Positions 1 to 64,000 of a stretch of DNA of 64,000 nucleotides are shown piece after piece. This DNA comes from Roseobacter insulae. Its GTDB lineage: Bacteria; Pseudomonadota; Alphaproteobacteria; Rhodobacterales; Rhodobacteraceae. The position numbers and the translations under genes were made by a program. The DNA lies in assembly GCF_019375555.1 (NCBI RefSeq), contig NZ_JAHXDN010000003.1:248001-312000 (forward strand), written 5' to 3'. Numbering within the stretch: position 1 is the stretch's first letter; the number at the start of each line of letters is the position of its first letter. Under the pieces are notes generated by a model. That model saw only the letters and a list, made by a program, of their open reading frames with translations, was not told where the DNA came from and made no database searches.

Positions 1-1459
1 CCATTGCCTGCATGATGGGGGCGGCGTCCTCATCGAGAAGATCGGCCAGTTCGTCGTCAAGGCTCGTGCGCCTGAGCGCCCCTCTCAGCGCCGTTGAAGC
101 CTGTAGCGCCTCGTTGCCCGAGAGATCGTCCAGCGGCTTTTCTACCCGTTTAAGAATTGGCCTGCGGCGTTTAAATCCATCACCCGGATTTGCATCTGCT
201 GGTTTCTCGGGGGAAACGGTCAGAATTTCCTCTTTTTCGTCTGGCTCCTCGATGTTCAGGCGCTTGTAGAGACCCTTGGTTCCGACGCGCAGGCCGAGCG
301 GCACGACCTTGACCAGCGCGCTGGTCAGCGCCTGGATGTCTTCAGGCTCAGGTCGAGCAATCGAGAGGACCGGGTAATCCTGCTGCGGGCCATACTCGAG
401 ATCCACGAAGGGACGTACCAGATCGCGGTTGATGATGGCCGAGAGCGCGCAGGCGTCCGCCTTCTCGATGTCTTCCTGCACCTCGCGATGCTCCTTGCCG
501 GAGCCAAGCCCGCCGGTTTCGGCGTCCGTTGTGGCCGTCTGTCCCAGCACCGCCTTGGAGATCTGCTTGTCGAGCCAGTCAGCGCGGCGTTCGTAGTGGT
601 CCGTGCTGGCCCCGACGTTCGAGCTTTCGATGAACTCGATCATCATGCTGTCGGGAATGATGGCGGCGCAATCGCCCGCAATCTCAGACACGGCCCGGAA
701 AAGCGTGTCCTTGTCCGCCTCCGACGCGCCCGCGCCCCATTTGCCGACGCGCAGGGGTTGGCCATAGGTTTGTGTGAATATCGCCCAGTCACGCTCGGTG
801 TAGGCTTTGAACATCCAGTTGAACATCGCGACGCGCGCCAGTCCGGAGCGCAGTGCCAGCCCCGATTTGGCTTTCATCTGGGCGAAGATGAACTTGAAGG
901 CGGGCAGCGGAAGTTCCTGCCCGTTCTCGTCCAGCATCATCGGCGTGGCCAGATCGGACCGGTCAAACCGGAACCAGCGCGGGTCGCGCCATTCAAGCCG
1001 CGCGGGACGCCACTGGCTCATGGAGGTTTCCCAGATGACCTCGGTAAAGCTGTAGCCCTTGCCGATCGCGTCCAAAATATCGAAAAGCTCCAGTGCCAGC
1101 TCCTTGCGGGTCAGCCACTTCCGAATGCTCTCAGCGATCCGCTCGTCCTCCGCGCTGTCGGTTGCGGGTTCGACGGTGATGTCGAGCTGGCTCACGGACC
1201 GGCGGCGGGTGCCCAGCACGCCGAGGTAGTGCGGATTGCGCTCCTCGATCGTCTCAGCCAGCTCCAGGTACCGGACCGGATCACCGCGATCCGCCGCGCG
1301 CAGGATCTCCGCCAGCCGCACCGGGTTCAGCCCTTCACCGGGGTAGCTGGTGATAGGCGATCGCACGCCACCCAGCGTCGGGGCGGCGACCTCCTTCTTC
1401 AGCTCGCCCCGGCGCATAGGATTGCCGAAGCGGTCGTAGATTACGGGTTTATTGGCCAT
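1..1459 (-). CDS. Mu gp29-like (DUF935) phage portal protein, 3' end cut by window edge
   Basis: This is the portal protein of the prophage head, the ring through which DNA is packaged and ejected. The visible 486 codons read MANKPVIYDRFGNPMRRGEL at the N-terminus. They contain the family hallmarks: an early PVRYLELAETIEERNPHYLG stretch, a KGYSFTEVIWE segment, and a C-terminal part rich in charged residues. Mu gp29 is about 510 residues long, so most of the protein is present and only the extreme C-terminus is lost at base 1. The start ATG directly follows the stop of the preceding gene and has an AAAGGAG ribosome binding site 7-8 bases upstream. It is the last late gene visible; head morphogenesis genes should follow outside the window. 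Confidence 0.93.
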   Translation of the reverse strand, partial: MANKPVIYDRFGNPMRRGELKKEVAAPTLGGVRSPITSYPGEGLNPVRLAEILRAADRGDPVRYLELAETIEERNPHYLGVLGTRRRSVSQLDITVEPATDSAEDERIAESIRKWLTRKELALELFDILDAIGKGYSFTEVIWETSMSQWRPARLEWRDPRWFRFDRSDLATPMMLDENGQELPLPAFKFIFAQMKAKSGLALRSGLARVAMFNWMFKAYTERDWAIFTQTYGQPLRVGKWGAGASEADKDTLFRAVSEIAGDCAAIIPDSMMIEFIESSNVGASTDHYERRADWLDKQISKAVLGQTATTDAETGGLGSGKEHREVQEDIEKADACALSAIINRDLVRPFVDLEYGPQQDYPVLSIARPEPEDIQALTSALVKVVPLGLRVGTKGLYKRLNIEEPDEKEEILTVSPEKPADANPGDGFKRRRPILKRVEKPLDDLSGNEALQASTALRGALRRTSLDDELADLLDEDAAPIMQAM

Positions 1460-1747
1460 TTAGCGGCTCCTTTGCACCAGGTCTGATTTCAACAGTTCGA
1501 TGCACGAGCGAGCGCGACCGAAATTTGGGAAACCGCGCACCTTGGAATTGTAGTATTCACGCTCTCGGTCCAACAGACGACGCCACACACCATGAAACCG
1601 ACGCCCGTCAGGCCGTTGCCCCTCAAGCATCGTGCGAATAAGGGTGCAAGCGTCCAAGCAGAGTTGCTCAACCTTACGATCACGCTTTTGCCAATAGCTG
1701 GCACGCGCTGCCATGTCGTTCGCAACTTCAGCAGGTGACGGCGACAT
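1460..1747 (-). CDS. small phage protein between Acb2-like gene and portal, unknown function
   Basis: A 95-residue basic protein with many Arg, Lys and Cys residues. It has no signal peptide or membrane segment, and I do not recognise a named domain. The ATG at 1747 is preferred because GAGG lies 6 bases upstream. A GTG at 1759 overlapping the previous stop (GTGA) would add four residues. The gene ends directly against the portal start, so it belongs to the late operon and is probably co-translated with the portal. Genes of this size and place are common in alphaproteobacterial Mu-like phages, but no role is known to me. Confidence 0.75.
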   Translation of the reverse strand: MSPSPAEVANDMAARASYWQKRDRKVEQLCLDACTLIRTMLEGQRPDGRRFHGVWRRLLDREREYYNSKVRGFPNFGRARSCIELLKSDLVQRSR

Positions 1748-1755
1748 CAGGTTCC

Positions 1756-2013
1756 TCACTTCGTCACATGCCGGACGGCGCGCATCACGGCATCCTCAAT
1801 ATGGGTCATGGCAAGGCTCAGATCGCGGCTCGCCATGCGCTCGCCGGTTGGATCGGTGCCGCCCACGGCATGCAGCGTCATCAAAAGGCTGTGCCCCTGC
1901 GCCTTGATCTGATCCACTTGACGTTTTTCCAGGTCAGTCAGCTTGCGATACTGCCGCATGGTCGAGTTGTTATGCGTCCGAGCGTCGGATGTGCTGTCGA
2001 TCCTGTCTGCCAT
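1756..2013 (-). CDS. acb2: probable Acb2/Tad1-hairpin family cyclic-nucleotide sponge (anti-CBASS)
   Basis: An 85-residue protein starting MADRIDSTSDA, with an AGGAGG ribosome binding site 6-7 bases before the ATG. The second half predicts two helices forming a hairpin: YRKLTDLEKRQVDQIKAQG, then a turn with GGTDPTGE, then a helix ending HIEDAVMRAVRHVT. This pattern matches what I remember of the Acb2 family, hexameric phage proteins that bind cyclic di- and trinucleotides and so block CBASS immunity. Acb2 was first described from Pseudomonas phage PaMx33, which I believe is also a transposable phage. The place between large terminase and portal fits an accessory gene in the late operon. Assignment rests on recalled family pattern, not on a search; a small unrelated phage protein is the alternative. 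Confidence 0.55.
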   Translation of the reverse strand: MADRIDSTSDARTHNNSTMRQYRKLTDLEKRQVDQIKAQGHSLLMTLHAVGGTDPTGERMASRDLSLAMTHIEDAVMRAVRHVTK

Positions 2014-2139
2014 TCTGGCCTCCTGTGTCTCGTTGCGGCGGGCTTGCCATTCTGAAATCCGTCTCACGCGGCGTCTTTCCAGTTGATGGGACGCGATATT
2101 GCCCGCATGATCCCGTTCGCGATGCGAAAGGACTTGCCG

Positions 2140-2316
2140 ATGAAAATCCCCCGAACCATCCCGCAGAGCGTCCGCAATGAGCTGGAAGACATGGAACGGC
2201 GCCGCACCGGTTTGAACCACGCGGATGCATGGACGGCATTTGTCGACTGGGCTGACCGGCACGGGGCCGAGATTTCCGTCCCCCCGGAACCGGAGGAGGA
2301 AGTCACCGCTTGGTGA
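2140..2316 (+). CDS. plus-strand accessory gene in the late operon, unknown function
   Basis: A 58-residue protein (begins MKIPRTIPQSVRNELEDMER) read against the surrounding operon. An AAAGGA ribosome binding site lies 8 bases before the ATG at 2140; in-frame ATGs at 2083 and 2110 are possible but lack one. The minus-strand alternative here is serine-rich and looks like a shadow, while this frame has normal composition with an acidic C-terminus. It lies convergent to the methylase and divergent from the Acb2-like gene, as an independently transcribed moron would. I do not recognise the family. It could be a small DNA- or protein-binding accessory protein. Confidence 0.6.
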   Translation: MKIPRTIPQSVRNELEDMERRRTGLNHADAWTAFVDWADRHGAEISVPPEPEEEVTAW

Positions 2317-2344
2317 GCCGTCCCGATGCTGCGAGAGCCCGTGT

Positions 2345-3244
2345 TCATCGCCCCTCCATATGGTCAGTCACCCACCGCGCATCCAGCGACGTGATCACCA
2401 GCTCAGGTGCCTGCGTTATCGTCTTGGACGCCAGTGAATAGGTGGTTTGAACCGGCACGATCTGCGCCCAGTCGAACAGCGCGCGGATCTGGGGTACATC
2501 GTTGATCGACAGGATGAAGTCGCCTTTCAGCGCTCGAAGCTGGGCGGCGATGACGTCAAAGTCCTCCTCCGAGAACAGCTCTTTGCCATAATCATCCTCA
2601 CAGCCGTGATAGGGCGGGTCGAGGTAGAAGAGCGCGCCGGGCCGATCAATCCGCTGGATGAAGTAAAGATAGTCCAGGTTCATGACCGTGACGCCGCTCA
2701 GGCGTTCATGCAGCGCCTCGAGGTCAGGCTCCAGCGTGGTCAGGTTGAACCGGGCAGGGCGGTCAGGTGAGACCCCAAAGGTCCGCCCATCGACACGCCC
2801 GCCAAAGGCCACACGCTGCAGGAAAAGAAACCGCGCTGCGCGCTGCAGGTCCGTGAGGGTTTCGGGGTCCACCGAGGTCAGCCGTTCAAACCCCGCCTGC
2901 GTCGTGATCTGAAACCGCAGCAGATCCAGAAAGGCCACGTAGTGTTCCTGAAGGATCCGGAAGAGGTTGTAGACGTCGCGGCTGCGGTCGTTGATGAACT
3001 CGGACCGTGCGGGCTTTGACCGGCGCAGGAATATCCCGCCCATGCCGACAAAGGGTTCCGCGTAGGTGGTATGCTCATGCGCGTCGATCACACGGCACAG
3101 CCGCTTGGCGAGATTGCGTTTGCCGCCAACGTAAGGGGCGATGGGTTTGGCCGAAGCCGGTTTTCGTTCACTCATGTTTAAGAGGCTTTCGATACGCAGC
3201 CGTCTGAAGGCGGCCATATCTGTCACTTGGTCGGCGGGGGTCAT
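2345..3244 (-). CDS. DNA adenine methylase, D12 class (N6-adenine)
   Basis: A 299-residue S-adenosylmethionine-dependent N6-adenine methyltransferase of the Dam/D12 class. The AdoMet-site motif YVGGKR is at residues 38-43, the FVGMGG motif at 65-70, and the catalytic DPPY at 209-212 within FYLDPPYHGCEDDYG. The ATG at 3244 overlaps the stop of the upstream ParB-like gene as ATGA, with GGGAG upstream. An internal ATG at 3175 would start closer to the conserved domain but lacks a clear binding site. It probably modifies phage DNA against host restriction or changes adenine methylation during replication. No partner endonuclease is visible, so it is an orphan enzyme. The target sequence cannot be read from the protein. 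Confidence 0.92.
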   Translation of the reverse strand: MTPADQVTDMAAFRRLRIESLLNMSERKPASAKPIAPYVGGKRNLAKRLCRVIDAHEHTTYAEPFVGMGGIFLRRSKPARSEFINDRSRDVYNLFRILQEHYVAFLDLLRFQITTQAGFERLTSVDPETLTDLQRAARFLFLQRVAFGGRVDGRTFGVSPDRPARFNLTTLEPDLEALHERLSGVTVMNLDYLYFIQRIDRPGALFYLDPPYHGCEDDYGKELFSEEDFDVIAAQLRALKGDFILSINDVPQIRALFDWAQIVPVQTTYSLASKTITQAPELVITSLDARWVTDHMEGR

Positions 3245-4125
3245 GTGCCTTTGCTCCCCGTGTCAGCGGCTGGTGAGACAGCCGTTGGCCCTTCGCATAA
3301 AGCTTTCGCCTTTAGTCTCGAACGCAATTCTCGTTCAACGTGCGCAAGCGCGATCTCCTTGCTTGTCTTTCCCAACACACGGGAACGGGAACGGGCATCG
3401 TCCAGGATGAACCCGATATCGATTGCGTCGAACACCCGAGACAGATGGAGGCGGAGGTACCTTTGGTTGCGGGCGATCGCGCCCAGCCAGACGCTGAGAA
3501 CGGGGCCGGTGTAGTAATAAGGATCGGTTCCGCAGATCGAACGTCGCACCGCCTGAAGGCCAAGGCTGACAGCTTCCGCCTCACCACATGCCACCATCTT
3601 TCTGATCAGGCCGATGGCGAATATTGCACCGGGCTTCTTCGATTTGCTCGAGGCGTTGGACGTCGCCAGTTGGCAAGCGCCTGCCTCGACCGCTGCCTGA
3701 CAGTCGATCGCCCATTGAGAACCGGCGGCGAGTTCGGCTCGATAGATGCCGAGGCCATCGATCTTGATGCGGTCACGATTTACAGCCGCAAACCCTAGCG
3801 CCTGTTGTGCGAGTGTCATCGGCACAACCATTGCGGGGATGGCTGTCAAGCCGACAAGCGCGGCTGCAGAGGCCCGGTGCTGACCATCCACGATGGCGAA
3901 CTTACCCAACTCAGTAGGCGCAACCAGGATGGGCTGGAACTTTGTCCAGTCGAACTCGTCGGCAATTCGCTGAACGGCCCGCCGACCTGTGGCCGTCATC
4001 TGCCTCTGATAGAGCGTGTCGATGCCCAGTTCTGCAATTGCTACCATTTTCAGGGAGGGCTGGGGCTGATCCCTCAAAGTAGCCGGCCTAAATCCTTTTA
4101 GATCGATGGGTTCCAAGTATTGCAT
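3241..4125 (-). CDS. ParB-like N-terminal domain protein (DUF6551-like)
   Basis: A 294-residue protein with a ParB/Srx-like domain. The diagnostic segment FAIVDGQHRASAAALVGLTA lies at about residues 76-95. The rest is helical, without a recognisable DNA-binding helix-turn-helix or HNH motif. Members of this group sit beside terminase or methylase genes in many phages and resemble DUF6551 proteins. The ParB fold can bind CTP or act as a nuclease, but which applies here is unknown. The ATG at 4125 overlaps the terminase stop as TGATG and has an AGGGGGGA binding site. A GTG one codon earlier is also possible. It is distinct from the ParB-like gene next to the transposase. Confidence 0.75.
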   Translation of the reverse strand: MQYLEPIDLKGFRPATLRDQPQPSLKMVAIAELGIDTLYQRQMTATGRRAVQRIADEFDWTKFQPILVAPTELGKFAIVDGQHRASAAALVGLTAIPAMVVPMTLAQQALGFAAVNRDRIKIDGLGIYRAELAAGSQWAIDCQAAVEAGACQLATSNASSKSKKPGAIFAIGLIRKMVACGEAEAVSLGLQAVRRSICGTDPYYYTGPVLSVWLGAIARNQRYLRLHLSRVFDAIDIGFILDDARSRSRVLGKTSKEIALAHVERELRSRLKAKALCEGPTAVSPAADTGSKGT

Positions 4126-5837
4126 CACACGTCCCCCCTGATCCGAGCGCCCAGTGGGCCTGCAAAGGGATCCCTGACGGCCATATCGCGGTCCCGGCGA
4201 GGTGTCATGGACATGCGCGCCTCTGCGCGCTGGTGGCGCTTGAAGGTGCTGGCGGCGCGGTAACCGTATTCGACCCAGCGCATCCGGCTCGCGAAATGCG
4301 CGAGCGCCAGTCCGATCGCATAGTCGCCGTGGCGTTTTTTGCCCTTCTTGTCCTTGGCCTCGCCCTTCTCGTTGGTGCGGATCTCCGGCACTCTCGGTAT
4401 GCCGCGCACGACCTTGACGGCGCGCATGTCGCCCAGGTGGTTTTCATCCGGACCGATGGCGATCATGTCGTCTTCGAAGGCGGTCTTCAGGGGCGGCATG
4501 TGGATGCGGTACCAGTCCTGGGTAAACTTGATCGCCCAGATCAGACCGGGGCCGTCCTCGTCCTCGCGCAGTCCGAAGCGCCGCCCCATGTCCTCGGCCA
4601 CGGTCCAGCCCATGCCGGTAGCGTCGAAGGCCGCGCCCAGCAAGCGTTCCTTCAGGTGCTCAAGCACCATGCCCACCACCAGTTTCTGCTCATCGCCGGG
4701 CACATTGCGCATCTCGATCGAGAAGGCCTCGGTGCGCTTGAGGTTCGGCTCGATCGCCAGCACCGGCAGCACTGACAGATCCGCTACGCGTGCAAAGTCG
4801 AAGCCGGCAGCGTAGCGGAAGTCCAGGTCGAGACTTCCAAGGACTTCCTCCAGTTCCTCGAGGAAAGGTGCCATCAGGCTTTTCTGCGCCAGCTTGTCGA
4901 GATGCAGGTAGTCACCGGGCAGTTCCAGGCGCAGCACCGGCGCCTCGGCCGTCATACGCGCCTCGATGAGAGGGGCGGGGATCCACGACCCCGACGACAG
5001 GGACGGGATACAGAACAGTTCCTCGTCAGCTCCGTCGCCATAGAAGTCGATCAGATCCTGCCGCCACCGCGCCTCGCCTTCCGGCGACCATTCATTGCCA
5101 CCGACCAGGCAGATGCGCGCATAGAGCCCGTCGAGCAGCGCGTCATCCAGATCGATCTTGAGGTGGTTGTAGGGTAGGCGTCCGCCGAGGATGTCCTGCA
5201 CCTGTTCGTTGAAGGCATTGTCGGCCCCGTCATGTGTCGAGCAGACGATCACCTGACCGCCCCAGATCAGGAAGGCCATTGCCGCCTTGATCAGCTCACC
5301 CAGATCGTCGACGAAGGCCGCCTCGTCGATGATGATCACGCCCTCCTTGCCGCGCAACCCGCGTGGCGCGGAGCTGAGTGCCTTGATCTGGTAGCCGGAG
5401 GCGAAGCGGATGCGGAAGGTCTGGATGGACTTGTCGCCGTCGATGTCGCCCTCCTCGAACAACCCGTCCTCGATCTCCGAGGCGGCAATGTTGAAGGCGC
5501 GCGCCCACATCGCGCAGGCATCGACGAACTCGCGGGTCATCTCCTGAGAATAGGAGATATACATCGCGTCCATGCCGCGCCGGGATTTGGGCCGCGAGGC
5601 GCGCAGGACGGCATAGGCCGCCAGCGCCCAGGTCAGCCCGATCCGGCGGGATTTCTCGATGAAGAGGACCTTGGTGGAGACCGTGTCGAGCAGGCCCACG
5701 GTTTTCGCCTGATATCCGAGCAGAACCTTGGGCAGACCGTTCTTATCCTTTGGGACCTTGTCGACAAGATCGTCCATGCCATTCATCGTCTCTCGGCGCT
5801 GGCGTTCCCATTCGGCTTTGGAAATCGGGGCGGTCAT
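4125..5837 (-). CDS. terminase large subunit, Mu gp28-like
   Basis: This 570-residue ATPase-nuclease cuts and packages prophage DNA into capsids. The variant Walker A segment EKSRRIGLTW is at residues 61-70 and the Walker B GVIIIDEAAF at 166-175. A C-terminal RNase H-like nuclease region begins near the FDFAR segment at about residue 343, followed by FDATG and a late GDYAIGLALAH. The length is close to Mu gp28 (about 550). It follows the DUF3486 small terminase gene after an inserted DUF6527-like gene and a plus-strand gene, which separate two subunits that are normally adjacent. It overlaps the ParB-like gene downstream. Confidence 0.95.
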   Translation of the reverse strand: MTAPISKAEWERQRRETMNGMDDLVDKVPKDKNGLPKVLLGYQAKTVGLLDTVSTKVLFIEKSRRIGLTWALAAYAVLRASRPKSRRGMDAMYISYSQEMTREFVDACAMWARAFNIAASEIEDGLFEEGDIDGDKSIQTFRIRFASGYQIKALSSAPRGLRGKEGVIIIDEAAFVDDLGELIKAAMAFLIWGGQVIVCSTHDGADNAFNEQVQDILGGRLPYNHLKIDLDDALLDGLYARICLVGGNEWSPEGEARWRQDLIDFYGDGADEELFCIPSLSSGSWIPAPLIEARMTAEAPVLRLELPGDYLHLDKLAQKSLMAPFLEELEEVLGSLDLDFRYAAGFDFARVADLSVLPVLAIEPNLKRTEAFSIEMRNVPGDEQKLVVGMVLEHLKERLLGAAFDATGMGWTVAEDMGRRFGLREDEDGPGLIWAIKFTQDWYRIHMPPLKTAFEDDMIAIGPDENHLGDMRAVKVVRGIPRVPEIRTNEKGEAKDKKGKKRHGDYAIGLALAHFASRMRWVEYGYRAASTFKRHQRAEARMSMTPRRDRDMAVRDPFAGPLGARIRGDV

Positions 5838-5917
5838 GAGGCGTACTCTTGTGGAGGTATTGGCTTCCCGACACAGTTCGCTAGGCTCGCCAATCCGTAC
5901 CTAAAAGGTGATTCCCG

Positions 5918-6409
5918 ATGATTGACATTGACACGATTATCGACGCTCTGGCAGCCGCCGACAGCGGCCTCAAAACCGTCAAAAGTGGGGCTGGCACCAT
6001 TGAGGCGATAAAACAACTTCTTAGGAATAAGAAGGATGGCGCTGAAGTTGATATTGAAGAACTGAAGCAGCTCATATCTGATCTTCGAGATGAAAACGTT
6101 GAATATCGCGAGGCACTTTGGGATGCGCGAAACAAGCTGCTTGAGCTTAAGCGAGAAGTCGAGGAGGCCGACGCCGCAGTAGAGATGCGTGCGCGATACC
6201 ACCTCAAGAAATTCAAAGCTGGCGGCACGGTTCTTGTTTGCAACAAGGAAGAGCGGATTGACATAATCCCAGAATATGTTTGTCCAAACTGTTACCTCAC
6301 TGACGCGCTCTTCATGCCGCTTCAGCCTGGTGGTTATGCTGGTTATCAACTTGCCTGCAACAAGTGCGGCCTTTGCGTGAATTGGGACAATCCAGAGAGC
6401 TCGATGTGA
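5918..6409 (+). CDS. plus-strand moron: coiled-coil protein with C-terminal zinc ribbon
   Basis: A 163-residue protein transcribed against the late operon and flanked by both terminase genes. Residues 45-90 are rich in Glu, Lys and Leu in a heptad-like pattern and probably form a coiled coil. Residues 120-156 carry CPNC and CNKCGLC, which look like a zinc ribbon. An AAAGGTGA binding site lies 7 bases before the ATG. The gene is visibly less GC-rich than its neighbours, suggesting recent acquisition. I do not know the family. Opposite strand, own composition and insertion between terminase genes all fit a moron expressed from the prophage; a function in host fitness or phage exclusion is only a guess. 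Confidence 0.8.
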   Translation: MIDIDTIIDALAAADSGLKTVKSGAGTIEAIKQLLRNKKDGAEVDIEELKQLISDLRDENVEYREALWDARNKLLELKREVEEADAAVEMRARYHLKKFKAGGTVLVCNKEERIDIIPEYVCPNCYLTDALFMPLQPGGYAGYQLACNKCGLCVNWDNPESSM

Positions 6410-6417
6410 ACCGCGCA

Positions 6418-6705
6418 TCAGCACACCTCCCAATAGCCGTCGCGCAGCCAGCCATGCCAGTGACCGACGTGATTGATGGAAGGGTTCAGCGTTGGTTCTG
6501 AAAGTGAACCGTTCCAGTTCCACGAGGTGCCTTTCGGCGGTTTGAAGCCATCGCCAACCAGGATGCGAGCGCGGATCCCGCAGCCGCAGGGACAGTAGTA
6601 CCAGAAGCCATACTTTCCGCCGCCGTTACCGCTCAGCGAGAAACTTCCCGGCACCTCGGCCTTTAGCCAGGTGTCGCGATCTGAAAAGTGAATGGCCCGG
6701 ATCAT
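6418..6705 (-). CDS. DUF6527-like small cysteine-rich phage protein
   Basis: A 95-residue protein with a YYCPCGCGIRARI cluster at about 41-53. It is followed by WNWNGSLSEPTLNPSI and an ending with HWHGWLRDGYWEVC. The CxCGC cluster, the PTLxPSI segment and the final aromatic DG motif match the DUF6527 pattern found in many phages and in some ubiquitin-like operons. Function is unknown; metal binding by the cysteines and histidines is likely. Its ATG overlaps the stop of the small terminase gene (ATGA), so it is translated with it. It is an extra gene between the two terminase subunits. Confidence 0.7.
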   Translation of the reverse strand: MIRAIHFSDRDTWLKAEVPGSFSLSGNGGGKYGFWYYCPCGCGIRARILVGDGFKPPKGTSWNWNGSLSEPTLNPSINHVGHWHGWLRDGYWEVC

Positions 6706-7256
6706 GTCTCGATCCCCAGAATTTCAGCCTTGATCTGGTTTTCCAGCTCCTCGGACATGCCCGCCTGACGCGCGGCCTTGGCCCCGGCTTCTGCGGCCTT
6801 CACCGTCGCCTCGCGGGCCACCCGGACCCGTTCATCCGCCAGCAACTTCTCGCGCAGCCCGGCCGATCCCATCAGATCCTTGAGCATGCGGCCAAGGTTC
6901 ATCAGCGAGGCGGGGTCGAGGTGGCCGTCCTGCTCGCGCACGGAGCGCATCATCTGCATGGCGGACACCGCGATCATGTTCATCAGCGTGCGGTGGATGT
7001 CGCTCTCCGCCTCGATGTCCATGTCCGAAAGCAGCGTCTCGGCCATGGAGAAGGCCTCGCGCTGATCCTTCAGCATCTTGGAGAATTCGCCGACGGCGGT
7101 CTTGCCGACGCGGATCTGGATCCCGTCCACCTCGAGCATCGTGTTGAACTCTTCGGTAACCTCAACGATGTCACTGAAACCACGATCGCTGAGCATCTGC
7201 TTCAGGCGCGCAACCAGCTCCTCCGGGACAAGGTCGAGTTTTCTGGGCGGCGGCAT
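6702..7256 (-). CDS. DUF3486 family protein, Mu gp27-like small terminase
   Basis: A 184-residue protein beginning MPPPRKLDLVPEELVARLKQ. The N-terminal helix-turn-helix opening (RKLDLVPEELVARLKQMLSDRG) is typical of Mu gp27 (DUF3486), thought to be the small terminase subunit that recognises phage DNA ends. The remainder is helical with an Ala-rich region near the C-terminus (TVKAAEAGAKAARQAG). The ATG at 7256 comes just after the previous stop at 7258. A longer reading from 7286 would overlap the upstream gene and lacks the family N-terminus. Position ahead of the large terminase gene supports the call. Confidence 0.88.
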   Translation of the reverse strand: MPPPRKLDLVPEELVARLKQMLSDRGFSDIVEVTEEFNTMLEVDGIQIRVGKTAVGEFSKMLKDQREAFSMAETLLSDMDIEAESDIHRTLMNMIAVSAMQMMRSVREQDGHLDPASLMNLGRMLKDLMGSAGLREKLLADERVRVAREATVKAAEAGAKAARQAGMSEELENQIKAEILGIET

Positions 7257-7257
7257 G

Positions 7258-7572
7258 TCAGCCGTCCAGTCCGAAGGGCAGAACACCCTTCACGGTGCGC
7301 AGGCGCTGCGCGACCTCGCGGCCTTCCTTGGTGATCGATGCCACCTCCATCGGGCCAAGGCTCTCGACGGTGATGAACTGGCGTTCCTGCAGCCATTGCA
7401 GCACGTCGTGCATCTGCTCGGCTGTGGTGGGCACCCCGGAAGCACGGCACCCCATGATCAGGATGTCGGAGCTGAGCGACCGTGTCGGCTTGCTTGCCTC
7501 CAGGTGAGACAGCACCGACCAGCGGCGTTTTTCGGTTTCGACCTCTTTCATCTCCAACCGCCAGTTAGTCAT
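7258..7572 (-). CDS. VpaChn25_0724-like phage protein (winged helix)
   Basis: A 104-residue protein with the pattern of the VpaChn25_0724 family of Mu-like phages. A helical N-terminus is followed by SLSSDILIMGCRASG, then a winged-helix segment VLQWLQERQFITVESLGPMEVASITKEG. The wing ends with VAQRLRTVKGV, as in relatives. It lies between the DUF2730 gene and the small terminase gene, the usual place. It may bind DNA or assist packaging; no experiment known to me settles this. Its start overlaps the stop of the DUF2730 gene by four bases. Confidence 0.8.
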   Translation of the reverse strand: MTNWRLEMKEVETEKRRWSVLSHLEASKPTRSLSSDILIMGCRASGVPTTAEQMHDVLQWLQERQFITVESLGPMEVASITKEGREVAQRLRTVKGVLPFGLDG

Positions 7573-7994
7573 TTGCCTGTCCTTTTTTCTGCGGCCCGGT
7601 AGGCGCTTTCGCGAAAACTGTGCATGAGGCCCGAGAGCACCCGCAGCTCTGCCGTGACGCTGCCGCCCAGATGGGCAACCTCGGTCTTGAGGTCTGCGAG
7701 CGCGCTCTGCCGCGCAACGGTTTCCATCGATTTCTCGACCCCGTGCACCCGGCTGGACAGCGCGGTCAGATCCCGCTTGACCGCCACGACATCCTTGGCC
7801 ACCGCACCTACGTCTTCTTCCAGATGATCCACCTTGACCGCGAGGCCATCGGAGGCTTTCGACGCCTCCCTGACCGCGCTCTTGGCAAAGGACTTCTGCC
7901 GTCTTTCAACCCAGAAGATCACACCCGACAGGACGGTAAAGGCACCGATGATAACGCCGATGACGACATTCACATTTTGGAGCAGCTCGATCAT
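7569..7994 (-). CDS. DUF2730-like membrane-anchored coiled-coil protein
   Basis: A 141-residue protein with one N-terminal membrane segment (VVIGVIIGAFTVLSGVIFWV, about residues 9-28). A long coiled coil follows (KVDHLEEDVGAVAKDVVAVK and onward). This layout is that of DUF2730 proteins in Mu-like phages, located between lysis genes and terminase. The ATG at 7994 is chosen because the upstream gene stops at 7996. It may act in lysis or as an inner-membrane accessory; function is not established. Confidence 0.78.
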   Translation of the reverse strand: MIELLQNVNVVIGVIIGAFTVLSGVIFWVERRQKSFAKSAVREASKASDGLAVKVDHLEEDVGAVAKDVVAVKRDLTALSSRVHGVEKSMETVARQSALADLKTEVAHLGGSVTAELRVLSGLMHSFRESAYRAAEKRTGK

Positions 7995-7995
7995 G

Positions 7996-8400
7996 TCAGT
8001 AGAGCACCCACGCAATCATCGCCCAGAACGTGCAGGCGACGGAGATTTCGAGAGCGATCCTGCACAGCCCGAACTTCCGGGTGCGCGCAGCCGCCAGAAT
8101 GAGCGGGATCATCACGCTGTAGAGACCAAAGGCGACCACAAGCGACAGCGCCTCCGGGGCCGGGTGCATTTCCCAGAGGTTGATCCCCTGGGATTTGAGA
8201 AAGCGCGCGATCACGTAATAGGTCCGCTCGATGATCAGCGCGACAGCACCGATGGCCACCGTGGCCTTGAAGCCCAGATCGATCGCGCTCTGCATCAGCG
8301 CGCCATGGGGTGCTGCCAGCACGCGGAAGGCAAGCACCGTAAGTATTGCAATCATCGTCAGGTGGCTGGCGACGGTGTAGGCGTTCAGTCCCATGTCCAT
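7996..8400 (-). CDS. small phage integral membrane protein (putative lysis-cassette member)
   Basis: A 134-residue protein with about four predicted membrane segments: near residues 10-30, 40-62, 82-104 and 115-133. It contains no charged domain that would suggest an enzyme. It sits between the holin-like gene and the DUF2730 gene, so a role in the lysis cassette (second holin or antiholin) is likely but inferred. Its ATG overlaps the stop of the holin gene by one base (TGATG arrangement at 8400). Confidence 0.75.
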   Translation of the reverse strand: MDMGLNAYTVASHLTMIAILTVLAFRVLAAPHGALMQSAIDLGFKATVAIGAVALIIERTYYVIARFLKSQGINLWEMHPAPEALSLVVAFGLYSVMIPLILAAARTRKFGLCRIALEISVACTFWAMIAWVLY

Positions 8401-8912
8401 CAGCGCGCACCCTTCCAGTTCCTGACCGTCTCCTTGACGGTATGCCCGCCCATGTAGAGGCCCATGTAGGCAGCGCTGAGCTGCAGCAGGATGCTGAAGT
8501 CAACGGGGGGCAGGGCGATCTTCCAGATGGCATTCGCCACATGCAGCAGAACGATGTTCCAGAGCCAGAGGAAGCCCATCAGATACATGCCTGCGGGTCG
8601 CCACGCGGCCTGCCAGCCGCCCTTGGCTGTCTCCGCCAGCAGGATCGCCTGCCGGGCCTCTGTCTCGGCCACATAGAGCGCGATCATTTCCGGTGTCCTG
8701 GCCTCAACTTCCAGCACCGCCTCGCGCATCACGTCTGGCGAGGCGCGGATCCAGTCATCGATGTCTGCGGGCCGGATCCCCGCCCGTTCGGCCACGGCCT
8801 CGGCCACGCTCTCCGCCAGCCGCGCATTGCCTGGTCCGATCCTGTCGGACAGGATCTTGCGGATGATGGGCGCGCCGATTTCAGTGGCCAGCGCGATCAG
8901 GGCGGCACTCAT
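8400..8912 (-). CDS. 3TM-type holin-like protein
   Basis: A 170-residue protein starting MSAALIALATEIGAPIIRKI. It has an N-terminal amphipathic region, two clear hydrophobic segments (GMYLMGFLWLWNIVLLHVA and FSILLQLSAAYMGLYMGGH), and the ending TVKETVRNWKGAR. This pattern matches the 3TM-type holins of alphaproteobacterial phages, which open the inner membrane so that the lysozyme can reach the wall. The ATG at 8912 sits two bases after the previous stop. A start at 8999 would overlap that gene extensively. It is placed directly after lysozyme and a small exported protein. Confidence 0.75.
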   Translation of the reverse strand: MSAALIALATEIGAPIIRKILSDRIGPGNARLAESVAEAVAERAGIRPADIDDWIRASPDVMREAVLEVEARTPEMIALYVAETEARQAILLAETAKGGWQAAWRPAGMYLMGFLWLWNIVLLHVANAIWKIALPPVDFSILLQLSAAYMGLYMGGHTVKETVRNWKGAR

Positions 8913-8913
8913 G

Positions 8914-9234
8914 TCAACCCTCCTCGCCCGGAACAGGCGGTTCGGGTGCAGGAACCTCCAGGGTGGCCCAACTGGTCCCCACGGCAATGCCGCAGGCAAT
9001 TCCGTCGGGTCTGAGCAGGATGACAGTGAACGTGCCCCCCCCCGGCTCTCCCATGATGATCAATTGGTGTTCGTTGGGCTGGATCCCGACCCAGATTGTC
9101 TCTTCGCCGTACTCGTCGGCCAGTTTTTTCTGGGCGAGTTCCAGCGGGGCGCATCCAGCCGAGGCAGGCGCGGCGGCGAAAGACAGAACGGCCAACAGGG
9201 GCAGCAGCAACAGAAGGTTCAAAAGCGATTTCAT
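8914..9234 (-). CDS. small exported phage protein in the lysis cassette
   Basis: A 106-residue protein with a clear Sec signal peptide (MKSLLNLLLLLPLLAVLSFA, cleavage probably after ASA at about residue 26). The mature part is short and contains two cysteines, ending in a proline- and glutamate-rich tail. SAGC near the cleavage site resembles a weak lipobox, so a lipoprotein is possible. In this place between lysozyme and holin a spanin-like role would make sense, but the sequence does not prove it. The ATG comes shortly after the lysozyme stop. Confidence 0.7.
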   Translation of the reverse strand: MKSLLNLLLLLPLLAVLSFAAAPASAGCAPLELAQKKLADEYGEETIWVGIQPNEHQLIIMGEPGGGTFTVILLRPDGIACGIAVGTSWATLEVPAPEPPVPGEEG

Positions 9235-9237
9235 GGG

Positions 9238-10146
9238 TTAAATTCCTCTCAGTTTTTGGGCGAGTTTTGGGAAACGGGTCTGCACCTTGACGGCCACCGC
9301 GTCGCGGTAGGTCCACGCGAGGTAGAGGGCTGCAAGAATGCCTGCGATCAACGCAACCGTGATGATCCCAACCGCGATATCCAGCGGCACTGCCTCGGCG
9401 GCACCGGCACCGCCGGACACAGCCGCGCCGGTCGCGGTCGTGTTGGTGGTCGTTTTGACCTTGCTGCGGGCGTCCAGTCGCCGCTGCAGGGTCGAGAGCG
9501 TGGCGCGACCGATGATGCCGTCGACGGTCAGATCGTGATCGGCCTGAAAACTGACGACGGCGGCTGCGCTGATACCGCGCCTGTCAGCGCTGGGATCGTA
9601 TCCAAGGAGCGCGAGGGCGCTGTGGATCTCGGCCAGCTCCGCTTCGGTCAGGCTAACGACGATCCGCGCGAAGCGGGTATCCCGTTGAGGCACAGGCTGA
9701 CTGCCGTAATTGCCGTCACGGATCAGCAAAAACTCTTCCTCGCGGCGACGGACAAGACCGGGCAGCACCCTGCCGCCGCCCTTGCGCCAGAGCCGGATTT
9801 TCGAGGCGACCTCGCCCCATTTGCCTGCGCGCCATGCCGCCACCCAGGAGGCGCGATGGATCGCGCCGGTGTTCCAGTCAAAGCTGACACCGCCGTCGAA
9901 CTCGAACTGGTTGGCGCGGGGCATCGCCACCAGAACGCGCGGTTCGTAATTGTTTCTCAGCGCGCGGGACAGCATTGCGCTGGCCTCTGGGCGGGTGATC
10001 TTCATGCCTGCCTTGGGGGTGACGACGCCTGAGGCCTTGGTCAGGCCCGCGCCGATGGTCCAGATGCCCACCGGATCACGGTAAGCCTTCAGAACGACAC
10101 CTTCGTGGCGCTCGAGAAATGCAATGCCTTCGGCGCTTGTGTGCAT
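9238..10146 (-). CDS. GH24 lysozyme with peptidoglycan-binding domain and C-terminal membrane anchor
   Basis: A 302-residue endolysin. The GH24 domain begins at the N-terminus, and the T4-lysozyme-type catalytic triad is visible: Glu15 in LERHEG, Asp24 in AYRDPVG, and Thr30 in WTIGAG. A peptidoglycan-binding repeat follows (EIHSALALLGYD to VDGIIGRATLSTLQRRL). The protein ends with a low-complexity linker and one membrane segment (VGIITVALIAGILAALYLAW), unusual for a soluble endolysin and suggesting attachment to the inner membrane. The ATG at 10146 is preferred; an upstream start at 10227 would read through the regulatory gap. It is the first gene of the late operon. Confidence 0.9.
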   Translation of the reverse strand: MHTSAEGIAFLERHEGVVLKAYRDPVGIWTIGAGLTKASGVVTPKAGMKITRPEASAMLSRALRNNYEPRVLVAMPRANQFEFDGGVSFDWNTGAIHRASWVAAWRAGKWGEVASKIRLWRKGGGRVLPGLVRRREEEFLLIRDGNYGSQPVPQRDTRFARIVVSLTEAELAEIHSALALLGYDPSADRRGISAAAVVSFQADHDLTVDGIIGRATLSTLQRRLDARSKVKTTTNTTATGAAVSGGAGAAEAVPLDIAVGIITVALIAGILAALYLAWTYRDAVAVKVQTRFPKLAQKLRGI

Positions 10147-10193
10147 GATCTGACCCCGGAGATTTCGCGAGGCCCGGCGCGCCCGCGTTACCG

Positions 10194-10246
10194 GTCCAGA
10201 ATGGCCGGTCGGGCGTGTCCAGAACATCCGCGCAATTGCGCGGATG
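10194..10246 (-). promoter_or_regulatory. late-operon control region: direct repeats and a perfect palindrome
   Basis: The 102-base gap before the lysozyme gene holds a perfect 22-base palindrome at 10225-10246, three bases past the Mor-like stop. Two direct copies of GTCCAGAA lie at 10194-10201 and 10217-10224, 23 bases apart. In Mu the late promoters lie downstream of the Mor/C regulators, so the repeats are candidate activator sites. The palindrome could be a terminator stem for the middle transcript (it has no long T run) or an operator. The structure is seen; the roles are inferred. Confidence 0.45.
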
Positions 10247-10248
10247 CG

Positions 10249-10626
10249 TCAGAACAGTGAGGGTTGATCGGGGGAGGGGGTGGGCGTGTCGCGCAAGCCG
10301 TCAAGGTGCCTTCGCACGGTGCTGTCATTGATGTGCAGTTTGCGGGCAATTTCAGCAACGGACAAGCCTTTTGATTTCAGCGCTGCGGAGAGCCACGGTT
10401 TGGCGTTGGGAATGCGGGCCTTCATGTGGGGTGCGGCTTCGACCAGGGCACGCATCTTTTCGGTGCCGATGGATTTCTCTAGCGCCGATTTGCCCTGCGG
10501 GTTGGCCGGGAAGTAAACCTCCGCACCGCCGAACTCGAGCAGGAAGTCCACAGCCCCGTCGACACCGAGGATGCGGACATAGGTGGCGATGTTCGCAGGG
10601 GGCTTTGGGAGGCGCGATCTCGTCAC
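10249..10626 (-). CDS. Mor/C-like transcription activator of late genes
   Basis: A 125-residue regulator with the layout of the Mor family. A beta-strand element GGAEVYFP is at residues 33-40 (Mor proteins have GGxxxYIP), and a C-terminal helix-turn-helix at 88-108 (LSVAEIARKLHINDSTVRRHL). It is encoded directly before the late operon, exactly where Mu has Mor/C. The start is a GTG that overlaps the stop of the previous gene (GTGA); reading further upstream merges into another gene's frame. It would recruit RNA polymerase to late promoters. A different HTH regulator is the alternative. Confidence 0.72.
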   Translation of the reverse strand: MTRSRLPKPPANIATYVRILGVDGAVDFLLEFGGAEVYFPANPQGKSALEKSIGTEKMRALVEAAPHMKARIPNAKPWLSAALKSKGLSVAEIARKLHINDSTVRRHLDGLRDTPTPSPDQPSLF

Positions 10627-10877
10627 TTGCGGCGTCTCCGCCAGCGCCGGGCGCGGTTGGAGAGGGGTTGCAGGATCCCGTGCACTGTGGTGACCCGGCC
10701 CGTCTTGCTCAACCGGTACTTCACGCCGTCGCTGATCTGACTGTCGGCCCCGGCCTTCCGGCCTTCTACGGTGGCATTGGCAATGCGCCTCTTGAGCGAC
10801 TTGACGTCCACGCCATAAACCCGCTCGAGATAGCACAGAACCGCATGGTCGGTCACGATATCCCGCTTGTCTGTCAT
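10623..10877 (-). CDS. small conserved phage protein of the middle operon
   Basis: An 84-residue protein opening with IVTDHAVLCYLERVYGVDVKSLKRRI, then a short beta-rich part (DGVKYRLSKTGRVTTVHGI) and a very basic tail. I recall similar openings (TDHAxxRYLERV) in alphaproteobacterial phage proteins, but know no function. It overlaps both neighbours: ATGA with GemA upstream and GTGA with the Mor-like gene downstream. It is therefore part of a tightly coupled regulatory operon. Confidence 0.75.
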   Translation of the reverse strand: MTDKRDIVTDHAVLCYLERVYGVDVKSLKRRIANATVEGRKAGADSQISDGVKYRLSKTGRVTTVHGILQPLSNRARRWRRRRK

Positions 10878-11335
10878 CGGCCTGTGCGCCCAAAGTCGAA
10901 ATCAATACCGGCGCGTTTTCCCCATGCCTTCAGGGCGCGGATCACTGCGTCGATCTGATCCTTCTCGCGCAGCATGTCGATGTCTGCCGGGACGGATTGC
11001 CAGTGATCGCCGAACCGGCTGCGCACGAAGGCGTTGAGGCCCGCCCGATCGGGTCGATCGAGCACTCCCGCGTCCCCCAGCTTGCGCCAGAGGACATGGA
11101 TCAGGCGCAGGTCCGACCGAGGCGCTGCGCGGTGGGTTTTTCCCGGCTTCGAATTGGGATTGAAGCCGTCTTTCTTCAGGCGATCAAGAACCGCGTCCAT
11201 GTCCTGCTCGGTCATCTCTGACATGCTGGCCTTGCCGCAGACCTCAAGCTGCAGCGCGCGCCGGTCATCCTGATCCAGCGCCAGTTCGCGGCAGGCCACG
11301 TGGATCAGCTTCATCTTGCGCAGGGAGGCACTCAC
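10874..11335 (-). CDS. gemA: GemA-like protein (Mu gp16 family, DUF1018)
   Basis: A 153-residue member of the Mu gp16/GemA family. It has two similar segments: KLIHVACRELALDQDDRRAL near the N-terminus and LRLIHVLWRKLGDAGVLDR in the middle, followed by a helical C-terminus. In Mu, GemA alters host gene expression and DNA supercoiling and is co-transcribed with mor; here it is two genes upstream of the Mor-like gene. The GTG start at 11335 overlaps the previous stop (GTGA) and has GGAGG 8 bases upstream. An ATG at 11314 is an alternative. Confidence 0.85.
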   Translation of the reverse strand: MSASLRKMKLIHVACRELALDQDDRRALQLEVCGKASMSEMTEQDMDAVLDRLKKDGFNPNSKPGKTHRAAPRSDLRLIHVLWRKLGDAGVLDRPDRAGLNAFVRSRFGDHWQSVPADIDMLREKDQIDAVIRALKAWGKRAGIDFDFGRTGR

Positions 11336-11718
11336 GACGTGTGCCTCCGAATAAACTGCGGGGTCGGCGCAAGCCGGGTGCGACGTGATTTGAAGGGCCA
11401 TGCGTGTACGAACCGGGGGGCGTGGGCGACGTTTTCCTTGACCCGTTCCGTTATGATCTTGAGCGCCATCTCGATCTCCAGATCCCGGATTTCTTCCAGA
11501 CGCTTCAGGCCGCCAAGCACAGTCGTGTGATCGCGGTCTCCAAATTCGCGTCCGATTGTGACCGTCGAGGCGTCGGTGAGGGACTTGCAAAGTGCAAAGG
11601 CCACATAGCGCATGCGCGCAAAGTCCTTGCGGTGGCTCGGCCCGGTGAGGACGGCCTCCGGTACACCGAAATGCCGCGCTGTGGCCGATCTGATGTCGCT
11701 GATTGCGATGTGGTTCAT
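11332..11718 (-). CDS. stand-alone DnaA domain IV-like DNA-binding protein
   Basis: A 128-residue protein carrying the DnaA box-binding fold without the AAA+ domain. Residues 30-75 read like DnaA domain IV, with RMRYVAFALCKSLTDAS, TIGREFGDRDHTTVLGGLKRL and the signature DRDHTTV at 61-67. A basic tail follows. The ATG at 11718 overlaps the stop of the ASCH gene (ATGA). Such proteins could bind DnaA boxes and divert or block host initiation, or regulate phage genes; this is inference. Relatives occur next to gemA in alphaproteobacterial transposable phages as far as I remember. Confidence 0.82.
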   Translation of the reverse strand: MNHIAISDIRSATARHFGVPEAVLTGPSHRKDFARMRYVAFALCKSLTDASTVTIGREFGDRDHTTVLGGLKRLEEIRDLEIEMALKIITERVKENVAHAPRFVHAWPFKSRRTRLAPTPQFIRRHTS

Positions 11719-12140
11719 GCCGCAAGCTCCAGAATTTCCTGCTCTGCAGAATAGCCCCACAGGATCCACACGCCTCGAAACACTCCAATCCCATACTCTC
11801 GGAACCAGAAGGTGTGGAAGTCGGCCATGTCGTCAAATCCATCTGCGCGGGCAAATCTGTTGAGATGCGAGTTGTGATGCTGGCATTGCGGGTCAAGCAC
11901 GAAGGGTCCGGCGTGCACAAAGGCGATTTTATCCTCCTCGACATGGATCCGGATCGGCTCGACCCGCGTGCAGATCGGATCGGGGATGATCTTGCGGCAG
12001 TATTTGGTGCGCATCGCCTCATAGAGCTGGACTGGCTCTCCGACGCGTGCATGGCGTTTGCGTTCCCCCCGGATGGTGCCGAACTTGGTGCCGTCCTCGA
12101 TGCGCGGGCTGAAGCGTTTCTTGAAGCTGTAGGCTACCAC
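11715..12140 (-). CDS. ASCH (PUA-like) domain protein
   Basis: A 141-residue protein with the ASCH pattern. It opens VAYSFKKRFSPRIEDGTKFG, followed by TIRGERKRHARVGEPVQLYEAMRTK and a Cys-containing strand. ASCH domains belong to the PUA superfamily and bind RNA or modified nucleotides. In phages they often form the N-terminal part of transcription-linked proteins; the precise role here is unknown. The C-terminal half contains several His and Trp residues. It overlaps the next gene by four bases. Confidence 0.8.
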   Translation of the reverse strand: MVAYSFKKRFSPRIEDGTKFGTIRGERKRHARVGEPVQLYEAMRTKYCRKIIPDPICTRVEPIRIHVEEDKIAFVHAGPFVLDPQCQHHNSHLNRFARADGFDDMADFHTFWFREYGIGVFRGVWILWGYSAEQEILELAA

Positions 12141-12379
12141 AACTCTGGTTCCTCAGCCCACCGCCTGATCTCTTCATCGACCGCTTCAAGCACGCCATCG
12201 ATCGCCGCATCCAAATCCGAAAACAGGCCGTCAATTGCACCGCTTATCGGGCCTTCATCCCAATAGCCTGCAATATCGTTGAGGTATCTGGAGTTGCTTT
12301 TCTTCAGCGCCTTTAACTTTCGAACCGTGCGCGCGCGCGCCTCCTTTTCTGACCGGGGTTGAGCTGGCATCCGTCTCAT
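12134..12379 (-). CDS. small helical phage protein, unknown function
   Basis: An 81-residue protein with a very basic N-terminal half (many Arg and Lys up to about residue 30) and an acidic C-terminal half with helical pattern (SDLDAAIDGVLEAVDEEIRRW). The ATG at 12379 follows the DUF3164 stop by a few bases and has AAGG upstream. The family is not recognised. Charge segregation suggests nucleic-acid binding by the N-terminus, as a guess. Confidence 0.7.
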   Translation of the reverse strand: MRRMPAQPRSEKEARARTVRKLKALKKSNSRYLNDIAGYWDEGPISGAIDGLFSDLDAAIDGVLEAVDEEIRRWAEEPELW

Positions 12380-12384
12380 GCTGC

Positions 12385-13236
12385 TCACGCCTTCGCCATG
12401 TCGATGGTGACCGACTTCCATGTCGCGTCAAAACGGTCGCGACGGTAACACCGGATGTAGGTTTTGGAGCCGACAACGCGCTGCGCGTCGCGGATCGCGT
12501 CCATGGCGCGCTTCCAGCGGGCGTCCTCGATCGGCAGGCGCGTCAGCTTGATGATCTCCGCCCGGTTGACCATCCCGGCCTTGTCGGTGTGGAACGCGTT
12601 GGTGATGACCGCGCGGATCTCCGGGCGCGCATCCTCTGACCATTCGTTCAGGCAGGCGTCGACCAGTTCCTTGGCGATCTGCAATTCCGGTCCGAAATCG
12701 ATGAAGTCGTTGATCCGAACCTCGACCTTGTAGAGGCCGTCATAGGACATCAGGCTCTTGTTGCCTTTCCGGCCACCGACGGTCAGCCCGTATTCCTGCG
12801 CGAGGATTTCCTCGAAGCCGTCGATGTCATCGATCACATGGGCTTTCTGGCGGGAGACCTGCTCGCTGAGCGCGATCCAGTAGCCGATGATCTTGCGCAC
12901 CGTCTCGTCCTCAAGCTGGTGCTGGGCCTTGACCATATCCAGCGGTACCAACCCGCCCTTGGCGTCGTTCATGTAGGTCTTGCCGTTGGTCTCGACCTTG
13001 CCGGTCGGGATCGGTGCGGGGGTGAAACTGCTTGTGGTCCCGCCCTGCGGCGACAGGTTCAGCGCGTCGGCTACCTGTTGCGCCGCTGCCTGCGGATCCG
13101 GCAGATCATCATTGATTTCACAGACGAGGAAGCCGAAGGAAAAGCTTTGCTTTCCGCTGGCATCGACCTTCGCCTTACCGCGCCGAAAAACGGCTCCGTC
13201 TTCGGCGTAATAGGGGCCACAGGTTGGATCAGTCAT
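12385..13236 (-). CDS. DUF3164 family protein with an N-terminal fused small domain
   Basis: A 283-residue early protein. Residues from about 75 match the DUF3164 pattern of Mu-like phages: a KTYMNDAKGGLVP opening, then DETVRKIIGYWIALSEQVSR and a C-terminal region with WKSVTIDMAKA. The first about 65 residues (GPYYAEDGAVFRRG to AAQQVADALN) are not part of DUF3164 as I know it. They resemble the separate protein encoded at 13413-13619. The ATG at 13236 overlaps the previous gene's end and has AAAGGA upstream. The role in transposition or replication is unknown. Confidence 0.82.
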   Translation of the reverse strand: MTDPTCGPYYAEDGAVFRRGKAKVDASGKQSFSFGFLVCEINDDLPDPQAAAQQVADALNLSPQGGTTSSFTPAPIPTGKVETNGKTYMNDAKGGLVPLDMVKAQHQLEDETVRKIIGYWIALSEQVSRQKAHVIDDIDGFEEILAQEYGLTVGGRKGNKSLMSYDGLYKVEVRINDFIDFGPELQIAKELVDACLNEWSEDARPEIRAVITNAFHTDKAGMVNRAEIIKLTRLPIEDARWKRAMDAIRDAQRVVGSKTYIRCYRRDRFDATWKSVTIDMAKA

Positions 13237-13408
13237 GAGAAGCATCCTTTTCCGAGTTGAGTTGAGTTTCCTCTTCGGCGGCGATTTCCTCGAGTGCCTC
13301 GATCGCGTCGCGCAGACGACTGCAGGCCGTCCAGAACGCGCCGTCCTTGATGTACGTTTCCGCCAGCTGGATCTGGCATTTGGCGTCATGAATGGTTTTT
13401 GAACCCAT
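13229..13408 (-). CDS. small early phage protein, unknown function
   Basis: A 59-residue protein (MGSKTIHDAKCQIQLAETY onward) predicted to be two helices with an acidic C-terminus. It ends inside the start of the DUF3164 gene (8-base overlap) and begins just after the preceding small gene. The start at 13408 is chosen because the upstream in-frame ATG would overlap the neighbour. The family is not recognised. Confidence 0.65.
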   Translation of the reverse strand: MGSKTIHDAKCQIQLAETYIKDGAFWTACSRLRDAIEALEEIAAEEETQLNSEKDASHD

Positions 13409-13412
13409 CAGA

Positions 13413-13619
13413 TCAGCCCTCCGCACGGTGCTGCGCATTCAGTGCGCTGGCGATCTGCTGGGCTGTACCCGCCGGATTTCCGGCACCTTTGGGCACCTCG
13501 CAGACGGTGCGCTGATGGGAGATCACGGTTTCCTGTCCGTTTTCACGCCGTGCGAGGGCACGCTGGAACACGAAGCTGCCGGTGGCGTAATAGGCACCGT
13601 CGAGAATGGGTCTCGTCAT
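13413..13619 (-). CDS. small early phage protein, paralogue of the N-terminus of the DUF3164 protein
   Basis: A 68-residue protein whose core (GAYYATGSFVFQRALARREN, then CEVP and TAQQIASALN) aligns without large gaps to residues 7-65 of the nearby DUF3164 fusion (GPYYAEDGAVFRRGKAKVDA, then CEIN and AAQQVADALN). An AAGGA binding site lies 6 bases before the ATG. The two copies lie 180 bases apart, so a tandem duplication followed by fusion is the simplest explanation. Function unknown. Confidence 0.75.
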   Translation of the reverse strand: MTRPILDGAYYATGSFVFQRALARRENGQETVISHQRTVCEVPKGAGNPAGTAQQIASALNAQHRAEG

Positions 13620-13840
13620 GTTTTGTCCTTTTCGAGTTGGAGGAAGAGGGGGAGGCGTTCGGGATCGCCGGGTCGGCCTGGCAGTACGCCGCTTGCGGCG
13701 ATCACCAGCGCCATGGCCTCGATTTCGTCCATCGTGCAGAGCGTTGTGCCACGCGGTCCCATCAGGTCCACCTTGGCCACGCCGCTGGCCGCAAGGCGCG
13801 TCATCTGCTGGACGGTCATTGGTTCAGTCGTTGACGGCAC
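13616..13840 (-). CDS. small early phage protein, unknown function
   Basis: A 74-residue protein. A GTG start at 13840 has GGGGAGG 5 bases upstream, so it is preferred over an ATG at 13819, although it overlaps the end of the upstream regulator by 17 bases. Residues 14-45 look like a short beta-alpha element (AKVDLMGPRGTTLCTMDEIE). The family is not recognised. It overlaps the next gene by four bases. Confidence 0.65.
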   Translation of the reverse strand: MPSTTEPMTVQQMTRLAASGVAKVDLMGPRGTTLCTMDEIEAMALVIAASGVLPGRPGDPERLPLFLQLEKDKT

Positions 13841-14210
13841 GGGAACCTCCCCTGGTGAAACGGTCGCAGTTGCGACAGGCGCGAAACATCAGCACGCGCT
13901 CATACGCCGCCGAGGTGAGCTTGGCCGCATAATCGCGCCAGAACAGGCAATCGGCGGAACTGATCCAGTCGAGCGCCGGGCACTTGACCTGCTCGGCGCA
14001 GATCACAGCGCGGACACGCTCTTCCAGGACAGCCATGTTGCCCGCATATTCGTTGCGCAGCGCGGAGCTGATGACACCGGGCGAGCGCCCGATCTGCTTG
14101 GCAACCTTGCTTTGTGACGAGCCTGCGGCATCGCAGGCCGCGACCAGGGCTTCAATCCAATCGGGTATGTCGCCCCATGCGGCGCGCGCGATTTCCATAC
14201 GGTCACTCAC
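13824..14210 (-). CDS. helix-turn-helix regulator with cysteine-containing C-terminus
   Basis: A 128-residue protein. Residues 20-60 contain a helix-turn-helix (AAGSSQSKVAKQIGRSPGVI, then SSALRNEYAG). The second half carries five cysteines (CAEQVKCPALDW, DCLFWRD and FRACRNCDRF), possibly a metal site. The GTG start at 14210 overlaps the previous stop as GTGA. It lies between MuB and the small early genes and may be a second phage regulator. The DNA target is unknown. Confidence 0.75.
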   Translation of the reverse strand: MSDRMEIARAAWGDIPDWIEALVAACDAAGSSQSKVAKQIGRSPGVISSALRNEYAGNMAVLEERVRAVICAEQVKCPALDWISSADCLFWRDYAAKLTSAAYERVLMFRACRNCDRFTRGGSRAVND

Positions 14211-14761
14211 AGCCGCGCCCCCTGAACATGAACGACGCGGTCCTCGTTGGTATCCACCACAACCTGCATGCGCCTGATGTTCGGGGGCAGCGGGCCGCTG
14301 TCGCGGATCAGCAGGTACCGCGCGGGACGTGCCTGTGAGGGGCGCGCCTTCTGGATGACTTTCAGGTATTGTGCGGACAGCAGTGCAGAACAGAACTTTT
14401 GCGCTTCTGCGTCCGACACCGGACCGTCTGTTGCCGCCAGCGATGCCACGATGTCCTGAGACGTGAACTGGCGCAGCACCCGGATCGCCGTCCACATGGC
14501 CCCGGCAGGTGTCGCGCGTTTCTGCGAGGCACGTTCCTGCCGTGCCTCGGCGTCCATCAGGGAATAGAAAATCTGGTTGTTTTCGCGTTTGACCACGCGC
14601 AGCTCACCGCGTTTTTTCAAGCCGACGAGGAAGTGCTTGCGCCTGACTGTCGGGCCGCCCACGGTGGCGAGGATCTCCGCCTGCGTGTAGGCCTCATGTC
14701 GTTGCATGAAGTCCATCATGATCTTTTTTTCTGCTTCGAAATCCGCCTCGAATGTGTTCAT
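14207..14761 (-). CDS. early phage protein with winged-helix-like N-terminus
   Basis: A 184-residue protein. The first 65 residues form a likely winged helix (YTQAEILATVGGPTVRRKHF, then LKKRGELRVVKRENNQIFYS). A second such unit may follow at about 92-150 (RQFTSQDIVASLAATDGPVS, then ALLSAQYLKVI, ending RYLLIRDSG). Two DNA-binding units suggest a regulator or replication accessory. It begins where MuB ends (one-base overlap) and is probably translated with it. No named family is recognised. Confidence 0.75.
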   Translation of the reverse strand: MNTFEADFEAEKKIMMDFMQRHEAYTQAEILATVGGPTVRRKHFLVGLKKRGELRVVKRENNQIFYSLMDAEARQERASQKRATPAGAMWTAIRVLRQFTSQDIVASLAATDGPVSDAEAQKFCSALLSAQYLKVIQKARPSQARPARYLLIRDSGPLPPNIRRMQVVVDTNEDRVVHVQGARL

Positions 14762-15501
14762 CAGAGGCCCCTCCGTGGGGCTTTAAAGCCTGCATCAAAG
14801 AGCGGGCTGTTGCCCCACATCTCACGGGTCATCTGCTTGTGGCCTTCCGTGCGGCAGACCTCGACCACATACGCCAGCTCGTTACTGATCTCGCGGGCGT
14901 TGCCTTTGTTGGCTGCGCGGATGAACTCGAGCATGCTGTCGTCGATCTCGATGCCCTCGGCATAGTTTTCAGCCAGCAGTCGGGTGTCGCGCAGGTCCAA
15001 CGGTTCAGCATAAGCGACTTCAATGATGCGGCTTTTAACCAATTGCCACTTTTGAAGTTTCATCGGCATCTCTTCCATGCCAACCAGGATCACCGGCACG
15101 CCGGAGCCGTCGTGCATGTCGCGGATCATCTTGATCATGCCCCGGTCGATCGCATAATCGACCTCGTCAATGATCAGGGGCCGGTTTGCGAGAGCCAGTC
15201 CCTCATTGACCTGTTTCATCATCTCCGCCAGCGACCGGTGCGGCTGGACCGACAGTTCGCGCAGGATCTCGGTCAGCAATGTCTTCTTGGTCCAGAGCTC
15301 CTGCACGCTGATGTGGATCGCGTCATAAGCGACCGTGCAATGGATGCAGCCAAAGCTCTTGCCGAACCCCGGCGGGCCGGAAAACGCCGCCATGCCGGTC
15401 AGGCCAAACGGGCGGTCATTCACCCGCCTGATCAACCGGCTCAGCGCCGCCACGTTGCGCAGCGGCTTCACCCTGTTGCCTAAATTCATACCCTGTGCCA
15501 T
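14761..15501 (-). CDS. MuB-like AAA+ ATPase, transposition target selector
   Basis: A 246-residue ATPase that in Mu coats target DNA, stimulates MuA and gives target immunity. Walker A GPPGFGKS is at residues 42-49 and Walker B PLIIDEVD at 108-115. A sensor-like segment GVPVILVGMEEMP follows. It is shorter than Mu B (312 residues) because the N-terminal HTH domain is missing, as in IstB-like and B3-like versions. The ATG at 15501 is preceded by GGAGG; a start at 15537 lacks a binding site. It is encoded directly after the transposase. Confidence 0.92.
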   Translation of the reverse strand: MAQGMNLGNRVKPLRNVAALSRLIRRVNDRPFGLTGMAAFSGPPGFGKSFGCIHCTVAYDAIHISVQELWTKKTLLTEILRELSVQPHRSLAEMMKQVNEGLALANRPLIIDEVDYAIDRGMIKMIRDMHDGSGVPVILVGMEEMPMKLQKWQLVKSRIIEVAYAEPLDLRDTRLLAENYAEGIEIDDSMLEFIRAANKGNAREISNELAYVVEVCRTEGHKQMTREMWGNSPLFDAGFKAPRRGL

Positions 15502-15564
15502 TTTGCCTCCATTGCTAGCTACTTTAACGACCGTCATCCGGGGCCATCCGGGTGGCGGTTTTCC

Positions 15565-17697
15565 TTATCCGACGCCGTCCGCACCGAATGTGTTGAAGAG
15601 ATCCAGCAGGCTCGTGTACTCGCTGGATTTGACGTATTGCTGAACCTTGCGCGCCTCCTCGGTGCCGATGGGTTCCCCGGCCTCTGACCGGGCCAGAACC
15701 GACCGCGCCCAGCGGAACCTCTCCTCGGGCGTCTCGCCGAGGCTGTTGGACGGGGTGGCAGCGCGCTTGCCCGGCCCATGCATCTGCAGGACCAGCGCTT
15801 CGCGCTCTGTCTCGATCGCGGGATCTTCCGGCGCTTCGTAGGCTGGCGGTCTGTTTGGCATGGCAGCGCGCCGGGTTCCGAACACGGGTGCGACAACCTT
15901 GGCCTCCAGCGGCTCTGACGGGGCTGGGGCACGTGCATCCCTGCGCTCCGCGACCTCTGTAACCGAATGCGGCTTGTGGGCGTCCACAAGGGCCTTCTCG
16001 GCGCGCTTGATCCGCGCTTTTTGAGCCGCCAGTTCGCGGGCCTCGGTCAGGTCGAAGAAACCCACCTCCTGCTGGCATTCCGCATGGCCCAGAAAGGCCC
16101 CGTCGGCATCGTAGATGTAGATGCCCGCGTGCAAATCCTCCGGGTCAAACCGCGCCACGACCCGCAAGGAAGGGTGCTGTGACATCCATGCGGAGTGGTA
16201 GACGTTGCCGTAAGCCTTCAGGCTGCCGTTGTCGCGGTTCAGCTTGCCGACGTGCTGCCCCATGAGCCACAGGCGGCGCTGCTCTTCCGTGGCGCGCCTG
16301 ATGGGTGCCGTGGCATAACTCTCCTCGAACGTGGCATCAAAGGACCGGCCATTCGCGCTGGGGGTGAGCCTGCCGTCGCGGGCATTGTGCTCGTCGATCT
16401 TCTCGGCGACCACGGCGAGGAACTTCTCCGCCGCAACGGCCCGGCTGCCGTAGTTTTCCGGCTTCGCATCTGGCCGGTTGCCGACATAGGCCCCGTGAAA
16501 ACGGGGATCCTTTGCCAGATCGCTGGCCAGATCCCGGAAAGCACGCTCGATGGGCTTCGACTGGCCGCGCGCGGGCGTGGCCCAGTGCACCTGAATGCCC
16601 ATCAGGGGCAGAACGCCTATGGGGTCATCCTCACGGACCTTGAAGCGGAAGCGCGTGGCGGTACCGGCGGTCATCCACTTGTTGGCAAATTCGCGCCCGT
16701 TGTCGAAAAGGCAGTGGCGCGGAATACCCCAGCGCTCGACCAGCTCGCCGAAAGCCGACATCACCATCACCTTGTTGGGGTCATGATCGACCCGCCAGCT
16801 CAGGATCTTGTTGCTGTAGAGATCCTGGAAGGCCACGATCTGGGGGCGGTTCACGGTACCGTCGGGCCAGCGCACGAAGATGTCGATCTTGTGGCAGTCG
16901 GCGTTGACGCCTTCCAGCGCGGTCATGCCGCTGCGGTCGCGGATCTGTGAGGGGAAGCATCTCTCCAGCCCCTTCACACCCTCGCGGGCGAAGACCCGCG
17001 TCACGCGCGGCACGTCGCGCTCCAGACGCCGCTGCGCGGTACGGGGCTTCAGGGTTGCCCAACCGTGCTTCCTGGCCTCCGCCAGAGCGTCCCTGTAGCT
17101 TTCGCGGAACGTCGGCTGTTCAACGCGCAGGTAGACGCTTTGCAGGTAACCCATGAAGGCTCTCACATCCTGAGACACACTCTTGGTACGCGCGGTCAGG
17201 CTCTGCCGTGGGACGAGATAGGCGAGCCGGTCCTCCTCCGCTACACCCTCGATCATCGAAAGCCAGTTGTAGATCGTGCGCGATGACACCCCGTACTTCC
17301 TTGCTACCGCATCGGTCGCCGCAACATGGCTGTTGCCCGCCCCGTGCAGCGCCTCGATGAGACGAATGGCCTCCAGACGCATCCGGGCCTTGGCCTTGGC
17401 GCTGTCCTTCAGCCCCTCGAAATCGGTCCAGGCCTGACCCCGGTCTGGGCGCGCATCCTCCGCCTCGAGCTTCTGTGTCAGCAGCGCCTTGCGGGTCTCG
17501 GACGGCAGCACTGACCAGTGGTATTGCCAACCACCGCCACGTCCGGCCTTGCGTCTTGCGCAATCCGGGATGCTGCGCCAGTTCAGCCGGTCGGCCATGG
17601 CATTTATGGCCCGCTTCGTGCCGGGCATCAGCGGCAGGCCGGACGCGGCCAGCTCGTCGGCAGTCCACCAGAGTTGTGCGGGTTCAAGGCGGGCCAT
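15565..17697 (-). CDS. MuA-like DDE transposase
   Basis: A 710-residue transposase (Mu A is 663). The N-terminus (WWTADELAASGLPLMPGTKR) is the winged-helix domain that in Mu binds the internal enhancer. A second helix-turn-helix lies at about 128-147 (ATDAVARKYGVSSRTIYNWL). The RNase H-like core has Asp267 (NADCHKIDIFVRW), Asp332 (LFDNGREF) and Glu384 (KPIERAFRDL). This D-64-D-51-E spacing is close to Mu's D269, D336, E392. A beta-barrel domain and a basic C-terminal region for MuB contact follow. All catalytic residues are intact, so the prophage may still transpose. Confidence 0.96.
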   Translation of the reverse strand: MARLEPAQLWWTADELAASGLPLMPGTKRAINAMADRLNWRSIPDCARRKAGRGGGWQYHWSVLPSETRKALLTQKLEAEDARPDRGQAWTDFEGLKDSAKAKARMRLEAIRLIEALHGAGNSHVAATDAVARKYGVSSRTIYNWLSMIEGVAEEDRLAYLVPRQSLTARTKSVSQDVRAFMGYLQSVYLRVEQPTFRESYRDALAEARKHGWATLKPRTAQRRLERDVPRVTRVFAREGVKGLERCFPSQIRDRSGMTALEGVNADCHKIDIFVRWPDGTVNRPQIVAFQDLYSNKILSWRVDHDPNKVMVMSAFGELVERWGIPRHCLFDNGREFANKWMTAGTATRFRFKVREDDPIGVLPLMGIQVHWATPARGQSKPIERAFRDLASDLAKDPRFHGAYVGNRPDAKPENYGSRAVAAEKFLAVVAEKIDEHNARDGRLTPSANGRSFDATFEESYATAPIRRATEEQRRLWLMGQHVGKLNRDNGSLKAYGNVYHSAWMSQHPSLRVVARFDPEDLHAGIYIYDADGAFLGHAECQQEVGFFDLTEARELAAQKARIKRAEKALVDAHKPHSVTEVAERRDARAPAPSEPLEAKVVAPVFGTRRAAMPNRPPAYEAPEDPAIETEREALVLQMHGPGKRAATPSNSLGETPEERFRWARSVLARSEAGEPIGTEEARKVQQYVKSSEYTSLLDLFNTFGADGVG

Positions 17698-17700
17698 GAT

Positions 17701-18582
17701 CTACTTGCGCCCCCGGGCCTTAAAGGGGACCGCGCCCGCCGCCTCGACGCGCTCGGCGAGAAATGACTGCAGCTCCTCGCTGAAGTCGCGCACAAAGCGT
17801 CGCCGCGCGTCCTTTGGCGCGCGGGCGTAGGCTTCATATAGCTTCCTGTGCGCCTTATCGACGGGATCGACCGCCGCTGTGCCGGGCTGTTTGCGGCGGT
17901 CCAGCACTTCCTTTGCGGACTTGGCTTTCCCGAGGGACAATTCGCGGCAGATGACGGGCCGGTCGTCGGGCGCGCATTTTGCGAGAGCCTGAAGATCAGC
18001 CAGCGTGACACGATGCGGGGCTGATCGAAGCATCGAAATAGCTTCAGGGTCGAGCGCTTGTCCTGCCGACACCAGCCGTCGGATCGTCCGTTCAGACTGG
18101 TTCATTTTGTCCGCTGTCGAGGTAACAAATGATGCGACGGCCATGTTGTCCGTCGCATCCCATCTTTTGGCTGCGAGGGCCGCACCTGAAACTGCCCTGG
18201 TCTCCGGGTACATCCGCTCGTAGACTGCCTTGCGCTCGGCCAGAAACACGGCCAGATCCAGCGGGTTCAGGTCGGTGTGGGCAAGGTTGTCATCGATCTC
18301 CGCCAGCATTGCCCAGTCATCGGTGCAGTCCCAGACCTTGCAGGGTATCTTCTGGCGCTTCATGCGGCGGAAGGCCTCGATACGGTGCCCTCCGGCGATC
18401 AGGCGCAGAATGCCATCCTGATGGGCCACCTTGCGCACATGGATCTCCGATTGCAGGCCGATCTCCTTGATAGAGGCGATCAGGCTGGTAACGGCGGTCT
18501 CGGAGAAGGGACGCAACCTGCCATCGGTCCGGATGGCATCAATGTCGATTTCCAGGGTGTTGAGCAGCTTCGCGTCGCGCAT
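17701..18582 (-). CDS. ParB-like protein upstream of the transposase
   Basis: A 293-residue ParB/RepB-type protein. The N-terminal ParB box contains GLQSEIHVRKV and LIAGGHRIEAFRRMK. A central KorB-like helical part includes NQSERTIRRLVSAGQAL and HRVTLADLQALA. It sits directly ahead of the transposase gene, a position where several transposable phages carry a ParB-like gene but Mu does not. It may regulate early genes or organise phage DNA; no parA is nearby, so a plasmid-type segregation role is unlikely. The ATG at 18582 overlaps the previous stop (TGATG) with GAGGGGG upstream. Confidence 0.85.
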   Translation of the reverse strand: MRDAKLLNTLEIDIDAIRTDGRLRPFSETAVTSLIASIKEIGLQSEIHVRKVAHQDGILRLIAGGHRIEAFRRMKRQKIPCKVWDCTDDWAMLAEIDDNLAHTDLNPLDLAVFLAERKAVYERMYPETRAVSGAALAAKRWDATDNMAVASFVTSTADKMNQSERTIRRLVSAGQALDPEAISMLRSAPHRVTLADLQALAKCAPDDRPVICRELSLGKAKSAKEVLDRRKQPGTAAVDPVDKAHRKLYEAYARAPKDARRRFVRDFSEELQSFLAERVEAAGAVPFKARGRK

Positions 18583-18833
18583 CACAGGTCCCCCTCGGAA
18601 GCCCGTCGCGCGATGTCCGCCGCAAAAAGGATGATGTCATGCAAATTCAGATCGGCGACAACACCGTCCACACGCACTTGCATGCGGAAGTTGGACACGG
18701 ACCGGATAACGTCAAAGCTCTTTTCCTCGGCTCCCTCGCCCACCGTTCCGACGGCAACTTTCTCATGTAGAAAGCCGTTGAATTCGCTCCGGTCTCCGAC
18801 CAAAAATGTCACTTGTTGCGCAATGGATTTCAT
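18582..18833 (-). CDS. small early phage protein, unknown function
   Basis: An 83-residue acidic protein with an alternating strand pattern, ending in a helix (DIILFAADIARRASEG). It overlaps both neighbours by one base (TGATG junctions), indicating coupled translation. No family is recognised. Confidence 0.68.
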   Translation of the reverse strand: MKSIAQQVTFLVGDRSEFNGFLHEKVAVGTVGEGAEEKSFDVIRSVSNFRMQVRVDGVVADLNLHDIILFAADIARRASEGDL

Positions 18834-19066
18834 CAGGCCTCCGGTGATTTCAATAGGGTGTAGTAAAAGCGGCGCTCGCCGTTTTTGACTTCCTGCTCAC
18901 ACAGAATGTCCGCTCCGTTCTCGCGCAGTTCGGCAATGACGGAATTGACCGCGCAGATGTTCGCCTTGCGCATGAGAGACCGTGTGCTGATGCGGCCCCT
19001 GGTGTCCTGTAGGACTTTCAGCGTGCGCTGCAGGCGATCGCTTTTGCCGAGGCTCGCGTTGTTCAT
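18833..19066 (-). CDS. small winged-helix-like early protein
   Basis: A 77-residue protein beginning MNNASLGKSDRLQRTLKVLQ. The middle resembles a helix-turn-helix (RISTRSLMRKANICAVNSVI, then AELRENG), followed by a wing (CEQEVKNGERRFYYTLL). It is probably DNA-binding. The ATG at 19066 overlaps the previous stop as TGATG; earlier starts would lie in the neighbouring gene. Confidence 0.7.
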   Translation of the reverse strand: MNNASLGKSDRLQRTLKVLQDTRGRISTRSLMRKANICAVNSVIAELRENGADILCEQEVKNGERRFYYTLLKSPEA

Positions 19067-19377
19067 CACAGACGCCCTGCGGACTGATCGTAAAACGCCT
19101 CGGCGGCGCGCTCCAGAACACCGCTGGCCATCAGGATCAGGGCCTGCGCGACAATGGTGCACTTCGCCTTTTCGTCTTCCTGCGCCGCCTCGATCAGGCG
19201 GGTGCGCAAGGCCTCCGGCGGGGGCGACCCGGCACCGGAAATCTCGATTGAAACATCGCGCAGGGTGGCTCGCGTCAGGGCATAGTGCGCGATGGCGTTC
19301 TCGAAGGCCGCAATGCGCTCTCCGGGAGTGAGCGGGTTCTGCAGGACTTCGACGTCCGGATTGATCGGAAGGGTCAT
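19066..19377 (-). CDS. early phage protein, unknown function
   Basis: A 103-residue mostly helical protein (TPGERIAAFENAIAHYALTR; EKAKCTIVAQALILMASG) without a recognisable motif. It overlaps the upstream membrane-protein gene by four bases and the next gene by one. It is part of the coupled early operon. Confidence 0.7.
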   Translation of the reverse strand: MTLPINPDVEVLQNPLTPGERIAAFENAIAHYALTRATLRDVSIEISGAGSPPPEALRTRLIEAAQEDEKAKCTIVAQALILMASGVLERAAEAFYDQSAGRL

Positions 19378-19658
19378 TGCAGCAAGGCTCCTATGAAGTA
19401 GAATGCGATGGGGATCAGGAAAACGCAGGCCGCGCCGATCACATCGCCTGCGAATTCGCGAAACGAGGTCCAGGGCAGATCGCCCATGCCCTTCCGTTCC
19501 GGCAGGTCAAAGGCGCTGTCGATCTGATCCAGGGTGTGTTGCTGAAAAGGCGCGGGCGAGGGGTGTTGGGAAGCCTCACCCGCGCAGGTGGCCGAGACCG
19601 GCAGGTCCATGATGACAGGGACAGTCTCGGCAGCAGTGTCGGGGCGGCGGAGGGTCAT
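19374..19658 (-). CDS. small early membrane protein
   Basis: A 94-residue protein with a soluble N-terminal part and one strong C-terminal membrane segment (VIGAACVFLIPIAFYFIGAL). As a tail-anchored phage protein it could act in superinfection exclusion or alter the envelope, but there is no direct evidence. It overlaps the Ner-like gene and the following gene by four bases each. Confidence 0.7.
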   Translation of the reverse strand: MTLRRPDTAAETVPVIMDLPVSATCAGEASQHPSPAPFQQHTLDQIDSAFDLPERKGMGDLPWTSFREFAGDVIGAACVFLIPIAFYFIGALLQ

Positions 19659-19918
19659 GATGCCCTCCGTTTGGTCTCGTCAACGTTGGGGCGGGGGATA
19701 TCTTCTGGCCACTCGAGGTCTTCGGGCCAGTTGCTCATAAACCAAACGATGCATGCATCGTACGTCCGGATGGTGAATGTTTTTTTGGGTAACTTCAGGT
19801 TCTTCAGAAACTGCCCGTCGCCGCGCACCAAGAATGAAACGCGAGAGAGTGAGAGGCCTTTGTGTTGCCGGTAAGCTTCCGAAAGCCTTTGTATCTGGTT
19901 TTTAAGTAACTGCTCCAT
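19655..19918 (-). CDS. first early gene: Ner-like small regulator (probable)
   Basis: An 87-residue protein opening MEQLLKNQIQRLSEAYRQHK. Its HTH-like pattern (RLSEAYRQHKGLSLSRVSFL) is followed by a WFMSNWPEDLEWPEDIPRP ending that I recall in other rhizobial and rhodobacterial phage proteins. As the first gene of the early operon, facing the repressor across the operators, it takes the place of Mu ner. Its DNA-binding role is inferred from place and predicted fold. The binding site before the ATG is weak. Confidence 0.65.
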   Translation of the reverse strand: MEQLLKNQIQRLSEAYRQHKGLSLSRVSFLVRGDGQFLKNLKLPKKTFTIRTYDACIVWFMSNWPEDLEWPEDIPRPNVDETKRRAS

Positions 19919-19935
19919 ACTGCCAGCATAAGACG

Positions 19936-19990
19936 GATAAATCTTGCCAAGTCAAGATTTATCTGCCTTACCTGTAAGACAAGATTTATT
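19936..19990. promoter_or_regulatory. immunity operators between repressor and early operon
   Basis: The 101-base AT-rich gap between the divergent repressor and Ner-like genes holds an inverted repeat. GATAAATCTTG at 19936-19946 and CAAGATTTATC at 19953-19963 are exact complements with a 6-base spacer. A third copy of the half-site (CAAGATTTAT) is at 19980-19989. A TTGACT, about 16 bases, TCTTAT arrangement on the minus strand overlaps these repeats and could be the early promoter, so bound repressor would shut it off. Repeats are seen directly; function follows from position. Confidence 0.65.
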
Positions 19991-20019
19991 TATCTTTATT
20001 CAAACTATATTGATTGCTC

Positions 20020-21132
20020 ATGTTAACGACCCACAAATCAAAGGCGATTAGCCGATCCTTAGCTGACGCCGTGAATGCGGCGCTCGAAAAAAAAGGTGTT
20101 TCGGCTCGAAAAGCATCGCTTGACGTTGTTGGGCACGATGGATTGATCAGGGACATTCGGGCGGGGCGGATACCCAGCTATGATCGCGTCAAGGCGCTGT
20201 TTGAATATCTGGAGATCGATCCAAGTGGAGACGCCCGGGACACTTTCATCAGCCACAAATGGGCCGATCAGTTGCTGCCACATCTCGGGATGGCTAAGTG
20301 TAGCATCGACGGATGGGCGGATGACTATCGCGATCGGGATCCGCTGCCGCGCCCGGCCTGGATCGAGGATGACAAGGCATTCTGGATCATGGCCACCGGT
20401 CAGTCGATGGAACGTGAAGGGATAATTTCTGGCGACTACTGCCTTGTCTCACCGGCCCGCCAGCCGCACCTCGGCGACAGGGTGTTCATCAAGGACGTTG
20501 TGGGAAAGGTCGCAATCAAACGGTTGCTGGACATGGACGGGCGCACGGCAAAACTGCGCGGATGGCAACCCATCCGCGACGAACGACAAAAAGAGTTCCT
20601 GGAAGAGCGGCCTCTGAAGATGGTCAAGGAGCTGTTTCCGGTAGTCGCCGTCTATCGCGGCAGGCCCGGTAACGAGAAACGCGAACCACTCTTCATTCCC
20701 GATCCACGCGCGCCTGAGTTACCGCGCCACGACGGGATCGTACTGGTTGAAGTCATGATGGAAAGCCTCGTGGCCGGGCGACAGGCGGGTATTCCTGGCA
20801 CCCTTGGGTTTCATGAAAAGTGGCTGCGATCCATCGGATTGCTGCCAGAGAATGCGGCACTCGTCGCGGTTAAGGATCAGGAAATGGAGCCGACGTTCTC
20901 CACCCGGTCCATCGGTCTCATTAACAAGGCGCTGACACGTATCGAAGCAAATTCGATCTACGCAATTCGGCGAAACAAAGAAGTCTTGTTGCGTCGGCTC
21001 GAAGCACTACCGGACGGGACATTGATCATTCGGGGCGACAGTCCGGCGGCGAAAAGCTCGGTTCTGCCGTCGGGAAGGGCAGGGGACGTAGAGGTCATTG
21101 GCCGGGTTGTCTGGTCAGGTCATCATTTATAA
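20020..21132 (+). CDS. LexA-like (S24) prophage repressor with two tandem S24-type domains
   Basis: A 370-residue repressor that should hold the lysogenic state. The N-terminus (about 11-66) looks like a small HTH domain (RKASLDVVGHDGLIRDIRAG). A first S24 domain keeps the nucleophile Ser129 (ATGQSMEREG) and the general-base Lys167 (VAIKRLL). A second S24-like domain at about 280-365 (LVAVKDQEMEPTF, then EVLLRRLEAL, then VIGRVVWSG) has Glu in place of Ser and Arg in place of Lys, so it is probably inactive. ATG at 20020 is preferred; an in-frame TTG lies two codons earlier. It faces the early operon across shared operators. Confidence 0.85.
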   Translation: MLTTHKSKAISRSLADAVNAALEKKGVSARKASLDVVGHDGLIRDIRAGRIPSYDRVKALFEYLEIDPSGDARDTFISHKWADQLLPHLGMAKCSIDGWADDYRDRDPLPRPAWIEDDKAFWIMATGQSMEREGIISGDYCLVSPARQPHLGDRVFIKDVVGKVAIKRLLDMDGRTAKLRGWQPIRDERQKEFLEERPLKMVKELFPVVAVYRGRPGNEKREPLFIPDPRAPELPRHDGIVLVEVMMESLVAGRQAGIPGTLGFHEKWLRSIGLLPENAALVAVKDQEMEPTFSTRSIGLINKALTRIEANSIYAIRRNKEVLLRRLEALPDGTLIIRGDSPAAKSSVLPSGRAGDVEVIGRVVWSGHHL

Positions 21133-21154
21133 AGTGTTTTGAAAGGAAGTCGTT

Positions 21155-21409
21155 GTGAAAAAATCATTATTGTTTGGCGCACTCGCGCTCACGGCCTGTG
21201 CCGAATTGCCGCCGTCAGTTGTTGAGTACAACGGTTCGAGCGTTAAAGTCCGCCAAAGCACTTTCTATACCGTCCCTGATCCATCCGATCCGGGTGTGGT
21301 CGGTGAAGCGGTGAGGGTATGTGGAACCAATGGAAAACGGGCTGAACACGCGTCGTCGATAATTGCTCCGAGCGCTGCATATACCGAACATCTCTATCTC
21401 TGCCTGTAG
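21155..21409 (+). CDS. small lipoprotein downstream of the repressor
   Basis: An 84-residue protein with a type II signal peptide: MKKSLLFGALALTAC, with the lipobox LTAC and Cys15. The mature part contains two further cysteines and no recognisable domain. The GTG start has AAGGAAG 6 bases upstream and follows the repressor by 22 bases, so it is probably expressed in the lysogen. A lysogenic-conversion or exclusion role is plausible but unproven. It is the last gene before the presumed prophage end. Confidence 0.72.
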   Translation: MKKSLLFGALALTACAELPPSVVEYNGSSVKVRQSTFYTVPDPSDPGVVGEAVRVCGTNGKRAEHASSIIAPSAAYTEHLYLCL

Positions 21410-21426
21410 CGAATTAGCGGCCAAAT

Positions 21427-21546
21427 CGTTTCCCACTTCCGCAAGGCTGATTTCTGGTTATGATTTGGCTAAGACGCTGAATTGGCGCGCAATTTCCCTT
21501 TCTGGGAAATCCGAAATGAACCGGGAAGCCCATTTCCCAGTTCGCA
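21427..21546. repeat. candidate prophage left-end repeats (transposase binding sites)
   Basis: Three copies of a TTTCCC-centred motif lie after the last prophage gene. Two are close matches: CGTTTCCCACTTCCGCA at 21427-21443 and CATTTCCCAGTTCGCA at 21531-21546. A weaker third is at 21492-21508, itself part of a small inverted repeat. Three irregularly spaced sites within 120 bases resemble Mu L1-L2-L3. Read from the other strand the outermost copy begins with TG, as Mu-type ends do, which would put the junction after 21546 and a 5-base target copy at 21547-21551. This is inference. Confidence 0.35.
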
Positions 21547-21995
21547 TACCGAAATCTGCTAGATAGTCCGCCGTCATGCTTGCTAGGATCGGGCGAAAAC
21601 CCTTTATTATAAGAGATTTACGCCGGATCATGGGGTTTGCAGTTATTTATGTCACATAATGACGTTTATAGGCCCTCAGGGCCGTTTTTGGGCGGTGCTG
21701 AAGGACATCAATGCAAACGGAAAATTTTCTGTCCCGCTGGCTGAAAGCCCTTTTTTTTGTGGGCTGCATCCGCCTTCTTCCGGCTTCATCGGGGGTCTTC
21801 CGGTTACTGCAATACTTAGTGTCCCTCTACAGTGACATGGATACTTGCCGTGATAGTCGCAGATACACGGGGTAGCTTGTCACAAGGTGGCGGCGGTCAG
21901 GGCAGAGTCAAGTCTCGCGCGTGTCCGACCCCGACCCGGTTGCACTGGCACCGCGCTTTTAACGCTGGGCGCCATCGCAACTGCGGACGGGTGCC
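21547..21995. other. non-coding stretch between prophage and rimB-rimK, with a terminator-like hairpin
   Basis: No convincing gene is present. At 21671-21688 a short GC stem (GGCCC, 3-base loop, GGGCC) is followed by five Ts, like a rho-independent terminator on the plus strand. If the prophage ends at 21546, this may belong to the host gene interrupted or flanked on the far side. A second weak stem (AGCCC/GGGCT around a T-rich loop) lies near 21748. The rest shows nothing I can name. Confidence 0.4.
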
Positions 21996-23375
21996 TTAGG
22001 CCTTGCGCCGGCGCGAAGGTTGCGGTTTCACCCGTGCTTCAATTTCGTCGTAAAGCTTTCCGACAATGTCCTTGCCAGTGGCTTTTTCGATGCCCTCGAA
22101 ACCGGGGGACGAGTTGACCTCCAGTACCTTCGGCCCATCGGTGGAGCGCAACAGGTCCACTCCGGCCTTGCCGAGACCGAAGGCGCGAGCGGCCCGCACC
22201 GCGGTGTCGCGCTCCTCCCTGGTGATGCGGACAACCGTCGCTGAGCCGCCCCGGTGCAGGTTGGAGCGGAAATCACCCTCAGCGCCAGTGCGTTTCATTG
22301 CGGCGACAACCTTGCCCGCAATAACGAGGCAGCGGATATCTTCGCCCGCCGCTTCCTTGACGAAATCCTGAACGAGGAAATTGGCCTTGAGACCGCGAAA
22401 AGCATCAATCACGGATTCGGCGGCCTTCTTGGTCTCCGCCAGCACCACACCCTTGCCTTGCGTGCTTTCCAGCAGCTTCACGATCAGCGGCGCGGTGCCC
22501 ACGAGACCCATCAGGTTGGATGTATCCTTGGGCGAGGCGGCAAAGGCAGTGACCGGCATGCCGATCTTCTTGGAGGCCAGCACCTGATGTGCGTGCAGTT
22601 TATCCCGTGATGCGGTGATGCCCGCCGAACCGTTCACGCAATAGGTGCCGATCGTCTCGAACTGGCGGATCACGGCGGTGCCATAAGGGGTGATCGACGC
22701 GCCGATGCGCGGGATGACGGCGTCATAGCGGGGCAGTCGCTTGCCATCATAGTGCACTTCGGGGGCCATGGTGTTGATCGCCATGTAACACCGGGTCGTA
22801 TTGATGACCTCGACGGTGTGACCGCGGGCGTCGCCGACCTCGACCAGCCGCCGGGTCGAGTAATTATCCTCGCGGCTGAGCACGGCAATGCGCAGCGCGC
22901 GTTTGGGCGCGCGGCGCTTCAGGGCCGCGGTGTGATAGACATCGTAGCTCAGATCCGGCTGCAGCCGCTTTTCGGTGGGCGAGATGGAAATGTGATCGCT
23001 CAGCGCCTGACGCCCGAGCAGCATGCGCGACGACATTGTCGCGCGGTTGGTCAGCGTGATCTCGATCGGCCATTCCTGTTCCCCCACGCTCAGCGTTGAG
23101 GCGATGACAAACCGCTGCTCGGTCTCGCCGTTGGAGGATGTCACCTCGCGGCGGTCCACGAGCGGTGCCGAGCAGGTTATCGAGACGTCCTGACGACCTG
23201 AAATCGGATGCACGTTGAACCGCACCTTGGGTTTCGCGGCGGGACCGAAAACCTCGATATCATGGGCATGCAGGGCAGAGGTGCGCGCGCCCGTATCGAC
23301 CTTGGCCCTGATCGCGGGCAGACCGAGGTCGGGCAATGCCACCCATTCCTCCCAACCAAATGTCAGCTTGTCCAT
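21996..23375 (-). CDS. rimK: fused RimB-type protease and RimK ATP-grasp ligase
   Basis: A 459-residue fusion. Residues 1-150 form the retropepsin-like domain of the so-called ATP-dependent zinc protease (PF05618, RimB): [13 protein letters not shown] at 26-38 with the DTGA motif. From about residue 160 the RimK ATP-grasp ligase follows. It carries the typical [20 protein letters not shown], a MPVTAF segment, [15 protein letters not shown] and [17 protein letters not shown], ending with [12 protein letters not shown]. RimK adds glutamate residues to ribosomal protein S6 in other bacteria; RimB trims them. Fusion would couple both. GGAAAG lies 7 bases before the ATG. It is the first core gene beside the prophage. 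Confidence 0.92.
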
Positions 23376-23476
23376 GTCAGCTTTCCGTTTTGCATTTCAC
23401 CGGGGGTAACAGGTGCCCCCCGCGATCTCAACCATCGTGATCCGGCAAGGCAGCGCGGCGGCGCCGCGGGCATGTC

Positions 23477-23752
23477 TCAGTTGTCGTTGATGTCCCGGTG
23501 CACGACGCGGGCACCGCTGGATTGCTTTTTGAAGGCGATCCGCAATCCGATCCATGCCAGAAGCGACAGACCGGAAAAAAGCGCCAGCAGCGCGGCAGCG
23601 CTCAGCCCGGGAGCCGCCAGGACGACGGCCACCATGACCAGCGCGCCGAGCGCAAAACCCAGGAATATGAACCCCGGCACGAGAACCTCGATCACCGCCA
23701 GCGCAAGCGCTGCGGCCATCCAGACCCACCACAGATCAAGCAGCCCGGTCAT
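23477..23752 (-). CDS. NfeD-like short membrane protein
   Basis: A 91-residue protein with three hydrophobic segments (about 5-25, 28-50 and 53-72) and a short polar tail. It overlaps the stop of the SPFH gene by four bases (ATGA). Such short NfeD proteins lacking the protease domain are regularly paired with SPFH/band-7 proteins and are thought to form membrane assemblies with them. The usual C-terminal OB domain is absent or very short here. Confidence 0.8.
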   Translation of the reverse strand: MTGLLDLWWVWMAAALALAVIEVLVPGFIFLGFALGALVMVAVVLAAPGLSAAALLALFSGLSLLAWIGLRIAFKKQSSGARVVHRDINDN

Positions 23753-24645
23753 GACCCGCGCCCTTTGAGCAGTTTGAAGGCATCACCAAAGGCTTCGATG
23801 GCCTGAGCCGGCACCACGATGGTCTGCTTGCCATCACCCGCACCAAGCGCGTTCAGGGCGTCCACCTGTTTCAGGGCAATTTGATACTGCGCGGCTTCCA
23901 GCCCGTTTTCATTGATCGCCTGCGCCACCACCTGTGTTGCGTAGGCTTCAGCGTCGGCGAGGATGCGGCGTGCCTTGGCGGTCTGCTCTGAGGCGTAAAG
24001 CTCGGCATCCGCCGCCAGTTCCACAGCTCGTTTCGACCCTTCGGCCTCGGTGACCTGCGCCCGGCGGGCGCGTTCGGCATTGAGCTGTTGCAGCATCGCA
24101 TCGCGGGTCGCCTGATCGAGATTGACGTCCAGAATTTCGGCGCGCGTCACCTCGATGCCCCAGTCGTCCACCGCATCCTCGACCGAGGCCTTGATGGTGG
24201 AAATCAGCTGCGCGCGATTGGCCTGCACATCGTCGAGGTCCATCTTGCCGATTTCCGCCCGCACGATGCCGGCCACGGTCGTGGCGATGGCGGCGTCCAC
24301 GTCGCGGATGCGGTAGACGGTACGCTCGGGCTCGGTGATACGGTAGAACACGGAGGTTTCGACCTGAACCAGCACGTTGTCCTTGGTGATCGCGTCCTGG
24401 CTGGCGTTGGGCAGTTGCCGTTCCAGAATGGAGATTTCATGCGCCACGCGGTCGATGAAAGGCACGATCAGGTTGATACCGGGCCCGAGAACCGACCGCA
24501 GCCGCCCGAACCGCTCGATCACGTATTTCTCGGATTGCGGAACGATCTTGACGGCCTTGACGACCAAAACGATGAAAAGCGCGGCCAGCAGAAGAAAGAC
24601 CAGACTGCTTTCGATCAGCGACACTATGAGTTCTTCGAAGTCCAA
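23749..24645 (-). CDS. SPFH/band 7 membrane protein, QmcA-like
   Basis: A 298-residue stomatin/prohibitin homologue. One N-terminal membrane segment (SSLVFLLLAALFIVLVVKAV) precedes the band-7 domain: PQSEKYVIERFGR, GPGINLIVPFIDRV, QVETSVFYRI and ATTVAGIVRAEIGKM. A long Ala/Glu-rich coiled coil completes it. QmcA-type proteins form large membrane cages around FtsH complexes. The start is probably the TTG at 24645, which has AGGACAGG upstream; no suitable ATG exists before the membrane segment. It forms a two-gene operon with the NfeD-like gene. Confidence 0.88.
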   Translation of the reverse strand: MDFEELIVSLIESSLVFLLLAALFIVLVVKAVKIVPQSEKYVIERFGRLRSVLGPGINLIVPFIDRVAHEISILERQLPNASQDAITKDNVLVQVETSVFYRITEPERTVYRIRDVDAAIATTVAGIVRAEIGKMDLDDVQANRAQLISTIKASVEDAVDDWGIEVTRAEILDVNLDQATRDAMLQQLNAERARRAQVTEAEGSKRAVELAADAELYASEQTAKARRILADAEAYATQVVAQAINENGLEAAQYQIALKQVDALNALGAGDGKQTIVVPAQAIEAFGDAFKLLKGRGS

Positions 24646-24711
24646 ATTACCTGTCCTCGTTAAGTACCTTCGCCGTGAAAGTGGCCGGTTGCGCCAGAGA
24701 TTGCAAGTTGA

Positions 24712-25884
<1,173 letters not shown>

Positions 25885-26411
25885 CCCTGAGGCGCGGCGC
25901 ATTCGCCGATTTCAGATTTATGATTAACACAAGCTTAACCCGGTGCGGCTTACACAGACGAGACCCCACTGCGAACTTGCCAATATGCCCACCACGCCCC
26001 TGCCATTGATCGTCAATACCATCCGCCCGGTGAAAGGGTGACGTCTTTTGGGCGCGTTAAATGTGATGGAGCCGATGACATATCCGCCAGCGTCGTGAGC
26101 CATCCATGATGGCGAAAAATCGGGGCAGGGTCGGCATCGGCGCGGCGCTGAGCTCCCGACCCCGGGCCCGCGCGGCACCGGCATTGCGAAAGGACCGGTT
26201 GAAGATGACATAATCGCCATTTCCGTCGCTCGTGGCCAGATTTGGAGGCTTGTGATTCCCGATATCTGTGGCCATGCTGGCGAGAACAATAACAACGGTA
26301 AGGTTGATTTCAGGCCGGGAGCGCCCCACCTTTGTCTTCCGAACCCGGAGATGGCCAAGTGTTGCTGCACATGCGGGACCAGCGCCGTCTTGCCAAAAAC
26401 AAGGAAAGAGC
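25885..26411. other. intergenic region before lon with a heat-shock-like promoter
   Basis: 527 bases without a supported gene. The minus-strand readings here switch frame and lack binding sites. On the plus strand, GGTTGAT at 26301-26307 and CCCCACCT at 26323-26330 resemble the sigma-32 (RpoH) elements CTTGA and CCCCAT at normal spacing, about 80 bases before the lon start. Heat-shock control of lon is well known in proteobacteria; the site itself is a visual match only. Confidence 0.4.
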
Positions 26412-28820
26412 ATGCAAGAGCCCCTGAACGCCTCATACCCTGTATTGCCATTGCGCGATATCGTGGTGTTCCCTCATATGATCGTACCGCTTTTCGTCGG
26501 GCGCGATAAATCTGTTCGCGCGCTGGAAGAAGTGATGGCGGACGACAAGCAGATTCTCCTGTCCAGCCAGATTGATCCCGGCGTGGACGACCCTGAAAGC
26601 GATGGCATTTACAAGGCGGGCGTGCTGGCCAATGTGCTGCAACTGCTGAAACTGCCCGATGGCACCGTCAAGGTGCTGGTCGAGGGGCAGGCGCGCGTGC
26701 GCATCACCGAATACCTTGAGAACGACAATTTCTTTGAGGCACGTGCCGAATACCTGACCGAGATGCCCGGCGATCTGGCCACGACAGAGGCCTTGTTGCG
26801 GACCGTTTCGGACGAGTTCGAACGCTACGCGAAAGTTAAGAAAAACGTTCCGGAAGAAGCGCTTGCAGCCGTCGGTGAAAGTACCGAACCAGCCAAGCTG
26901 GCCGATCTGGTCGCCGGCCATCTGGGCATCGAAGTGCATCAGAAGCAGGACCTTTTGGAGACGCTGAGCGTGAGCGAGCGGCTGGAGAAGGTTTACGGCC
27001 TGATGCAGGGCGAAATGTCTGTGCTGCAGGTCGAAAAGAAGATCAAGACCCGCGTCAAATCCCAGATGGAACGCACCCAGCGCGAATACTATCTCAACGA
27101 ACAGATGAAGGCGATCCAGCAGGAGCTGGGCGATGGCGAGGACGGCAAGAACGAAGTGGCCGAACTGGAAGCCAAGATCGCCGAGACCAAGCTGAGCAAG
27201 GAAGCGCGCGAAAAGGCGGATGCGGAGATCAAGAAGCTCAAGAACATGAGCCCGATGTCCGCCGAGGCGACCGTGGTGCGCAACTACCTCGACTGGATGC
27301 TGTCGATTCCCTGGGGCGTGAAATCCCGTGTGAAAAAGGATCTGGGCCGGGCTCAGAAGGTGCTGGATGACGACCACTACGGCCTTGAGAAGGTGAAAGA
27401 GCGGATTGTCGAGTATCTCGCGGTGCAGCAGCGCTCCTCCAAGCTGAAAGGCCCGATCATGTGTCTTGTCGGCCCGCCGGGCGTGGGTAAAACCTCGTTG
27501 GGCAAATCCGTTGCGAAGGCCACAGGGCGTGAGTTCATCCGCATCTCGCTCGGCGGCGTGCGCGATGAGAGTGAGATCCGTGGGCACCGGCGCACCTATA
27601 TCGGCTCGATGCCCGGCAAGATCATCCAGGCGCTGAAAAAGGCCAAGACGACAAACCCGCTGATCCTGCTTGATGAAATCGACAAGATGGGCCAGGATTT
27701 CCGGGGCGACCCAGCCTCCGCCATGCTGGAAGTGCTTGATCCGGAACAGAATTCCACCTTCGTGGATCACTATCTTGAGGTCGAATATGACCTCTCGAAC
27801 GTGATGTTCCTGACCACCTCCAACAGCTATAACATGCCGGGGCCGCTGCTCGACCGGATGGAAATCATTCCGCTGGCGGGCTACACCGAGGACGAGAAGC
27901 GCGAGATCGCAAAACAGCACCTTGTGCCGAAGCAGATCAAGAACCACGGGCTGAAAGCCAAGGAATTCGATCTGCAGGAATCCGCGATCACCGAGATGAT
28001 CCGCACCTACACGCGCGAGGCCGGTGTGCGGAACCTTGAACGTGAGATTGCGAAAGTGGCCCGCAAGGCACTGACCAAGATCATCAAGAAGGAAGCGGAG
28101 GCGGTCACCGTCACGGATGAAAACATCGATGATTTTCTCGGTGTGAAAAAGTTCCGCTACGGGCTTGCGGAAAAAGAGGATCAGATTGGTGTCGTTACCG
28201 GGCTGGCCTATACCTCTGTCGGCGGGGAGCTTTTGAGCATCGAAGCGCTGCGTCTGCCGGGCAAGGGCCGGATGAAGACCACCGGCAAGCTCGGCGATGT
28301 GATGAAGGAGTCCATCGATGCAGCGTCCTCTTACGTGCGTTCGATCAGCCCGAAAATCGGTGTGAAGCCACCGCAGTTCGACAAGATCGACATTCACGTG
28401 CACGTGCCTGACGGGGCAACGCCGAAGGATGGGCCAAGCGCGGGCCTCGCGATGGTAACGTCGATCGTCTCCGTGCTCACGCAGATTCCGGTGCGCAAGG
28501 ACATTGCGATGACGGGCGAGGTATCGCTGCGTGGTAACGCGATGCCGATCGGTGGGCTCAAGGAAAAACTGCTGGCCGCCCTGCGCGGTGGGATCACCAC
28601 GGTTCTGATCCCGGAAGAGAACGCCAAGGACCTGCCGGAGATACCGGACAATGTGAAAGCAGGTCTGGAAATCATCCCGGTCGGTCATGTCTCCGAGGTG
28701 CTGAAACATGCACTGGTGCAGACACCGGAAGCGATCGAGTGGGATCAGGAAGCGGAGGAGGCGGCGGCCGCCGCGCTTGCGGCGAAATCCGACAACTCCG
28801 ATGCGGCCACGGCGCATTAG
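26412..28820 (+). CDS. lon: ATP-dependent protease Lon
   Basis: An 802-residue Lon protease, a hexameric cytosolic quality-control enzyme. The N-terminal substrate domain begins YPVLPLRDIVVFPHMIVPLF. The AAA+ module has Walker A GPPGVGKT and Walker B LILLDEIDKMG. The protease domain shows the Ser-Lys dyad region PKDGPSAGLAM and later GGLKEKLLAALRGG. Length and layout are standard. The ATG at 26412 has AAGGAAAG upstream; the reading frame extends further but has no family match there. A strong terminator follows the gene, and a possible sigma-32 promoter precedes it. Confidence 0.98.
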   Translation: MQEPLNASYPVLPLRDIVVFPHMIVPLFVGRDKSVRALEEVMADDKQILLSSQIDPGVDDPESDGIYKAGVLANVLQLLKLPDGTVKVLVEGQARVRITEYLENDNFFEARAEYLTEMPGDLATTEALLRTVSDEFERYAKVKKNVPEEALAAVGESTEPAKLADLVAGHLGIEVHQKQDLLETLSVSERLEKVYGLMQGEMSVLQVEKKIKTRVKSQMERTQREYYLNEQMKAIQQELGDGEDGKNEVAELEAKIAETKLSKEAREKADAEIKKLKNMSPMSAEATVVRNYLDWMLSIPWGVKSRVKKDLGRAQKVLDDDHYGLEKVKERIVEYLAVQQRSSKLKGPIMCLVGPPGVGKTSLGKSVAKATGREFIRISLGGVRDESEIRGHRRTYIGSMPGKIIQALKKAKTTNPLILLDEIDKMGQDFRGDPASAMLEVLDPEQNSTFVDHYLEVEYDLSNVMFLTTSNSYNMPGPLLDRMEIIPLAGYTEDEKREIAKQHLVPKQIKNHGLKAKEFDLQESAITEMIRTYTREAGVRNLEREIAKVARKALTKIIKKEAEAVTVTDENIDDFLGVKKFRYGLAEKEDQIGVVTGLAYTSVGGELLSIEALRLPGKGRMKTTGKLGDVMKESIDAASSYVRSISPKIGVKPPQFDKIDIHVHVPDGATPKDGPSAGLAMVTSIVSVLTQIPVRKDIAMTGEVSLRGNAMPIGGLKEKLLAALRGGITTVLIPEENAKDLPEIPDNVKAGLEIIPVGHVSEVLKHALVQTPEAIEWDQEAEEAAAAALAAKSDNSDAATAH

Positions 28821-28845
28821 CCTCGATCCGGAAACACAAGATCAG

Positions 28846-28877
28846 AAAAGCGCGGCTCACACAGCCGCGCTTTTTTT
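28846..28877 (+). terminator. rho-independent terminator of lon
   Basis: A 12-base perfect stem (AAAAGCGCGGCT at 28846-28857 pairing with AGCCGCGCTTTT at 28863-28874) has a 5-base loop and a T run to 28877. It lies 26 bases after the lon stop. Confidence 0.9.
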
Positions 28878-29100
28878 GTTTGATCTGTCGGAAGATTTAT
28901 CGGAAATCAGCGGCCCGGTAACGCCTGCCGTCGCGCACCCCCGAGTGTCTTAATGAAGACACAAACTCCCGTCACGTTGGGATTTCATCCGAATAAGTGG
29001 ATTTTGGCGGCGATTTGTGCCTAGACTGTTGCCAATAACGAAACAGCGCATGCGCGCGTTCGTTGCAATAGAGCACCGCAAAAGCGGTCAGAGAGGCGAC

Positions 29101-29547
29101 ATGAGCACAGCGAAAACCACCACCCGTAAACCCGCGCCGCGTGCAAAGGCGACCGTGCGCAAAGCGGTAACACCGCCGAAAACTGCGGCGAAAACAGCCC
29201 CGAAGGCCACTGCTGCAAAAACGGTGGGTGCCACGAAGGCGGCGACGGCGGGCGATACCGCACCTGATCAAACCACTGCGATGCGTAAGAAAGAATTGAT
29301 CGACAACGTCGTGGCACGTGCCGGGATCAAGAAAAAAGACGCTAAACCCGTTATTGAAGCGATGCTCGCTGAGTTGGGAGAAACCTTGGCATCGGGGCGT
29401 TCCCTGATCCTGCCACCGCTGGGACGGCTTCGCATCAACCGGGAAAAGAAACTCGCTAATGGTCGGGTCATGGTGGTCAAACTGCGCCAGAACGATGCCC
29501 CGCTGAAGGCCGTTCCCGCGCCGAAACCCGAAACCGGCAGCGCCTGA
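29101..29547 (+). CDS. HU-family DNA-binding protein with Lys/Ala/Pro-rich N-terminal tail
   Basis: A 148-residue nucleoid protein. The C-terminal about 85 residues (MRKKELIDNVVARAGIKKKD onward) follow the HU/IHF fold, with PPLGRLRINREKK in the place of the DNA-binding arm. The first about 60 residues are a low-complexity Lys/Ala/Thr/Pro tail (KTTTRKPAPRAKATVRKAV and similar), like histone H1 or the AlgP-type tails. The ATG at 29101 has AGAGG 5-6 bases upstream; a longer reading from 29017 lacks support. Such tailed HU proteins occur in Rhodobacterales. The gene ends about 50 bases before tRNA-Val. Confidence 0.88.
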   Translation: MSTAKTTTRKPAPRAKATVRKAVTPPKTAAKTAPKATAAKTVGATKAATAGDTAPDQTTAMRKKELIDNVVARAGIKKKDAKPVIEAMLAELGETLASGRSLILPPLGRLRINREKKLANGRVMVVKLRQNDAPLKAVPAPKPETGSA

Positions 29548-29599
29548 CCTCAACATCCCCCTTGCACGCATCGCCATCGTTGGGTACGTCATCGGTTGA

Positions 29600-29674
29600 G
29601 GGTGATTAGCTCAGTGGTAGAGCGCTTCGTTCACATCGAAGATGTCAGGAGTTCAAATCTCTTATCACCCACCA
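29600..29674 (+). tRNA. tRNA-Val (anticodon CAC)
   Basis: A complete cloverleaf. The acceptor stem GGGTGAT pairs with ATCACCC, the D arm contains AGCTCAGTGGTAGAGC, the anticodon loop carries CAC, the T arm contains GTTCAAATC, the discriminator is A, and CCA is encoded at 29672-29674. Its 3' half is the attachment site of the adjoining island, which restores the 3' end. Confidence 0.95.
29649..29674 (+). repeat. attL: 3' end of tRNA-Val(CAC)
   Basis: 26-base direct repeat, identical to 37671-37696; it starts GAGTTCAAATC and ends with the CCA of the tRNA. It covers the T arm, acceptor strand and CCA end, so integration leaves the tRNA functional. Confidence 0.92.
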
Positions 29675-29754
29675 CACTACCTCATTGATTTCAATAAGCT
29701 CTTGTAGTTTCAGGATAATGCAGCGCCCCAACTGGTACACAGGGGTGGTACACA

Positions 29755-31359
29755 ATGAGGATACCGATGCCGAGCCCGATTAAGATTGGGGAGACCTATT
29801 ACCTGAGGGTGCGTGTGCCTTCGGACATAACTGCAAAGATGAATGGCAGAACGATAGCCATTCCAATAGCCAATGCCACCAAAACTGTCGCTATCCGTGA
29901 CACGGTCAAGGTATCTCTCCAAACCAAGGAAGCGCAGGAAGCAAAACAGCGGTTTGTAAGAGCGTTAGCTTCAGTTGAAGCTTTCTGGGAGACTGTTCGC
30001 AAAGGCCCGCAACCGCTGACACATAAGGCTTCCCTCGCTATTGCGGGAGAGATACGACAACTGTGGATCAGCATCTTTGACGACGAACCCGGCTCTCCTG
30101 AGTTTTGGGAGCGCATGATAGACGCTGACAAGCAAGCCGCTGAAGGCGCATTGCACCCGCTGGCTGTATCCACTGCCAAAACTAAAATGGAGGCACTAGA
30201 GGCCCGCTATGGGGCTATCACGGATGCTTTTCTCAGAAAGAAGGGGCTGCTTGTTGAAGCAGGCTCCCGAAGCCGGTTAGTGGAGCACGTCGCATCTGCA
30301 ATGTCTGAAATGGCGGAGGTGAGTTCTCGGAAAGCTGGAGGCGACTATTCCGATACAGGCCAAACAAACAAATACCCTGCTCCGCTAGAAGTGCTCAGCC
30401 CCGACGCCGCGACCGACAGCAATTCCCACGGTCAAGCCAGCGTACTGACCTTCAATACCACTGTTGACACAAGAGTGAGCGAGAAAGGCAGTGGGCGTGA
30501 TGCCAAGGTGATGCCAGTGTCCACGGTCAGGAAGTATCGTGCGGCGGCGAGTGAGTTTGCAAAGTACAGAGGCAGCGAGGACTTGGCGAGCATCACAGCT
30601 AGGGAGGCAGACGGGTGGAAGCGATCAATGCTGAAGGAAGGTAGGCTTTCGAATAAGACTATAGGACAGCGTCTCCAGAACGTGCGAACTGTGATCGAGT
30701 GGGCTAGGGAGCAACACTTTGGGGAGCTATTCCCGTCAGGAAACCCGCTGGATCATGTCAAGCGTCCTGAATACTTGGAAACACCGTCGGAGGAGCGAGC
30801 ATTCACGCTAGACGAGGCACGCACAGTGCTGAGGGCTGCTAGCGCCCAAGCAAAACCCTACCTGAGGTGGATACCTTGGATGTGTGCCTACACCGGAGCA
30901 CGCGTAAATGAGATGGCGCAGCTGACGCAGAGTTCATTCTATCAGGTTGAAGGTTTGTGGTTCATTCGAGTGACCACTATGGGAGGCAAAAGCTTGAAGA
31001 ACCAACACAGCGAGCGGCGCGTTCCAGTGCACGCAGACCTGCTAGAGCAAGGATTGATTGAATTTGTGCAGAACGCGGACGCAAAAGGCGATCATCGCCT
31101 CTTCCCGAAACGTACCGCATCAAACGTCCGTGACTGGATCAGGGATGATTTGGCGATAACCCGTAGCGGACTGATGCCGAACCATGGTTGGCGACATCTG
31201 TTTGAGGACAGAGCTATGGGATCAGGAATGGCGCACGCAGCAAAGCTATACATAAGCGGACGCTCAACAAGCGGGTCTGATGCGGGTTACGGAAAGAGCG
31301 AGGCAATGCTGCCGGGGCTGGCATTGGAAATGCAGAAGTTCCCCTCTTACCTTGACTAG
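29755..31359 (+). CDS. int: tyrosine site-specific integrase of the island
   Basis: A 534-residue phage-type integrase. The C-terminal catalytic domain shows Arg383 (YTGARVNEMAQL), a beta-hairpin Lys (TMGGKSLKNQHSE), His477-x-x-Arg480 (NHGWRHLFED) and the probable nucleophile Tyr512 (DAGYGKSEA). The usual GHxS ahead of the Tyr is GRST here. A core-binding domain lies at about 254-330 (STVRKYRAAASEFAKYRG). The N-terminal region is like the long-form integrases of alphaproteobacterial islands. It lies 80 bases after tRNA-Val in the same direction. The first ATG (29755) has AGGGGTGG upstream; a second ATG is at 29767. Confidence 0.93.
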   Translation: MRIPMPSPIKIGETYYLRVRVPSDITAKMNGRTIAIPIANATKTVAIRDTVKVSLQTKEAQEAKQRFVRALASVEAFWETVRKGPQPLTHKASLAIAGEIRQLWISIFDDEPGSPEFWERMIDADKQAAEGALHPLAVSTAKTKMEALEARYGAITDAFLRKKGLLVEAGSRSRLVEHVASAMSEMAEVSSRKAGGDYSDTGQTNKYPAPLEVLSPDAATDSNSHGQASVLTFNTTVDTRVSEKGSGRDAKVMPVSTVRKYRAAASEFAKYRGSEDLASITAREADGWKRSMLKEGRLSNKTIGQRLQNVRTVIEWAREQHFGELFPSGNPLDHVKRPEYLETPSEERAFTLDEARTVLRAASAQAKPYLRWIPWMCAYTGARVNEMAQLTQSSFYQVEGLWFIRVTTMGGKSLKNQHSERRVPVHADLLEQGLIEFVQNADAKGDHRLFPKRTASNVRDWIRDDLAITRSGLMPNHGWRHLFEDRAMGSGMAHAAKLYISGRSTSGSDAGYGKSEAMLPGLALEMQKFPSYLD

Positions 31360-31683
31360 GGCCCATGGTAGAAGCCAAGGCGGCATACTGGAATTAAGTC
31401 CCACCATAGCCCCCCACCGAACCGTGAGCTCCTCCTGAGCCTGTCACTAGGGCGTCATAGCGCGAGCTAGCCACACTGATCGCTCAGGCTTGGCTTCAGC
31501 TTGTCTGGGTCCTTGGAGGACGGTGTAAGACGCTTCGGTGAAACTGTAGAGATAGCCCCAGTCAAGCAGCACAGAGTAGCTGTAGGGAACAGCTGGGGTG
31601 TGCAGCTACAGGGGTGTGCATATTGCACAGGTTTTACCAGCCAACTGACCCCACAAGCCACAACAGAACATGTGAGAGAATTC
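31360..31683. other. gap between integrase and ParB-like gene
   Basis: About 320 bases with no supported gene. An open frame runs from 31501 into the following gene, but its first 61 codons lack a family match and are better seen as upstream sequence. No repeat or hairpin of note was seen. Confidence 0.4.
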
Positions 31684-32466
31684 ATGAAAGATCAGAGCCT
31701 TAAACGCCCCACAAGGCGTAGCGTCAGCCTGCAATCAATCGAAACCCGACCAGATGCGTTCCAGTTCCGGCACAGCGACACATACGAGCACCACGTAGGG
31801 GAGCTGATCAAGGTCTTGAAGAACACCGGAAAGCTCGACGAGCTCACACTTTGGGAGGACGCGGAAACGGGTGAACTGGTGCTTGTCGATGGTCACCATA
31901 GGCTTGAGGCATACCGGCAGCAGAAGTGGGCGAAGAACGTCCCGGCTGTTGTCCACCGCTGCACGCTTGATGAAGCCCGCCTTCTTGCACTGGCTGAGAA
32001 CACCAAGATACGATTGCCACTGACCAACGGCGAGCGTGCCGACGTGGCGTGGAAGCTCGTTTGTTTGGGCGAGACGTATTCGCGGCAACAAACCGTGAAA
32101 GCGTCCGGTATGTCAGATGGAACCATCGCCACAATGCGACGCACGCGCAGGCAGTTGCTGAATGCACCCGACGCGGGCGAACTGCCAACAAGCTGGCATC
32201 AAGCCCAGCGCGAACTCAAATCGCAGGATGACCGGAGTTTTTCAGCTGAGGATTGGGACGAATGGATCATAGCTGAAGCTGACGCCTTGGACGACATCAT
32301 AGGTAAACCACTCGGTGACATGGCGCATCGTCGGCCTCAGGCAGCTTGTTTGGTGGTGGTTGCAAGATTGGGGAGCCAAGGAATGCGCCACCTGTTTGAA
32401 GAGCACGCAGCAGAGTACGGATACGTCTTGGAGGAGGATATGGGCATGGAGGAGGAGCCGTTTTGA
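31684..32466 (+). CDS. ParB-domain protein of the island
   Basis: A 260-residue protein. The ParB/Srx domain lies at about 15-115, with the segment LVDGHHRLEAYRQQKWAKNV, then EARLLALAENTKIRLPLTNG. A helical middle part includes ADVAWKLVCLGETYSRQQTV and a helix-turn-helix-like GMSDGTIATMRRTRR. The C-terminus is acidic (EEDMGMEEEPF). The ATG at 31684 has GAGAG about 6 bases upstream. With no parA nearby it is more likely a regulator or nuclease-like protein than part of a partition pair. It may control island excision together with the integrase; that is a guess. Confidence 0.75.
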   Translation: MKDQSLKRPTRRSVSLQSIETRPDAFQFRHSDTYEHHVGELIKVLKNTGKLDELTLWEDAETGELVLVDGHHRLEAYRQQKWAKNVPAVVHRCTLDEARLLALAENTKIRLPLTNGERADVAWKLVCLGETYSRQQTVKASGMSDGTIATMRRTRRQLLNAPDAGELPTSWHQAQRELKSQDDRSFSAEDWDEWIIAEADALDDIIGKPLGDMAHRRPQAACLVVVARLGSQGMRHLFEEHAAEYGYVLEEDMGMEEEPF

Positions 32467-32549
32467 GGGGCAAATTTCTGAGCGCCCTACCATATACGTC
32501 GGCGATCCCGAACTTCCCCCATGCCGGTCGGGCTGGTGGTGTGGCCTGC

Positions 32550-32729
32550 TCAGCGAACCCGACAAGGAACAGGTGTCAGGTAGAGCCTGAAGGGACCTGC
32601 GCACAGGTACAACTCTCTCACTGTTTCGCTGGGGACGATCTCCCACGAGTATTGGGAGCAGGTGACAGTGTCCCACTGGAGGTAGATTCTTCCTAAGAAA
32701 GGGATGCGGATGTCGATGAGTTCTTTCAT
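32550..32729 (-). CDS. 59-residue island protein on the minus strand
   Basis: A short gene with a very good ribosome binding site (AAGGAGA 6 bases before the ATG at 32729). It reads MKELIDIRIPFLGRIYLQWD and onward, ending at 32550. The opening strand-like segment and two cysteines suggest a small folded protein; no family is recognised. It lies opposite to the ParB-domain and recombinase genes. Small genes of this kind (for example excisionases) are easily missed, but it lacks an obvious HTH. The remaining bases of the gap, 32730-32982, hold the recombinase control region. Confidence 0.55.
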   Translation of the reverse strand: MKELIDIRIPFLGRIYLQWDTVTCSQYSWEIVPSETVRELYLCAGPFRLYLTPVPCRVR

Positions 32730-32906
32730 GGTCGTCTCCTTGTCTGTTTAATCAGCGCAACGGACGAACATCTAAGCGACAACGCATAGATACCGCTGCC
32801 TTTACAAGTACCTACGGACGTACCTCAGTGCAACCCCGGTCGCCTCGATCACTGGAGTGTCCAGTAGGGTATGGGCTTGCGTACACATGGATGAGCGCGT
32901 GTTTTT

Positions 32907-32956
32907 CTGTCCGTAAGGGTTGACTATTATTTACGGTCACCCATGTCTACGGACAG
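32907..32956. promoter_or_regulatory. three recombinase-type half-sites upstream of the serine recombinase
   Basis: CTGTCCGTAA at 32907-32916, TTACGGTCA at 32931-32939 and CTACGGACAG at 32947-32956 share the core CCGTA in alternating orientation. The first two form a 26-base dyad (32911-32936); the outer pair form a 9-base perfect inverted repeat. A further CTACGGAC is at 32812-32819. Serine resolvases and invertases bind such dyads and often repress their own genes from them. The recombinase ATG follows at 32983. Confidence 0.5.
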
Positions 32957-32982
32957 TACCCTTATGAACATATGGAGACAGC

Positions 32983-33618
32983 ATGACACAGACCATCCTA
33001 TACGCTCGCGTCAGCACTCAAGAACAAGACGCCAGCCACCAATTGACCCAAGCCGAAGCGGCAGGCTTCAAGATTGACGAGGTGATCGCCGATGAGGGTG
33101 TGTCTGGTGTGTCGACGAAGCTGAGTGAGCGTCCGCAAGGCAAGCGGCTATTTGACCGACTGCGGCGCGGGGACGTGTTGGTGGTACGCTGGGTGGATCG
33201 CCTAGGGCGGAACTACCAAGACGTCACGGACACGATCAGGACGTTCATGCGACAGGGCGTCATAGTCCGCACTGTGATCAATGGAATGACATTCGATGGC
33301 GCAACGACTGACCCCATGCAGGAGGCCGTGAGAGACGCTCTCATCGCCTTCATGGCTGCGACGGCACAGGCACAAGCTGAGGCGTCCAAAGAGGCCCAGA
33401 GAGCCGGGATAGAGGCCAACAAGAGCAACCCGGTGAAGTACCGAGGGAAGAAGCCGAGCTATAGCCGCGACGCTCTCGAACTGGTGCAAACAATGGCAGC
33501 AGAAGGGGCGGGAACTACAGCCATAGCAAAAGCTGCTGGCGTCAGTAGACAGACAGTTCTAAGGATCAAAGCGGACCCGGTAGCGGCTGAGGCTGCTCTA
33601 GGAAAGTGGGGGATATGA
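32983..33618 (+). CDS. serine recombinase (resolvase/invertase family)
   Basis: A 211-residue small serine recombinase. The N-terminal catalytic domain starts ILYARVSTQEQDASHQLTQ, with the nucleophilic Ser in ARVS. The arginine motif is WVDRLGRNYQDV, followed by the helix ending near EAQRAGIEANK. The C-terminus is a Hin-type helix-turn-helix (EGAGTTAIAKAAGVSRQTVL). Length and layout are those of Tn3-type resolvases and DNA invertases. GGAGA lies before the ATG. No invertible segment is visible next to it. It may resolve island dimers or regulate through the upstream half-sites. Confidence 0.92.
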   Translation: MTQTILYARVSTQEQDASHQLTQAEAAGFKIDEVIADEGVSGVSTKLSERPQGKRLFDRLRRGDVLVVRWVDRLGRNYQDVTDTIRTFMRQGVIVRTVINGMTFDGATTDPMQEAVRDALIAFMAATAQAQAEASKEAQRAGIEANKSNPVKYRGKKPSYSRDALELVQTMAAEGAGTTAIAKAAGVSRQTVLRIKADPVAAEAALGKWGI

Positions 33619-33933
33619 GTTTGCAAGTTTGTTGTGCGCGTGACTGTTCCCATTTGTCCAAGCTATGCTCTGTGAACGAGGATACGTAACCATGGAACCA
33701 ATAGCTGCGCCGTATCCGGTATCTAGGCGTTTCTGCGGACAACCGGGTTCTGGAGTATTGGCAAGCTCGTGCCAAAAAGCGAGTACGGCCCACTGCTGCA
33801 GCCCATGCGGATCGCGTCCAAAGACCGTTGTCAGCCCTAAGCAGACCTTGGATTTTGGCGTCCTATGACGGGTCAGCGGACTAAGCGGACGTTGAAAAAC
33901 GGTACGTTGCTACGCCGTAAGTTCCGACCTGCA
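33619..33933. other. gap after the recombinase, no supported gene
   Basis: About 315 bases. Short open frames here change composition mid-way and lack binding sites. It contains the first copy of the CAGCCC-AAGC-GAC motif at 33832-33849. I see nothing else. Confidence 0.4.
33832..33849 (+). repeat. cargo-spacer motif, copy 1
   Basis: CAGCCCTAAGCAGACCTT, followed by GG. It is similar to copies at 34437-34454 and 35068-35082. It lies between the recombinase and the next cargo gene. Confidence 0.4.
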
Positions 33934-34314
33934 TTATCCCTTTGTTACTGGCTGCACCCACTCTGAATAAATCGTTCTCAACGCAGAAAGAAATTCGTCT
34001 TCCGATTGATCGAAGGCTTTGAGGGCGTCCGTAAAGAGTGGGTACACTTTGACCGTTTCGCTCCCCATAAGCGCCAACGCGCGAATACCCCAGTCTGACA
34101 TTAAAGCGTCCTCATAAGTCGAATTGTCAATTGCCGTCATGAGTATAACAAGTAGCGCGACCATCACTCCTCTGCGCTCAAATTCAGACAAGTCATTGCG
34201 TTCAAGGTAGGTCCACGGATCAAACGAAAACGTATCGACAATTGGGTCTCCAAAGTCGCCGTTGTAGCTTTCAATTTCAGAGTACATCTTACCGATTTCG
34301 TTCGCCAAGAACAC
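33934..34314 (-). CDS. small island protein, unknown function
   Basis: A 126-residue acidic protein of lower GC content than the host. Residues 48-62 form a hydrophobic helix (GVMVALLVILMTAID) that could be a buried helix or weak membrane segment. The rest is helical with several aromatic residues. No motif is recognised and the binding site before the ATG is not clear. It stands alone, opposite to the recombinase. As island cargo next to a GHKL ATPase it could be an accessory or immunity-type protein, but nothing in the sequence shows it. Confidence 0.6.
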   Translation of the reverse strand: MFLANEIGKMYSEIESYNGDFGDPIVDTFSFDPWTYLERNDLSEFERRGVMVALLVILMTAIDNSTYEDALMSDWGIRALALMGSETVKVYPLFTDALKAFDQSEDEFLSALRTIYSEWVQPVTKG

Positions 34315-34436
34315 GACAAGTCTCTCCTCAAATCAGGCGCTGCTAAACTGACTTCGTACCGTCAACACGAAGACTTTTCTATGTACAACTTGGGCTCGCA
34401 GCCGACATCTGAAGGTTTTGGTCAGATGACCACAGC

Positions 34437-34454
34437 CAGCCCGAAGCGGACCTT
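34437..34454 (+). repeat. cargo-spacer motif, copy 2
   Basis: CAGCCCGAAGCGGACCTT, with an upstream GATGAC shared with copy 3. It lies in the 283-base gap between two cargo genes, which shows nothing else. Confidence 0.4.
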
Positions 34455-34597
34455 GGTTCAAGCGGTCCTAAGGCAAGTGGAGCAGACAAACCTGTCATTC
34501 TTTTATTGCTCAACTTTCTTTAACATTAGCGTGGGCCGAGCCTTGGGTTTGGTACAAATCCGGCCTAGAATGAGGTTAACAACGGCGAGACTGAGTT

Positions 34598-34981
34598 ATG
34601 CGGATCAGACGTCCAAAGGACCCCAAATGGTTCATTGATATGTGCGCTGGTCTAGGTGTCTCTGGATCCCTTATGTACGTCGGGGTTCAAGGGATCATTC
34701 TAAGCCAGTCTCCTACAGAGGCCGTCGATCCGGCGTTCACACCGTTTTTACATTTGTTATCGCCTGGCTTCTTCCTTGCTGGTTTCTACCTTTTTCAAAG
34801 GGTAACTATCTATTACAGTTGGACGCAGGTCGACAAGTTCACAAAAAAACTATCTACCGTACGAACAAAATACAAAAAGTACGTCCGTATAGCGCTGTTC
34901 TTGCTGTATCAAATGGCGGTTGGAATTGCTGTTATGTTCTTCTTCTTCTTAATCATACTCAATGGCCCAGAGCTTGGTTAG
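34598..34981 (+). CDS. small island membrane protein
   Basis: A 127-residue protein with three to four hydrophobic segments: about 12-32, 47-68 and 97-122, the last with MFFFFLIIL. A lysine-rich cytoplasmic stretch (KFTKKLSTVRTKYKKYVR) lies between. No family is recognised. GC content is low. GAGACTGAG lies before the ATG as a possible binding site. Membrane proteins of this size beside ATPases on islands can be effectors of abortive defence, but this is speculation without a search. Confidence 0.6.
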   Translation: MRIRRPKDPKWFIDMCAGLGVSGSLMYVGVQGIILSQSPTEAVDPAFTPFLHLLSPGFFLAGFYLFQRVTIYYSWTQVDKFTKKLSTVRTKYKKYVRIALFLLYQMAVGIAVMFFFFLIILNGPELG

Positions 34982-35067
34982 ATCAATGTGCCTTTGTACT
35001 GAGTGCAGCACTAGTCAAAGTGAGCTCGATGCAAATCTTGGCAACAGCTTGCTCGGATGACAGACGC

Positions 35068-35165
35068 CAGCCCAAAGCGGACACGATCAAACGACATCTT
35101 GAGACCCATTCTTCTCGAAGGATGGGCAGGGAGCTGACCTTTGCTGCACCATGAACATATGCGAA
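35068..35165. repeat. cargo-spacer motif copy 3 and a dispersed-repeat-like stretch
   Basis: CAGCCCAAAGCGGAC at 35068-35082 is the third copy of the motif. The following bases (about 35100-35165), with GGATGGGCAGGGAGCTGACC and TTTGCTGCACCATGAA, resemble an intergenic sequence I recall as frequent in Rhodobacterales genomes. The gap 34982-35250 contains no gene. Confidence 0.35.
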
Positions 35166-35250
35166 TGCCAGGACAGGAACGGACATTGGCGAAAGCGAAG
35201 CATGGGCTACAAAGGCGTTGAGCCGCTTATCTGAACTCTCGGGTAAGACA

Positions 35251-37224
35251 CTAGATGTCGTCACCGTACTCTGACTGCTGATAGGATTGAGCCTCACTTG
35301 GATCGTTCAGAAGTTGGAAGAGTTCTTTGAGGCATATTACTTCGATATGAGAATTTGCGGAGTTCAAGCGGTGTGTTAAGCCGTGGTGAGTGCGGTGATG
35401 CGTTTGTTCCTCATCAAGGTAGGAAACGACAGAGTACTCCTTGTCAAACTCCTTTCCCATCTCCCAAAAAATTGCTAGGTCAACGTCATTTTCATGTTTG
35501 TCTCCACCTTCAAATTCTCTAATCAATCCGTCCAGGCAGTACTTGTACTCCAAAACCTTTGGTTGGGTGATATACCGCTTGGTGAGCTGCTCCTCAAAAA
35601 CGCCAAGCGGATTATCATTCTTGTCGTAGGTGTAATCAACCAGCGGGTCTTCGGCTGAGAACCTGAATACGCCATCATATTGCGAAGACTGCGATGTGGC
35701 CAAAAGCTTCAATCCACGAATAACACCGCCAGCAATAAGCTGGTTAAAAAGCACAATAACGTCTTGTTCGCTTTGAGGAACACACATCACAGAGATTTTC
35801 TTGGTAGGTAAGAAGAATTTGTCATTCTTTAGGATTAGTGGATGCTCAGACTCATGCCTTTCTTGGTTTTTGAGCCATTCGTGAACCTTAATCTCTTTTT
35901 CGATATCTGCTTGTGCGCCGCTATCAGACTTGAGGATGTCTTCTCTCCTCGCACTGAGCTGCCTTACGATCCCCACAGCTATTTTTTCCGCTAAGTCTTT
36001 AAGCTCTGGCTGAAAGCCTTTTCGGCCCAAGTCGGGCTCGGCGCCTTCCAGGTGTACGATGATGTGACTTTGATTCTGGTGGCCAATGCTTTTTGTCAAT
36101 GGAATGGTGATGAGTTCACCCTGAGGCATGCCATTACTTGCTATCTGCAAACCACCTCGTATGACACGAAGTCCTTTTCGAAGCTTTGCTTTTTTGTCAT
36201 TTACCTGATCCCAGACCTCGGTTGAGTAAACGAAGTAGCCGTCGGCGGTTAGCTGGTGATCCTTTGCAAGCTGAATTTCGTTCGGAGAAAGCTTCGCTAG
36301 CTCCAGAGCTTCATCGCACGAGTAGGATTCCCAAATACCGTTAGACTTACGGAATTTGTCGATGGCTTTTGATGGATCCTTGCCTCTACTAAGCGCCTTT
36401 TGTTGAATCTCGACTATCTTCCTAAGCTGTTGACTTGCTTTGATTTCTAGATGAGGATATTTGTACTTTGGCGCAAAGCTATTGACCCGGGTAGTCTTAC
36501 CTTCCTTGTCCACCACCTCGAGGTCGAATTGAATCCTGGTTGCTGAACAGTCGGGAAGATTGATGGCACCAAGAGGAGTCTTGACGAGCAACAGGTACAG
36601 CCATTGCTCTGCAGTCTTTGCCTGGTACCAACCCAAACTGCTTGGACGAACATGGTTTCCCGAAAATGAAATTTTGAAGCTAGTGCCCTGGTCCAGCTCT
36701 TCAAACTTCGAGCTACCGACCTTTGCTGGTTCAATCATCGGGCGTGATACCGTCCCAGCCTGATTCTCGATCCATTCGCGACCCCGACGCATAACCCCCT
36801 CATATTCAAAGAAGTCATTTTTGGTTCTAATGGTTAATTCGTTAAAGCCATACGCGATATAGGTCACGCCAACACCCTTGTTGCCGCGTGTCTCACCACC
36901 AGATTTGAAGGAAATGCTGGGAGCAAGAAATGCTTTGAACTCAGCTTCTTCAAAGCCACAGCCATTATCGATCACCTCTACAGAATTCTCGGCAAGATCA
37001 ATATAGATTTTCAGTTTTGCTCCGTCCTTTTCTTCGGAGCCGAAACGCCTTTCAACGGCATCCATCGCATTTTGAATGAGCTCCGAAAATGGATCGTAGT
37101 TGCTGACATACGACTTCAGAATGTTTTTGATTTCACGCTTCTTTGCCGCGGCGAGGACGTTCGCATCGATGTTTCCTGCCGCTTCTAGCGGGTCCCAGGT
37201 TACTTCTTTTCTTGATGCGGTCAT
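35251..37224 (-). CDS. GHKL ATPase with putative C-terminal nuclease-like domain (candidate defence protein)
   Basis: A 657-residue protein. The GHKL (HSP90/MutL/MORC-type) ATP site is complete: N-box with Glu48 and Asn52 (FSELIQNAMDAVERR), DNGCG at 86-90 and GNKGVG at 114-119. A middle S5-like transducer region follows, including LRKGLRVIRGGLQIASNG. The C-terminus from about 555 contains LEYKYCLDGLIREF with Glu559 and Lys561, then DVDLAIFWE at 580-588 and a final ICLKELFQLL. That spacing is reminiscent of restriction-endonuclease-like folds. MORC-like ATPases fused to nuclease domains occur in restriction-type systems. GGAGA precedes the ATG. GC content is low. Function is inferred from domain layout and island context. 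Confidence 0.7.
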   Translation of the reverse strand: MTASRKEVTWDPLEAAGNIDANVLAAAKKREIKNILKSYVSNYDPFSELIQNAMDAVERRFGSEEKDGAKLKIYIDLAENSVEVIDNGCGFEEAEFKAFLAPSISFKSGGETRGNKGVGVTYIAYGFNELTIRTKNDFFEYEGVMRRGREWIENQAGTVSRPMIEPAKVGSSKFEELDQGTSFKISFSGNHVRPSSLGWYQAKTAEQWLYLLLVKTPLGAINLPDCSATRIQFDLEVVDKEGKTTRVNSFAPKYKYPHLEIKASQQLRKIVEIQQKALSRGKDPSKAIDKFRKSNGIWESYSCDEALELAKLSPNEIQLAKDHQLTADGYFVYSTEVWDQVNDKKAKLRKGLRVIRGGLQIASNGMPQGELITIPLTKSIGHQNQSHIIVHLEGAEPDLGRKGFQPELKDLAEKIAVGIVRQLSARREDILKSDSGAQADIEKEIKVHEWLKNQERHESEHPLILKNDKFFLPTKKISVMCVPQSEQDVIVLFNQLIAGGVIRGLKLLATSQSSQYDGVFRFSAEDPLVDYTYDKNDNPLGVFEEQLTKRYITQPKVLEYKYCLDGLIREFEGGDKHENDVDLAIFWEMGKEFDKEYSVVSYLDEEQTHHRTHHGLTHRLNSANSHIEVICLKELFQLLNDPSEAQSYQQSEYGDDI

Positions 37225-37670
37225 TGGTTGTTTCTCCGAGCCTAAAGATATGCGTCTACAATAAAGTAACTCCCAAAATCTACCTTACGATATGCCACCC
37301 TTTCATTGAAGGAACCAGAGAGTTCTTCAGTGTTTGGAGTGGGGCGCTCAAGATGCGTGTGCCTGACGAAGACCGGACTTTGCAATTTTGCTATGTCCGC
37401 TTCCTGCGCATGGCTGCTGTTGGTGCCGGGGCGCAGCTAAAGTCTACCTTCCGTCCATCAGTAAGGATGCTGCATTGCGCATCAATAGAATACAGTGGCT
37501 GTCCGAGGTCATCTGACCCGTATGGTGAAATATTGAGGTCGTCAAACGATTGTTGACGTCTGGTTCCCTGAGGAATTGTAGTTGACTTCAAGTACACTGC
37601 GCTAGTACACAAGAGACGTAAGCGTTGGCATATTATCCCTTGTTATCAGTCTGGTAAAGGGGAGGGGGCA
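37225..37670. other. island right margin, no supported gene
   Basis: About 445 bases between the GHKL gene start and attR. Short readings on both strands lack binding sites and family character. The promoter of the GHKL gene must lie in the first part. A CTTTACCAG-rich stretch near 37650 precedes attR but no clear hairpin was found. Confidence 0.4.
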
Positions 37671-37696
37671 GAGTTCAAATCTCTTATCACCCACCA
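37671..37696 (+). repeat. attR: copy of the tRNA-Val 3' end
   Basis: 26 bases identical to 29649-29674, without the rest of a tRNA. It marks the distal end of the island. Confidence 0.92.
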
Positions 37697-37715
37697 GATT
37701 TTCCGGTGAACAGCC

Positions 37716-37754
37716 AAAAAACCCGCTGCAGGGACATCTTGCAGCGGGTTTTTT
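37716..37754. terminator. bidirectional terminator, originally behind tRNA-Val
   Basis: A 15-base perfect stem (37716-37730 with 37740-37754), a 9-base loop, and A and T runs on both sides. It lies 19 bases after attR, so it probably ended the tRNA-Val transcript before the island entered. It also serves the minus-strand IorB-like gene that ends at 37784. Confidence 0.92.
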
Positions 37755-37783
37755 GTTTCATAAGAAGGCTTTAAAGCACCTTC

Positions 37784-39961
37784 TTAAACGAATTCGACAC
37801 CTTCGTTGATCATTGGCAGGGACGTGACACGGGGGCCGTCCACGGCGATGGCATTGGCCAGGGCGGGCCCTGCAGGCGGCGTGCCGGGCTCACCAATGCC
37901 GGTCGGCGCCTCTGCAGACGCGATGATATGCGTCTCGATTGCCGCGATGTCGTGGATGCGCAGCGGCTCGTAGTCCGGAAAATTGTACTGATCCGTCTCA
38001 CCATCTGTCAGCGTGATCTCGTTGCGCATTACGTGACCGATGCCGTAGCCGATACCGCCCTCGATCTGTGCCTTGATGACATCGGGGTTGATGGCCAGAC
38101 CGCAATCAACCGCGGCGGTGACTCTTTCGATTTTCACCGCGCCCTCTGCATTGCGGGATATCTCGGCCACTTCCGCCACGTAGGAGCCAAAGGATTTGTG
38201 AACCGCCACGCCCTGGCTACGACCGGCTGCCGCCTTGCCCCAGCCAGCCTTTTCAGCGGCCAGTTTCAGCACAGCAGCCTTGCGTTGCTGGTCCGGCGTG
38301 TCACCGGACAGATACGCCAGCCGGAACGCAACCGCATCCTGCCCCGCGGCCCTGGCCGCGATATCCATCATGCTTTCCATGACGTAGGCGGTATGGCTGT
38401 GCCCCACCGAGCGCCACCAGAGCAGGGTGGTCGCAGGCTTGTTGTCCGTCAGGCCGAAGTGCATGCCCGGGATCGCGTAGGGGGTATCCGCCGCCCCTTC
38501 GACCGATGCGTGATCAATCCCGTCCCGCACGATGACACTTTCAAAGAAAGTTCCCTTGAAAATGGACTGGCCGGCAATGCGGTGATCCCAGCCGACAATT
38601 GTGCCATTCTCATCCAGTCCGACGCGCACCTTGTGGGCGAATGCCGGGCGATAGTAACCGCCGGTAATGTCATCTTCGCGCGACCAGACCAGCTTGACCG
38701 GACGGGTCCGGTCGGTCATCGCGAAGGCGAGGGCGATTTCGACCTGGTAATCTGCCGTGGGCGTCGCGCGGCGCCCGAATGATCCACCGGCTAGGATCGT
38801 GTTCACCTTCACTTTCTCCATCGGCAGCTCAAGTATGCTCGCCAGGGTGTTATGGTCGCTCGTCGGGAATTGAGCGCCATCGTGGATCACCACGCTGCCG
38901 TCCGCCATCGGTTCGATCGTGGCCCCCAGAGGCTCCATCGGGGCGTGTGCGAGCAATGGAAAATAGAAGGTTTCCTCCACCACCTGTGCGGCGCCTTCGA
39001 TGGCGGCGAGTGTGTCCGACAGGTCGGTGTCTGATGAGGCATCGTATTCGGAGGGGCTGTCGAGGGCGGCGAAGAGCTCTTGCTTGATCTCTTCCGAGCC
39101 CCGGCTCTCCGCTGCAGAGAAATCCCACGTGACGTCGACTGCATCGCGCGCCTGAAACGCCGCCCATGTCTTGTCGGCGTAGATCGCGACACCGGCGCCA
39201 TTCGGCAAGGCCAGCGCCTGAATGAACCCCCGGATGTCTTCTGCCCCGGAGGCGTCGAAAGAGGTAACAACGCCCCCCATGCGCGGTGATCGCTTGATGA
39301 CCACGACCATTTGATTGTCCAGTTGCAGGTCCATTGCAAAGATCGCGGTGCCGTTTATCTTGCCGGCCTGATCCTTGCGGTGGACGGTTTCATCCCCGAT
39401 GATCCGGAAGTCGCCCGGGTCTTTCAGCGCGGGCTCGGCGGGCACATCCAGCGCCGCTGCATCCGCCACGAAATCGCCGATCGGGCCCTGCTGTCCCGCG
39501 CCGGAGATCACACCGTCTTTCAGGGACAGTGTCGCGGCATCCACGGACCAGCGGTTCGCAGCCGCGGTGATCAGCATTTCGCGGGCGGCCGCGCCGGCGG
39601 AGCGATATTGCAGGTAGGAGTTCGCAATGGCGGTGGAGCCGCCCGTACCCTGGAAGGGACCGAAGGCCAGATTGTTGTAGACGTTGGGGTCTGACGGCGC
39701 GAATTCGAAGGCGATGGCGTCGAGCGGCATGTTCATCTCTTCCGCGATCAGGCTCGAAAGGCCGGTTGCGGTGCCCTGACCCATTTCAAAGTGTTTTATG
39801 ATCGCGGTGACAGTCCCGTCGGAGGCAACGGTGACGAAGGGGTTCAAGGCGCCGCCGGTGGCCTTGGCCAGAGCGCCCTTGGGCGAGACGCCAATCGCCA
39901 GGAGGCCGGTTGCCGCGGCGGCGGAGGCGAGGAATGTGCGTCGGGTTGTGGTCATGGTCAT
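37784..39961 (-). CDS. molybdopterin-binding large subunit of an IorB/CoxL-type oxidoreductase
   Basis: A 725-residue periplasmic subunit of the xanthine-dehydrogenase family, isoquinoline 1-oxidoreductase beta-subunit type. A twin-arginine signal is present (TTTRRTFLASAAAATGLLAI). The body shows FEMGQGTATGLSSLIAEEMN, GSFGRRATPTADYQVEIALA and MHFGLTDNKPATTLLWWRSV. A C-terminal molybdenum-cofactor end reads IGEPGTPPAGPALANAI. It works with the two-iron-sulfur subunit encoded just upstream; electrons probably go to a cytochrome. The substrate is unknown: relatives oxidise aldehydes or N-heterocycles. It ends next to the bidirectional terminator. Confidence 0.9.
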   Translation of the reverse strand: MTMTTTRRTFLASAAAATGLLAIGVSPKGALAKATGGALNPFVTVASDGTVTAIIKHFEMGQGTATGLSSLIAEEMNMPLDAIAFEFAPSDPNVYNNLAFGPFQGTGGSTAIANSYLQYRSAGAAAREMLITAAANRWSVDAATLSLKDGVISGAGQQGPIGDFVADAAALDVPAEPALKDPGDFRIIGDETVHRKDQAGKINGTAIFAMDLQLDNQMVVVIKRSPRMGGVVTSFDASGAEDIRGFIQALALPNGAGVAIYADKTWAAFQARDAVDVTWDFSAAESRGSEEIKQELFAALDSPSEYDASSDTDLSDTLAAIEGAAQVVEETFYFPLLAHAPMEPLGATIEPMADGSVVIHDGAQFPTSDHNTLASILELPMEKVKVNTILAGGSFGRRATPTADYQVEIALAFAMTDRTRPVKLVWSREDDITGGYYRPAFAHKVRVGLDENGTIVGWDHRIAGQSIFKGTFFESVIVRDGIDHASVEGAADTPYAIPGMHFGLTDNKPATTLLWWRSVGHSHTAYVMESMMDIAARAAGQDAVAFRLAYLSGDTPDQQRKAAVLKLAAEKAGWGKAAAGRSQGVAVHKSFGSYVAEVAEISRNAEGAVKIERVTAAVDCGLAINPDVIKAQIEGGIGYGIGHVMRNEITLTDGETDQYNFPDYEPLRIHDIAAIETHIIASAEAPTGIGEPGTPPAGPALANAIAVDGPRVTSLPMINEGVEFV

Positions 39962-39964
39962 GGC

Positions 39965-40426
39965 TCAGGCCTCCATCAGTTCTGAGGCGCGCAGGATCGC
40001 GGCGCGGATGCGTTGGTAGGTGGCGCAACGGCAGGCATTGCCGTTCATGTAGTCGTCGATCTCCGGCACGGTCGGAGACGCATTTTCGCTCAACAGGCCG
40101 ACGGCCGACATGATCTGCCCGGACTGGCAATAGCCACACTGCACCACGTCCAGTTCAGCCCATGCGGTCTGGACGGCCTGTCCCGCTTTGGAGTCGAGGC
40201 CTTCGATGGTGGTGATTTCTGACCCTTCTAGGTCTTCAACATAGGTTTGGCAGGATCTGACCGGTTCGCCGTCGACATGCACGGTGCAGGCCCCGCAAGC
40301 GGCAACGCCGCAGCCAAACTTCGTGCCCGTCAGCTTCAGGTCGTCGCGGATGACCCACAGCAATGGGGTTCCGGGATCGGCATCTACCTGATGCGTCTTC
40401 CCATTCAGTTTCAATTCGATTGTCAT
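39965..40426 (-). CDS. [2Fe-2S] small subunit, IorA/CoxS type
   Basis: A 153-residue electron-transfer subunit with two iron-sulfur clusters. The N-terminal plant-type cluster is CGVAACGACTVHVDGEPVRSC. The C-terminal cluster is CGYCQSGQIM with CRCATYQRI. It is encoded directly before the molybdenum subunit with a 3-base gap, forming a two-gene operon. It has no signal peptide and would be exported with its Tat-carrying partner. GGGAG precedes the ATG at 40426; the much longer upstream reading has no family match. Confidence 0.95.
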   Translation of the reverse strand: MTIELKLNGKTHQVDADPGTPLLWVIRDDLKLTGTKFGCGVAACGACTVHVDGEPVRSCQTYVEDLEGSEITTIEGLDSKAGQAVQTAWAELDVVQCGYCQSGQIMSAVGLLSENASPTVPEIDDYMNGNACRCATYQRIRAAILRASELMEA

Positions 40427-40648
40427 GCTAAGCTCCCTGTGCGCCTTGTGACGTATTCCCGTAAAAATAGTGGCCCGGAGCCGTTTGTGTACTTGCGAAA
40501 GGCGCCAATCTACATGCGCCTTGCGCCGAATGCGCTGGATCGAGCCGCTTGCCGGCGCAAGTGGAGGGCCCGATGGCTCACATTCACCATTGCGTCGGCG
40601 CAGAGTCGGTGACATCGGTTTCGCACGACACCGAGGAGCGTTCGAAAG

Positions 40649-41227
40649 ATGACACCACCCGTTTATGTCCTGCGGCATGGTCAGACTGAATGGAATGCGC
40701 AGCACCGCATCCAGGGGCGGCTTGATTCGCCGTTGACCCGGCTGGGGCGCGCGCAGGCGCAGCAGCAGCGCGAGATCCTGAGCGCCCGCGACCTCCGTGA
40801 TTTTCAGGTCATCTGCAGCCCGCAGGGACGGGCATTTCATACAGCGTCCATCGCTCTGGAAGGGCTTGCGCGCGCCATTCACACGGACCGGCGGTTGTCA
40901 GAAATCGCGGTTGGCGAGTGGGAAGGTCTGCGCCGCAACGCGCTGGGTGCGGATCAGCCGATGGATGAAAGTGAAGAAAGCGCCCTGGATCTTTATGAAC
41001 GGGCGCCGGGCGGCGAAGGCTTTGCCGCCCTGCACGCGCGCTGCGCCGAGTTTCTGGCCGATCTTCGGCGCCCGTCGGTATTGGTGACCCACGGGATCAC
41101 CTCGCGGATGCTGCGCCTGATTATTCTGGGCAAGGACATCTCGGAAATCGGCATGCTGCCGGGCGGGCAGGGCGTTGTTTACCATCTGGAGGATGGAGAA
41201 ATGAACCGCTTGTCGATAGGGGCTTGA
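40649..41227 (+). CDS. histidine phosphatase family protein (phosphoglycerate mutase-like)
   Basis: A 192-residue histidine phosphatase. The phosphohistidine motif is YVLRHGQTEWN at residues 6-16. The second Arg/Glu region is LSEIAVGEWEGL, and the late His is in VLVTHGITSRMLRL. Members act on sugar phosphates, nucleotides or cobalamin intermediates, so the substrate cannot be named. It stands alone between the IorAB operon (divergent) and tRNA-Val(UAC). Confidence 0.9.
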   Translation: MTPPVYVLRHGQTEWNAQHRIQGRLDSPLTRLGRAQAQQQREILSARDLRDFQVICSPQGRAFHTASIALEGLARAIHTDRRLSEIAVGEWEGLRRNALGADQPMDESEESALDLYERAPGGEGFAALHARCAEFLADLRRPSVLVTHGITSRMLRLIILGKDISEIGMLPGGQGVVYHLEDGEMNRLSIGA

Positions 41228-41262
41228 AGCCTTTCGCGACTTTGGCTAAACCGCGCGTCATC

Positions 41263-41338
<76 letters not shown>

Positions 41339-41516
41339 TTCGCCAAAATTCCCTGAATGCAGATGGCCAGCCGCATCTCCGATTCCGGCATAAACCTGCC
41401 GACGTACCGGATTGATACAAAACAGCATTTCACACTCTCGCCAACACATGCGACCTGTGCCAATTGTTGCAGCGCAGCGGAGTGACGCCCCGCAGGTCAA
41501 ATATAGGAGATCCGCG

Positions 41517-41816
41517 ATGCGGAACGGTAAGGAACACGTCATGGATTCGCAGGAGATCGATGCCAGCTCCGCGGATGCTGGTGCTGATCCGCTTATTGAA
41601 CAGCTTAAAGCTCTGCCGCATTCCGAACGTACGCGGCAGGCCCTGCGCATCGCCGCGCGGCTGGTCGAGTTCTCGGCCTTTGAACTGGCCGGTACACATA
41701 CCGCCACCTACGTGGCCGATCTCATCAATTGCGCGGCAAAGCTTGACAGATCATCAGCCGAGGTTTTCGAAATCTTCCGGGAGCCGCCGGTGGGGGCACT
41801 GCGGCGCGTGCAATAA
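41517..41816 (+). CDS. small paralogous protein A, unknown function
   Basis: A 99-residue protein. Residues from about 39 (QLKALPHSERTRQALRIAAR, then LVEFSAFELAG) are helical and align with the protein at 42099-42374. AGGAGA lies 7 bases before the ATG at 41517; a second ATG at 41541 with AAGGA is possible. No family name is known to me. Pairing of two such genes suggests a lineage-specific duplication. Confidence 0.7.
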   Translation: MRNGKEHVMDSQEIDASSADAGADPLIEQLKALPHSERTRQALRIAARLVEFSAFELAGTHTATYVADLINCAAKLDRSSAEVFEIFREPPVGALRRVQ

Positions 41817-42098
41817 GCAGGTTCGGGGCATTTTTACCGCTATGCGTGTTTATTCCGCGCGATGAAACTACCTTGAGTTGACAATTGTATCTTTATCGAA
41901 AAAAGTTAATTTGCCTAAATTGTTTTGAAAGCTCGACTTCAATTCAAAGTCGAATAAGTAAACAATAGGTCAATTGTGACGCGACACATGTGATCATTCT
42001 GGCAAACCGGCCAGAATGAGATTGTAAAACTGTTTAAGTCCTGAAGGCCCGGACGATCTGGTCGCAACAGGACAAACGTGGTTGAAGGCGGACCCGAT

Positions 42099-42374
42099 AT
42101 GACCGCTCCGACGGACGAAAATTCCATCGAGGTTGTGGACCTTTCATCGGCTTTGGCTGCTTTGGATGTGTTGCCAAACGGTGAACGGGTGCGCAAGGCC
42201 ATGCAGCTGGCCGCGCAGTTTCTCGAATATGCCGCCTATGAAATGGCGCTGGAGCAATCGGCTGGCGACGTGTCGGAAATCATCCACATGGCCGCCCGGC
42301 TGGACCAGGCCGCGCGCCGGATCGACGATAGTGCCGTGCCGATACGCCCCGGGCGGGGACAGCGCAAAATCTGA
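42099..42374 (+). CDS. small paralogous protein B, unknown function
   Basis: A 91-residue helical protein, paralogue of the preceding gene: LPNGERVRKAMQLAAQFLEY here against LPHSERTRQALRIAARLVEF there, and both continue with a Ala/Asp-rich helix ending near a LDQAAR/LDRSSA segment. The ATG at 42099 matches the paralogue's N-terminus; a GTG at 42078 with AGGA upstream is an alternative. The gap before it (41817-42098) is AT-rich with a TTGACA at 41879, possibly a promoter. Confidence 0.7.
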   Translation: MTAPTDENSIEVVDLSSALAALDVLPNGERVRKAMQLAAQFLEYAAYEMALEQSAGDVSEIIHMAARLDQAARRIDDSAVPIRPGRGQRKI

Positions 42375-42441
42375 CGTGCGCCGGATTGAGTTGCGCGCCC
42401 GCTGCGCTATCCTGTGAAAAGGAAAGCAAGGAGGCAATGTG

Positions 42442-43380
42442 ATGAGCTGGAACCCTGCACTTGATCCTGATTGCCCGATTGGCGACGCCGTCGATGCGAT
42501 CGAAACCGTGATTGTGCCCCGTGCCCGTGACCTGGGGGGCTTTGAGGTGCGGCGCGCGCTGCCCGCGCCCAAGCGGCAGATGGTCGGCCCCTTCATCTTC
42601 TTTGACCAGATGGGTCCGGCCGAATTCCTGACCGGCAAGGGGATCGACGTACGGCCACATCCGCATATCGGTCTTGCAACGGTCACATATCTCTACAAGG
42701 GCAAGATCCATCACCGCGACAGCCTGGGAACCGACCAGTGGATCGAACCGGGGGCCGTGAACTGGATGGTGGCCGGACATGGCATCACCCATTCCGAACG
42801 GACGGACGGTGACATTCGCAAGAAACCGCATGATCTGTTTGGCCTCCAGACCTGGGTGGCTTTGCCGGAAGCGGCCGAAGACGACCCCGCCGCGTTCGAA
42901 CATGCGGCAAAAGACACGCTGCCGATGCTGGAGGGCGAGGGCAAACGGGTACGGCTGATCCTCGGCACCGCCTATGGTGAGACAGCGCCGGTGAAAACCT
43001 TTTCGGAGACATTTTACGCAGACGCGTTGCTTGAGCCGCACACGCGGCTTCCGCTGCCGGATGATCACGAGGACCGCGGCGTTTATGTCGTATCCGGTTC
43101 GGTGACGGTGGCGGGGGATGATTTCGATGCAGGCCAGATGCTCGTTTTTCGTCCGGGTGACCGGATATCCGTCACCGCGGGGGATGAGGGCGCACGGCTG
43201 ATGCTGCTGGGTGGTGCGACGCTGAACGGACCACGGCACATCTGGTGGAACTTCGTGGCCTCGTCCAAGGATCGGATTGACGCGGCCAAGGAGGCCTGGC
43301 GCGCCGGTGACTGGTCGCACGGGCGCTTTCAGTTACCACCCGGGGATGATGCCGAATTCATCCCCCTGCCGGACCGGTGA
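42442..43380 (+). CDS. pirin family protein
   Basis: A 312-residue bicupin. The N-terminal cupin has the pirin metal site in RPHPHIGLATVTYLYKG and WMVAGHGITHSER, with three His and one Glu. The second cupin domain (VYVVSGSVTVAGDDFDAGQM) is also complete. Some bacterial pirins have quercetinase activity; others regulate metabolism. AAGGAGG lies upstream of the ATG at 42442. It stands immediately before the SGNH hydrolase gene and may be co-transcribed with it. Confidence 0.92.
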   Translation: MSWNPALDPDCPIGDAVDAIETVIVPRARDLGGFEVRRALPAPKRQMVGPFIFFDQMGPAEFLTGKGIDVRPHPHIGLATVTYLYKGKIHHRDSLGTDQWIEPGAVNWMVAGHGITHSERTDGDIRKKPHDLFGLQTWVALPEAAEDDPAAFEHAAKDTLPMLEGEGKRVRLILGTAYGETAPVKTFSETFYADALLEPHTRLPLPDDHEDRGVYVVSGSVTVAGDDFDAGQMLVFRPGDRISVTAGDEGARLMLLGGATLNGPRHIWWNFVASSKDRIDAAKEAWRAGDWSHGRFQLPPGDDAEFIPLPDR

Positions 43381-43414
43381 TCGCACGACCAAACAGGGCG
43401 GGCGCCGGAGCATC

Positions 43415-44119
43415 GTGAAGCGCCTTCTGAGCGCGCCGGTTCTTGTCGCGCAGGCCCTCTACGTGATCGCCAGAACGCCGAGATTACCGGAACCCGAAGG
43501 GCACCGCACAGGCGAGGCCGGGCAGGGTCGTCCATTGCGGCTTTTGATCGTCGGCGATTCCTCGGCTGCAGGGGTAGGCGCGGACCAGCAGGAGGATGCG
43601 CTGTCAGGCCAGCTTGTCGCGCCTCTGGCGGCAGAGTTCTGTGTGTCATGGCGGCTGATCGCGCAAACCGGTCTGACGACACGCAAACTGACGGAACGGC
43701 TGGCGGCGGAACCCGGTGGCAGCTTCGACATCGCGGTGACGGCCCTGGGGGTCAACGACGTGACCCGCCTGACCCCGGCAGACCGATGGGTGGCGCAGAC
43801 AAGGGCACTGCACGAACTTTTGCGATCCCACTTCGGTGTCAGCCAGATCTACGTGACGGCAGTGCCGCCGCTACAAGCGTTTCCGGCGCTGCCCGACCCT
43901 CTGGCCGGCTTCCTCGGGAGGCACGCAGCCGTGCTCTCATCCGCGCTGTCCAGGGCACAGACCGAACGCACAACGGCCCGGGTTGTTCAGCCCGATTGGG
44001 GGCTTGATCCTGACGTGATGGCCTCTGACGGGTTTCATCCCGGGCCCGCTCTCTATCAACGGTGGGGGGCGGAGATGGCGCGCCATATCCTCAGCGATTT
44101 GCGCGAACCTGCGAGTTGA
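43415..44119 (+). CDS. SGNH/GDSL-family hydrolase
   Basis: A 234-residue esterase-like enzyme. Block I is LLIVGDSSAAGVGA with the catalytic Ser, block III is TALGVNDVTRL, and the C-terminal Asp-His pair is in ASDGFHPGPALY. The N-terminus (VKRLLSAPVLVAQALYVI) may be an uncleaved membrane helix. The GTG start at 43415 has GGAG upstream; the longer reading overlaps pirin in another frame. Substrate unknown, probably a lipid or acylated sugar. Confidence 0.88.
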   Translation: MKRLLSAPVLVAQALYVIARTPRLPEPEGHRTGEAGQGRPLRLLIVGDSSAAGVGADQQEDALSGQLVAPLAAEFCVSWRLIAQTGLTTRKLTERLAAEPGGSFDIAVTALGVNDVTRLTPADRWVAQTRALHELLRSHFGVSQIYVTAVPPLQAFPALPDPLAGFLGRHAAVLSSALSRAQTERTTARVVQPDWGLDPDVMASDGFHPGPALYQRWGAEMARHILSDLREPAS

Positions 44120-44261
44120 CGCAACGACCGCTGACCTGCGGAGACAATGAAGGGGTGGCAGGATGCCAAAAAAATTCGCGACGGGCGCGCAACGTGCTTG
44201 ACGTGCCTTCGGCTGCGCCATAAGACGTCCCAACGCGCACCATGGGGTGCACGTGCAGTGG

Positions 44262-44338
44262 GCGGTTGTAGCTCAGATGGTTAGAGTACCGGCCTGTCAC
44301 GCCGGGGGTCGCGGGTTCGAGCCCCGTCAACCGCGCCA
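44262..44338 (+). tRNA. tRNA-Asp (anticodon GUC), copy 1
   Basis: A 77-base cloverleaf: GCGGTTG pairs with CAACCGC, the anticodon loop is CTGTCAC, the discriminator is G and CCA is encoded. It is identical to the copy at 44853-44929. A terminator hairpin follows directly. Confidence 0.95.
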
Positions 44339-44348
44339 CCGCTGCATG

Positions 44349-44373
44349 AAAAGGGACCTGCGGGTCCCTTTTT
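44349..44373 (+). terminator. terminator after tRNA-Asp copy 1
   Basis: AAAAGGGACC (44349-44358) pairs with GGTCCCTTTT (44363-44372) around a 4-base loop, followed by T. It may also serve the minus-strand gene ending at 44390. Confidence 0.85.
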
Positions 44374-44389
44374 GCGTTTTTGCGGCGCC

Positions 44390-44677
44390 TCAGGCGGACC
44401 AGTTGACGATAACGTCATAGCCTCCTGCGTTGGGTGGCGCTGTCAGGTGATCCTGAAAATTCGCCCACAGAGCAGCCACCGCGCTTGCATTCGCATCCGA
44501 AATTTCCCGGCTTTCGACAACAGACACCACGCATCCGCTGCCGTCTTCGTTCAGCGTGTTGATAAACTGATGAATCCCCGGCAGGGCCATGATCTGCGGT
44601 TTCAGTTCATTGAGCTTTTCTGTCATCACCGGCACCGACTCCGGTTTCATCTTGTAATGTGTCACGCGTACAAACAT
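44390..44677 (-). CDS. small dimeric alpha/beta-barrel-like protein (ABM-like)
   Basis: A 95-residue protein. A beta strand (MFVRVTHYKMKPES) is followed by a helix (VPVMTEKLNELKPQIMALPG), then further strands with ESREISDANASAVAALWANF. The pattern fits ferredoxin-like dimeric alpha/beta-barrel proteins of the antibiotic-biosynthesis-monooxygenase group. No catalytic motif can be assigned. GGAGGGAC precedes the ATG at 44677. It lies between the two identical tRNA-Asp genes on the other strand. Confidence 0.75.
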   Translation of the reverse strand: MFVRVTHYKMKPESVPVMTEKLNELKPQIMALPGIHQFINTLNEDGSGCVVSVVESREISDANASAVAALWANFQDHLTAPPNAGGYDVIVNWSA

Positions 44678-44852
44678 CGTTTTTGTCCCTCCCAGAACAG
44701 ACGCCTTATGTGGCGCCTCGCAAAAGGTTAACACAAATCCTGTTATGTGTGAGACTTTCATCTCACACGGCAGAACATCCACGTCTGAAGACCGTTCCCG
44801 CCGCCGCGCTATTGACGCCAGAAAGCACTTGGCCTATCCCGCCCGACATCGC

Positions 44853-44929
44853 GCGGTTGTAGCTCAGATGGTTAGAGTACCGGCCTGTCACGCCGGGGGT
44901 CGCGGGTTCGAGCCCCGTCAACCGCGCCA
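44853..44929 (+). tRNA. tRNA-Asp (anticodon GUC), copy 2
   Basis: Identical over all 77 bases to the copy at 44262-44338, but with different flanks and no obvious terminator directly behind it. Confidence 0.95.
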
Positions 44930-45056
44930 TCATCCCCCCCGTTCCATGGTCTTCGCCCGGCGCTCCGCAGCCCGGGATGAATATGTGTTTTGTTCGACAA
45001 AACAGTCGGGTAGAAGGGTTGTAAGGGTTGAGGAGGCACCGCGTGCTGTTGGAACT

Positions 45057-45938
45057 GTGAAAAAAGTCGCCGCTGTTACGATGGTCCGCGACGATCTGTT
45101 CTTTTTGCGTGCGTGGCTGCGTCACTATGGCGAAATGCTGGGCCGTGAAAACTGCACCATCGTCAACCACGGTCACGGCCCCGAGGTCGCGGAACTGGCC
45201 GCTGGCTGCAACGTGATCGGCATACCGGGCGATCCGCACAAAAACTTCGATATGAAGCGCTGGGGGCTTCTGAACGGGTTGCTGGACGGGCTCAGGCGCT
45301 ATTATGACCACGTCGTCGTGGGCGATGTCGATGAACTGGTGATCGTTGACCCGGAGACGGGGCTCAATCTTCCCGAATTCCTGGACAAGACACCGACCGG
45401 GCGCGTGCTGACGCCGCTTGGGCTGGAGGTGATCCACCGCATTGATCTTGAGATGGAGCCGATCACGGATAGGATACTGGGGCCGCGGCGACACGTGCGC
45501 CCTGCGCCGCACTATTCCAAACCCTGCATTGTCTCGGCACCGGCGCGCCTGTCGCGTGGCGGTCACTATGCGCAATACGGCGAACTGCATGCGCCGGAGC
45601 CGCTGTATCTGTTACATCTGAAGTATTGCGATTTTGGGACCTTCACGCAGGTGATGAACCAACGCAATGCAATGACCGCGCAAGTGAAGGCGGATCCGAA
45701 GAAGGCGGCAATCGGACGCCACTGGTTCGCGGAGACGCGTGGTGAGGACCGGGCAATTTTTGAAGCCTTTGCAGAGCTCGAAATGATCGACGGCTTTAAC
45801 ATGAAACCGCTGCGTCGGCGGATGCATCGCACTTGGGCTCCGCGCGACGAGCGGGGTGTTCAGGGCTACTATCACTTCAAGCGACCCGACTACAGCACCC
45901 AATATGTGCTGCCAGAGCGGTTCTCAGGGGTAATCTGA
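45057..45938 (+). CDS. glycosyltransferase (family 2/92-like)
   Basis: A 293-residue protein. The opening KKVAAVTMVRDDLFFLRAWL and the metal site VVVGDVDELVIV (DxD-type) resemble the glycosyltransferases (GT2/GT92-like) frequent in Roseobacter genomes. A segment KPCIVSAPARLSRGGHYAQY and a late HLKYCDFGTFTQ follow. The GTG at 45057 is chosen from where conservation should begin; an ATG at 44946 would add 37 residues starting just behind the tRNA. The acceptor is unknown, probably a surface polysaccharide. It ends 15 bases inside the convergent dehalogenase-like gene. Confidence 0.8.
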   Translation: MKKVAAVTMVRDDLFFLRAWLRHYGEMLGRENCTIVNHGHGPEVAELAAGCNVIGIPGDPHKNFDMKRWGLLNGLLDGLRRYYDHVVVGDVDELVIVDPETGLNLPEFLDKTPTGRVLTPLGLEVIHRIDLEMEPITDRILGPRRHVRPAPHYSKPCIVSAPARLSRGGHYAQYGELHAPEPLYLLHLKYCDFGTFTQVMNQRNAMTAQVKADPKKAAIGRHWFAETRGEDRAIFEAFAELEMIDGFNMKPLRRRMHRTWAPRDERGVQGYYHFKRPDYSTQYVLPERFSGVI

Positions 45939-46823
45939 CGGCGCGAGCGTTCCGCCGGGGACCTGTTTCAGAAAATTCACAAGCGCGTCGTACGTTGGCC
46001 CGGGCGACTGATCAACGAAGAAGTGCCCACCGGGAATAGCCGCTGCCCGCATGTCGGCGAGCCGGTTGCGCCAGGTTTCGGGAACATCGAAGGCCTGCGC
46101 CATCGCGCCATCCGCTCCGTAAAGCACCAGGGCTGGGCAGGTCACCTTGCGCGCCAGATCAGCGGCGTCGAGGTCGAAATCATGATGCAGGGCGGCGCGG
46201 TAGTCCGCACACATCCCGCGAATGGTGTCGGGCTGACGCCACGCTTCGCGGTACGCCGCCAAAGCGTCGGGCGCGAAGTCGGATAGTTTTGCCGCCCCCC
46301 AGCCCAGCAGGCAGCTTTCAAAATAGGTGTCGGGGTCGTGGGTGATCATGTTTTCGGGAAAAGGGGCGGGTTGGGCAAGGAAAAACCAATGATAATAGGC
46401 CGTTGCGACCTGACGCGACAGCTGGTCAAGCAGCAGATGCGTGGGTACGATATCCATCAGCGTGAGGCTTTGCACGGGCTGTTGCGCATCCAGCACCAGC
46501 CGGTGGGCTACGCGGCCACCACGATCATGCCCGACCAAGTGGAAGGTCGAAAAGCCAAGGTGCTCCATCAGGGCCAGCTGATCCTGCGCCATATGGCGAA
46601 AGGTATAATTTCTGGTCCCCTGAGGTTTGGCACTGGCGCCATACCCCCGCAGGTCCGGCGCGATCACGGTGAAATCCGTGCTCAGCCGCAGACCAACATC
46701 ATGCCACATCGCGCGGGTCTGCGGAAACCCGTGCAACAGAAGGACCGCAGGACCCGTACCTGCCCGCGCGAAACAGATGTGCTGTCCGTTAACGCGCACC
46801 ATCTCGGTCTCGAACCCCTGCAT
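45924..46823 (-). CDS. fluoroacetate/haloacetate dehalogenase-family alpha/beta hydrolase
   Basis: A 299-residue alpha/beta hydrolase. The nucleophile elbow is GHDRGGRVAHR with Asp100, typical of the fluoroacetate dehalogenase (EC 3.8.1.3) group rather than the Ser of esterases. Further matches are LLHGFPQTRAMWHDV, the second Asp in LMDIVPTH (Asp124), His145-Trp146 in YYHWFFLAQPAPFPE, and the catalytic His in PGGHFFVDQSP. The His-Trp pair forms the halide pocket in known enzymes. Enzymes of this group also hydrolyse chloroacetate and some epoxides. It has no cofactor or operon partner. Confidence 0.88.
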   Translation of the reverse strand: MQGFETEMVRVNGQHICFARAGTGPAVLLLHGFPQTRAMWHDVGLRLSTDFTVIAPDLRGYGASAKPQGTRNYTFRHMAQDQLALMEHLGFSTFHLVGHDRGGRVAHRLVLDAQQPVQSLTLMDIVPTHLLLDQLSRQVATAYYHWFFLAQPAPFPENMITHDPDTYFESCLLGWGAAKLSDFAPDALAAYREAWRQPDTIRGMCADYRAALHHDFDLDAADLARKVTCPALVLYGADGAMAQAFDVPETWRNRLADMRAAAIPGGHFFVDQSPGPTYDALVNFLKQVPGGTLAPSDYP

Positions 46824-46847
46824 CCGGTCGCTCCTCCCGCCGTTGCC

Positions 46848-48218
46848 TCAGGTCAGCGCCGCCAAAATCCGCGCCCAGCTGCGAATGCCCTTGTGAAAGC
46901 TTTCGACATCGTATTTTTCATTTGGCGAATGAATGGCGTCATCGTCCTTGCCAAAGCCCACCAGCATCGGCGTGGTTTCCAGGATGTTCTGGAAGAAACC
47001 GGCAATCGGGATGGACCCGCCGCATCCGACATATGCCGCCGGTACCTGCCATTCGTCGCTGAGCGCCTTGCGCGCCGCGTCAAAGCTGGGTGCATCGGTT
47101 TGCGTCATGGATGCCTTGCTGGCCCCGTGCCCCGCGAAGCTGACCTCGCAGTCTTCGGGCAGCATGTCCCGCACGAGCTGGCGGAAATTTTCACGGATCG
47201 CCAGAGGATCCTGATCGCCCACCAGCCGAAAGCTGATCTTTGCCTGCGCCTTGGCGGGCAGGACGGTTTTGAAGCCGTCCCCGGTGTAGCCGCCCCAGAT
47301 CCCGTTGACCTCGCAGGTGGGGCGCGACCAGATCATCTCCAGCGGCGTGCGGTCCTGCTCACCGGCAGGGCGTGACAGGCCCACGTCGCCCAGAAATGTG
47401 GCGTGGTCAAAGGCCAGCCCCTGCCATTGCGCTTCCAGTTCGTCGGACAGCTCCGGCACCCCCTCATAGAACCCGGGGATGGTGATCCGCCCTGCGTCGT
47501 CATGCAACGACGCGATGACGCGCGACAACACCCGGATAGGATTAATCGCCACACCGCCGTACATGCCGGAGTGCAAATCCATGTCAGGACCGGTGATCGT
47601 GATCTCCTCGCCCAGCAGGCCGCGCAACATGGTCACGATCGCCGGCGTCTTGCTTTCGAACAGCCCGGTGTCGCAGATCAGCGCAAGGTCGGATCTCAGT
47701 TCGTCGGCATTTTCCTTCATGAAGGGCACCAGCGACGGGGAGCCGCTTTCCTCTTCACCTTCCAGAAAGAATGTAAGCTTGCAGGGCAGGCTGCCGTGCA
47801 CCGCTTTCCACGCGCGGCAGGCCTCGATGAAGGTCATCAGCTGCCCCTTGTCGTCGGACGCGCCACGCCCCCGGATGACCTGTCCCTTGTTTGTATCCTC
47901 GATCTGCGGATCAAACGGGTCGCGGTGCCACAGGTCCAGCGGATCTACCGGCTGGACGTCGTAATGGCCGTAAAACAACAGGTGCGGGCCATCGCCGTCG
48001 AGGTGCCCGACAACCATCGGATGCCCGGGCGTCGGGCGTTTTTCAGCCTTCACTCCCAGGCTGGACAGATCAGCCACCAGCCAGTCGGCGGCACGGTCAC
48101 AGGCGTCGGCAAAGGCGGGATCGGTAGAAATGGAGGGGATGCGCAGCAATTCCATCAGGCGGTCCATGGCCGCGGGCAGGTCGGAATCAATGCGGGACAA
48201 AACGGCGTCTAGCGACAT
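46848..48218 (-). CDS. M20 family metallopeptidase (dipeptidase-like)
   Basis: A 456-residue di-zinc peptidase. Metal and catalytic motifs are LLFYGHYDVQPVDPLDLWHR, GRGASDDKGQLMTFIEA, FFLEGEEESGSPSL and LICDTGLFE. A dimerisation domain follows (ITGPDMDLHSGMYGG), with the late VGCGGSIPIAG. It is similar to cytosolic nonspecific dipeptidases. Length is normal. It is transcribed away from hemA. Confidence 0.92.
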   Translation of the reverse strand: MSLDAVLSRIDSDLPAAMDRLMELLRIPSISTDPAFADACDRAADWLVADLSSLGVKAEKRPTPGHPMVVGHLDGDGPHLLFYGHYDVQPVDPLDLWHRDPFDPQIEDTNKGQVIRGRGASDDKGQLMTFIEACRAWKAVHGSLPCKLTFFLEGEEESGSPSLVPFMKENADELRSDLALICDTGLFESKTPAIVTMLRGLLGEEITITGPDMDLHSGMYGGVAINPIRVLSRVIASLHDDAGRITIPGFYEGVPELSDELEAQWQGLAFDHATFLGDVGLSRPAGEQDRTPLEMIWSRPTCEVNGIWGGYTGDGFKTVLPAKAQAKISFRLVGDQDPLAIRENFRQLVRDMLPEDCEVSFAGHGASKASMTQTDAPSFDAARKALSDEWQVPAAYVGCGGSIPIAGFFQNILETTPMLVGFGKDDDAIHSPNEKYDVESFHKGIRSWARILAALT

Positions 48219-48330
48219 GATGAGAGGCTCCTTTGATTTGTGCAGACCGTATCAGCGCCGGCTGCAGTGTCCAGCCGCAGAAGCAGCCATGTCCTGTCTG
48301 GTCCCGGCGATGGCAAAAAGGAAAGTGGGT

Positions 48331-48344
48331 TTGATCCATGTCAA
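48331..48344. promoter_or_regulatory. FNR-type box upstream of hemA
   Basis: TTGATCCATGTCAA matches the FNR/FnrL dyad TTGAT-N4-ATCAA at all but one position, 117 bases before the hemA start. Anaerobic control of hemA by FnrL is known in Rhodobacter, so this site probably raises tetrapyrrole synthesis at low oxygen. The M20 gene on the other side could share it. Confidence 0.65.
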
Positions 48345-48460
48345 GGCTGCGACATGGTGCGCAGGCAAAGGTTATTGAACATAAACGATCGGGCATATAT
48401 TCAAAATGTTAGATAGATTCCAAAGGTGCTCTGTGCCGGGAACGAATGAGGAGACACCGG

Positions 48461-49684
48461 GTGACATACAACGATCAGCTTGATCAGGCGATTGCGCGCC
48501 TGCACGAGGAAGGCCGCTATAGAACCTTCATCGATATTGAGCGTCACAACGGCCAGTTCCCGCATGCCACCCGGACACGCGAGGATGGATCGACGCAAGA
48601 CATAACGGTCTGGTGCGGCAACGATTACCTGGGTATGGGCCAAAATCCCGTTGTTCTGCAGGCCATGCATGAAGCGATTGACGCCACTGGCGCGGGGTCG
48701 GGCGGGACCCGCAATATCTCCGGCACGACCGTGTATCACAAGCGCCTCGAAGCGGAGCTTGCCGATCTTCACGGCAAAGAATCAGCACTTCTGTTCACCT
48801 CCGCCTACATCGCGAATGACGCCACGCTTTCGACGCTGCCCAAGCTTTTTCCGGGGCTGATCATCTATTCGGATGCCTTGAATCATGCCTCGATGATCGA
48901 AGGGGTGCGCCGGAATGGCGGCGCAAAACGTATTTTTCGGCATAACGATGTCGCACATTTGCGTGAGTTGATGGCGGCTGACGATGCTGCCGCGCCGAAG
49001 ATTATTGCCTTTGAATCGATCTATTCGATGGATGGTGATTTCGGCCCGATCAAGGAAATCTGCGATCTTGCCGACGAGTTCGGGGCTCTGACCTATATCG
49101 ATGAGGTTCATGCGGTGGGCATGTATGGTCCGCGCGGCGCGGGTGTGGCCGAGCAGGAACGCCTGATGCATCGGATTGACATCATCAACGGCACGCTCGC
49201 CAAAGCCTTCGGCGTGATGGGTGGCTATATTGCTGCGTCGCATAAAATGTGTGATGCGATAAGGTCTTATGCGCCGGGCTTCATCTTTACGACGTCGCTG
49301 CCGCCAGCGATTGCAGCGGGGGCGGCAGCCTCGGTTGCCTATCTGAAACGCGCGCCGGAATTGCGTGCCCAGCATCAGACCCAGGCCAGGATTCTCAAGC
49401 TGCGGTTGAAGGGATTGGGGCTGCCGATCATCGATTACGGCAGCCATATCGTGCCGGTCATGGTAGGCGATCCGGTCCATACCAAGATGCTCAGCGACAT
49501 GCTGCTGGACGAATACGGAATTTACGTTCAGCCTATCAACTTCCCGACAGTGCCGCGCGGCACGGAGCGTCTGCGTTTCACGCCGTCGCCGGTGCATGGC
49601 CCGCACGAGATGGATGCCCTGGTTCACGCAATGGACGGATTATGGTCACATTGTGCGCTAAATCGTGCCGAAGATGTAGGTTAG
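48461..49684 (+). CDS. hemA: 5-aminolevulinate synthase
   Basis: A 407-residue pyridoxal-phosphate enzyme that joins glycine and succinyl-CoA (EC 2.3.1.37), the first step of heme and bacteriochlorophyll synthesis in alphaproteobacteria. Seen are [14 protein letters not shown], the glycine-rich [20 protein letters not shown]-type region, [10 protein letters not shown] and [13 protein letters not shown]. The PLP Lys is in [13 protein letters not shown]. The length equals the Rhodobacter enzyme (407). The GTG start at 48461 has GAGGAGA upstream. An FNR-type box lies ahead of it. Confidence 0.96.
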
Positions 49685-49817
49685 TATACACCTAGATGAA
49701 ATTCGTGTTGCCTTGTGTTAACCTAACATAAACAAGAGGTCAGCTACGAATCGTGGGGACGATTCCAAAGTCTGACGATGTCGTTAGGCAGGCACGGGAA
49801 GACGGGGCAGAGGCATT

Positions 49818-51050
49818 ATGATCGGTCGCAAACACTCACAGAGTGTTGAGGAAAAAGTCGAACGCAAGGCGTTCGATGATTTCGAATTGCGGCTGGGGGA
49901 TGTGATGCGCGGTGAGCGAGCCACGATGGGCAAATCACTCCTCGATGTGCAGCGGGAACTGCGTATCAAGGCCGCCTATATTGCCGCCATCGAAAACTGT
50001 GATCCCGATGCCTTCGACACACCGGGCTTTATCGCCGGTTACGTGCGATCCTATGCGCGTTACCTCGGGATGAACCCTGACGAGGCATTTGAAAACTTCT
50101 GTCAGGAAAGTGGTTTCGCTGTTGCGCACGGCATGTCCTCAAAAGCCTCCGTCATCAAGAAATCCAGCCGCGAGGAGCGGGTGGGTCTGCCGTCGGACGC
50201 AGATATGTTCAAACGCCCCGGCACACCTTTCGTGCCCGCGGGGGATGGGTTTTTCTCAGGTATTGAACCCTCCGCCATCGGGTCGTCACTGGTGCTGATC
50301 GCGCTGATTTCGGCGATTGGCTTCGGCGGATACTCCGTCTTGCAGGAGGTTCAGCGCGTACAGGTGGCTCCGGTCGAGCAGACCCCGATCGTACTGTCCG
50401 ACCTTGACCCGCTGGATGGTGTTCTGTCGGCAGCCCCGGATACCACGAGTTCCGAAGCCGGCGTCACCGACGCGCCGCAGGCTGCCGCCCTTGAACGTCT
50501 GTATCGGCCTCAGGCGCTGGATGTGCCTGTTCTGGTTGCCCGCGATGCGCCAATTTCGACAATAGATCCGAATACGATCGGTATCTTCGCAAGTGTCGTC
50601 GATACGCCGGAGGAGGTACCGGTTTCGTTTGCCGGTGCGATGGATTCCATTGTCGCTGCCGGTATGGCAGCCGAAAAACCCGTGCCACAGGTAGTGGTGG
50701 AACGTGGGCCAGCCCTGCGCATGGTTGCCGTGCGCCCGTCATGGGTGCGTGTCAGCGCCGCCGATGGCACCGTGATTTACGAGACGATCATGGAACCGGG
50801 TGAAACCTGGGATGCGCCGGAGAGTGAAGAGCCACCGGTGTTGCGCACAGGCGAAAGTGGCGCGATCTATTTCGCACTCAGCGGTGAATACTACGGCCCC
50901 GTTGGTAATACTGGTGTCGTGACCTCAAACCTGCCGCTGGACGTGGACAGCCTGAAGACGCGCTACACGGTTGCAGATCTTGCCGCAGACGAGGCGCTGG
51001 CCACCACCGTGGTGGAATTGCAGACCCCGCTCGCCGCCGCGACGGAATAA
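49818..51050 (+). CDS. RodZ-like HTH membrane protein (DUF4115)
   Basis: A 410-residue bitopic protein. An N-terminal cytoplasmic helix-turn-helix ([20 protein letters not shown], then [20 protein letters not shown]) is followed by a linker and one membrane segment ([19 protein letters not shown], about 157-175). A periplasmic region ends in the DUF4115-type domain ([20 protein letters not shown]). RodZ couples MreB to the cell-wall machinery. It lies directly ahead of ispG, an arrangement common in proteobacteria. Confidence 0.88.
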
Positions 51051-51138
51051 CCCACACAGGATTGTCAACGCGGGCATTGCGGGCTTCGGCGCGACTGTCT
51101 ATTTTGCTCGTCAGAAGCGCTTTGCAAAGGACAGCCCG

Positions 51139-52269
51139 ATGTCGCTGAACCACGTACGCCCCTGGCGTAACATCTACCGGCGCGCGTCGCGTCAGATCAT
51201 GGTTGGCGACGTCCCCGTCGGCGGCGACGCCCCGATCACCGTCCAGACCATGACCAACACGCTGACAACGGATGTCAAAGCGACAATTGCGCAGGTGCAG
51301 GCGGCCGCAGAGGCAGGCGCCGACATCGTGCGCATTTCCATCCCGGATGAGGCATCGTCCAAGGCCCTGCGGGACATCGTGCCGGAGGTTTCGGTGCCGG
51401 TCGTCGCGGATATCCACTTTCACTACAAGCGCGGAATCGAAGCGGCAGAGGCCGGGGCAGCCTGCCTGCGGATCAATCCCGGCAATATCGGGGATGAAAA
51501 ACGCGTCAAGGAGGTCATCAAGGCCGCGCGGGATCACAATTGTTCCATGCGGATCGGCGTGAACGCCGGGAGCCTCGAAAGACACCTGTTGGACAAATAT
51601 GGCGAGCCCTGTCCCGACGCGATGGTGGAATCCGGTCTGGATCACATCAAGATCCTGCAGGACAACGATTTTCACGAATTCAAGATCAGCTGCAAGGCAT
51701 CCGACGTGTTCATGGCCGCGGCGGCTTATCAGCAGCTGGCTGACGCCACAGATGCACCCATTCACCTGGGTATTACCGAAGCCGGTGGCTTGACGTCCGG
51801 TACAATCAAATCGGCGATCGGCCTTGGAAATCTTCTGTGGATGGGGATCGGCGACACGATCCGCGTAAGCCTGTCGGCAGACCCCGTGGAAGAGGTCAAG
51901 GTAGGCTATGAAATTCTGAAGTCTTTGGGGCTGCGCCATAGGGGCGTGAACATCATCAGCTGTCCCAGTTGCGCGCGTCAGGGCTTTGACGTGATCAAAA
52001 CCGTTGAAAAGCTCGAAAAACGGCTGGAACATATCAAAACGCCGATGAGCCTGAGCATTATCGGCTGCGTGGTCAACGGCCCGGGCGAGGCCCTGATGAC
52101 CGATGTCGGGTTCACCGGCGGAGGGGCAGGATCAGGCATGGTCTACCTCGCTGGCAAGCAAAGCCATAAACTCGATAATGACCAGATGATCGATCATATC
52201 GTCGCGCAAGTTGAAGAGCGCGCCATGCAACTGGATGCCGAGAGCAAACTGACAGACGCCGCCGAATGA
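51139..52269 (+). CDS. ispG: (E)-4-hydroxy-3-methylbut-2-enyl-diphosphate synthase
   Basis: A 376-residue iron-sulfur enzyme of the MEP isoprenoid pathway (EC 1.17.7.x). The TIM-barrel part shows [12 protein letters not shown] and [12 protein letters not shown]. The 4Fe-4S ligands lie in [12 protein letters not shown] and [12 protein letters not shown], with the conserved Glu. Length is usual for the bacterial short form. AAAGGA lies 8 bases before the ATG at 51139. It follows the RodZ-like gene by 88 bases and probably shares its transcript. Confidence 0.97.
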
Positions 52270-52304
52270 TATCAGTAATTTAAACGGCTACCTTAAAGTG
52301 TCTC

Positions 52305-53057
52305 TCAAAGGTCGCGTTTCTCTTCGAGGATGGCGCGCATCTGGTCATAGGGCAAAAACCCGCGCAACATTTCATCATGCAGGACAAAGGTTGGTGTCCC
52401 GGTAATTTGCAGCTTCTGGGCAAGTGCTCTGGTGGCCGCGATCTCCTGCGTGACGGACTCGTCATCCATCACGTTTTCGATGGCCTGAGAATCCAGCCCA
52501 TAGGTGGTTGCGAGCCGGCGCAACGCGGGCAGGGTGATGTCGCCGTTAAAAACCATCAACGCGTCATGCAATGCCTTGTAAGCTTCATCACCCGCCACTT
52601 GTTTGGCGGCGATCACATAGCGTGACGCCAAGGTGGATTGCTCGCCCAGAATTGGGAATTCCTTGACGACGAACCGAATATTTCCGTCTGATTCCAGCAG
52701 CTTCTCGACCTCGCCATAGGCGCGCTTACAAAAACCGCAGCGGTAGTCCATGAATTCAACCAGCGTGATATCACCGTCCGGGTTGCCCCCGACAAAAGAG
52801 AAGCCATCGTTGAAGATCGCCTCGGCGTTGTCCGCCACCAGCGTGAAATCGGCCTGTTCCTGCGCCGCGGCCTGTCGTTCCTCCAGCCTGCGCACGGCCT
52901 CCATGATCACTTCGGGATTGTCGAGAAGATAGGCCCGGACTTCCGCGCGGAAAATGGCGCGCTCTTCATCGGACATGGTTTCAAGGTCAAGCGCCCGGGT
53001 GGGGCCAGCAAAGGCAAAGGCACCGATGACGCCTGACAGGATTAGGTTTTTGAGCAT
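52305..53057 (-). CDS. DsbA-family thiol:disulfide interchange protein
   Basis: A 250-residue periplasmic thioredoxin-fold protein. It has a signal peptide (MLKNLILSGVIGAFAFAGPT), an N-terminal helical extension (AYLLDNPEVIMEAVRRLEER), the active site CGFC at 107-110 and the cis-Pro in GTPTFVLHD. It is like the DsbA/ScsC-type proteins of Rhodobacterales. GGAGATG precedes the ATG at 53057. It is encoded directly after the M48 protease gene (4-base gap), suggesting joint action in envelope protein quality control. Confidence 0.92.
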   Translation of the reverse strand: MLKNLILSGVIGAFAFAGPTRALDLETMSDEERAIFRAEVRAYLLDNPEVIMEAVRRLEERQAAAQEQADFTLVADNAEAIFNDGFSFVGGNPDGDITLVEFMDYRCGFCKRAYGEVEKLLESDGNIRFVVKEFPILGEQSTLASRYVIAAKQVAGDEAYKALHDALMVFNGDITLPALRRLATTYGLDSQAIENVMDDESVTQEIAATRALAQKLQITGTPTFVLHDEMLRGFLPYDQMRAILEEKRDL

Positions 53058-53061
53058 GGGA

Positions 53062-54393
53062 TCATCTCCGTTTTGCGGCGCGTTCAGACGCAATCAACAC
53101 ATCCTGCGCCCGTTGCCAAGGGCCGGAGCCGGTCGGCAGCAGGCCCACGGCGCGTTTTGCGTGGATACCGGCATCACTCAGCCGCCCGGCGAGCGCGTAT
53201 CGTTCGGCGGTGACGAGGGCGGCCATGCCAGTTTGCCCGCTCTTGGCATAGGCGACCGACAGATCGCGCAGCATCGACCCATCGCGAAAGTCGATTGTAC
53301 GTGCCTTTTCAAGCACGCCTTTGGCTTGCGTTACTTTCCCGGCTGCCAGCAGCGCACGGCCATAACCGGACAACAACAAGGCGTCATTGGGGGAAAGCTG
53401 CACCGCACGGCCATAAGCGGCCGCGGAAGCGTCGAAATTACGCGTCTCAATCAGAATCTGCCCGCGCTGGTCGTGGTAAAACGGGTCCGAGGGACGCATC
53501 GCGATCGCGGAATCTATTGCGCGCAAGGCCTGTTTCGTGCGGGACTGCCGGTGTTCTGCGACCGCCTCGCGCAGCAGGCGCACATCCTTGTAGGGCGTCT
53601 CCTTCAGGCGGCGCAGGGTCCATTTCGGGTTGCGGGTATAGGCGCTCAGCTTGCCCTTGACGCGCTCGAACCAATAGGCGGCGGTAGGGTCCTCCTTGCC
53701 GGTGTTGCCATAGGCGGCCACGAAGCCCTCCACCGCGCGCAGACGATCACGCGACAACGGATGGCTGCGCAAATACGGGTCCTGCCGGGTCTCGGACAAA
53801 ACCTCCTGTCCGCGAAAAAGATCCAGAACATCGGACATCCCCGAAGGGTCCACACCAGCGGATTTCAGAAAGCGGATACCCGATTGATCCGCCGAGGCCT
53901 CTTCGGCCCGTGTGTGTTTGAAGAAGCGGGCCTGCGCGGAACTTTGCGTTCCCAGTGCCAGACCGGAGGCAGCCCGGCCATTTCCGGTTGCTGCAGCCAC
54001 GGCCGCCAGGGCAAGACCGAGGCCCGACGCCGTGCGGGCGGCGGAGAGATTGGTCAGACGCCGGGTCAGGTGGCCGTTCACGATATGGGCGGCCTCATGG
54101 GCGATAACCGCCTGCAGCATGGCCGCCGACTCCATGCGGTTGATCAGCCCGTAATGCACGAATATCGCATCGTTGCTGACCACGAAAGCATTCAGCGAAC
54201 TGTCGTTCACCACCAGCACCTTGACCCGTGAGGGGCTCAGGCCCGCGGCGCTCAGCACCGGCGTTGCGATCTGTCTCAGTCCGTATTCCAGATCCGCATC
54301 GCGTAGCAGGCTTTGCGCCTGCACCGGCGTGGCCGCCAACCAGAGCAGGATCACCGGGATTGACGTCAGTCGAAAGAACAGGTGAAAGAACAT
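53062..54393 (-). CDS. M48 family metalloprotease with TPR repeats (BepA-like)
   Basis: A 443-residue periplasmic protease-chaperone. It has a signal peptide (to about residue 26), the zinc motif HEAAH at 99-103, a downstream Glu in EEASADQSGIRFL, and a C-terminal helical TPR region (SAAAYGRAVQLSPNDALLLS and similar). The layout matches BepA/YfgC, which handles outer-membrane protein assembly. The start at 54393 gives a good signal peptide. It is followed by the DsbA-like gene in the same operon and is divergent from the aminotransferase. Confidence 0.93.
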   Translation of the reverse strand: MFFHLFFRLTSIPVILLWLAATPVQAQSLLRDADLEYGLRQIATPVLSAAGLSPSRVKVLVVNDSSLNAFVVSNDAIFVHYGLINRMESAAMLQAVIAHEAAHIVNGHLTRRLTNLSAARTASGLGLALAAVAAATGNGRAASGLALGTQSSAQARFFKHTRAEEASADQSGIRFLKSAGVDPSGMSDVLDLFRGQEVLSETRQDPYLRSHPLSRDRLRAVEGFVAAYGNTGKEDPTAAYWFERVKGKLSAYTRNPKWTLRRLKETPYKDVRLLREAVAEHRQSRTKQALRAIDSAIAMRPSDPFYHDQRGQILIETRNFDASAAAYGRAVQLSPNDALLLSGYGRALLAAGKVTQAKGVLEKARTIDFRDGSMLRDLSVAYAKSGQTGMAALVTAERYALAGRLSDAGIHAKRAVGLLPTGSGPWQRAQDVLIASERAAKRR

Positions 54394-54416
54394 GGCTTAG
54401 AAACTGGAGTGATTTC

Positions 54417-55559
54417 ATGCGTAGTTCAAGGCGGTCCGCCGTCGATCCCTTCATTGTGATGGATGTGATGGAGGCTGCACGCCGTCTGGAAGTCACCGGG
54501 CGCAGGGTCATTCACATGGAAGTCGGCCAGCCCGGCACCGGGGCGCCACAGGCGTCCGCAAAGGCCCTTGCGCGGGCGATGGAGACTGCTCCGCTGGGGT
54601 ATACGGTTGCCCTGGGCCTGCCGGCGCTGCGGGCGCGGATCGCCCGCATGTACCGGGATTGGTATGATGTTGATCTTGATCCCGAGCGGGTGGTGATCAC
54701 CCCCGGGTCGTCCGGCGGATTTCTGCTCGCCTTTACCGCGCTTTTCGATACCGGGGACCGCGTGGGCATCGGCGCGCCGGGCTATCCGAGTTATCGTCAG
54801 ATATTGCGGGCGCTGGATCTGGCGCCCGTGGACCTTCCCACGGCACCGGAAAACCGGTACCAGCCGGTTCCGGCGGATTTTGCGCATCTGGATCTGGCGG
54901 GCTTGATGGTTGCATCCCCGGCCAATCCGACGGGGACGATGCTGGACGAGACCGCGATGCGCGCGCTGATCGCTGCCTCACAAGCACAGGGGGCCGCCTT
55001 TATCTCGGACGAGATCTATCACGGCATCGAATATGAGGCCAAAGCGGTGACCGCGCTGCAGATCACTAACGACGTCTATGTGATCAATTCGTTTTCAAAG
55101 TATTTCTCCATGACCGGATGGCGTGTGGGCTGGATGGTGGTGCCGGAGGATCATGTGCGCGTGGTTGAGCGGATAGCGCAGAACATGTTTATTTGCGCGC
55201 CGCATGCCAGCCAGATCGCCGCGCTGGCCGCGATGGAGGCTGAGGATGAACTGCAGGGCAACCTCGATGTCTACCGCGCCAACCGCGCGCTGATGCTGCA
55301 AGGGTTGCCGGAGGCGGGGTTTACCAGAATTGCCCCTCCGGACGGGGCATTTTACGTTTATGCGGATGTATCGGACCTGACGCAGGACAGCCGGGCATTT
55401 GCCGCTGAAATCCTGCAGGAGGCGGGTGTGGCGGTCACGCCCGGTCTGGATTTCGACCCGCTGCGCGGCCACAGGACGCTGCGGTTTTCCTACGCGCGCA
55501 GCACGGCGGATATTGTCGAAGGGTTGTCGCGGCTGAAGGAATTCATGCGGCGCGCTTAA
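54417..55559 (+). CDS. class I/II pyridoxal-phosphate aminotransferase
   Basis: A 380-residue fold-type I aminotransferase. It shows EVGQPGTGAPQ, TPGSSGGFLLAFTALFDTGD, ASPANPTGTMLD, AAFISDEIYHGIEYE, the PLP Lys in NSFSKYFSMTGWRVGW and the late RFSYARS with the carboxylate-binding Arg. The amino-acid specificity cannot be read from the motifs. GGAG lies 6-7 bases before the ATG at 54417. Confidence 0.92.
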   Translation: MRSSRRSAVDPFIVMDVMEAARRLEVTGRRVIHMEVGQPGTGAPQASAKALARAMETAPLGYTVALGLPALRARIARMYRDWYDVDLDPERVVITPGSSGGFLLAFTALFDTGDRVGIGAPGYPSYRQILRALDLAPVDLPTAPENRYQPVPADFAHLDLAGLMVASPANPTGTMLDETAMRALIAASQAQGAAFISDEIYHGIEYEAKAVTALQITNDVYVINSFSKYFSMTGWRVGWMVVPEDHVRVVERIAQNMFICAPHASQIAALAAMEAEDELQGNLDVYRANRALMLQGLPEAGFTRIAPPDGAFYVYADVSDLTQDSRAFAAEILQEAGVAVTPGLDFDPLRGHRTLRFSYARSTADIVEGLSRLKEFMRRA

Positions 55560-55624
55560 TCGGGGTTTCCCCGCGCCGCAGAGCTGCGTTAGGGTATGCG
55601 CAATAATCACGGGCAGAGCAGTCG

Positions 55625-56842
55625 ATGATCCGTAAATGCATAGTGTGGGCCTGTTGCGCGCTGATCTGCGCGCTGCCTGTCAGGGCACAGAACCTGACGG
55701 CAATCGCGCGCGTTGACGCCGAGGCCAGCCAGATCGAAGACAGCTGGTTCGGGGGGGCGCAGATCACACTGGAATTGAGCCAGGGTGTGCCGTACCGGGT
55801 GTTCACCTTGACCGATCCGCCGCGTCTGGTGGTCGATTTTCGCGAAGTTGACTGGACCGGCGCCCGGGCGCGCGACTTTCTGACACCGGACGGGGCGATC
55901 CGGGATTTGCGATTTGGCAATTTCCAGCCGGGATGGTCACGCATGGTGGCCGATATGGTGAAACCGCTGGTGCCCGACAGCATCGGCATGAGCATTGACA
56001 GCGCGACGGGGGCCGCGACCCTTGAGATTTCGCTGAAGTCCGCCTCTGATGAGGCGTTCGCCGCGCAGGCCGGTGCACCGGAGAACGCGCTGTGGCCCAA
56101 TCCGCCAGTGCCGGAGATCATGGCGCCTGTGACCGACGACCGCTTTGTTGTTGCCATAGACCCCGGCCATGGCGGCGTTGATCCCGGGGCGGAGCGGGAA
56201 GACGTCACCGAGAAGGACCTGATGCTGCAGATCGCGGTTGAACTGCGCGAAGCCTTGCTGCGATCGGGGCAGGCGGATGTTGTGCTGACCCGCGATGCGG
56301 ATATGTTCGTGTCGCTGGAGGGGCGCGTGGCGATTGCCCACAGGGCCGGTGCGGATGTGTTCCTGTCATTGCATGCGGATGCGCTGAGCCAGGGCGGTGC
56401 GCATGGCGCCACGGTCTACACGCTGTCTGATGAGGCAAGCGATACCGCCACGGCCCATCTTGCGGCCCGTCACAACCGGGCGGATATCATTGCCGGAACC
56501 GATTTGACCGGATCGGATGATCAGATTGCAAGCGTTTTGCTTGACCTTGCGCGGCAGGAAACCGAACCGCGCTCCAAGGCACTTGCGCGGCAGCTGGTGC
56601 AGGGCCTGACCGATGCCGGCGGGCCGATGAACCGGCGCCCTTTGCGCAAGGCCGGATTCTCGGTTCTGAAATCCGCCGATATTCCTTCGGTGCTGGTCGA
56701 AGTGGGGTTTTTGTCCAGCGAGCGAGATCTCAACAACCTGAGGGACCCGACCTGGCGGTCGAAGATGGTCAGCGGTATGGTGCAAGCGATTTTGGCATGG
56801 CGGGACGCGGACGCGGCACAGCGGCCCCTTGTGCGGCAATAG
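55625..56842 (+). CDS. N-acetylmuramoyl-L-alanine amidase (AmiC-like)
   Basis: A 405-residue periplasmic cell-wall hydrolase. It has a signal peptide (MIRKCIVWACCALICALPVR), an AMIN domain (ITLELSQGVPYRVFTLTDPP, then RLVVDFREVDWTG) and an Amidase_3 domain. The zinc ligands are in VVAIDPGHGGVDPGAERE and VFLSLHADAL, and the catalytic Glu is in VLVEVGFLSSERD. It splits daughter cells by cutting stem peptides from glycan. It sits directly before PBP1A, so hydrolysis and synthesis of the wall are neighbours. Confidence 0.93.
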   Translation: MIRKCIVWACCALICALPVRAQNLTAIARVDAEASQIEDSWFGGAQITLELSQGVPYRVFTLTDPPRLVVDFREVDWTGARARDFLTPDGAIRDLRFGNFQPGWSRMVADMVKPLVPDSIGMSIDSATGAATLEISLKSASDEAFAAQAGAPENALWPNPPVPEIMAPVTDDRFVVAIDPGHGGVDPGAEREDVTEKDLMLQIAVELREALLRSGQADVVLTRDADMFVSLEGRVAIAHRAGADVFLSLHADALSQGGAHGATVYTLSDEASDTATAHLAARHNRADIIAGTDLTGSDDQIASVLLDLARQETEPRSKALARQLVQGLTDAGGPMNRRPLRKAGFSVLKSADIPSVLVEVGFLSSERDLNNLRDPTWRSKMVSGMVQAILAWRDADAAQRPLVRQ

Positions 56843-56960
56843 CCGACCAGCGGTGACAACCGGCAATATCCGGCCGTCGCTGTCAGCTTTCGTGTTTTGA
56901 CCATTGGTCTGGCACTCCCTATATGTAGGCCAAGCCTTGAGCAGAGAAGCGAGTATCCAA

Positions 56961-59516
56961 TTGTTACGATTCATCCTGTCCTTTTTCGGGGGCATCTTCA
57001 CGACGATCACGATGGCCATTGGCATGGTCGCCCTGACGGTTGGGGCGGTGTTCTGGATGTATGGCCGCGACCTGCCCAGCCACGAATCTCTGGCGCAATA
57101 CTCACCGCCGACGATCAGCCGGATCTACTCCGGTCAGGGCCAGATCATTGACGAATTCGCCAAGGAGCGCCGGTTGTTCGCGCCCGCCGATACGATTCCC
57201 GATCTGGTCAAACAAGCGTTCATCTCTGCCGAGGACAAGAATTTCTACGTGCACGACGGTTATGATTTGCGGGGCATCGGCGCGGCGGCCATTGATGCCG
57301 TGCGCTCGCGCGGGCGCGACGTGCGCGGCGCATCAACGATCACTCAGCAGGTCATGAAAAACTTCCTGTTGTCGGGGGACCGGCAGGCGGAGCGCAAGAT
57401 TAAGGAGATCATCCTTGCCGCCCGGCTGGAAGAGACGCTCAGCAAGGAGCAGATCCTAGAGCTCTACCTGAATGAGATTTTCCTGGGCCAGAATTCCTAT
57501 GGCGTCGCCGCGGCCTCGCAGACGTATTTCAACAAACCGCTCAGCGATCTGGCACCGCATGAAGCGGCGTTTCTGGCCTCCCTGCCCAAAGCGCCCAGTG
57601 ATTACCATCCGGTGCGTCAGAAAGACCGTCTGAAGGCCCGCCGCGACTTCGTGCTCAAAGAAATGATTGAGAACGGCTATCTCGACCGCGCGACCTACGA
57701 GGTCGAAGTCGCAGCCCCGGTGAAATCGGTGCAAAACGGCGATTTCGAAAGCTTCAAGGCGGAGCTGCCGCCGCGTGATTACTTCACCGATGAAATTCGC
57801 CGCCAGTTGACCGATGATTTCGGGGAAGGCGAGTTTTTTACCGGCGGTTTGACGGTCAGGGCGACGATTGATCAGGAATTGCAACCGGTCGCCGCCGCAT
57901 CGCTGCGCCGGGCGCTCGAAGATTATGACCGCGCGCAGGGCATCTGGCGGGAAGCCAGCATCAAGATCGCCCCCGAACAGCTTGAGGATGAAGCCCTGTG
58001 GCGTGCCGCGCTGTCAGAGACCAAGATCGCACGCGACATAGATCTCGATGGCCCGTGGTATCCGGCCGTTGTCCTGTCTGTGGGTGCCAAAGACGCGCGC
58101 ATCGGTATCGAAGGCGTGACAGAAGACGAAGACGGCCATTTCATCACCGCCAATGATGTCACATGGGCGCGCAAGAAACCGACCGACGGCAAGCTGCAAC
58201 CCAAGGCCAAGACCGCCGGTGACCTGCTGGAGGTGGGCGACGTGGTGCATGTGCGCGCCATCACCAAGGATGAGGATGGCACCTTCGTGCGCTGGTCGCT
58301 GAGACAGGTGCCGCGCGTTCAGGGCGGTTTCGTGGCAATGGACGTCAACACCGGGCGGGTGCTTGCGATGCAGGGGGGTTTTTCCTACCAGTCCAGCGTG
58401 TTCAACCGCGCGACGCAGGCCAAGCGCCAGCCGGGGTCCAGTTTCAAACCCTTCGTCTATGCCTCAGCGCTCGACAGCGGCTATTCGCCCGCAACGATCG
58501 TGGTCGACGCCCCGATCGAGATCAACACGCCGCAGGGTCTGTGGCGGCCGCGCAATGCTTCGAATGAATTCTACGGCCCCACGCCGTTGCGCACAGGGAT
58601 CGAACGGTCGCGCAACCTGATGACCATTCGCCTGGCCCAGGAGGTCGGCATGGACGTCGTGGCCGATTACGCGGAGCGCTTCGGCGTCTATGACAATATG
58701 GGCACGTTTCTGGCCAACGCATTGGGGTCGGAAGAGACCACGCTCTACCGCATGGTGGCGGCCTACGCGATGTTCGCAAACGGGGGGGAGCGGGTGCAAC
58801 CAACGCTCGTCGACCGCGTGCAGGACCGCTACGGCAAGACGATCTACCGTCATGACGACAGGCTCTGCTATGACTGCGAACTGGCCAGTCTCGACCCCGG
58901 TATCCCGCCCAAGATCATTTCCAACCGCGAACAGGTCATGGACCCGGTCACCGCCTATCAGCTGACCTCGATGATGCGGGGCGTGGTGGATCGCGGTACG
59001 GCGAGCCGGACGGTCAACCTGCCGGTGCCGACTGCCGGCAAGACGGGCACCACGAATGATGCGAAGGACGTGTGGTTCGTCGGGTTCACCAGCAACATCG
59101 TGGCCGGCTGCTATATCGGCTACGACCAGCCGCGCAGCCTCGGACGCGGCGCGTCGGGGGGCGGTATGTGCGGCCCGGTCTTCCAGCGCTTCATGGAGCA
59201 GGCGACCCAGAAATACGGCGGCGGTCCTTTCGAGGTGCCCCCGGGGGGGCGATTCATCAAGATCGACCGCTACACCGGCGCCCGTCTGGATGACAGCGCA
59301 ACCGGCGAGACGGTGGTGGCCGAATACTTCCGCGACGGCGAACAACCGATCTTTGGCCTGCTCTATGATGGCGGCTTTGCCATGGGCGCCAATCTGCCGC
59401 TGTTCAAGGAAGTCGGCTCCGGGCAGACAACCGAGGTCACGACCTCGACGGGAGAGACAACGACCGTCGGCCCCAAGGCAAATTTCGGCACGCTGAGCTC
59501 TGGCGGGCTTTATTAA
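56961..59516 (+). CDS. mrcA: penicillin-binding protein 1A
   Basis: An 851-residue bifunctional murein synthase. It has an N-terminal membrane anchor (about 11-34), a transglycosylase domain with the catalytic Glu91 in ISAEDKNFYVHDG and RGASTITQQVMKN, and an OB-like insert. The transpeptidase has SSFKPF (SxxK), IERSRNLMTI (SxN) and GKTGTTNDAKD (KTG). The start is probably the TTG at 56961, which gives LLRFILSFFGG as in relatives; an ATG at 56904 would add 19 residues. Downstream is prfB. Confidence 0.95.
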   Translation: MLRFILSFFGGIFTTITMAIGMVALTVGAVFWMYGRDLPSHESLAQYSPPTISRIYSGQGQIIDEFAKERRLFAPADTIPDLVKQAFISAEDKNFYVHDGYDLRGIGAAAIDAVRSRGRDVRGASTITQQVMKNFLLSGDRQAERKIKEIILAARLEETLSKEQILELYLNEIFLGQNSYGVAAASQTYFNKPLSDLAPHEAAFLASLPKAPSDYHPVRQKDRLKARRDFVLKEMIENGYLDRATYEVEVAAPVKSVQNGDFESFKAELPPRDYFTDEIRRQLTDDFGEGEFFTGGLTVRATIDQELQPVAAASLRRALEDYDRAQGIWREASIKIAPEQLEDEALWRAALSETKIARDIDLDGPWYPAVVLSVGAKDARIGIEGVTEDEDGHFITANDVTWARKKPTDGKLQPKAKTAGDLLEVGDVVHVRAITKDEDGTFVRWSLRQVPRVQGGFVAMDVNTGRVLAMQGGFSYQSSVFNRATQAKRQPGSSFKPFVYASALDSGYSPATIVVDAPIEINTPQGLWRPRNASNEFYGPTPLRTGIERSRNLMTIRLAQEVGMDVVADYAERFGVYDNMGTFLANALGSEETTLYRMVAAYAMFANGGERVQPTLVDRVQDRYGKTIYRHDDRLCYDCELASLDPGIPPKIISNREQVMDPVTAYQLTSMMRGVVDRGTASRTVNLPVPTAGKTGTTNDAKDVWFVGFTSNIVAGCYIGYDQPRSLGRGASGGGMCGPVFQRFMEQATQKYGGGPFEVPPGGRFIKIDRYTGARLDDSATGETVVAEYFRDGEQPIFGLLYDGGFAMGANLPLFKEVGSGQTTEVTTSTGETTTVGPKANFGTLSSGGLY

Positions 59517-59599
59517 CACCACTGGCTGCCACGCTCTCTTGCCGCTGACAAGGCGCTGGTCTATCACGGCCTTCAGACTTATCGCCCGAGGCTTACCCC

Positions 59600-60724
59600 A
59601 TGCGCGCAGACGCTCAGAATACTGTTGAAAAGATTGAAAAGTCCCTTGAGCTTCTGGGCCAGCGTCTCGATGTGGAAACCGCGCCGTTTCGTCTCGAAGA
59701 ATTCAATGCCCGGGTCGAGGACCCCAACCTGTGGGACAATCCCGACGCCGCGCAGAAACTGATGCGCGACCGGCAGATGCTGGTCGATGCCATGGCGACC
59801 TATGACAGCATCCGTCAGGACCTCGCGGATAACGTCGAACTCATTGAACTGGGTGAGATGGAAGAGGACGAAGAGGTCGTTTCCGACGCCGAGGCCGCGT
59901 TGAAGACATTGGAGAAAAAGGCGGCGCAGAAAGAGCTTGAAGCCCTGCTCGATGGCGAGGCCGATGGCAATGACACCTTCCTCGAAGTGAACGCCGGTGC
60001 CGGGGGCACGGAAAGCTGCGACTGGGCGGCGATGCTGGCGCGGATGTACGTGCGGTGGGCGGAAAAGAAGGGCTACAAGGTCGAGTTGCAGGCGGAAAGC
60101 GCGGGCGAGGAGGCAGGCATCAAATCGGCTGTCTATAAGATCAGCGGCCAGAATGCCTATGGCTGGTTGAAGTCTGAATCCGGCGTGCACCGTCTGGTGC
60201 GCATTTCACCGTTTGATTCCGCGGCAAAGCGCCACACATCCTTCACGTCGGTCTGGGTCTACCCGGTTGTCGACGACAACATCGACATCGAGGTGAACCC
60301 CGCGGACATCCGCATTGATACCTACCGGTCTTCGGGGGCCGGGGGCCAGCACGTGAACACGACAGATTCGGCTGTTCGGATCACCCACCACCCGACGGGC
60401 ATCGTTGTGACAAGCTCCGAGAAATCCCAGCACCAGAACCGCGACATCGCGATGAAGGCGCTCAAGTCGCGGCTCTATCAACTGGAACTGGACCGCCGCA
60501 ACGCCGCGATCAACGAGGCCCATGAGAACAAGGGAGACGCAGGGTGGGGCAACCAGATCAGGTCCTACGTTCTGCAGCCCTATCAGATGGTCAAGGACCT
60601 GCGGACCAACTACGAAACATCGGACACCAAGGGCGTTCTGGACGGGGACCTGGACGGTTTGATGGCCGCAACGCTGGCGCTGGACGTGTCGGGCAAAAGC
60701 CGGGCGGAAGCACAAGGCAGCTAG
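59600..60724 (+). CDS. prfB: peptide chain release factor 2
   Basis: A 374-residue release factor recognising UAA and UGA. The SPF codon-recognition motif is in [16 protein letters not shown], and the GGQ peptidyl-hydrolysis motif in [18 protein letters not shown]. The whole gene reads in one frame from ATG to stop, so the programmed +1 frameshift known from E. coli prfB is absent. GAGG lies 9 bases before the ATG. It follows mrcA by 83 bases. Confidence 0.97.
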
Positions 60725-60816
60725 GCGCGCGCCGGCGACCTGCGTAATCCGCGAAAATCCTGGCGCCTGCGACCGCTCGTCAGGGGCCGACGTGGCAGCC
60801 AGGGGGAGGGCGCGCT

Positions 60817-62226
60817 GTGGATCTGTCGAAAACCACCGCACGGGAGTTGTCGGCGGCATTGGCCGGGCGCGAGATCAGCGCCGTCGAGCTGATGCAGGCC
60901 ACCTTAGCGCGGATCGAGGCGGTCAACGGGGCGGTCAATGCGATCGTCTCTCTGCGCGACGCCGATGCGCTTCTGGCGGCAGCGGCACAGGCGGACAACA
61001 GCCCGAGGACCGGGTGGTTGCAGGGCATTCCATTCGCGATCAAGGATCTGGCGCATGCCGCCGGGTTGCCGACGTCCAAAGGGTCGCCGATTTTTGCAGA
61101 CCGGGTTGCGGCCGAAGATGACCTGATGGTCGCCCGCCTGCGCCGTGCCGGGGCCCTGATCATCGGCAAAACCAACACGCCGGAATTCGGGCTTGGCAGC
61201 CACACGTTCAACCCGGTGCACGGGGCTACGCGAAACCCCTATGATCGGTCCCGCTCCGCCGGGGGTTCCTCCGGTGGCGCGGCCGTTGCGCTGGCCACCG
61301 GTATGCTGTCGGTGGCCGAAGGGTCCGACATGATGGGATCTCTGCGCAACCCGGCGGGCTGGAATAACGTATATGGCATGCGGCCGACCTGGGGTGTTGT
61401 GCCGGGGCATCCTGAGGGGGAGGGGTTCTTCGAGCAATTCTCCACCGAAGGGCCCATGGCGCGGACGCCGGGCGATCTGGCGGCGCTTCTCGACACCATG
61501 GCCGGTCCGCACCCGCACGTGCCGCTGGGGCTGACGATTCCAGCGACGCTGGACAGCATCGACAAACTGGCATCTGCACCACGGATCGGCTGGCTGCAGG
61601 CCTGGGGAAACGCGTGGCCCATGCAGGACGGTGTTCTGACGCTGTGTGAACAGGCGCTTGCGCAGATGGGCGACCTGGGCTGGAGGGTGGAGGCCTTGCC
61701 GCCGCCATTCTCCGCGCCCGACATGTGGCAAAGCTGGACCGACCTGCGTTCCTACTCTATCGCGATGCGGCGACGCGCCGAATACGAGACCGCCGCCACC
61801 CGCACCCAGTTGAAACCCGCGATGATCTGGGAGATTGAGCGCGGTCGTGCGCTGCGGGGGGCAGATATCTACAGCGCCCTGGAAACCCGCACCGCGTGGT
61901 ATCGCCAAGCGGCAACCCTGTTTGAGGCGCACGATGTTCTCGTCTTGCCCTCCGCGCAAATCTGGCCTTTCGACGGGGCCCTTGAACATCCGGTTGAGAT
62001 CGCTGGTGTCCGCATGGACACTTACCACCGATGGATGCAGGTTGTCGTGCCAGCCAGCCTGATCGGTCTGCCCGTCGTGAATGTGCCGATCGGATTTGGC
62101 CAGGAGGGCCTGCCGATGGGCCTGCAACTGATCGGTAAACCGGCCAGCGACGGATATCTGTTGCAGGTCGCCCACAGGTGGCACGAGGCCACGATGTGGC
62201 CACAACGCCGGCCGGCGATGGTATAA
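60817..62226 (+). CDS. amidase-signature family hydrolase
   Basis: A 469-residue amidase. The catalytic Lys is in [11 protein letters not shown], the cis-Ser region in [18 protein letters not shown], and the nucleophile region in [13 protein letters not shown]. There the usual GSDxGGSxR has Met-Met before Gly-Ser. A GTG start at 60817 has GGGAGGG 7 bases upstream. It is not GatA: no gatB or gatC is nearby and the C-terminus differs. The substrate is unknown. Confidence 0.9.
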
Positions 62227-62254
62227 TTGCGCGACCAGCAGGGAGGGAATCGCT

Positions 62255-63040
62255 ATGTCTACATCCGCAACGGGCGATATGTCTGTGGGCGCACCGCAGT
62301 TGCGCCCGGCCCGGTTCGATGATCTGAAGGTGGCGCTTTCCCGTGGCGCGGCCGATTTCAAATCCAATCCGTTCTACGGTCTGACCTTCGCGATGTTCTA
62401 CGTTTTGGCAGGCTGGGCCATGCTGGCGGTGACCTTGGTGACAGGTCACAGCTTCTGGCTGATCCTCGCCGCCATCGGCTTTCCGCTCTTGGGACCTTTC
62501 GCAGCCGTCGGTCTTTACGAGGTCTCGCGCAGGCTGGAAGCGGGTCTCTCAATCACCCCGGGGGTGGTCTTTGGCGTCATCTGGCAGCAAAGACTGCGCC
62601 AACTCCCGTCGCTGTGCACGATGATGGTGGTCATCTTCATGTTCTGGTTCTTTCTGGGCCACATGATTTTTGCACTCTTCCTTGGTCTGTCAACAATGAC
62701 AAATATCTCAAGTTCTTACGAGGTTTTCTTAACCTTCAACGGGCTGTCCATGCTGGGATTTGGTGCGCTTGTCGGCGGTGCATTTGCGCTGCTGATATAC
62801 GGCATTTCCGTCATCGGCCTGCCGATGCTTCTGGACCGGGAAGTCGATTTCGTCACGGCAATGATCACCAGCATCGGGGCGGTGCGCAGCTCCCCCGCCG
62901 TCATGCTGGGATGGGCGCTGGTCATCGCGGTGCTCAGCTTCGTCGCGCTGCTGCCGGTTTTCCTCGGCCTGCTGATCATCCTGCCATGGTTGGGCCATGC
63001 CTCCTGGCACCTCTACAGGTTGCTGGTGGAGACCGGCTAA
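62255..63040 (+). CDS. DUF2189 integral membrane protein
   Basis: A 261-residue membrane protein with about six hydrophobic segments: near 47-68, 70-92, 118-142, 160-185, 213-238 and 240-255. The N-terminal [20 protein letters not shown]-type opening and GWAM segment match DUF2189 of alphaproteobacteria. The function is unknown; it is often near respiratory or envelope genes. Its stop overlaps the end of the convergent small gene by four bases. Confidence 0.88.
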
Positions 63041-63255
63041 AGCGGCGTTTCCCGGCCCATGGCGATCAGTTTCCGGCGCAGGTCAGTGGCCTCCGGAGCG
63101 CCTTCTTCCAATGCGAACACATAGGCGTGCGTCAGGTAAAACCCCGATGCCGCGTCGTTTTGAGCGTGGTGTGCGGCCTCGCAGTACAGATCGATCAACG
63201 CGCGCCGGTCGCCCGCTTCATGCGCGGCAAGCAGGCGCGCGTCGAGGTCGGTCAT
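63037..63255 (-). CDS. small helical protein paired with the Rieske oxygenase
   Basis: A 72-residue protein of TPR-like helices ([20 protein letters not shown], then [15 protein letters not shown]). Its ATG overlaps the stop of the oxygenase gene (ATGA), so both are translated together. No family name is known to me; it may be a helper subunit. Confidence 0.75.
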
Positions 63256-64000
63256 TCAGCCGCCTGCGCCGCTGCGCGCCGGGCAGCGACACGTCCGGCA
63301 ACCCAGTCGTGAAACAGATGCGTCGGGCCATCCATGGCCGGTGAAAACCGTCCGCCGTCAAACGACACCGCGTGGCGCCCGCGTTGCATGCCTTCGACCA
63401 CGAAGATATCTTCGACAAAAACCTCTTTCCACTGCTCTGCATTGCGGCGGCGCAGCGCGTCGTTGGTCCGGTCTGTCGGGTAGAACAGATGCACGTGTTC
63501 GGTGGTCTTTTCCGGTCCCCGAGGCTCCAGAATGATCGCAAAGGTATGGTCGCGATGCACGCCCAGAAGGACGTTGGGAAAGGCGGTGATATATTCCGCC
63601 GCCGTATCCCATTTGTCCGATAGCCCGACAAAATCCGGAAACACCTCGCCACCGGGGCCGGTAATCTGACGATAGACAAGGGTGCCCTGACCGGAAAACA
63701 GCCCCTTTTCTTCGATGTGATAATGGTCTTCAAGACGGGAATAGCTGTTCAGGCCCGGGTGGACCCATGGCAGGTGGTAGCTTTCGCAGTAGTTTTCGAC
63801 CGCAAGTTTCCAGTTGCAGTTGACGTCGAGCGTGAAGGTGCTGTCTGCACCGCCGTGCCACAGGGGTTGGTCGAATTCCGACCAGCGCGCCAGCAGCTGC
63901 GCGTTGGCGTCTTCGAAATCCGGGGCCGTGCCGGAAACGTTGATCCAGACAACGCCCATCCAGAGATGGCTGGGCACTTCAACAAGACCCAGCAGCGACC
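63252..64000 (-). CDS. Rieske-type aromatic ring-hydroxylating oxygenase alpha subunit, 5' part outside window
   Basis: The last 249 codons of a Rieske oxygenase; the reading frame continues past base 64000, where the Rieske [2Fe-2S] domain must lie. The visible catalytic domain has the mononuclear iron site in ENYCESYHLPWVHPGL (His-x4-His) and a C-terminal region EDIFVVEGMQRG with the likely acidic ligand area. It resembles choline or carnitine monooxygenase-type members more than benzene dioxygenases. The substrate is unknown. Confidence 0.9.
   Translation of the reverse strand, partial: SLLGLVEVPSHLWMGVVWINVSGTAPDFEDANAQLLARWSEFDQPLWHGGADSTFTLDVNCNWKLAVENYCESYHLPWVHPGLNSYSRLEDHYHIEEKGLFSGQGTLVYRQITGPGGEVFPDFVGLSDKWDTAAEYITAFPNVLLGVHRDHTFAIILEPRGPEKTTEHVHLFYPTDRTNDALRRRNAEQWKEVFVEDIFVVEGMQRGRHAVSFDGGRFSPAMDGPTHLFHDWVAGRVAARRAAAQAAE

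What the first reader, a model, noticed from the sequence alone, without database searches (positions are those of the whole stretch)
1756..2013. Probable Acb2-type anti-CBASS sponge in the packaging region of a Mu-like prophage
The 85-residue product has a helical hairpin whose last helix (HIEDAVMRAVRHVT) and turn match my memory of the Acb2/Tad1 hairpin family. The gene has an excellent binding site and sits between terminase and portal. If right, this prophage shields itself or competing phages from cyclic-nucleotide immunity in a Roseobacter host, a setting little studied. Most pipelines would call it hypothetical.
Basis: partly seen in the sequence, partly recalled or inferred. Interest (0 to 1): 0.72.

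Follow-up and report, generated by a model that had tools for sequence, protein, structure and literature searches.

The report
Phage sponge against bacterial alarm signals
A dormant Mu-like virus in this bacterium carries a small protein of a known family that soaks up the alarm molecules bacteria use against viruses; it is a real but largely expected new member, slightly different in build, sitting in a gene slot where such viruses also keep other optional genes.

Summary
The 85-aa product (1756-2013, minus strand) scores 58.9 bits against Pfam Acb2_Tad1_hairpin (cut-off 27). AlphaFold gives the two-helix hairpin; the eight best PDB fold matches are solved Acb2/Vs.4 chains, at weak E-values. 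Y22 aligns with the ligand tyrosine of T4 Acb2. The gene lies in the late operon of a Mu-like prophage, between terminase and portal. Beyond the finding: (1) most relatives collected share a near-invariant N-terminal arm (S..D.R..NN..RH.YR) that T4 Vs.4 lacks; the window copy has lost the RH pair. (2) The terminase-portal junction is an optional-gene slot: 26 of 42 assessable junctions are empty, 16 carry extra DNA, five of 42 an Acb2 and five of 42 a D12 methyltransferase. (3) The host has no SMODS cyclase but keeps a shortened CBASS-type 2TM-SAVED effector ORF. (4) The cultured Rhodobacter Mu-like phage RcapMu also has a PF24729 gene. Sponge activity, hexamer and ligand are inferred, not shown. 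New member of a known kind.

The parts
1756..2013 (-). acb2-like gene, 85 aa; Acb2/Tad1 hairpin protein. Residues 5-23 conserved N-terminal arm, helix 27-51, turn 52-62, helix 63-84; Y22 and K37 align with ligand residues of known Acb2s
   Evidence: PF24729.2 58.9 bits; models; alignments
2019..2024 (-). ribosome binding site AGGAGG, five bases before the ATG
   Evidence: sequence read
1460..1759 (-). 99-aa ORF, unknown; its GTG overlaps the acb2 stop (GTGA), so probably translationally coupled; relatives lie just upstream of terminase in five of 40 other Mu-like loci
   Evidence: no PHROG match, no match in phage records
2345..3244 (-). D12-class adenine DNA methyltransferase, slot neighbour, probable anti-restriction cargo (role inferred)
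   Evidence: PF02086 82.9 bits; phrog_56; PADLOC type II methyltransferase models
3241..4128 (-). ParB-like protein, slot neighbour, role unknown
   Evidence: PF02195 24.3 bits, under its cut-off of 26.3; phrog_1033
4125..5837 (-). terminase large subunit, one edge of the slot
   Evidence: PF03237 25.6 bits over cut-off 22, phrog_2
1..1459 (-). Mu-type portal protein, other edge of the slot; runs off the window start
   Evidence: PF06074 314 bits
15565..17697 (-). Mu-type transposase A, shows the prophage to be Mu-like
   Evidence: PF02914 169.8 bits

Best explanation
The gene encodes an Acb2-family cyclic-oligonucleotide sponge. It is made with the late head and packaging genes when the Mu-like prophage is induced or the phage infects. 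It most likely assembles, like known Acb2s, into a hexamer whose pockets (Y22 and K37 from the N-terminal region and helix 1, plus the C-terminal helix) bind and hold the cyclic di- or trinucleotides made by CBASS-type cyclases, so that effectors such as 2TM-SAVED membrane proteins are not triggered and the cell lives until phage release. Shown here: family membership, predicted hairpin fold, conserved ligand-type residues, purifying selection, place in the late gene run. Inferred: hexamer, ligand, anti-CBASS effect, timing.
For: Curated profile match far over cut-off. Foldseek puts solved Acb2/Vs.4 chains at ranks 1-8 of 52. Y22 and K37 align with Y11 and K26 of the solved Acb2 chain 8h2j and with Y8 and K23 of T4 Vs.4; T4 Y8A is reported to disrupt dinucleotide binding (PMC12657218, passages). 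Y22 is Y in 72 of 75 and K37 is K in 74 of 76 aligned rows. dN well under dS. Co-directional genes from terminase to portal, touching or overlapping apart from one 331-base gap. The target kind of system exists in the host family: SMODS cyclases in 38 of 394 genomes, and the host keeps a shortened 2TM-SAVED effector ORF.
Against: No binding or hexamer test was possible. The single-sequence PDB search found nothing significant and the Foldseek E-values are weak (0.39 at best). The window copy departs from its relatives at four near-invariant positions (R19M, H20R, M33V, D38A). T4 F82, reported to stack on the bound nucleotide (PMC12657218, passage), aligns with T84 here. The host lacks a SMODS match, and across 394 genomes Acb2 does not track SMODS (2 of 17 Acb2 genomes have both, against 38 of 394 overall).
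Confidence: 0.77

Rival explanations
1. Same fold and sponge principle but a shifted ligand: the armed relatives use their conserved N-terminal arm (R12, N15, N16, R19, H20, R23) as a lid that selects a signal other than those of T4-type Acb2, for example a different trinucleotide or a Thoeris, type III CRISPR or Panoptes-type nucleotide.
For: Arm positions are near-invariant (S7 72 of 72, D10 72 of 73, R12 73 of 73, N15 72 of 72, N16 70 of 72) and under purifying selection (residues 5-23 median dN 0.20, dS 1.23), yet disordered in the single-chain model (residues 1-16 pLDDT under 50), as if ordered only in the assembly or with ligand; T4 Vs.4 has only seven residues before Y8.
Against: Ligand-type Y and K are kept; no ligand data; the arm may only stabilise the hexamer; one slot copy (L013) lacks the arm (one search set it aside; seen).
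Confidence: 0.2
2. A decaying copy: the window allele has lost the arm's RH pair and other near-invariant residues and no longer binds well.
For: Four near-invariant positions changed; window pairs have median dN 0.46 and dS 1.43 against 0.20 and 1.04 for all pairs; long end branch 0.91 against a median of 0.23.
Against: Open frame, strong ribosome site, gene run with touching neighbours, dN still well under dS, helix 2 the best conserved part.
Confidence: 0.08
3. A structural or packaging protein that only resembles Acb2, since it sits among head genes.
For: Position between terminase and portal; some other relatives also lie among head or tail genes (Aussie, RcapMu; L027 by my reading).
Against: 26 of 42 related junctions have nothing there, so it is dispensable there; several of eight relatives viewed lie away from head genes, near what look by eye like early regulators (not profile-tested).
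Confidence: 0.03

Closest known systems
Acb2 with solved structures 8h2j, 8h2x, 8ixz (Pseudomonas phage; PaP2 in a legend of PMC11722364)
   Same: two long antiparallel helices; Y and K fifteen residues apart with G three after the K
   Different: window protein has a longer conserved N-terminal arm and a shorter turn between the helices; 15-19% identity in fold alignments
T4 Vs.4 / Acb2 (PDB 7uq2)
   Same: same Pfam family (71.4 bits); Y8 and K23 align; best fold match
   Different: 21% identity, no arm, F82 is T84 here; the T4 gene lies among small genes between regB and denV of a lytic phage
RcapMu44 of Rhodobacter Mu-like phage RcapMu
   Same: PF24729 (50 bits), Mu-like phage, among late head genes, deposited note says similar to cyclic-nucleotide binding domain
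   Different: hairpin starts at residue 11, so no room for the arm; found with the unarmed relative L003; lies after the capsid gene, not between terminase and portal
Tad1 (Thoeris anti-defence 1)
   Same: shares the C-terminal hairpin motif
   Different: Tad1 has an N-terminal beta-sheet (PMC12043709, passage) and 123-138 residues in the chains found; this protein has 85 and no strand of three or more residues

Membership tests
Acb2 (Pfam PF24729 Acb2_Tad1_hairpin, stand-alone) | significant match to the curated hairpin profile over its length | tested here: met
   58.9 bits, cut-off 27, profile 2-58 of 58
Acb2 (Pfam PF24729 Acb2_Tad1_hairpin, stand-alone) | two long antiparallel helices as in solved Acb2 | tested here: met
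   helices 27-51 and 63-84 at high pLDDT; Acb2/Vs.4 chains rank 1-8 in the PDB search but at E 0.39-1.6; the short N-terminal helix reported for Acb2 is absent from the model
Acb2 (Pfam PF24729 Acb2_Tad1_hairpin, stand-alone) | ligand tyrosine and lysine conserved | tested here: met
   Y22, K37; Y8 of T4 from PMC12657218 passages; that Y11 and K26 of the Pseudomonas phage protein contact ligand is recalled
Acb2 (Pfam PF24729 Acb2_Tad1_hairpin, stand-alone) | homo-hexamer with inter-subunit pockets | not testable with these tools
   only single-chain prediction on hand
Acb2 (Pfam PF24729 Acb2_Tad1_hairpin, stand-alone) | binds cyclic di/trinucleotides and blocks CBASS | not testable with these tools
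   needs bench work
Tad1 | N-terminal antiparallel beta-sheet domain before the hairpin | tested here: not met
   85 aa; no strand in the better model, two two-residue strands in the first; Tad1 description from PMC12043709 passages
Mu-like transposable prophage | Mu-type transposase A, B-type ATPase and Mu-type head genes | tested here: met
   PF02914, AAA_22/TniB, Phage_Mu_Gp27, Phage_Mu_F, Mu-like_gpT, Portal_Mu; prophage ends not mapped

The most novel reading that the evidence does not exclude
The armed Acb2 branch is functionally distinct: its conserved N-terminal lid changes which immune nucleotide is captured. And the terminase-portal junction of Mu-like phages is a late-expressed counter-defence slot (sponges, methyltransferases and unknown cargo such as the 99-aa and ParB-like genes) from which new anti-defence genes can be read.
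Probability: 0.22. Interest if true: 0.6.

Novelty: new member of a known kind. Interest (0 to 1): 0.36.

Why it matters
It shows that Acb2-family genes are carried by Mu-like prophages of this bacterial family, in which SMODS cyclases occur in 38 of 394 sampled genomes. The conserved N-terminal arm is a concrete, testable handle on how Acb2 proteins choose ligands, and the terminase-portal slot is a place to look for further counter-defence genes.

Tried and rejected
Tad1 membership was rejected (no beta domain). A purely structural role was judged unlikely (26 of 42 related junctions have no gene there). Repeated capture of Acb2 by the slot was tested: in an 80-row tree the four slot copies then known form one group in 0 of 200 bootstrap trees, but the test of one clade does not reject a single origin (p-AU 0.093), so it is not claimed. 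The window copy's best kin are 60-64% copies in other phages, the slot copies L151 (=L004), L152 (=L006) and L158 (=L013) are 41-45% alike, but the viral-contig slot copy L189 is 58%. Acb2 against SMODS across 394 genomes: no link seen. The 99-aa ORF found nothing in phage records. The single-sequence PDB search found nothing significant. NCBIfam gave no name. The promoter and terminator scans of 1400-6600 gave no more than shuffles. The host TIR hit is a 1337-aa TIR-nSTAND1-WD40 protein; its TIR part also passes Pfam ThsB_TIR barely (22.6 bits, cut-off 21.2), with weak PADLOC ThsB matches, so a Thoeris link is not excluded.

Papers: Acb2 with Mu-like, 0 papers; Acb2 with prophage, homologs and lysogen, two reviews; a CBASS/Rhodobacter/prophage/roseobacter search held 138 papers at three of four terms, and none of the 20 listed contains CBASS; a search on anti-defence, hotspot, terminase, portal and Mu-like held 11 papers, of which none of the ten listed is about this slot by title and start of abstract. 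These cover only the open library held here. One solved chain is named Acb2 homolog 43 (9ptq, E 0.23); I did not find its paper. That Acb2 occurs in a Pseudomonas Mu-like phage (JBD67) is recalled and was not checked.

Rows dropped: of 105 Acb2-like ORFs in 110 loci, 19 were duplicates, six were dropped by length, missing start or score, and of the 80 left I put 75 plus the window into A2, leaving out L006, L011, L013, L034 and L092. Three slot copies (L004, L006, L013) are therefore not in the conservation counts. The sequences were gathered with the window and its kin as queries, and one search kept the best 80 of 267, so the counts favour armed relatives. In the trees five rows were cut to a later start (L004, L006, L013, L049, L085), and one search left out L008, L011, L012, L017 and L024 for long branches. 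Of 47 portal matches six were not fetched: G121:C26 and C14, G216, G023:C11, G042 and G078 (no upstream DNA, partial, or a portal only 27-29% alike).

Full report
Observation. The ORF at 2013-1756 on the minus strand is 85 codons with an ATG start and an AGGAGG site five bases upstream. It lies in a co-directional run: terminase large subunit, ParB-like gene, D12 adenine methyltransferase, a 331-base gap, this gene, a 99-aa ORF, Mu-type portal. Terminase/ParB, ParB/methyltransferase and this gene/99-aa ORF overlap by four bases, and the 99-aa ORF stops directly before the portal ATG. The element is Mu-like: Mu transposase, B-type ATPase, gp27, F-like and gpT proteins, and an S24-type repressor-like gene on the other strand beyond the transposase.

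Family. Pfam gives one family, PF24729.2 Acb2_Tad1_hairpin, 58.9 bits against a cut-off of 27, E 5.8e-16. PHROGs gives phrog_717 (7.9e-7) and phrog_1454 (0.0031), both of unknown function. It is the only PF24729 match in the 4.88-Mb host assembly. A 15-sequence profile has Acb2, Tad1 and Vs.4 entries as the best eight of 18 solved sequences, E 0.0016 to 0.011, the rest being weaker and mostly unrelated; a 76-sequence profile finds eight, again these, E 0.0014 to 0.0048. One of these, 7uav, is deposited as an ABC transporter ATPase; its sequence group includes 8smd, which PMC11722364 calls Tad1 (legend seen).

Structure. AlphaFold with 76 relatives gives helices 27-51 and 63-84 at high pLDDT, with residues 1-16 below 50. 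Foldseek against the PDB ranks Vs.4 (7uq2) and Acb2 (8h2x, 8h2j) chains first to eighth of 52, with E 0.39 to 1.6 and query TM 0.45 to 0.60: consistent, not significant alone. A first model with 15 relatives ranked such chains first to fourth and eighth of 126. Hexamers could not be modelled.

Ligand residues. The solved Acb2 chain 8h2j has Y11, K26 and G29 opposite Y22, K37 and G40; T4 Vs.4 has Y8 and K23 there. That T4 Y8A disrupts dinucleotide binding and that F82 stacks on the ligand is from passages of PMC12657218. F82 aligns with T84, which is T in 74 of 76 rows. Of two unarmed relatives in the same alignment, L018 keeps the phenylalanine and L003 has alanine, so its absence is only weak evidence against dinucleotide binding.

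The armed relatives. In the 76-row alignment the stretch S7..D10.R12..N15N16..R19H20.Y22R23 is nearly invariant: S7 72 of 72, D10 72 of 73, R12 73 of 73, N15 72 of 72, N16 70 of 72, R19 71 of 75, H20 71 of 75, Y22 72 of 75, R23 73 of 75 (rows with a letter there). It behaves as coding: in 16 ungapped genes residues 5-23 have median dN 0.20 and dS 1.23. T4 Vs.4 has only seven residues before its tyrosine. The window copy differs at R19M, H20R, M33V and D38A. The arm is a feature of this set of unknown function; I infer a role in assembly or in closing the pocket. I saw no description of it, but of the papers only passages, listings and one short announcement (PMC13348362, text, part 1 of 2) were seen.

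Position as cargo. I searched 394 genomes of the host's family with the portal: 44 have a match, 47 matches in all. I fetched the DNA upstream of 40 of the 46 matches other than the window's own, and added the window and four viral contigs: 45 loci. Three could not be assessed (L173, L180, L190). Of the other 42, 26 have terminase and portal within 100 bases and 16 carry 180 bases or more between them (counted by hand from those outputs; L164 has a broken terminase). Five of 42 hold an Acb2: the window, L151, L152, L158 and L189; without the window, which was chosen for it, four of 41. Five of 42 hold a D12 methyltransferase: the window, L144, L152, L153 and L187. L145 holds a GapR-like gene and L161 a 466-codon open frame without a Pfam match; the others hold small unknown or no clear ORFs. 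One further Mu-like prophage (L146) has an Acb2-like ORF elsewhere, upstream of its gp27 gene. So the junction is an optional-gene slot; that it favours counter-defence genes is an impression, and no test of enrichment was made.

Spread. PF24729 occurs in 17 of 394 family genomes, 18 matches, four of them in this slot. I viewed the gene neighbourhoods of eight close relatives: several sit near what look by eye like early regulators and one (L027) among tail-like genes (not profile-tested). In phage records the window protein's best hits are a record named Dunaliella viridis virus SI2 and Sinorhizobium phage Aussie. RcapMu has a PF24729 gene after its capsid gene; passages of PMC8601537 describe it as a temperate Mu-type phage. 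Microbacterium phage Statler has already been published with a putative Acb2 (PMC13348362).

Host immunity. The host has no SMODS match and no Cas1. It has a SAVED match of 138 bits on another contig. The 300-aa ORF there matches PADLOC SAVED2-SAVED_TM from profile position 80 onward (338 bits) and Saf_2TM from position 89 of 152, so the start of the membrane part is missing from this ORF; whether it lies in another frame was not worked out. With no SMODS match in the genome there is no such cyclase beside it; other cyclase families were not sought. A second SAVED fragment has an internal stop. The lineage has therefore probably met CBASS. SMODS occurs in 38 of 394 family genomes (37 over the cut-off), and two of the 17 Acb2 genomes (G023, G094) have both.

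Mechanism. Best reading: a late-expressed Acb2 sponge. [quoted passage not shown] the place among late genes fits. Known is the family; new are the member, the arm as a feature of note, and the slot. Novelty: new member of a known kind.

Noticed in passing
window 2083-2316, + strand: A 77-aa ORF on the opposite strand in the gap between methyltransferase and acb2; no Pfam or PADLOC match. Could be a separately expressed extra gene or chance.
   Followed up: partly
window 3241-4128 and 17701-18585, - strand: Two different ParB-N-like proteins in one Mu-like prophage, one in the terminase-portal slot and one beside the transposase.
   Followed up: no
window 1460-1759 and L153, L157, L163, L165, L171: Relatives of the 99-aa ORF (33-50% alike) lie directly upstream of terminase in five of 40 other Mu-like loci, unknown function.
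   Followed up: partly
L191:5364-6263: Host ORF for a CBASS-type 2TM-SAVED effector with its start missing, in a genome without a SMODS match.
   Followed up: partly
L193:4473-8486: Large host TIR-nSTAND1-WD40 protein, a likely defence protein; TIR part just passes Pfam ThsB_TIR.
   Followed up: no
L161:1466-2863 (- strand): A 466-codon open frame in the terminase-portal slot with no Pfam match.
   Followed up: no
L145:1482-1748 (- strand): A GapR-like DNA-binding gene as cargo in the same slot.
   Followed up: no
L184:5980-6270 (RcapMu44): An Acb2-family gene, annotated hypothetical, in the cultured Rhodobacter phage RcapMu; its deposited note says similar to cyclic-nucleotide binding domain.
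   Followed up: partly
L185 (HQ332136, Dunaliella viridis virus SI2): A record named for an alga but classed Caudoviricetes carries an Acb2-family gene 78% like one from a viral contig, so it is probably a bacteriophage.
   Followed up: no
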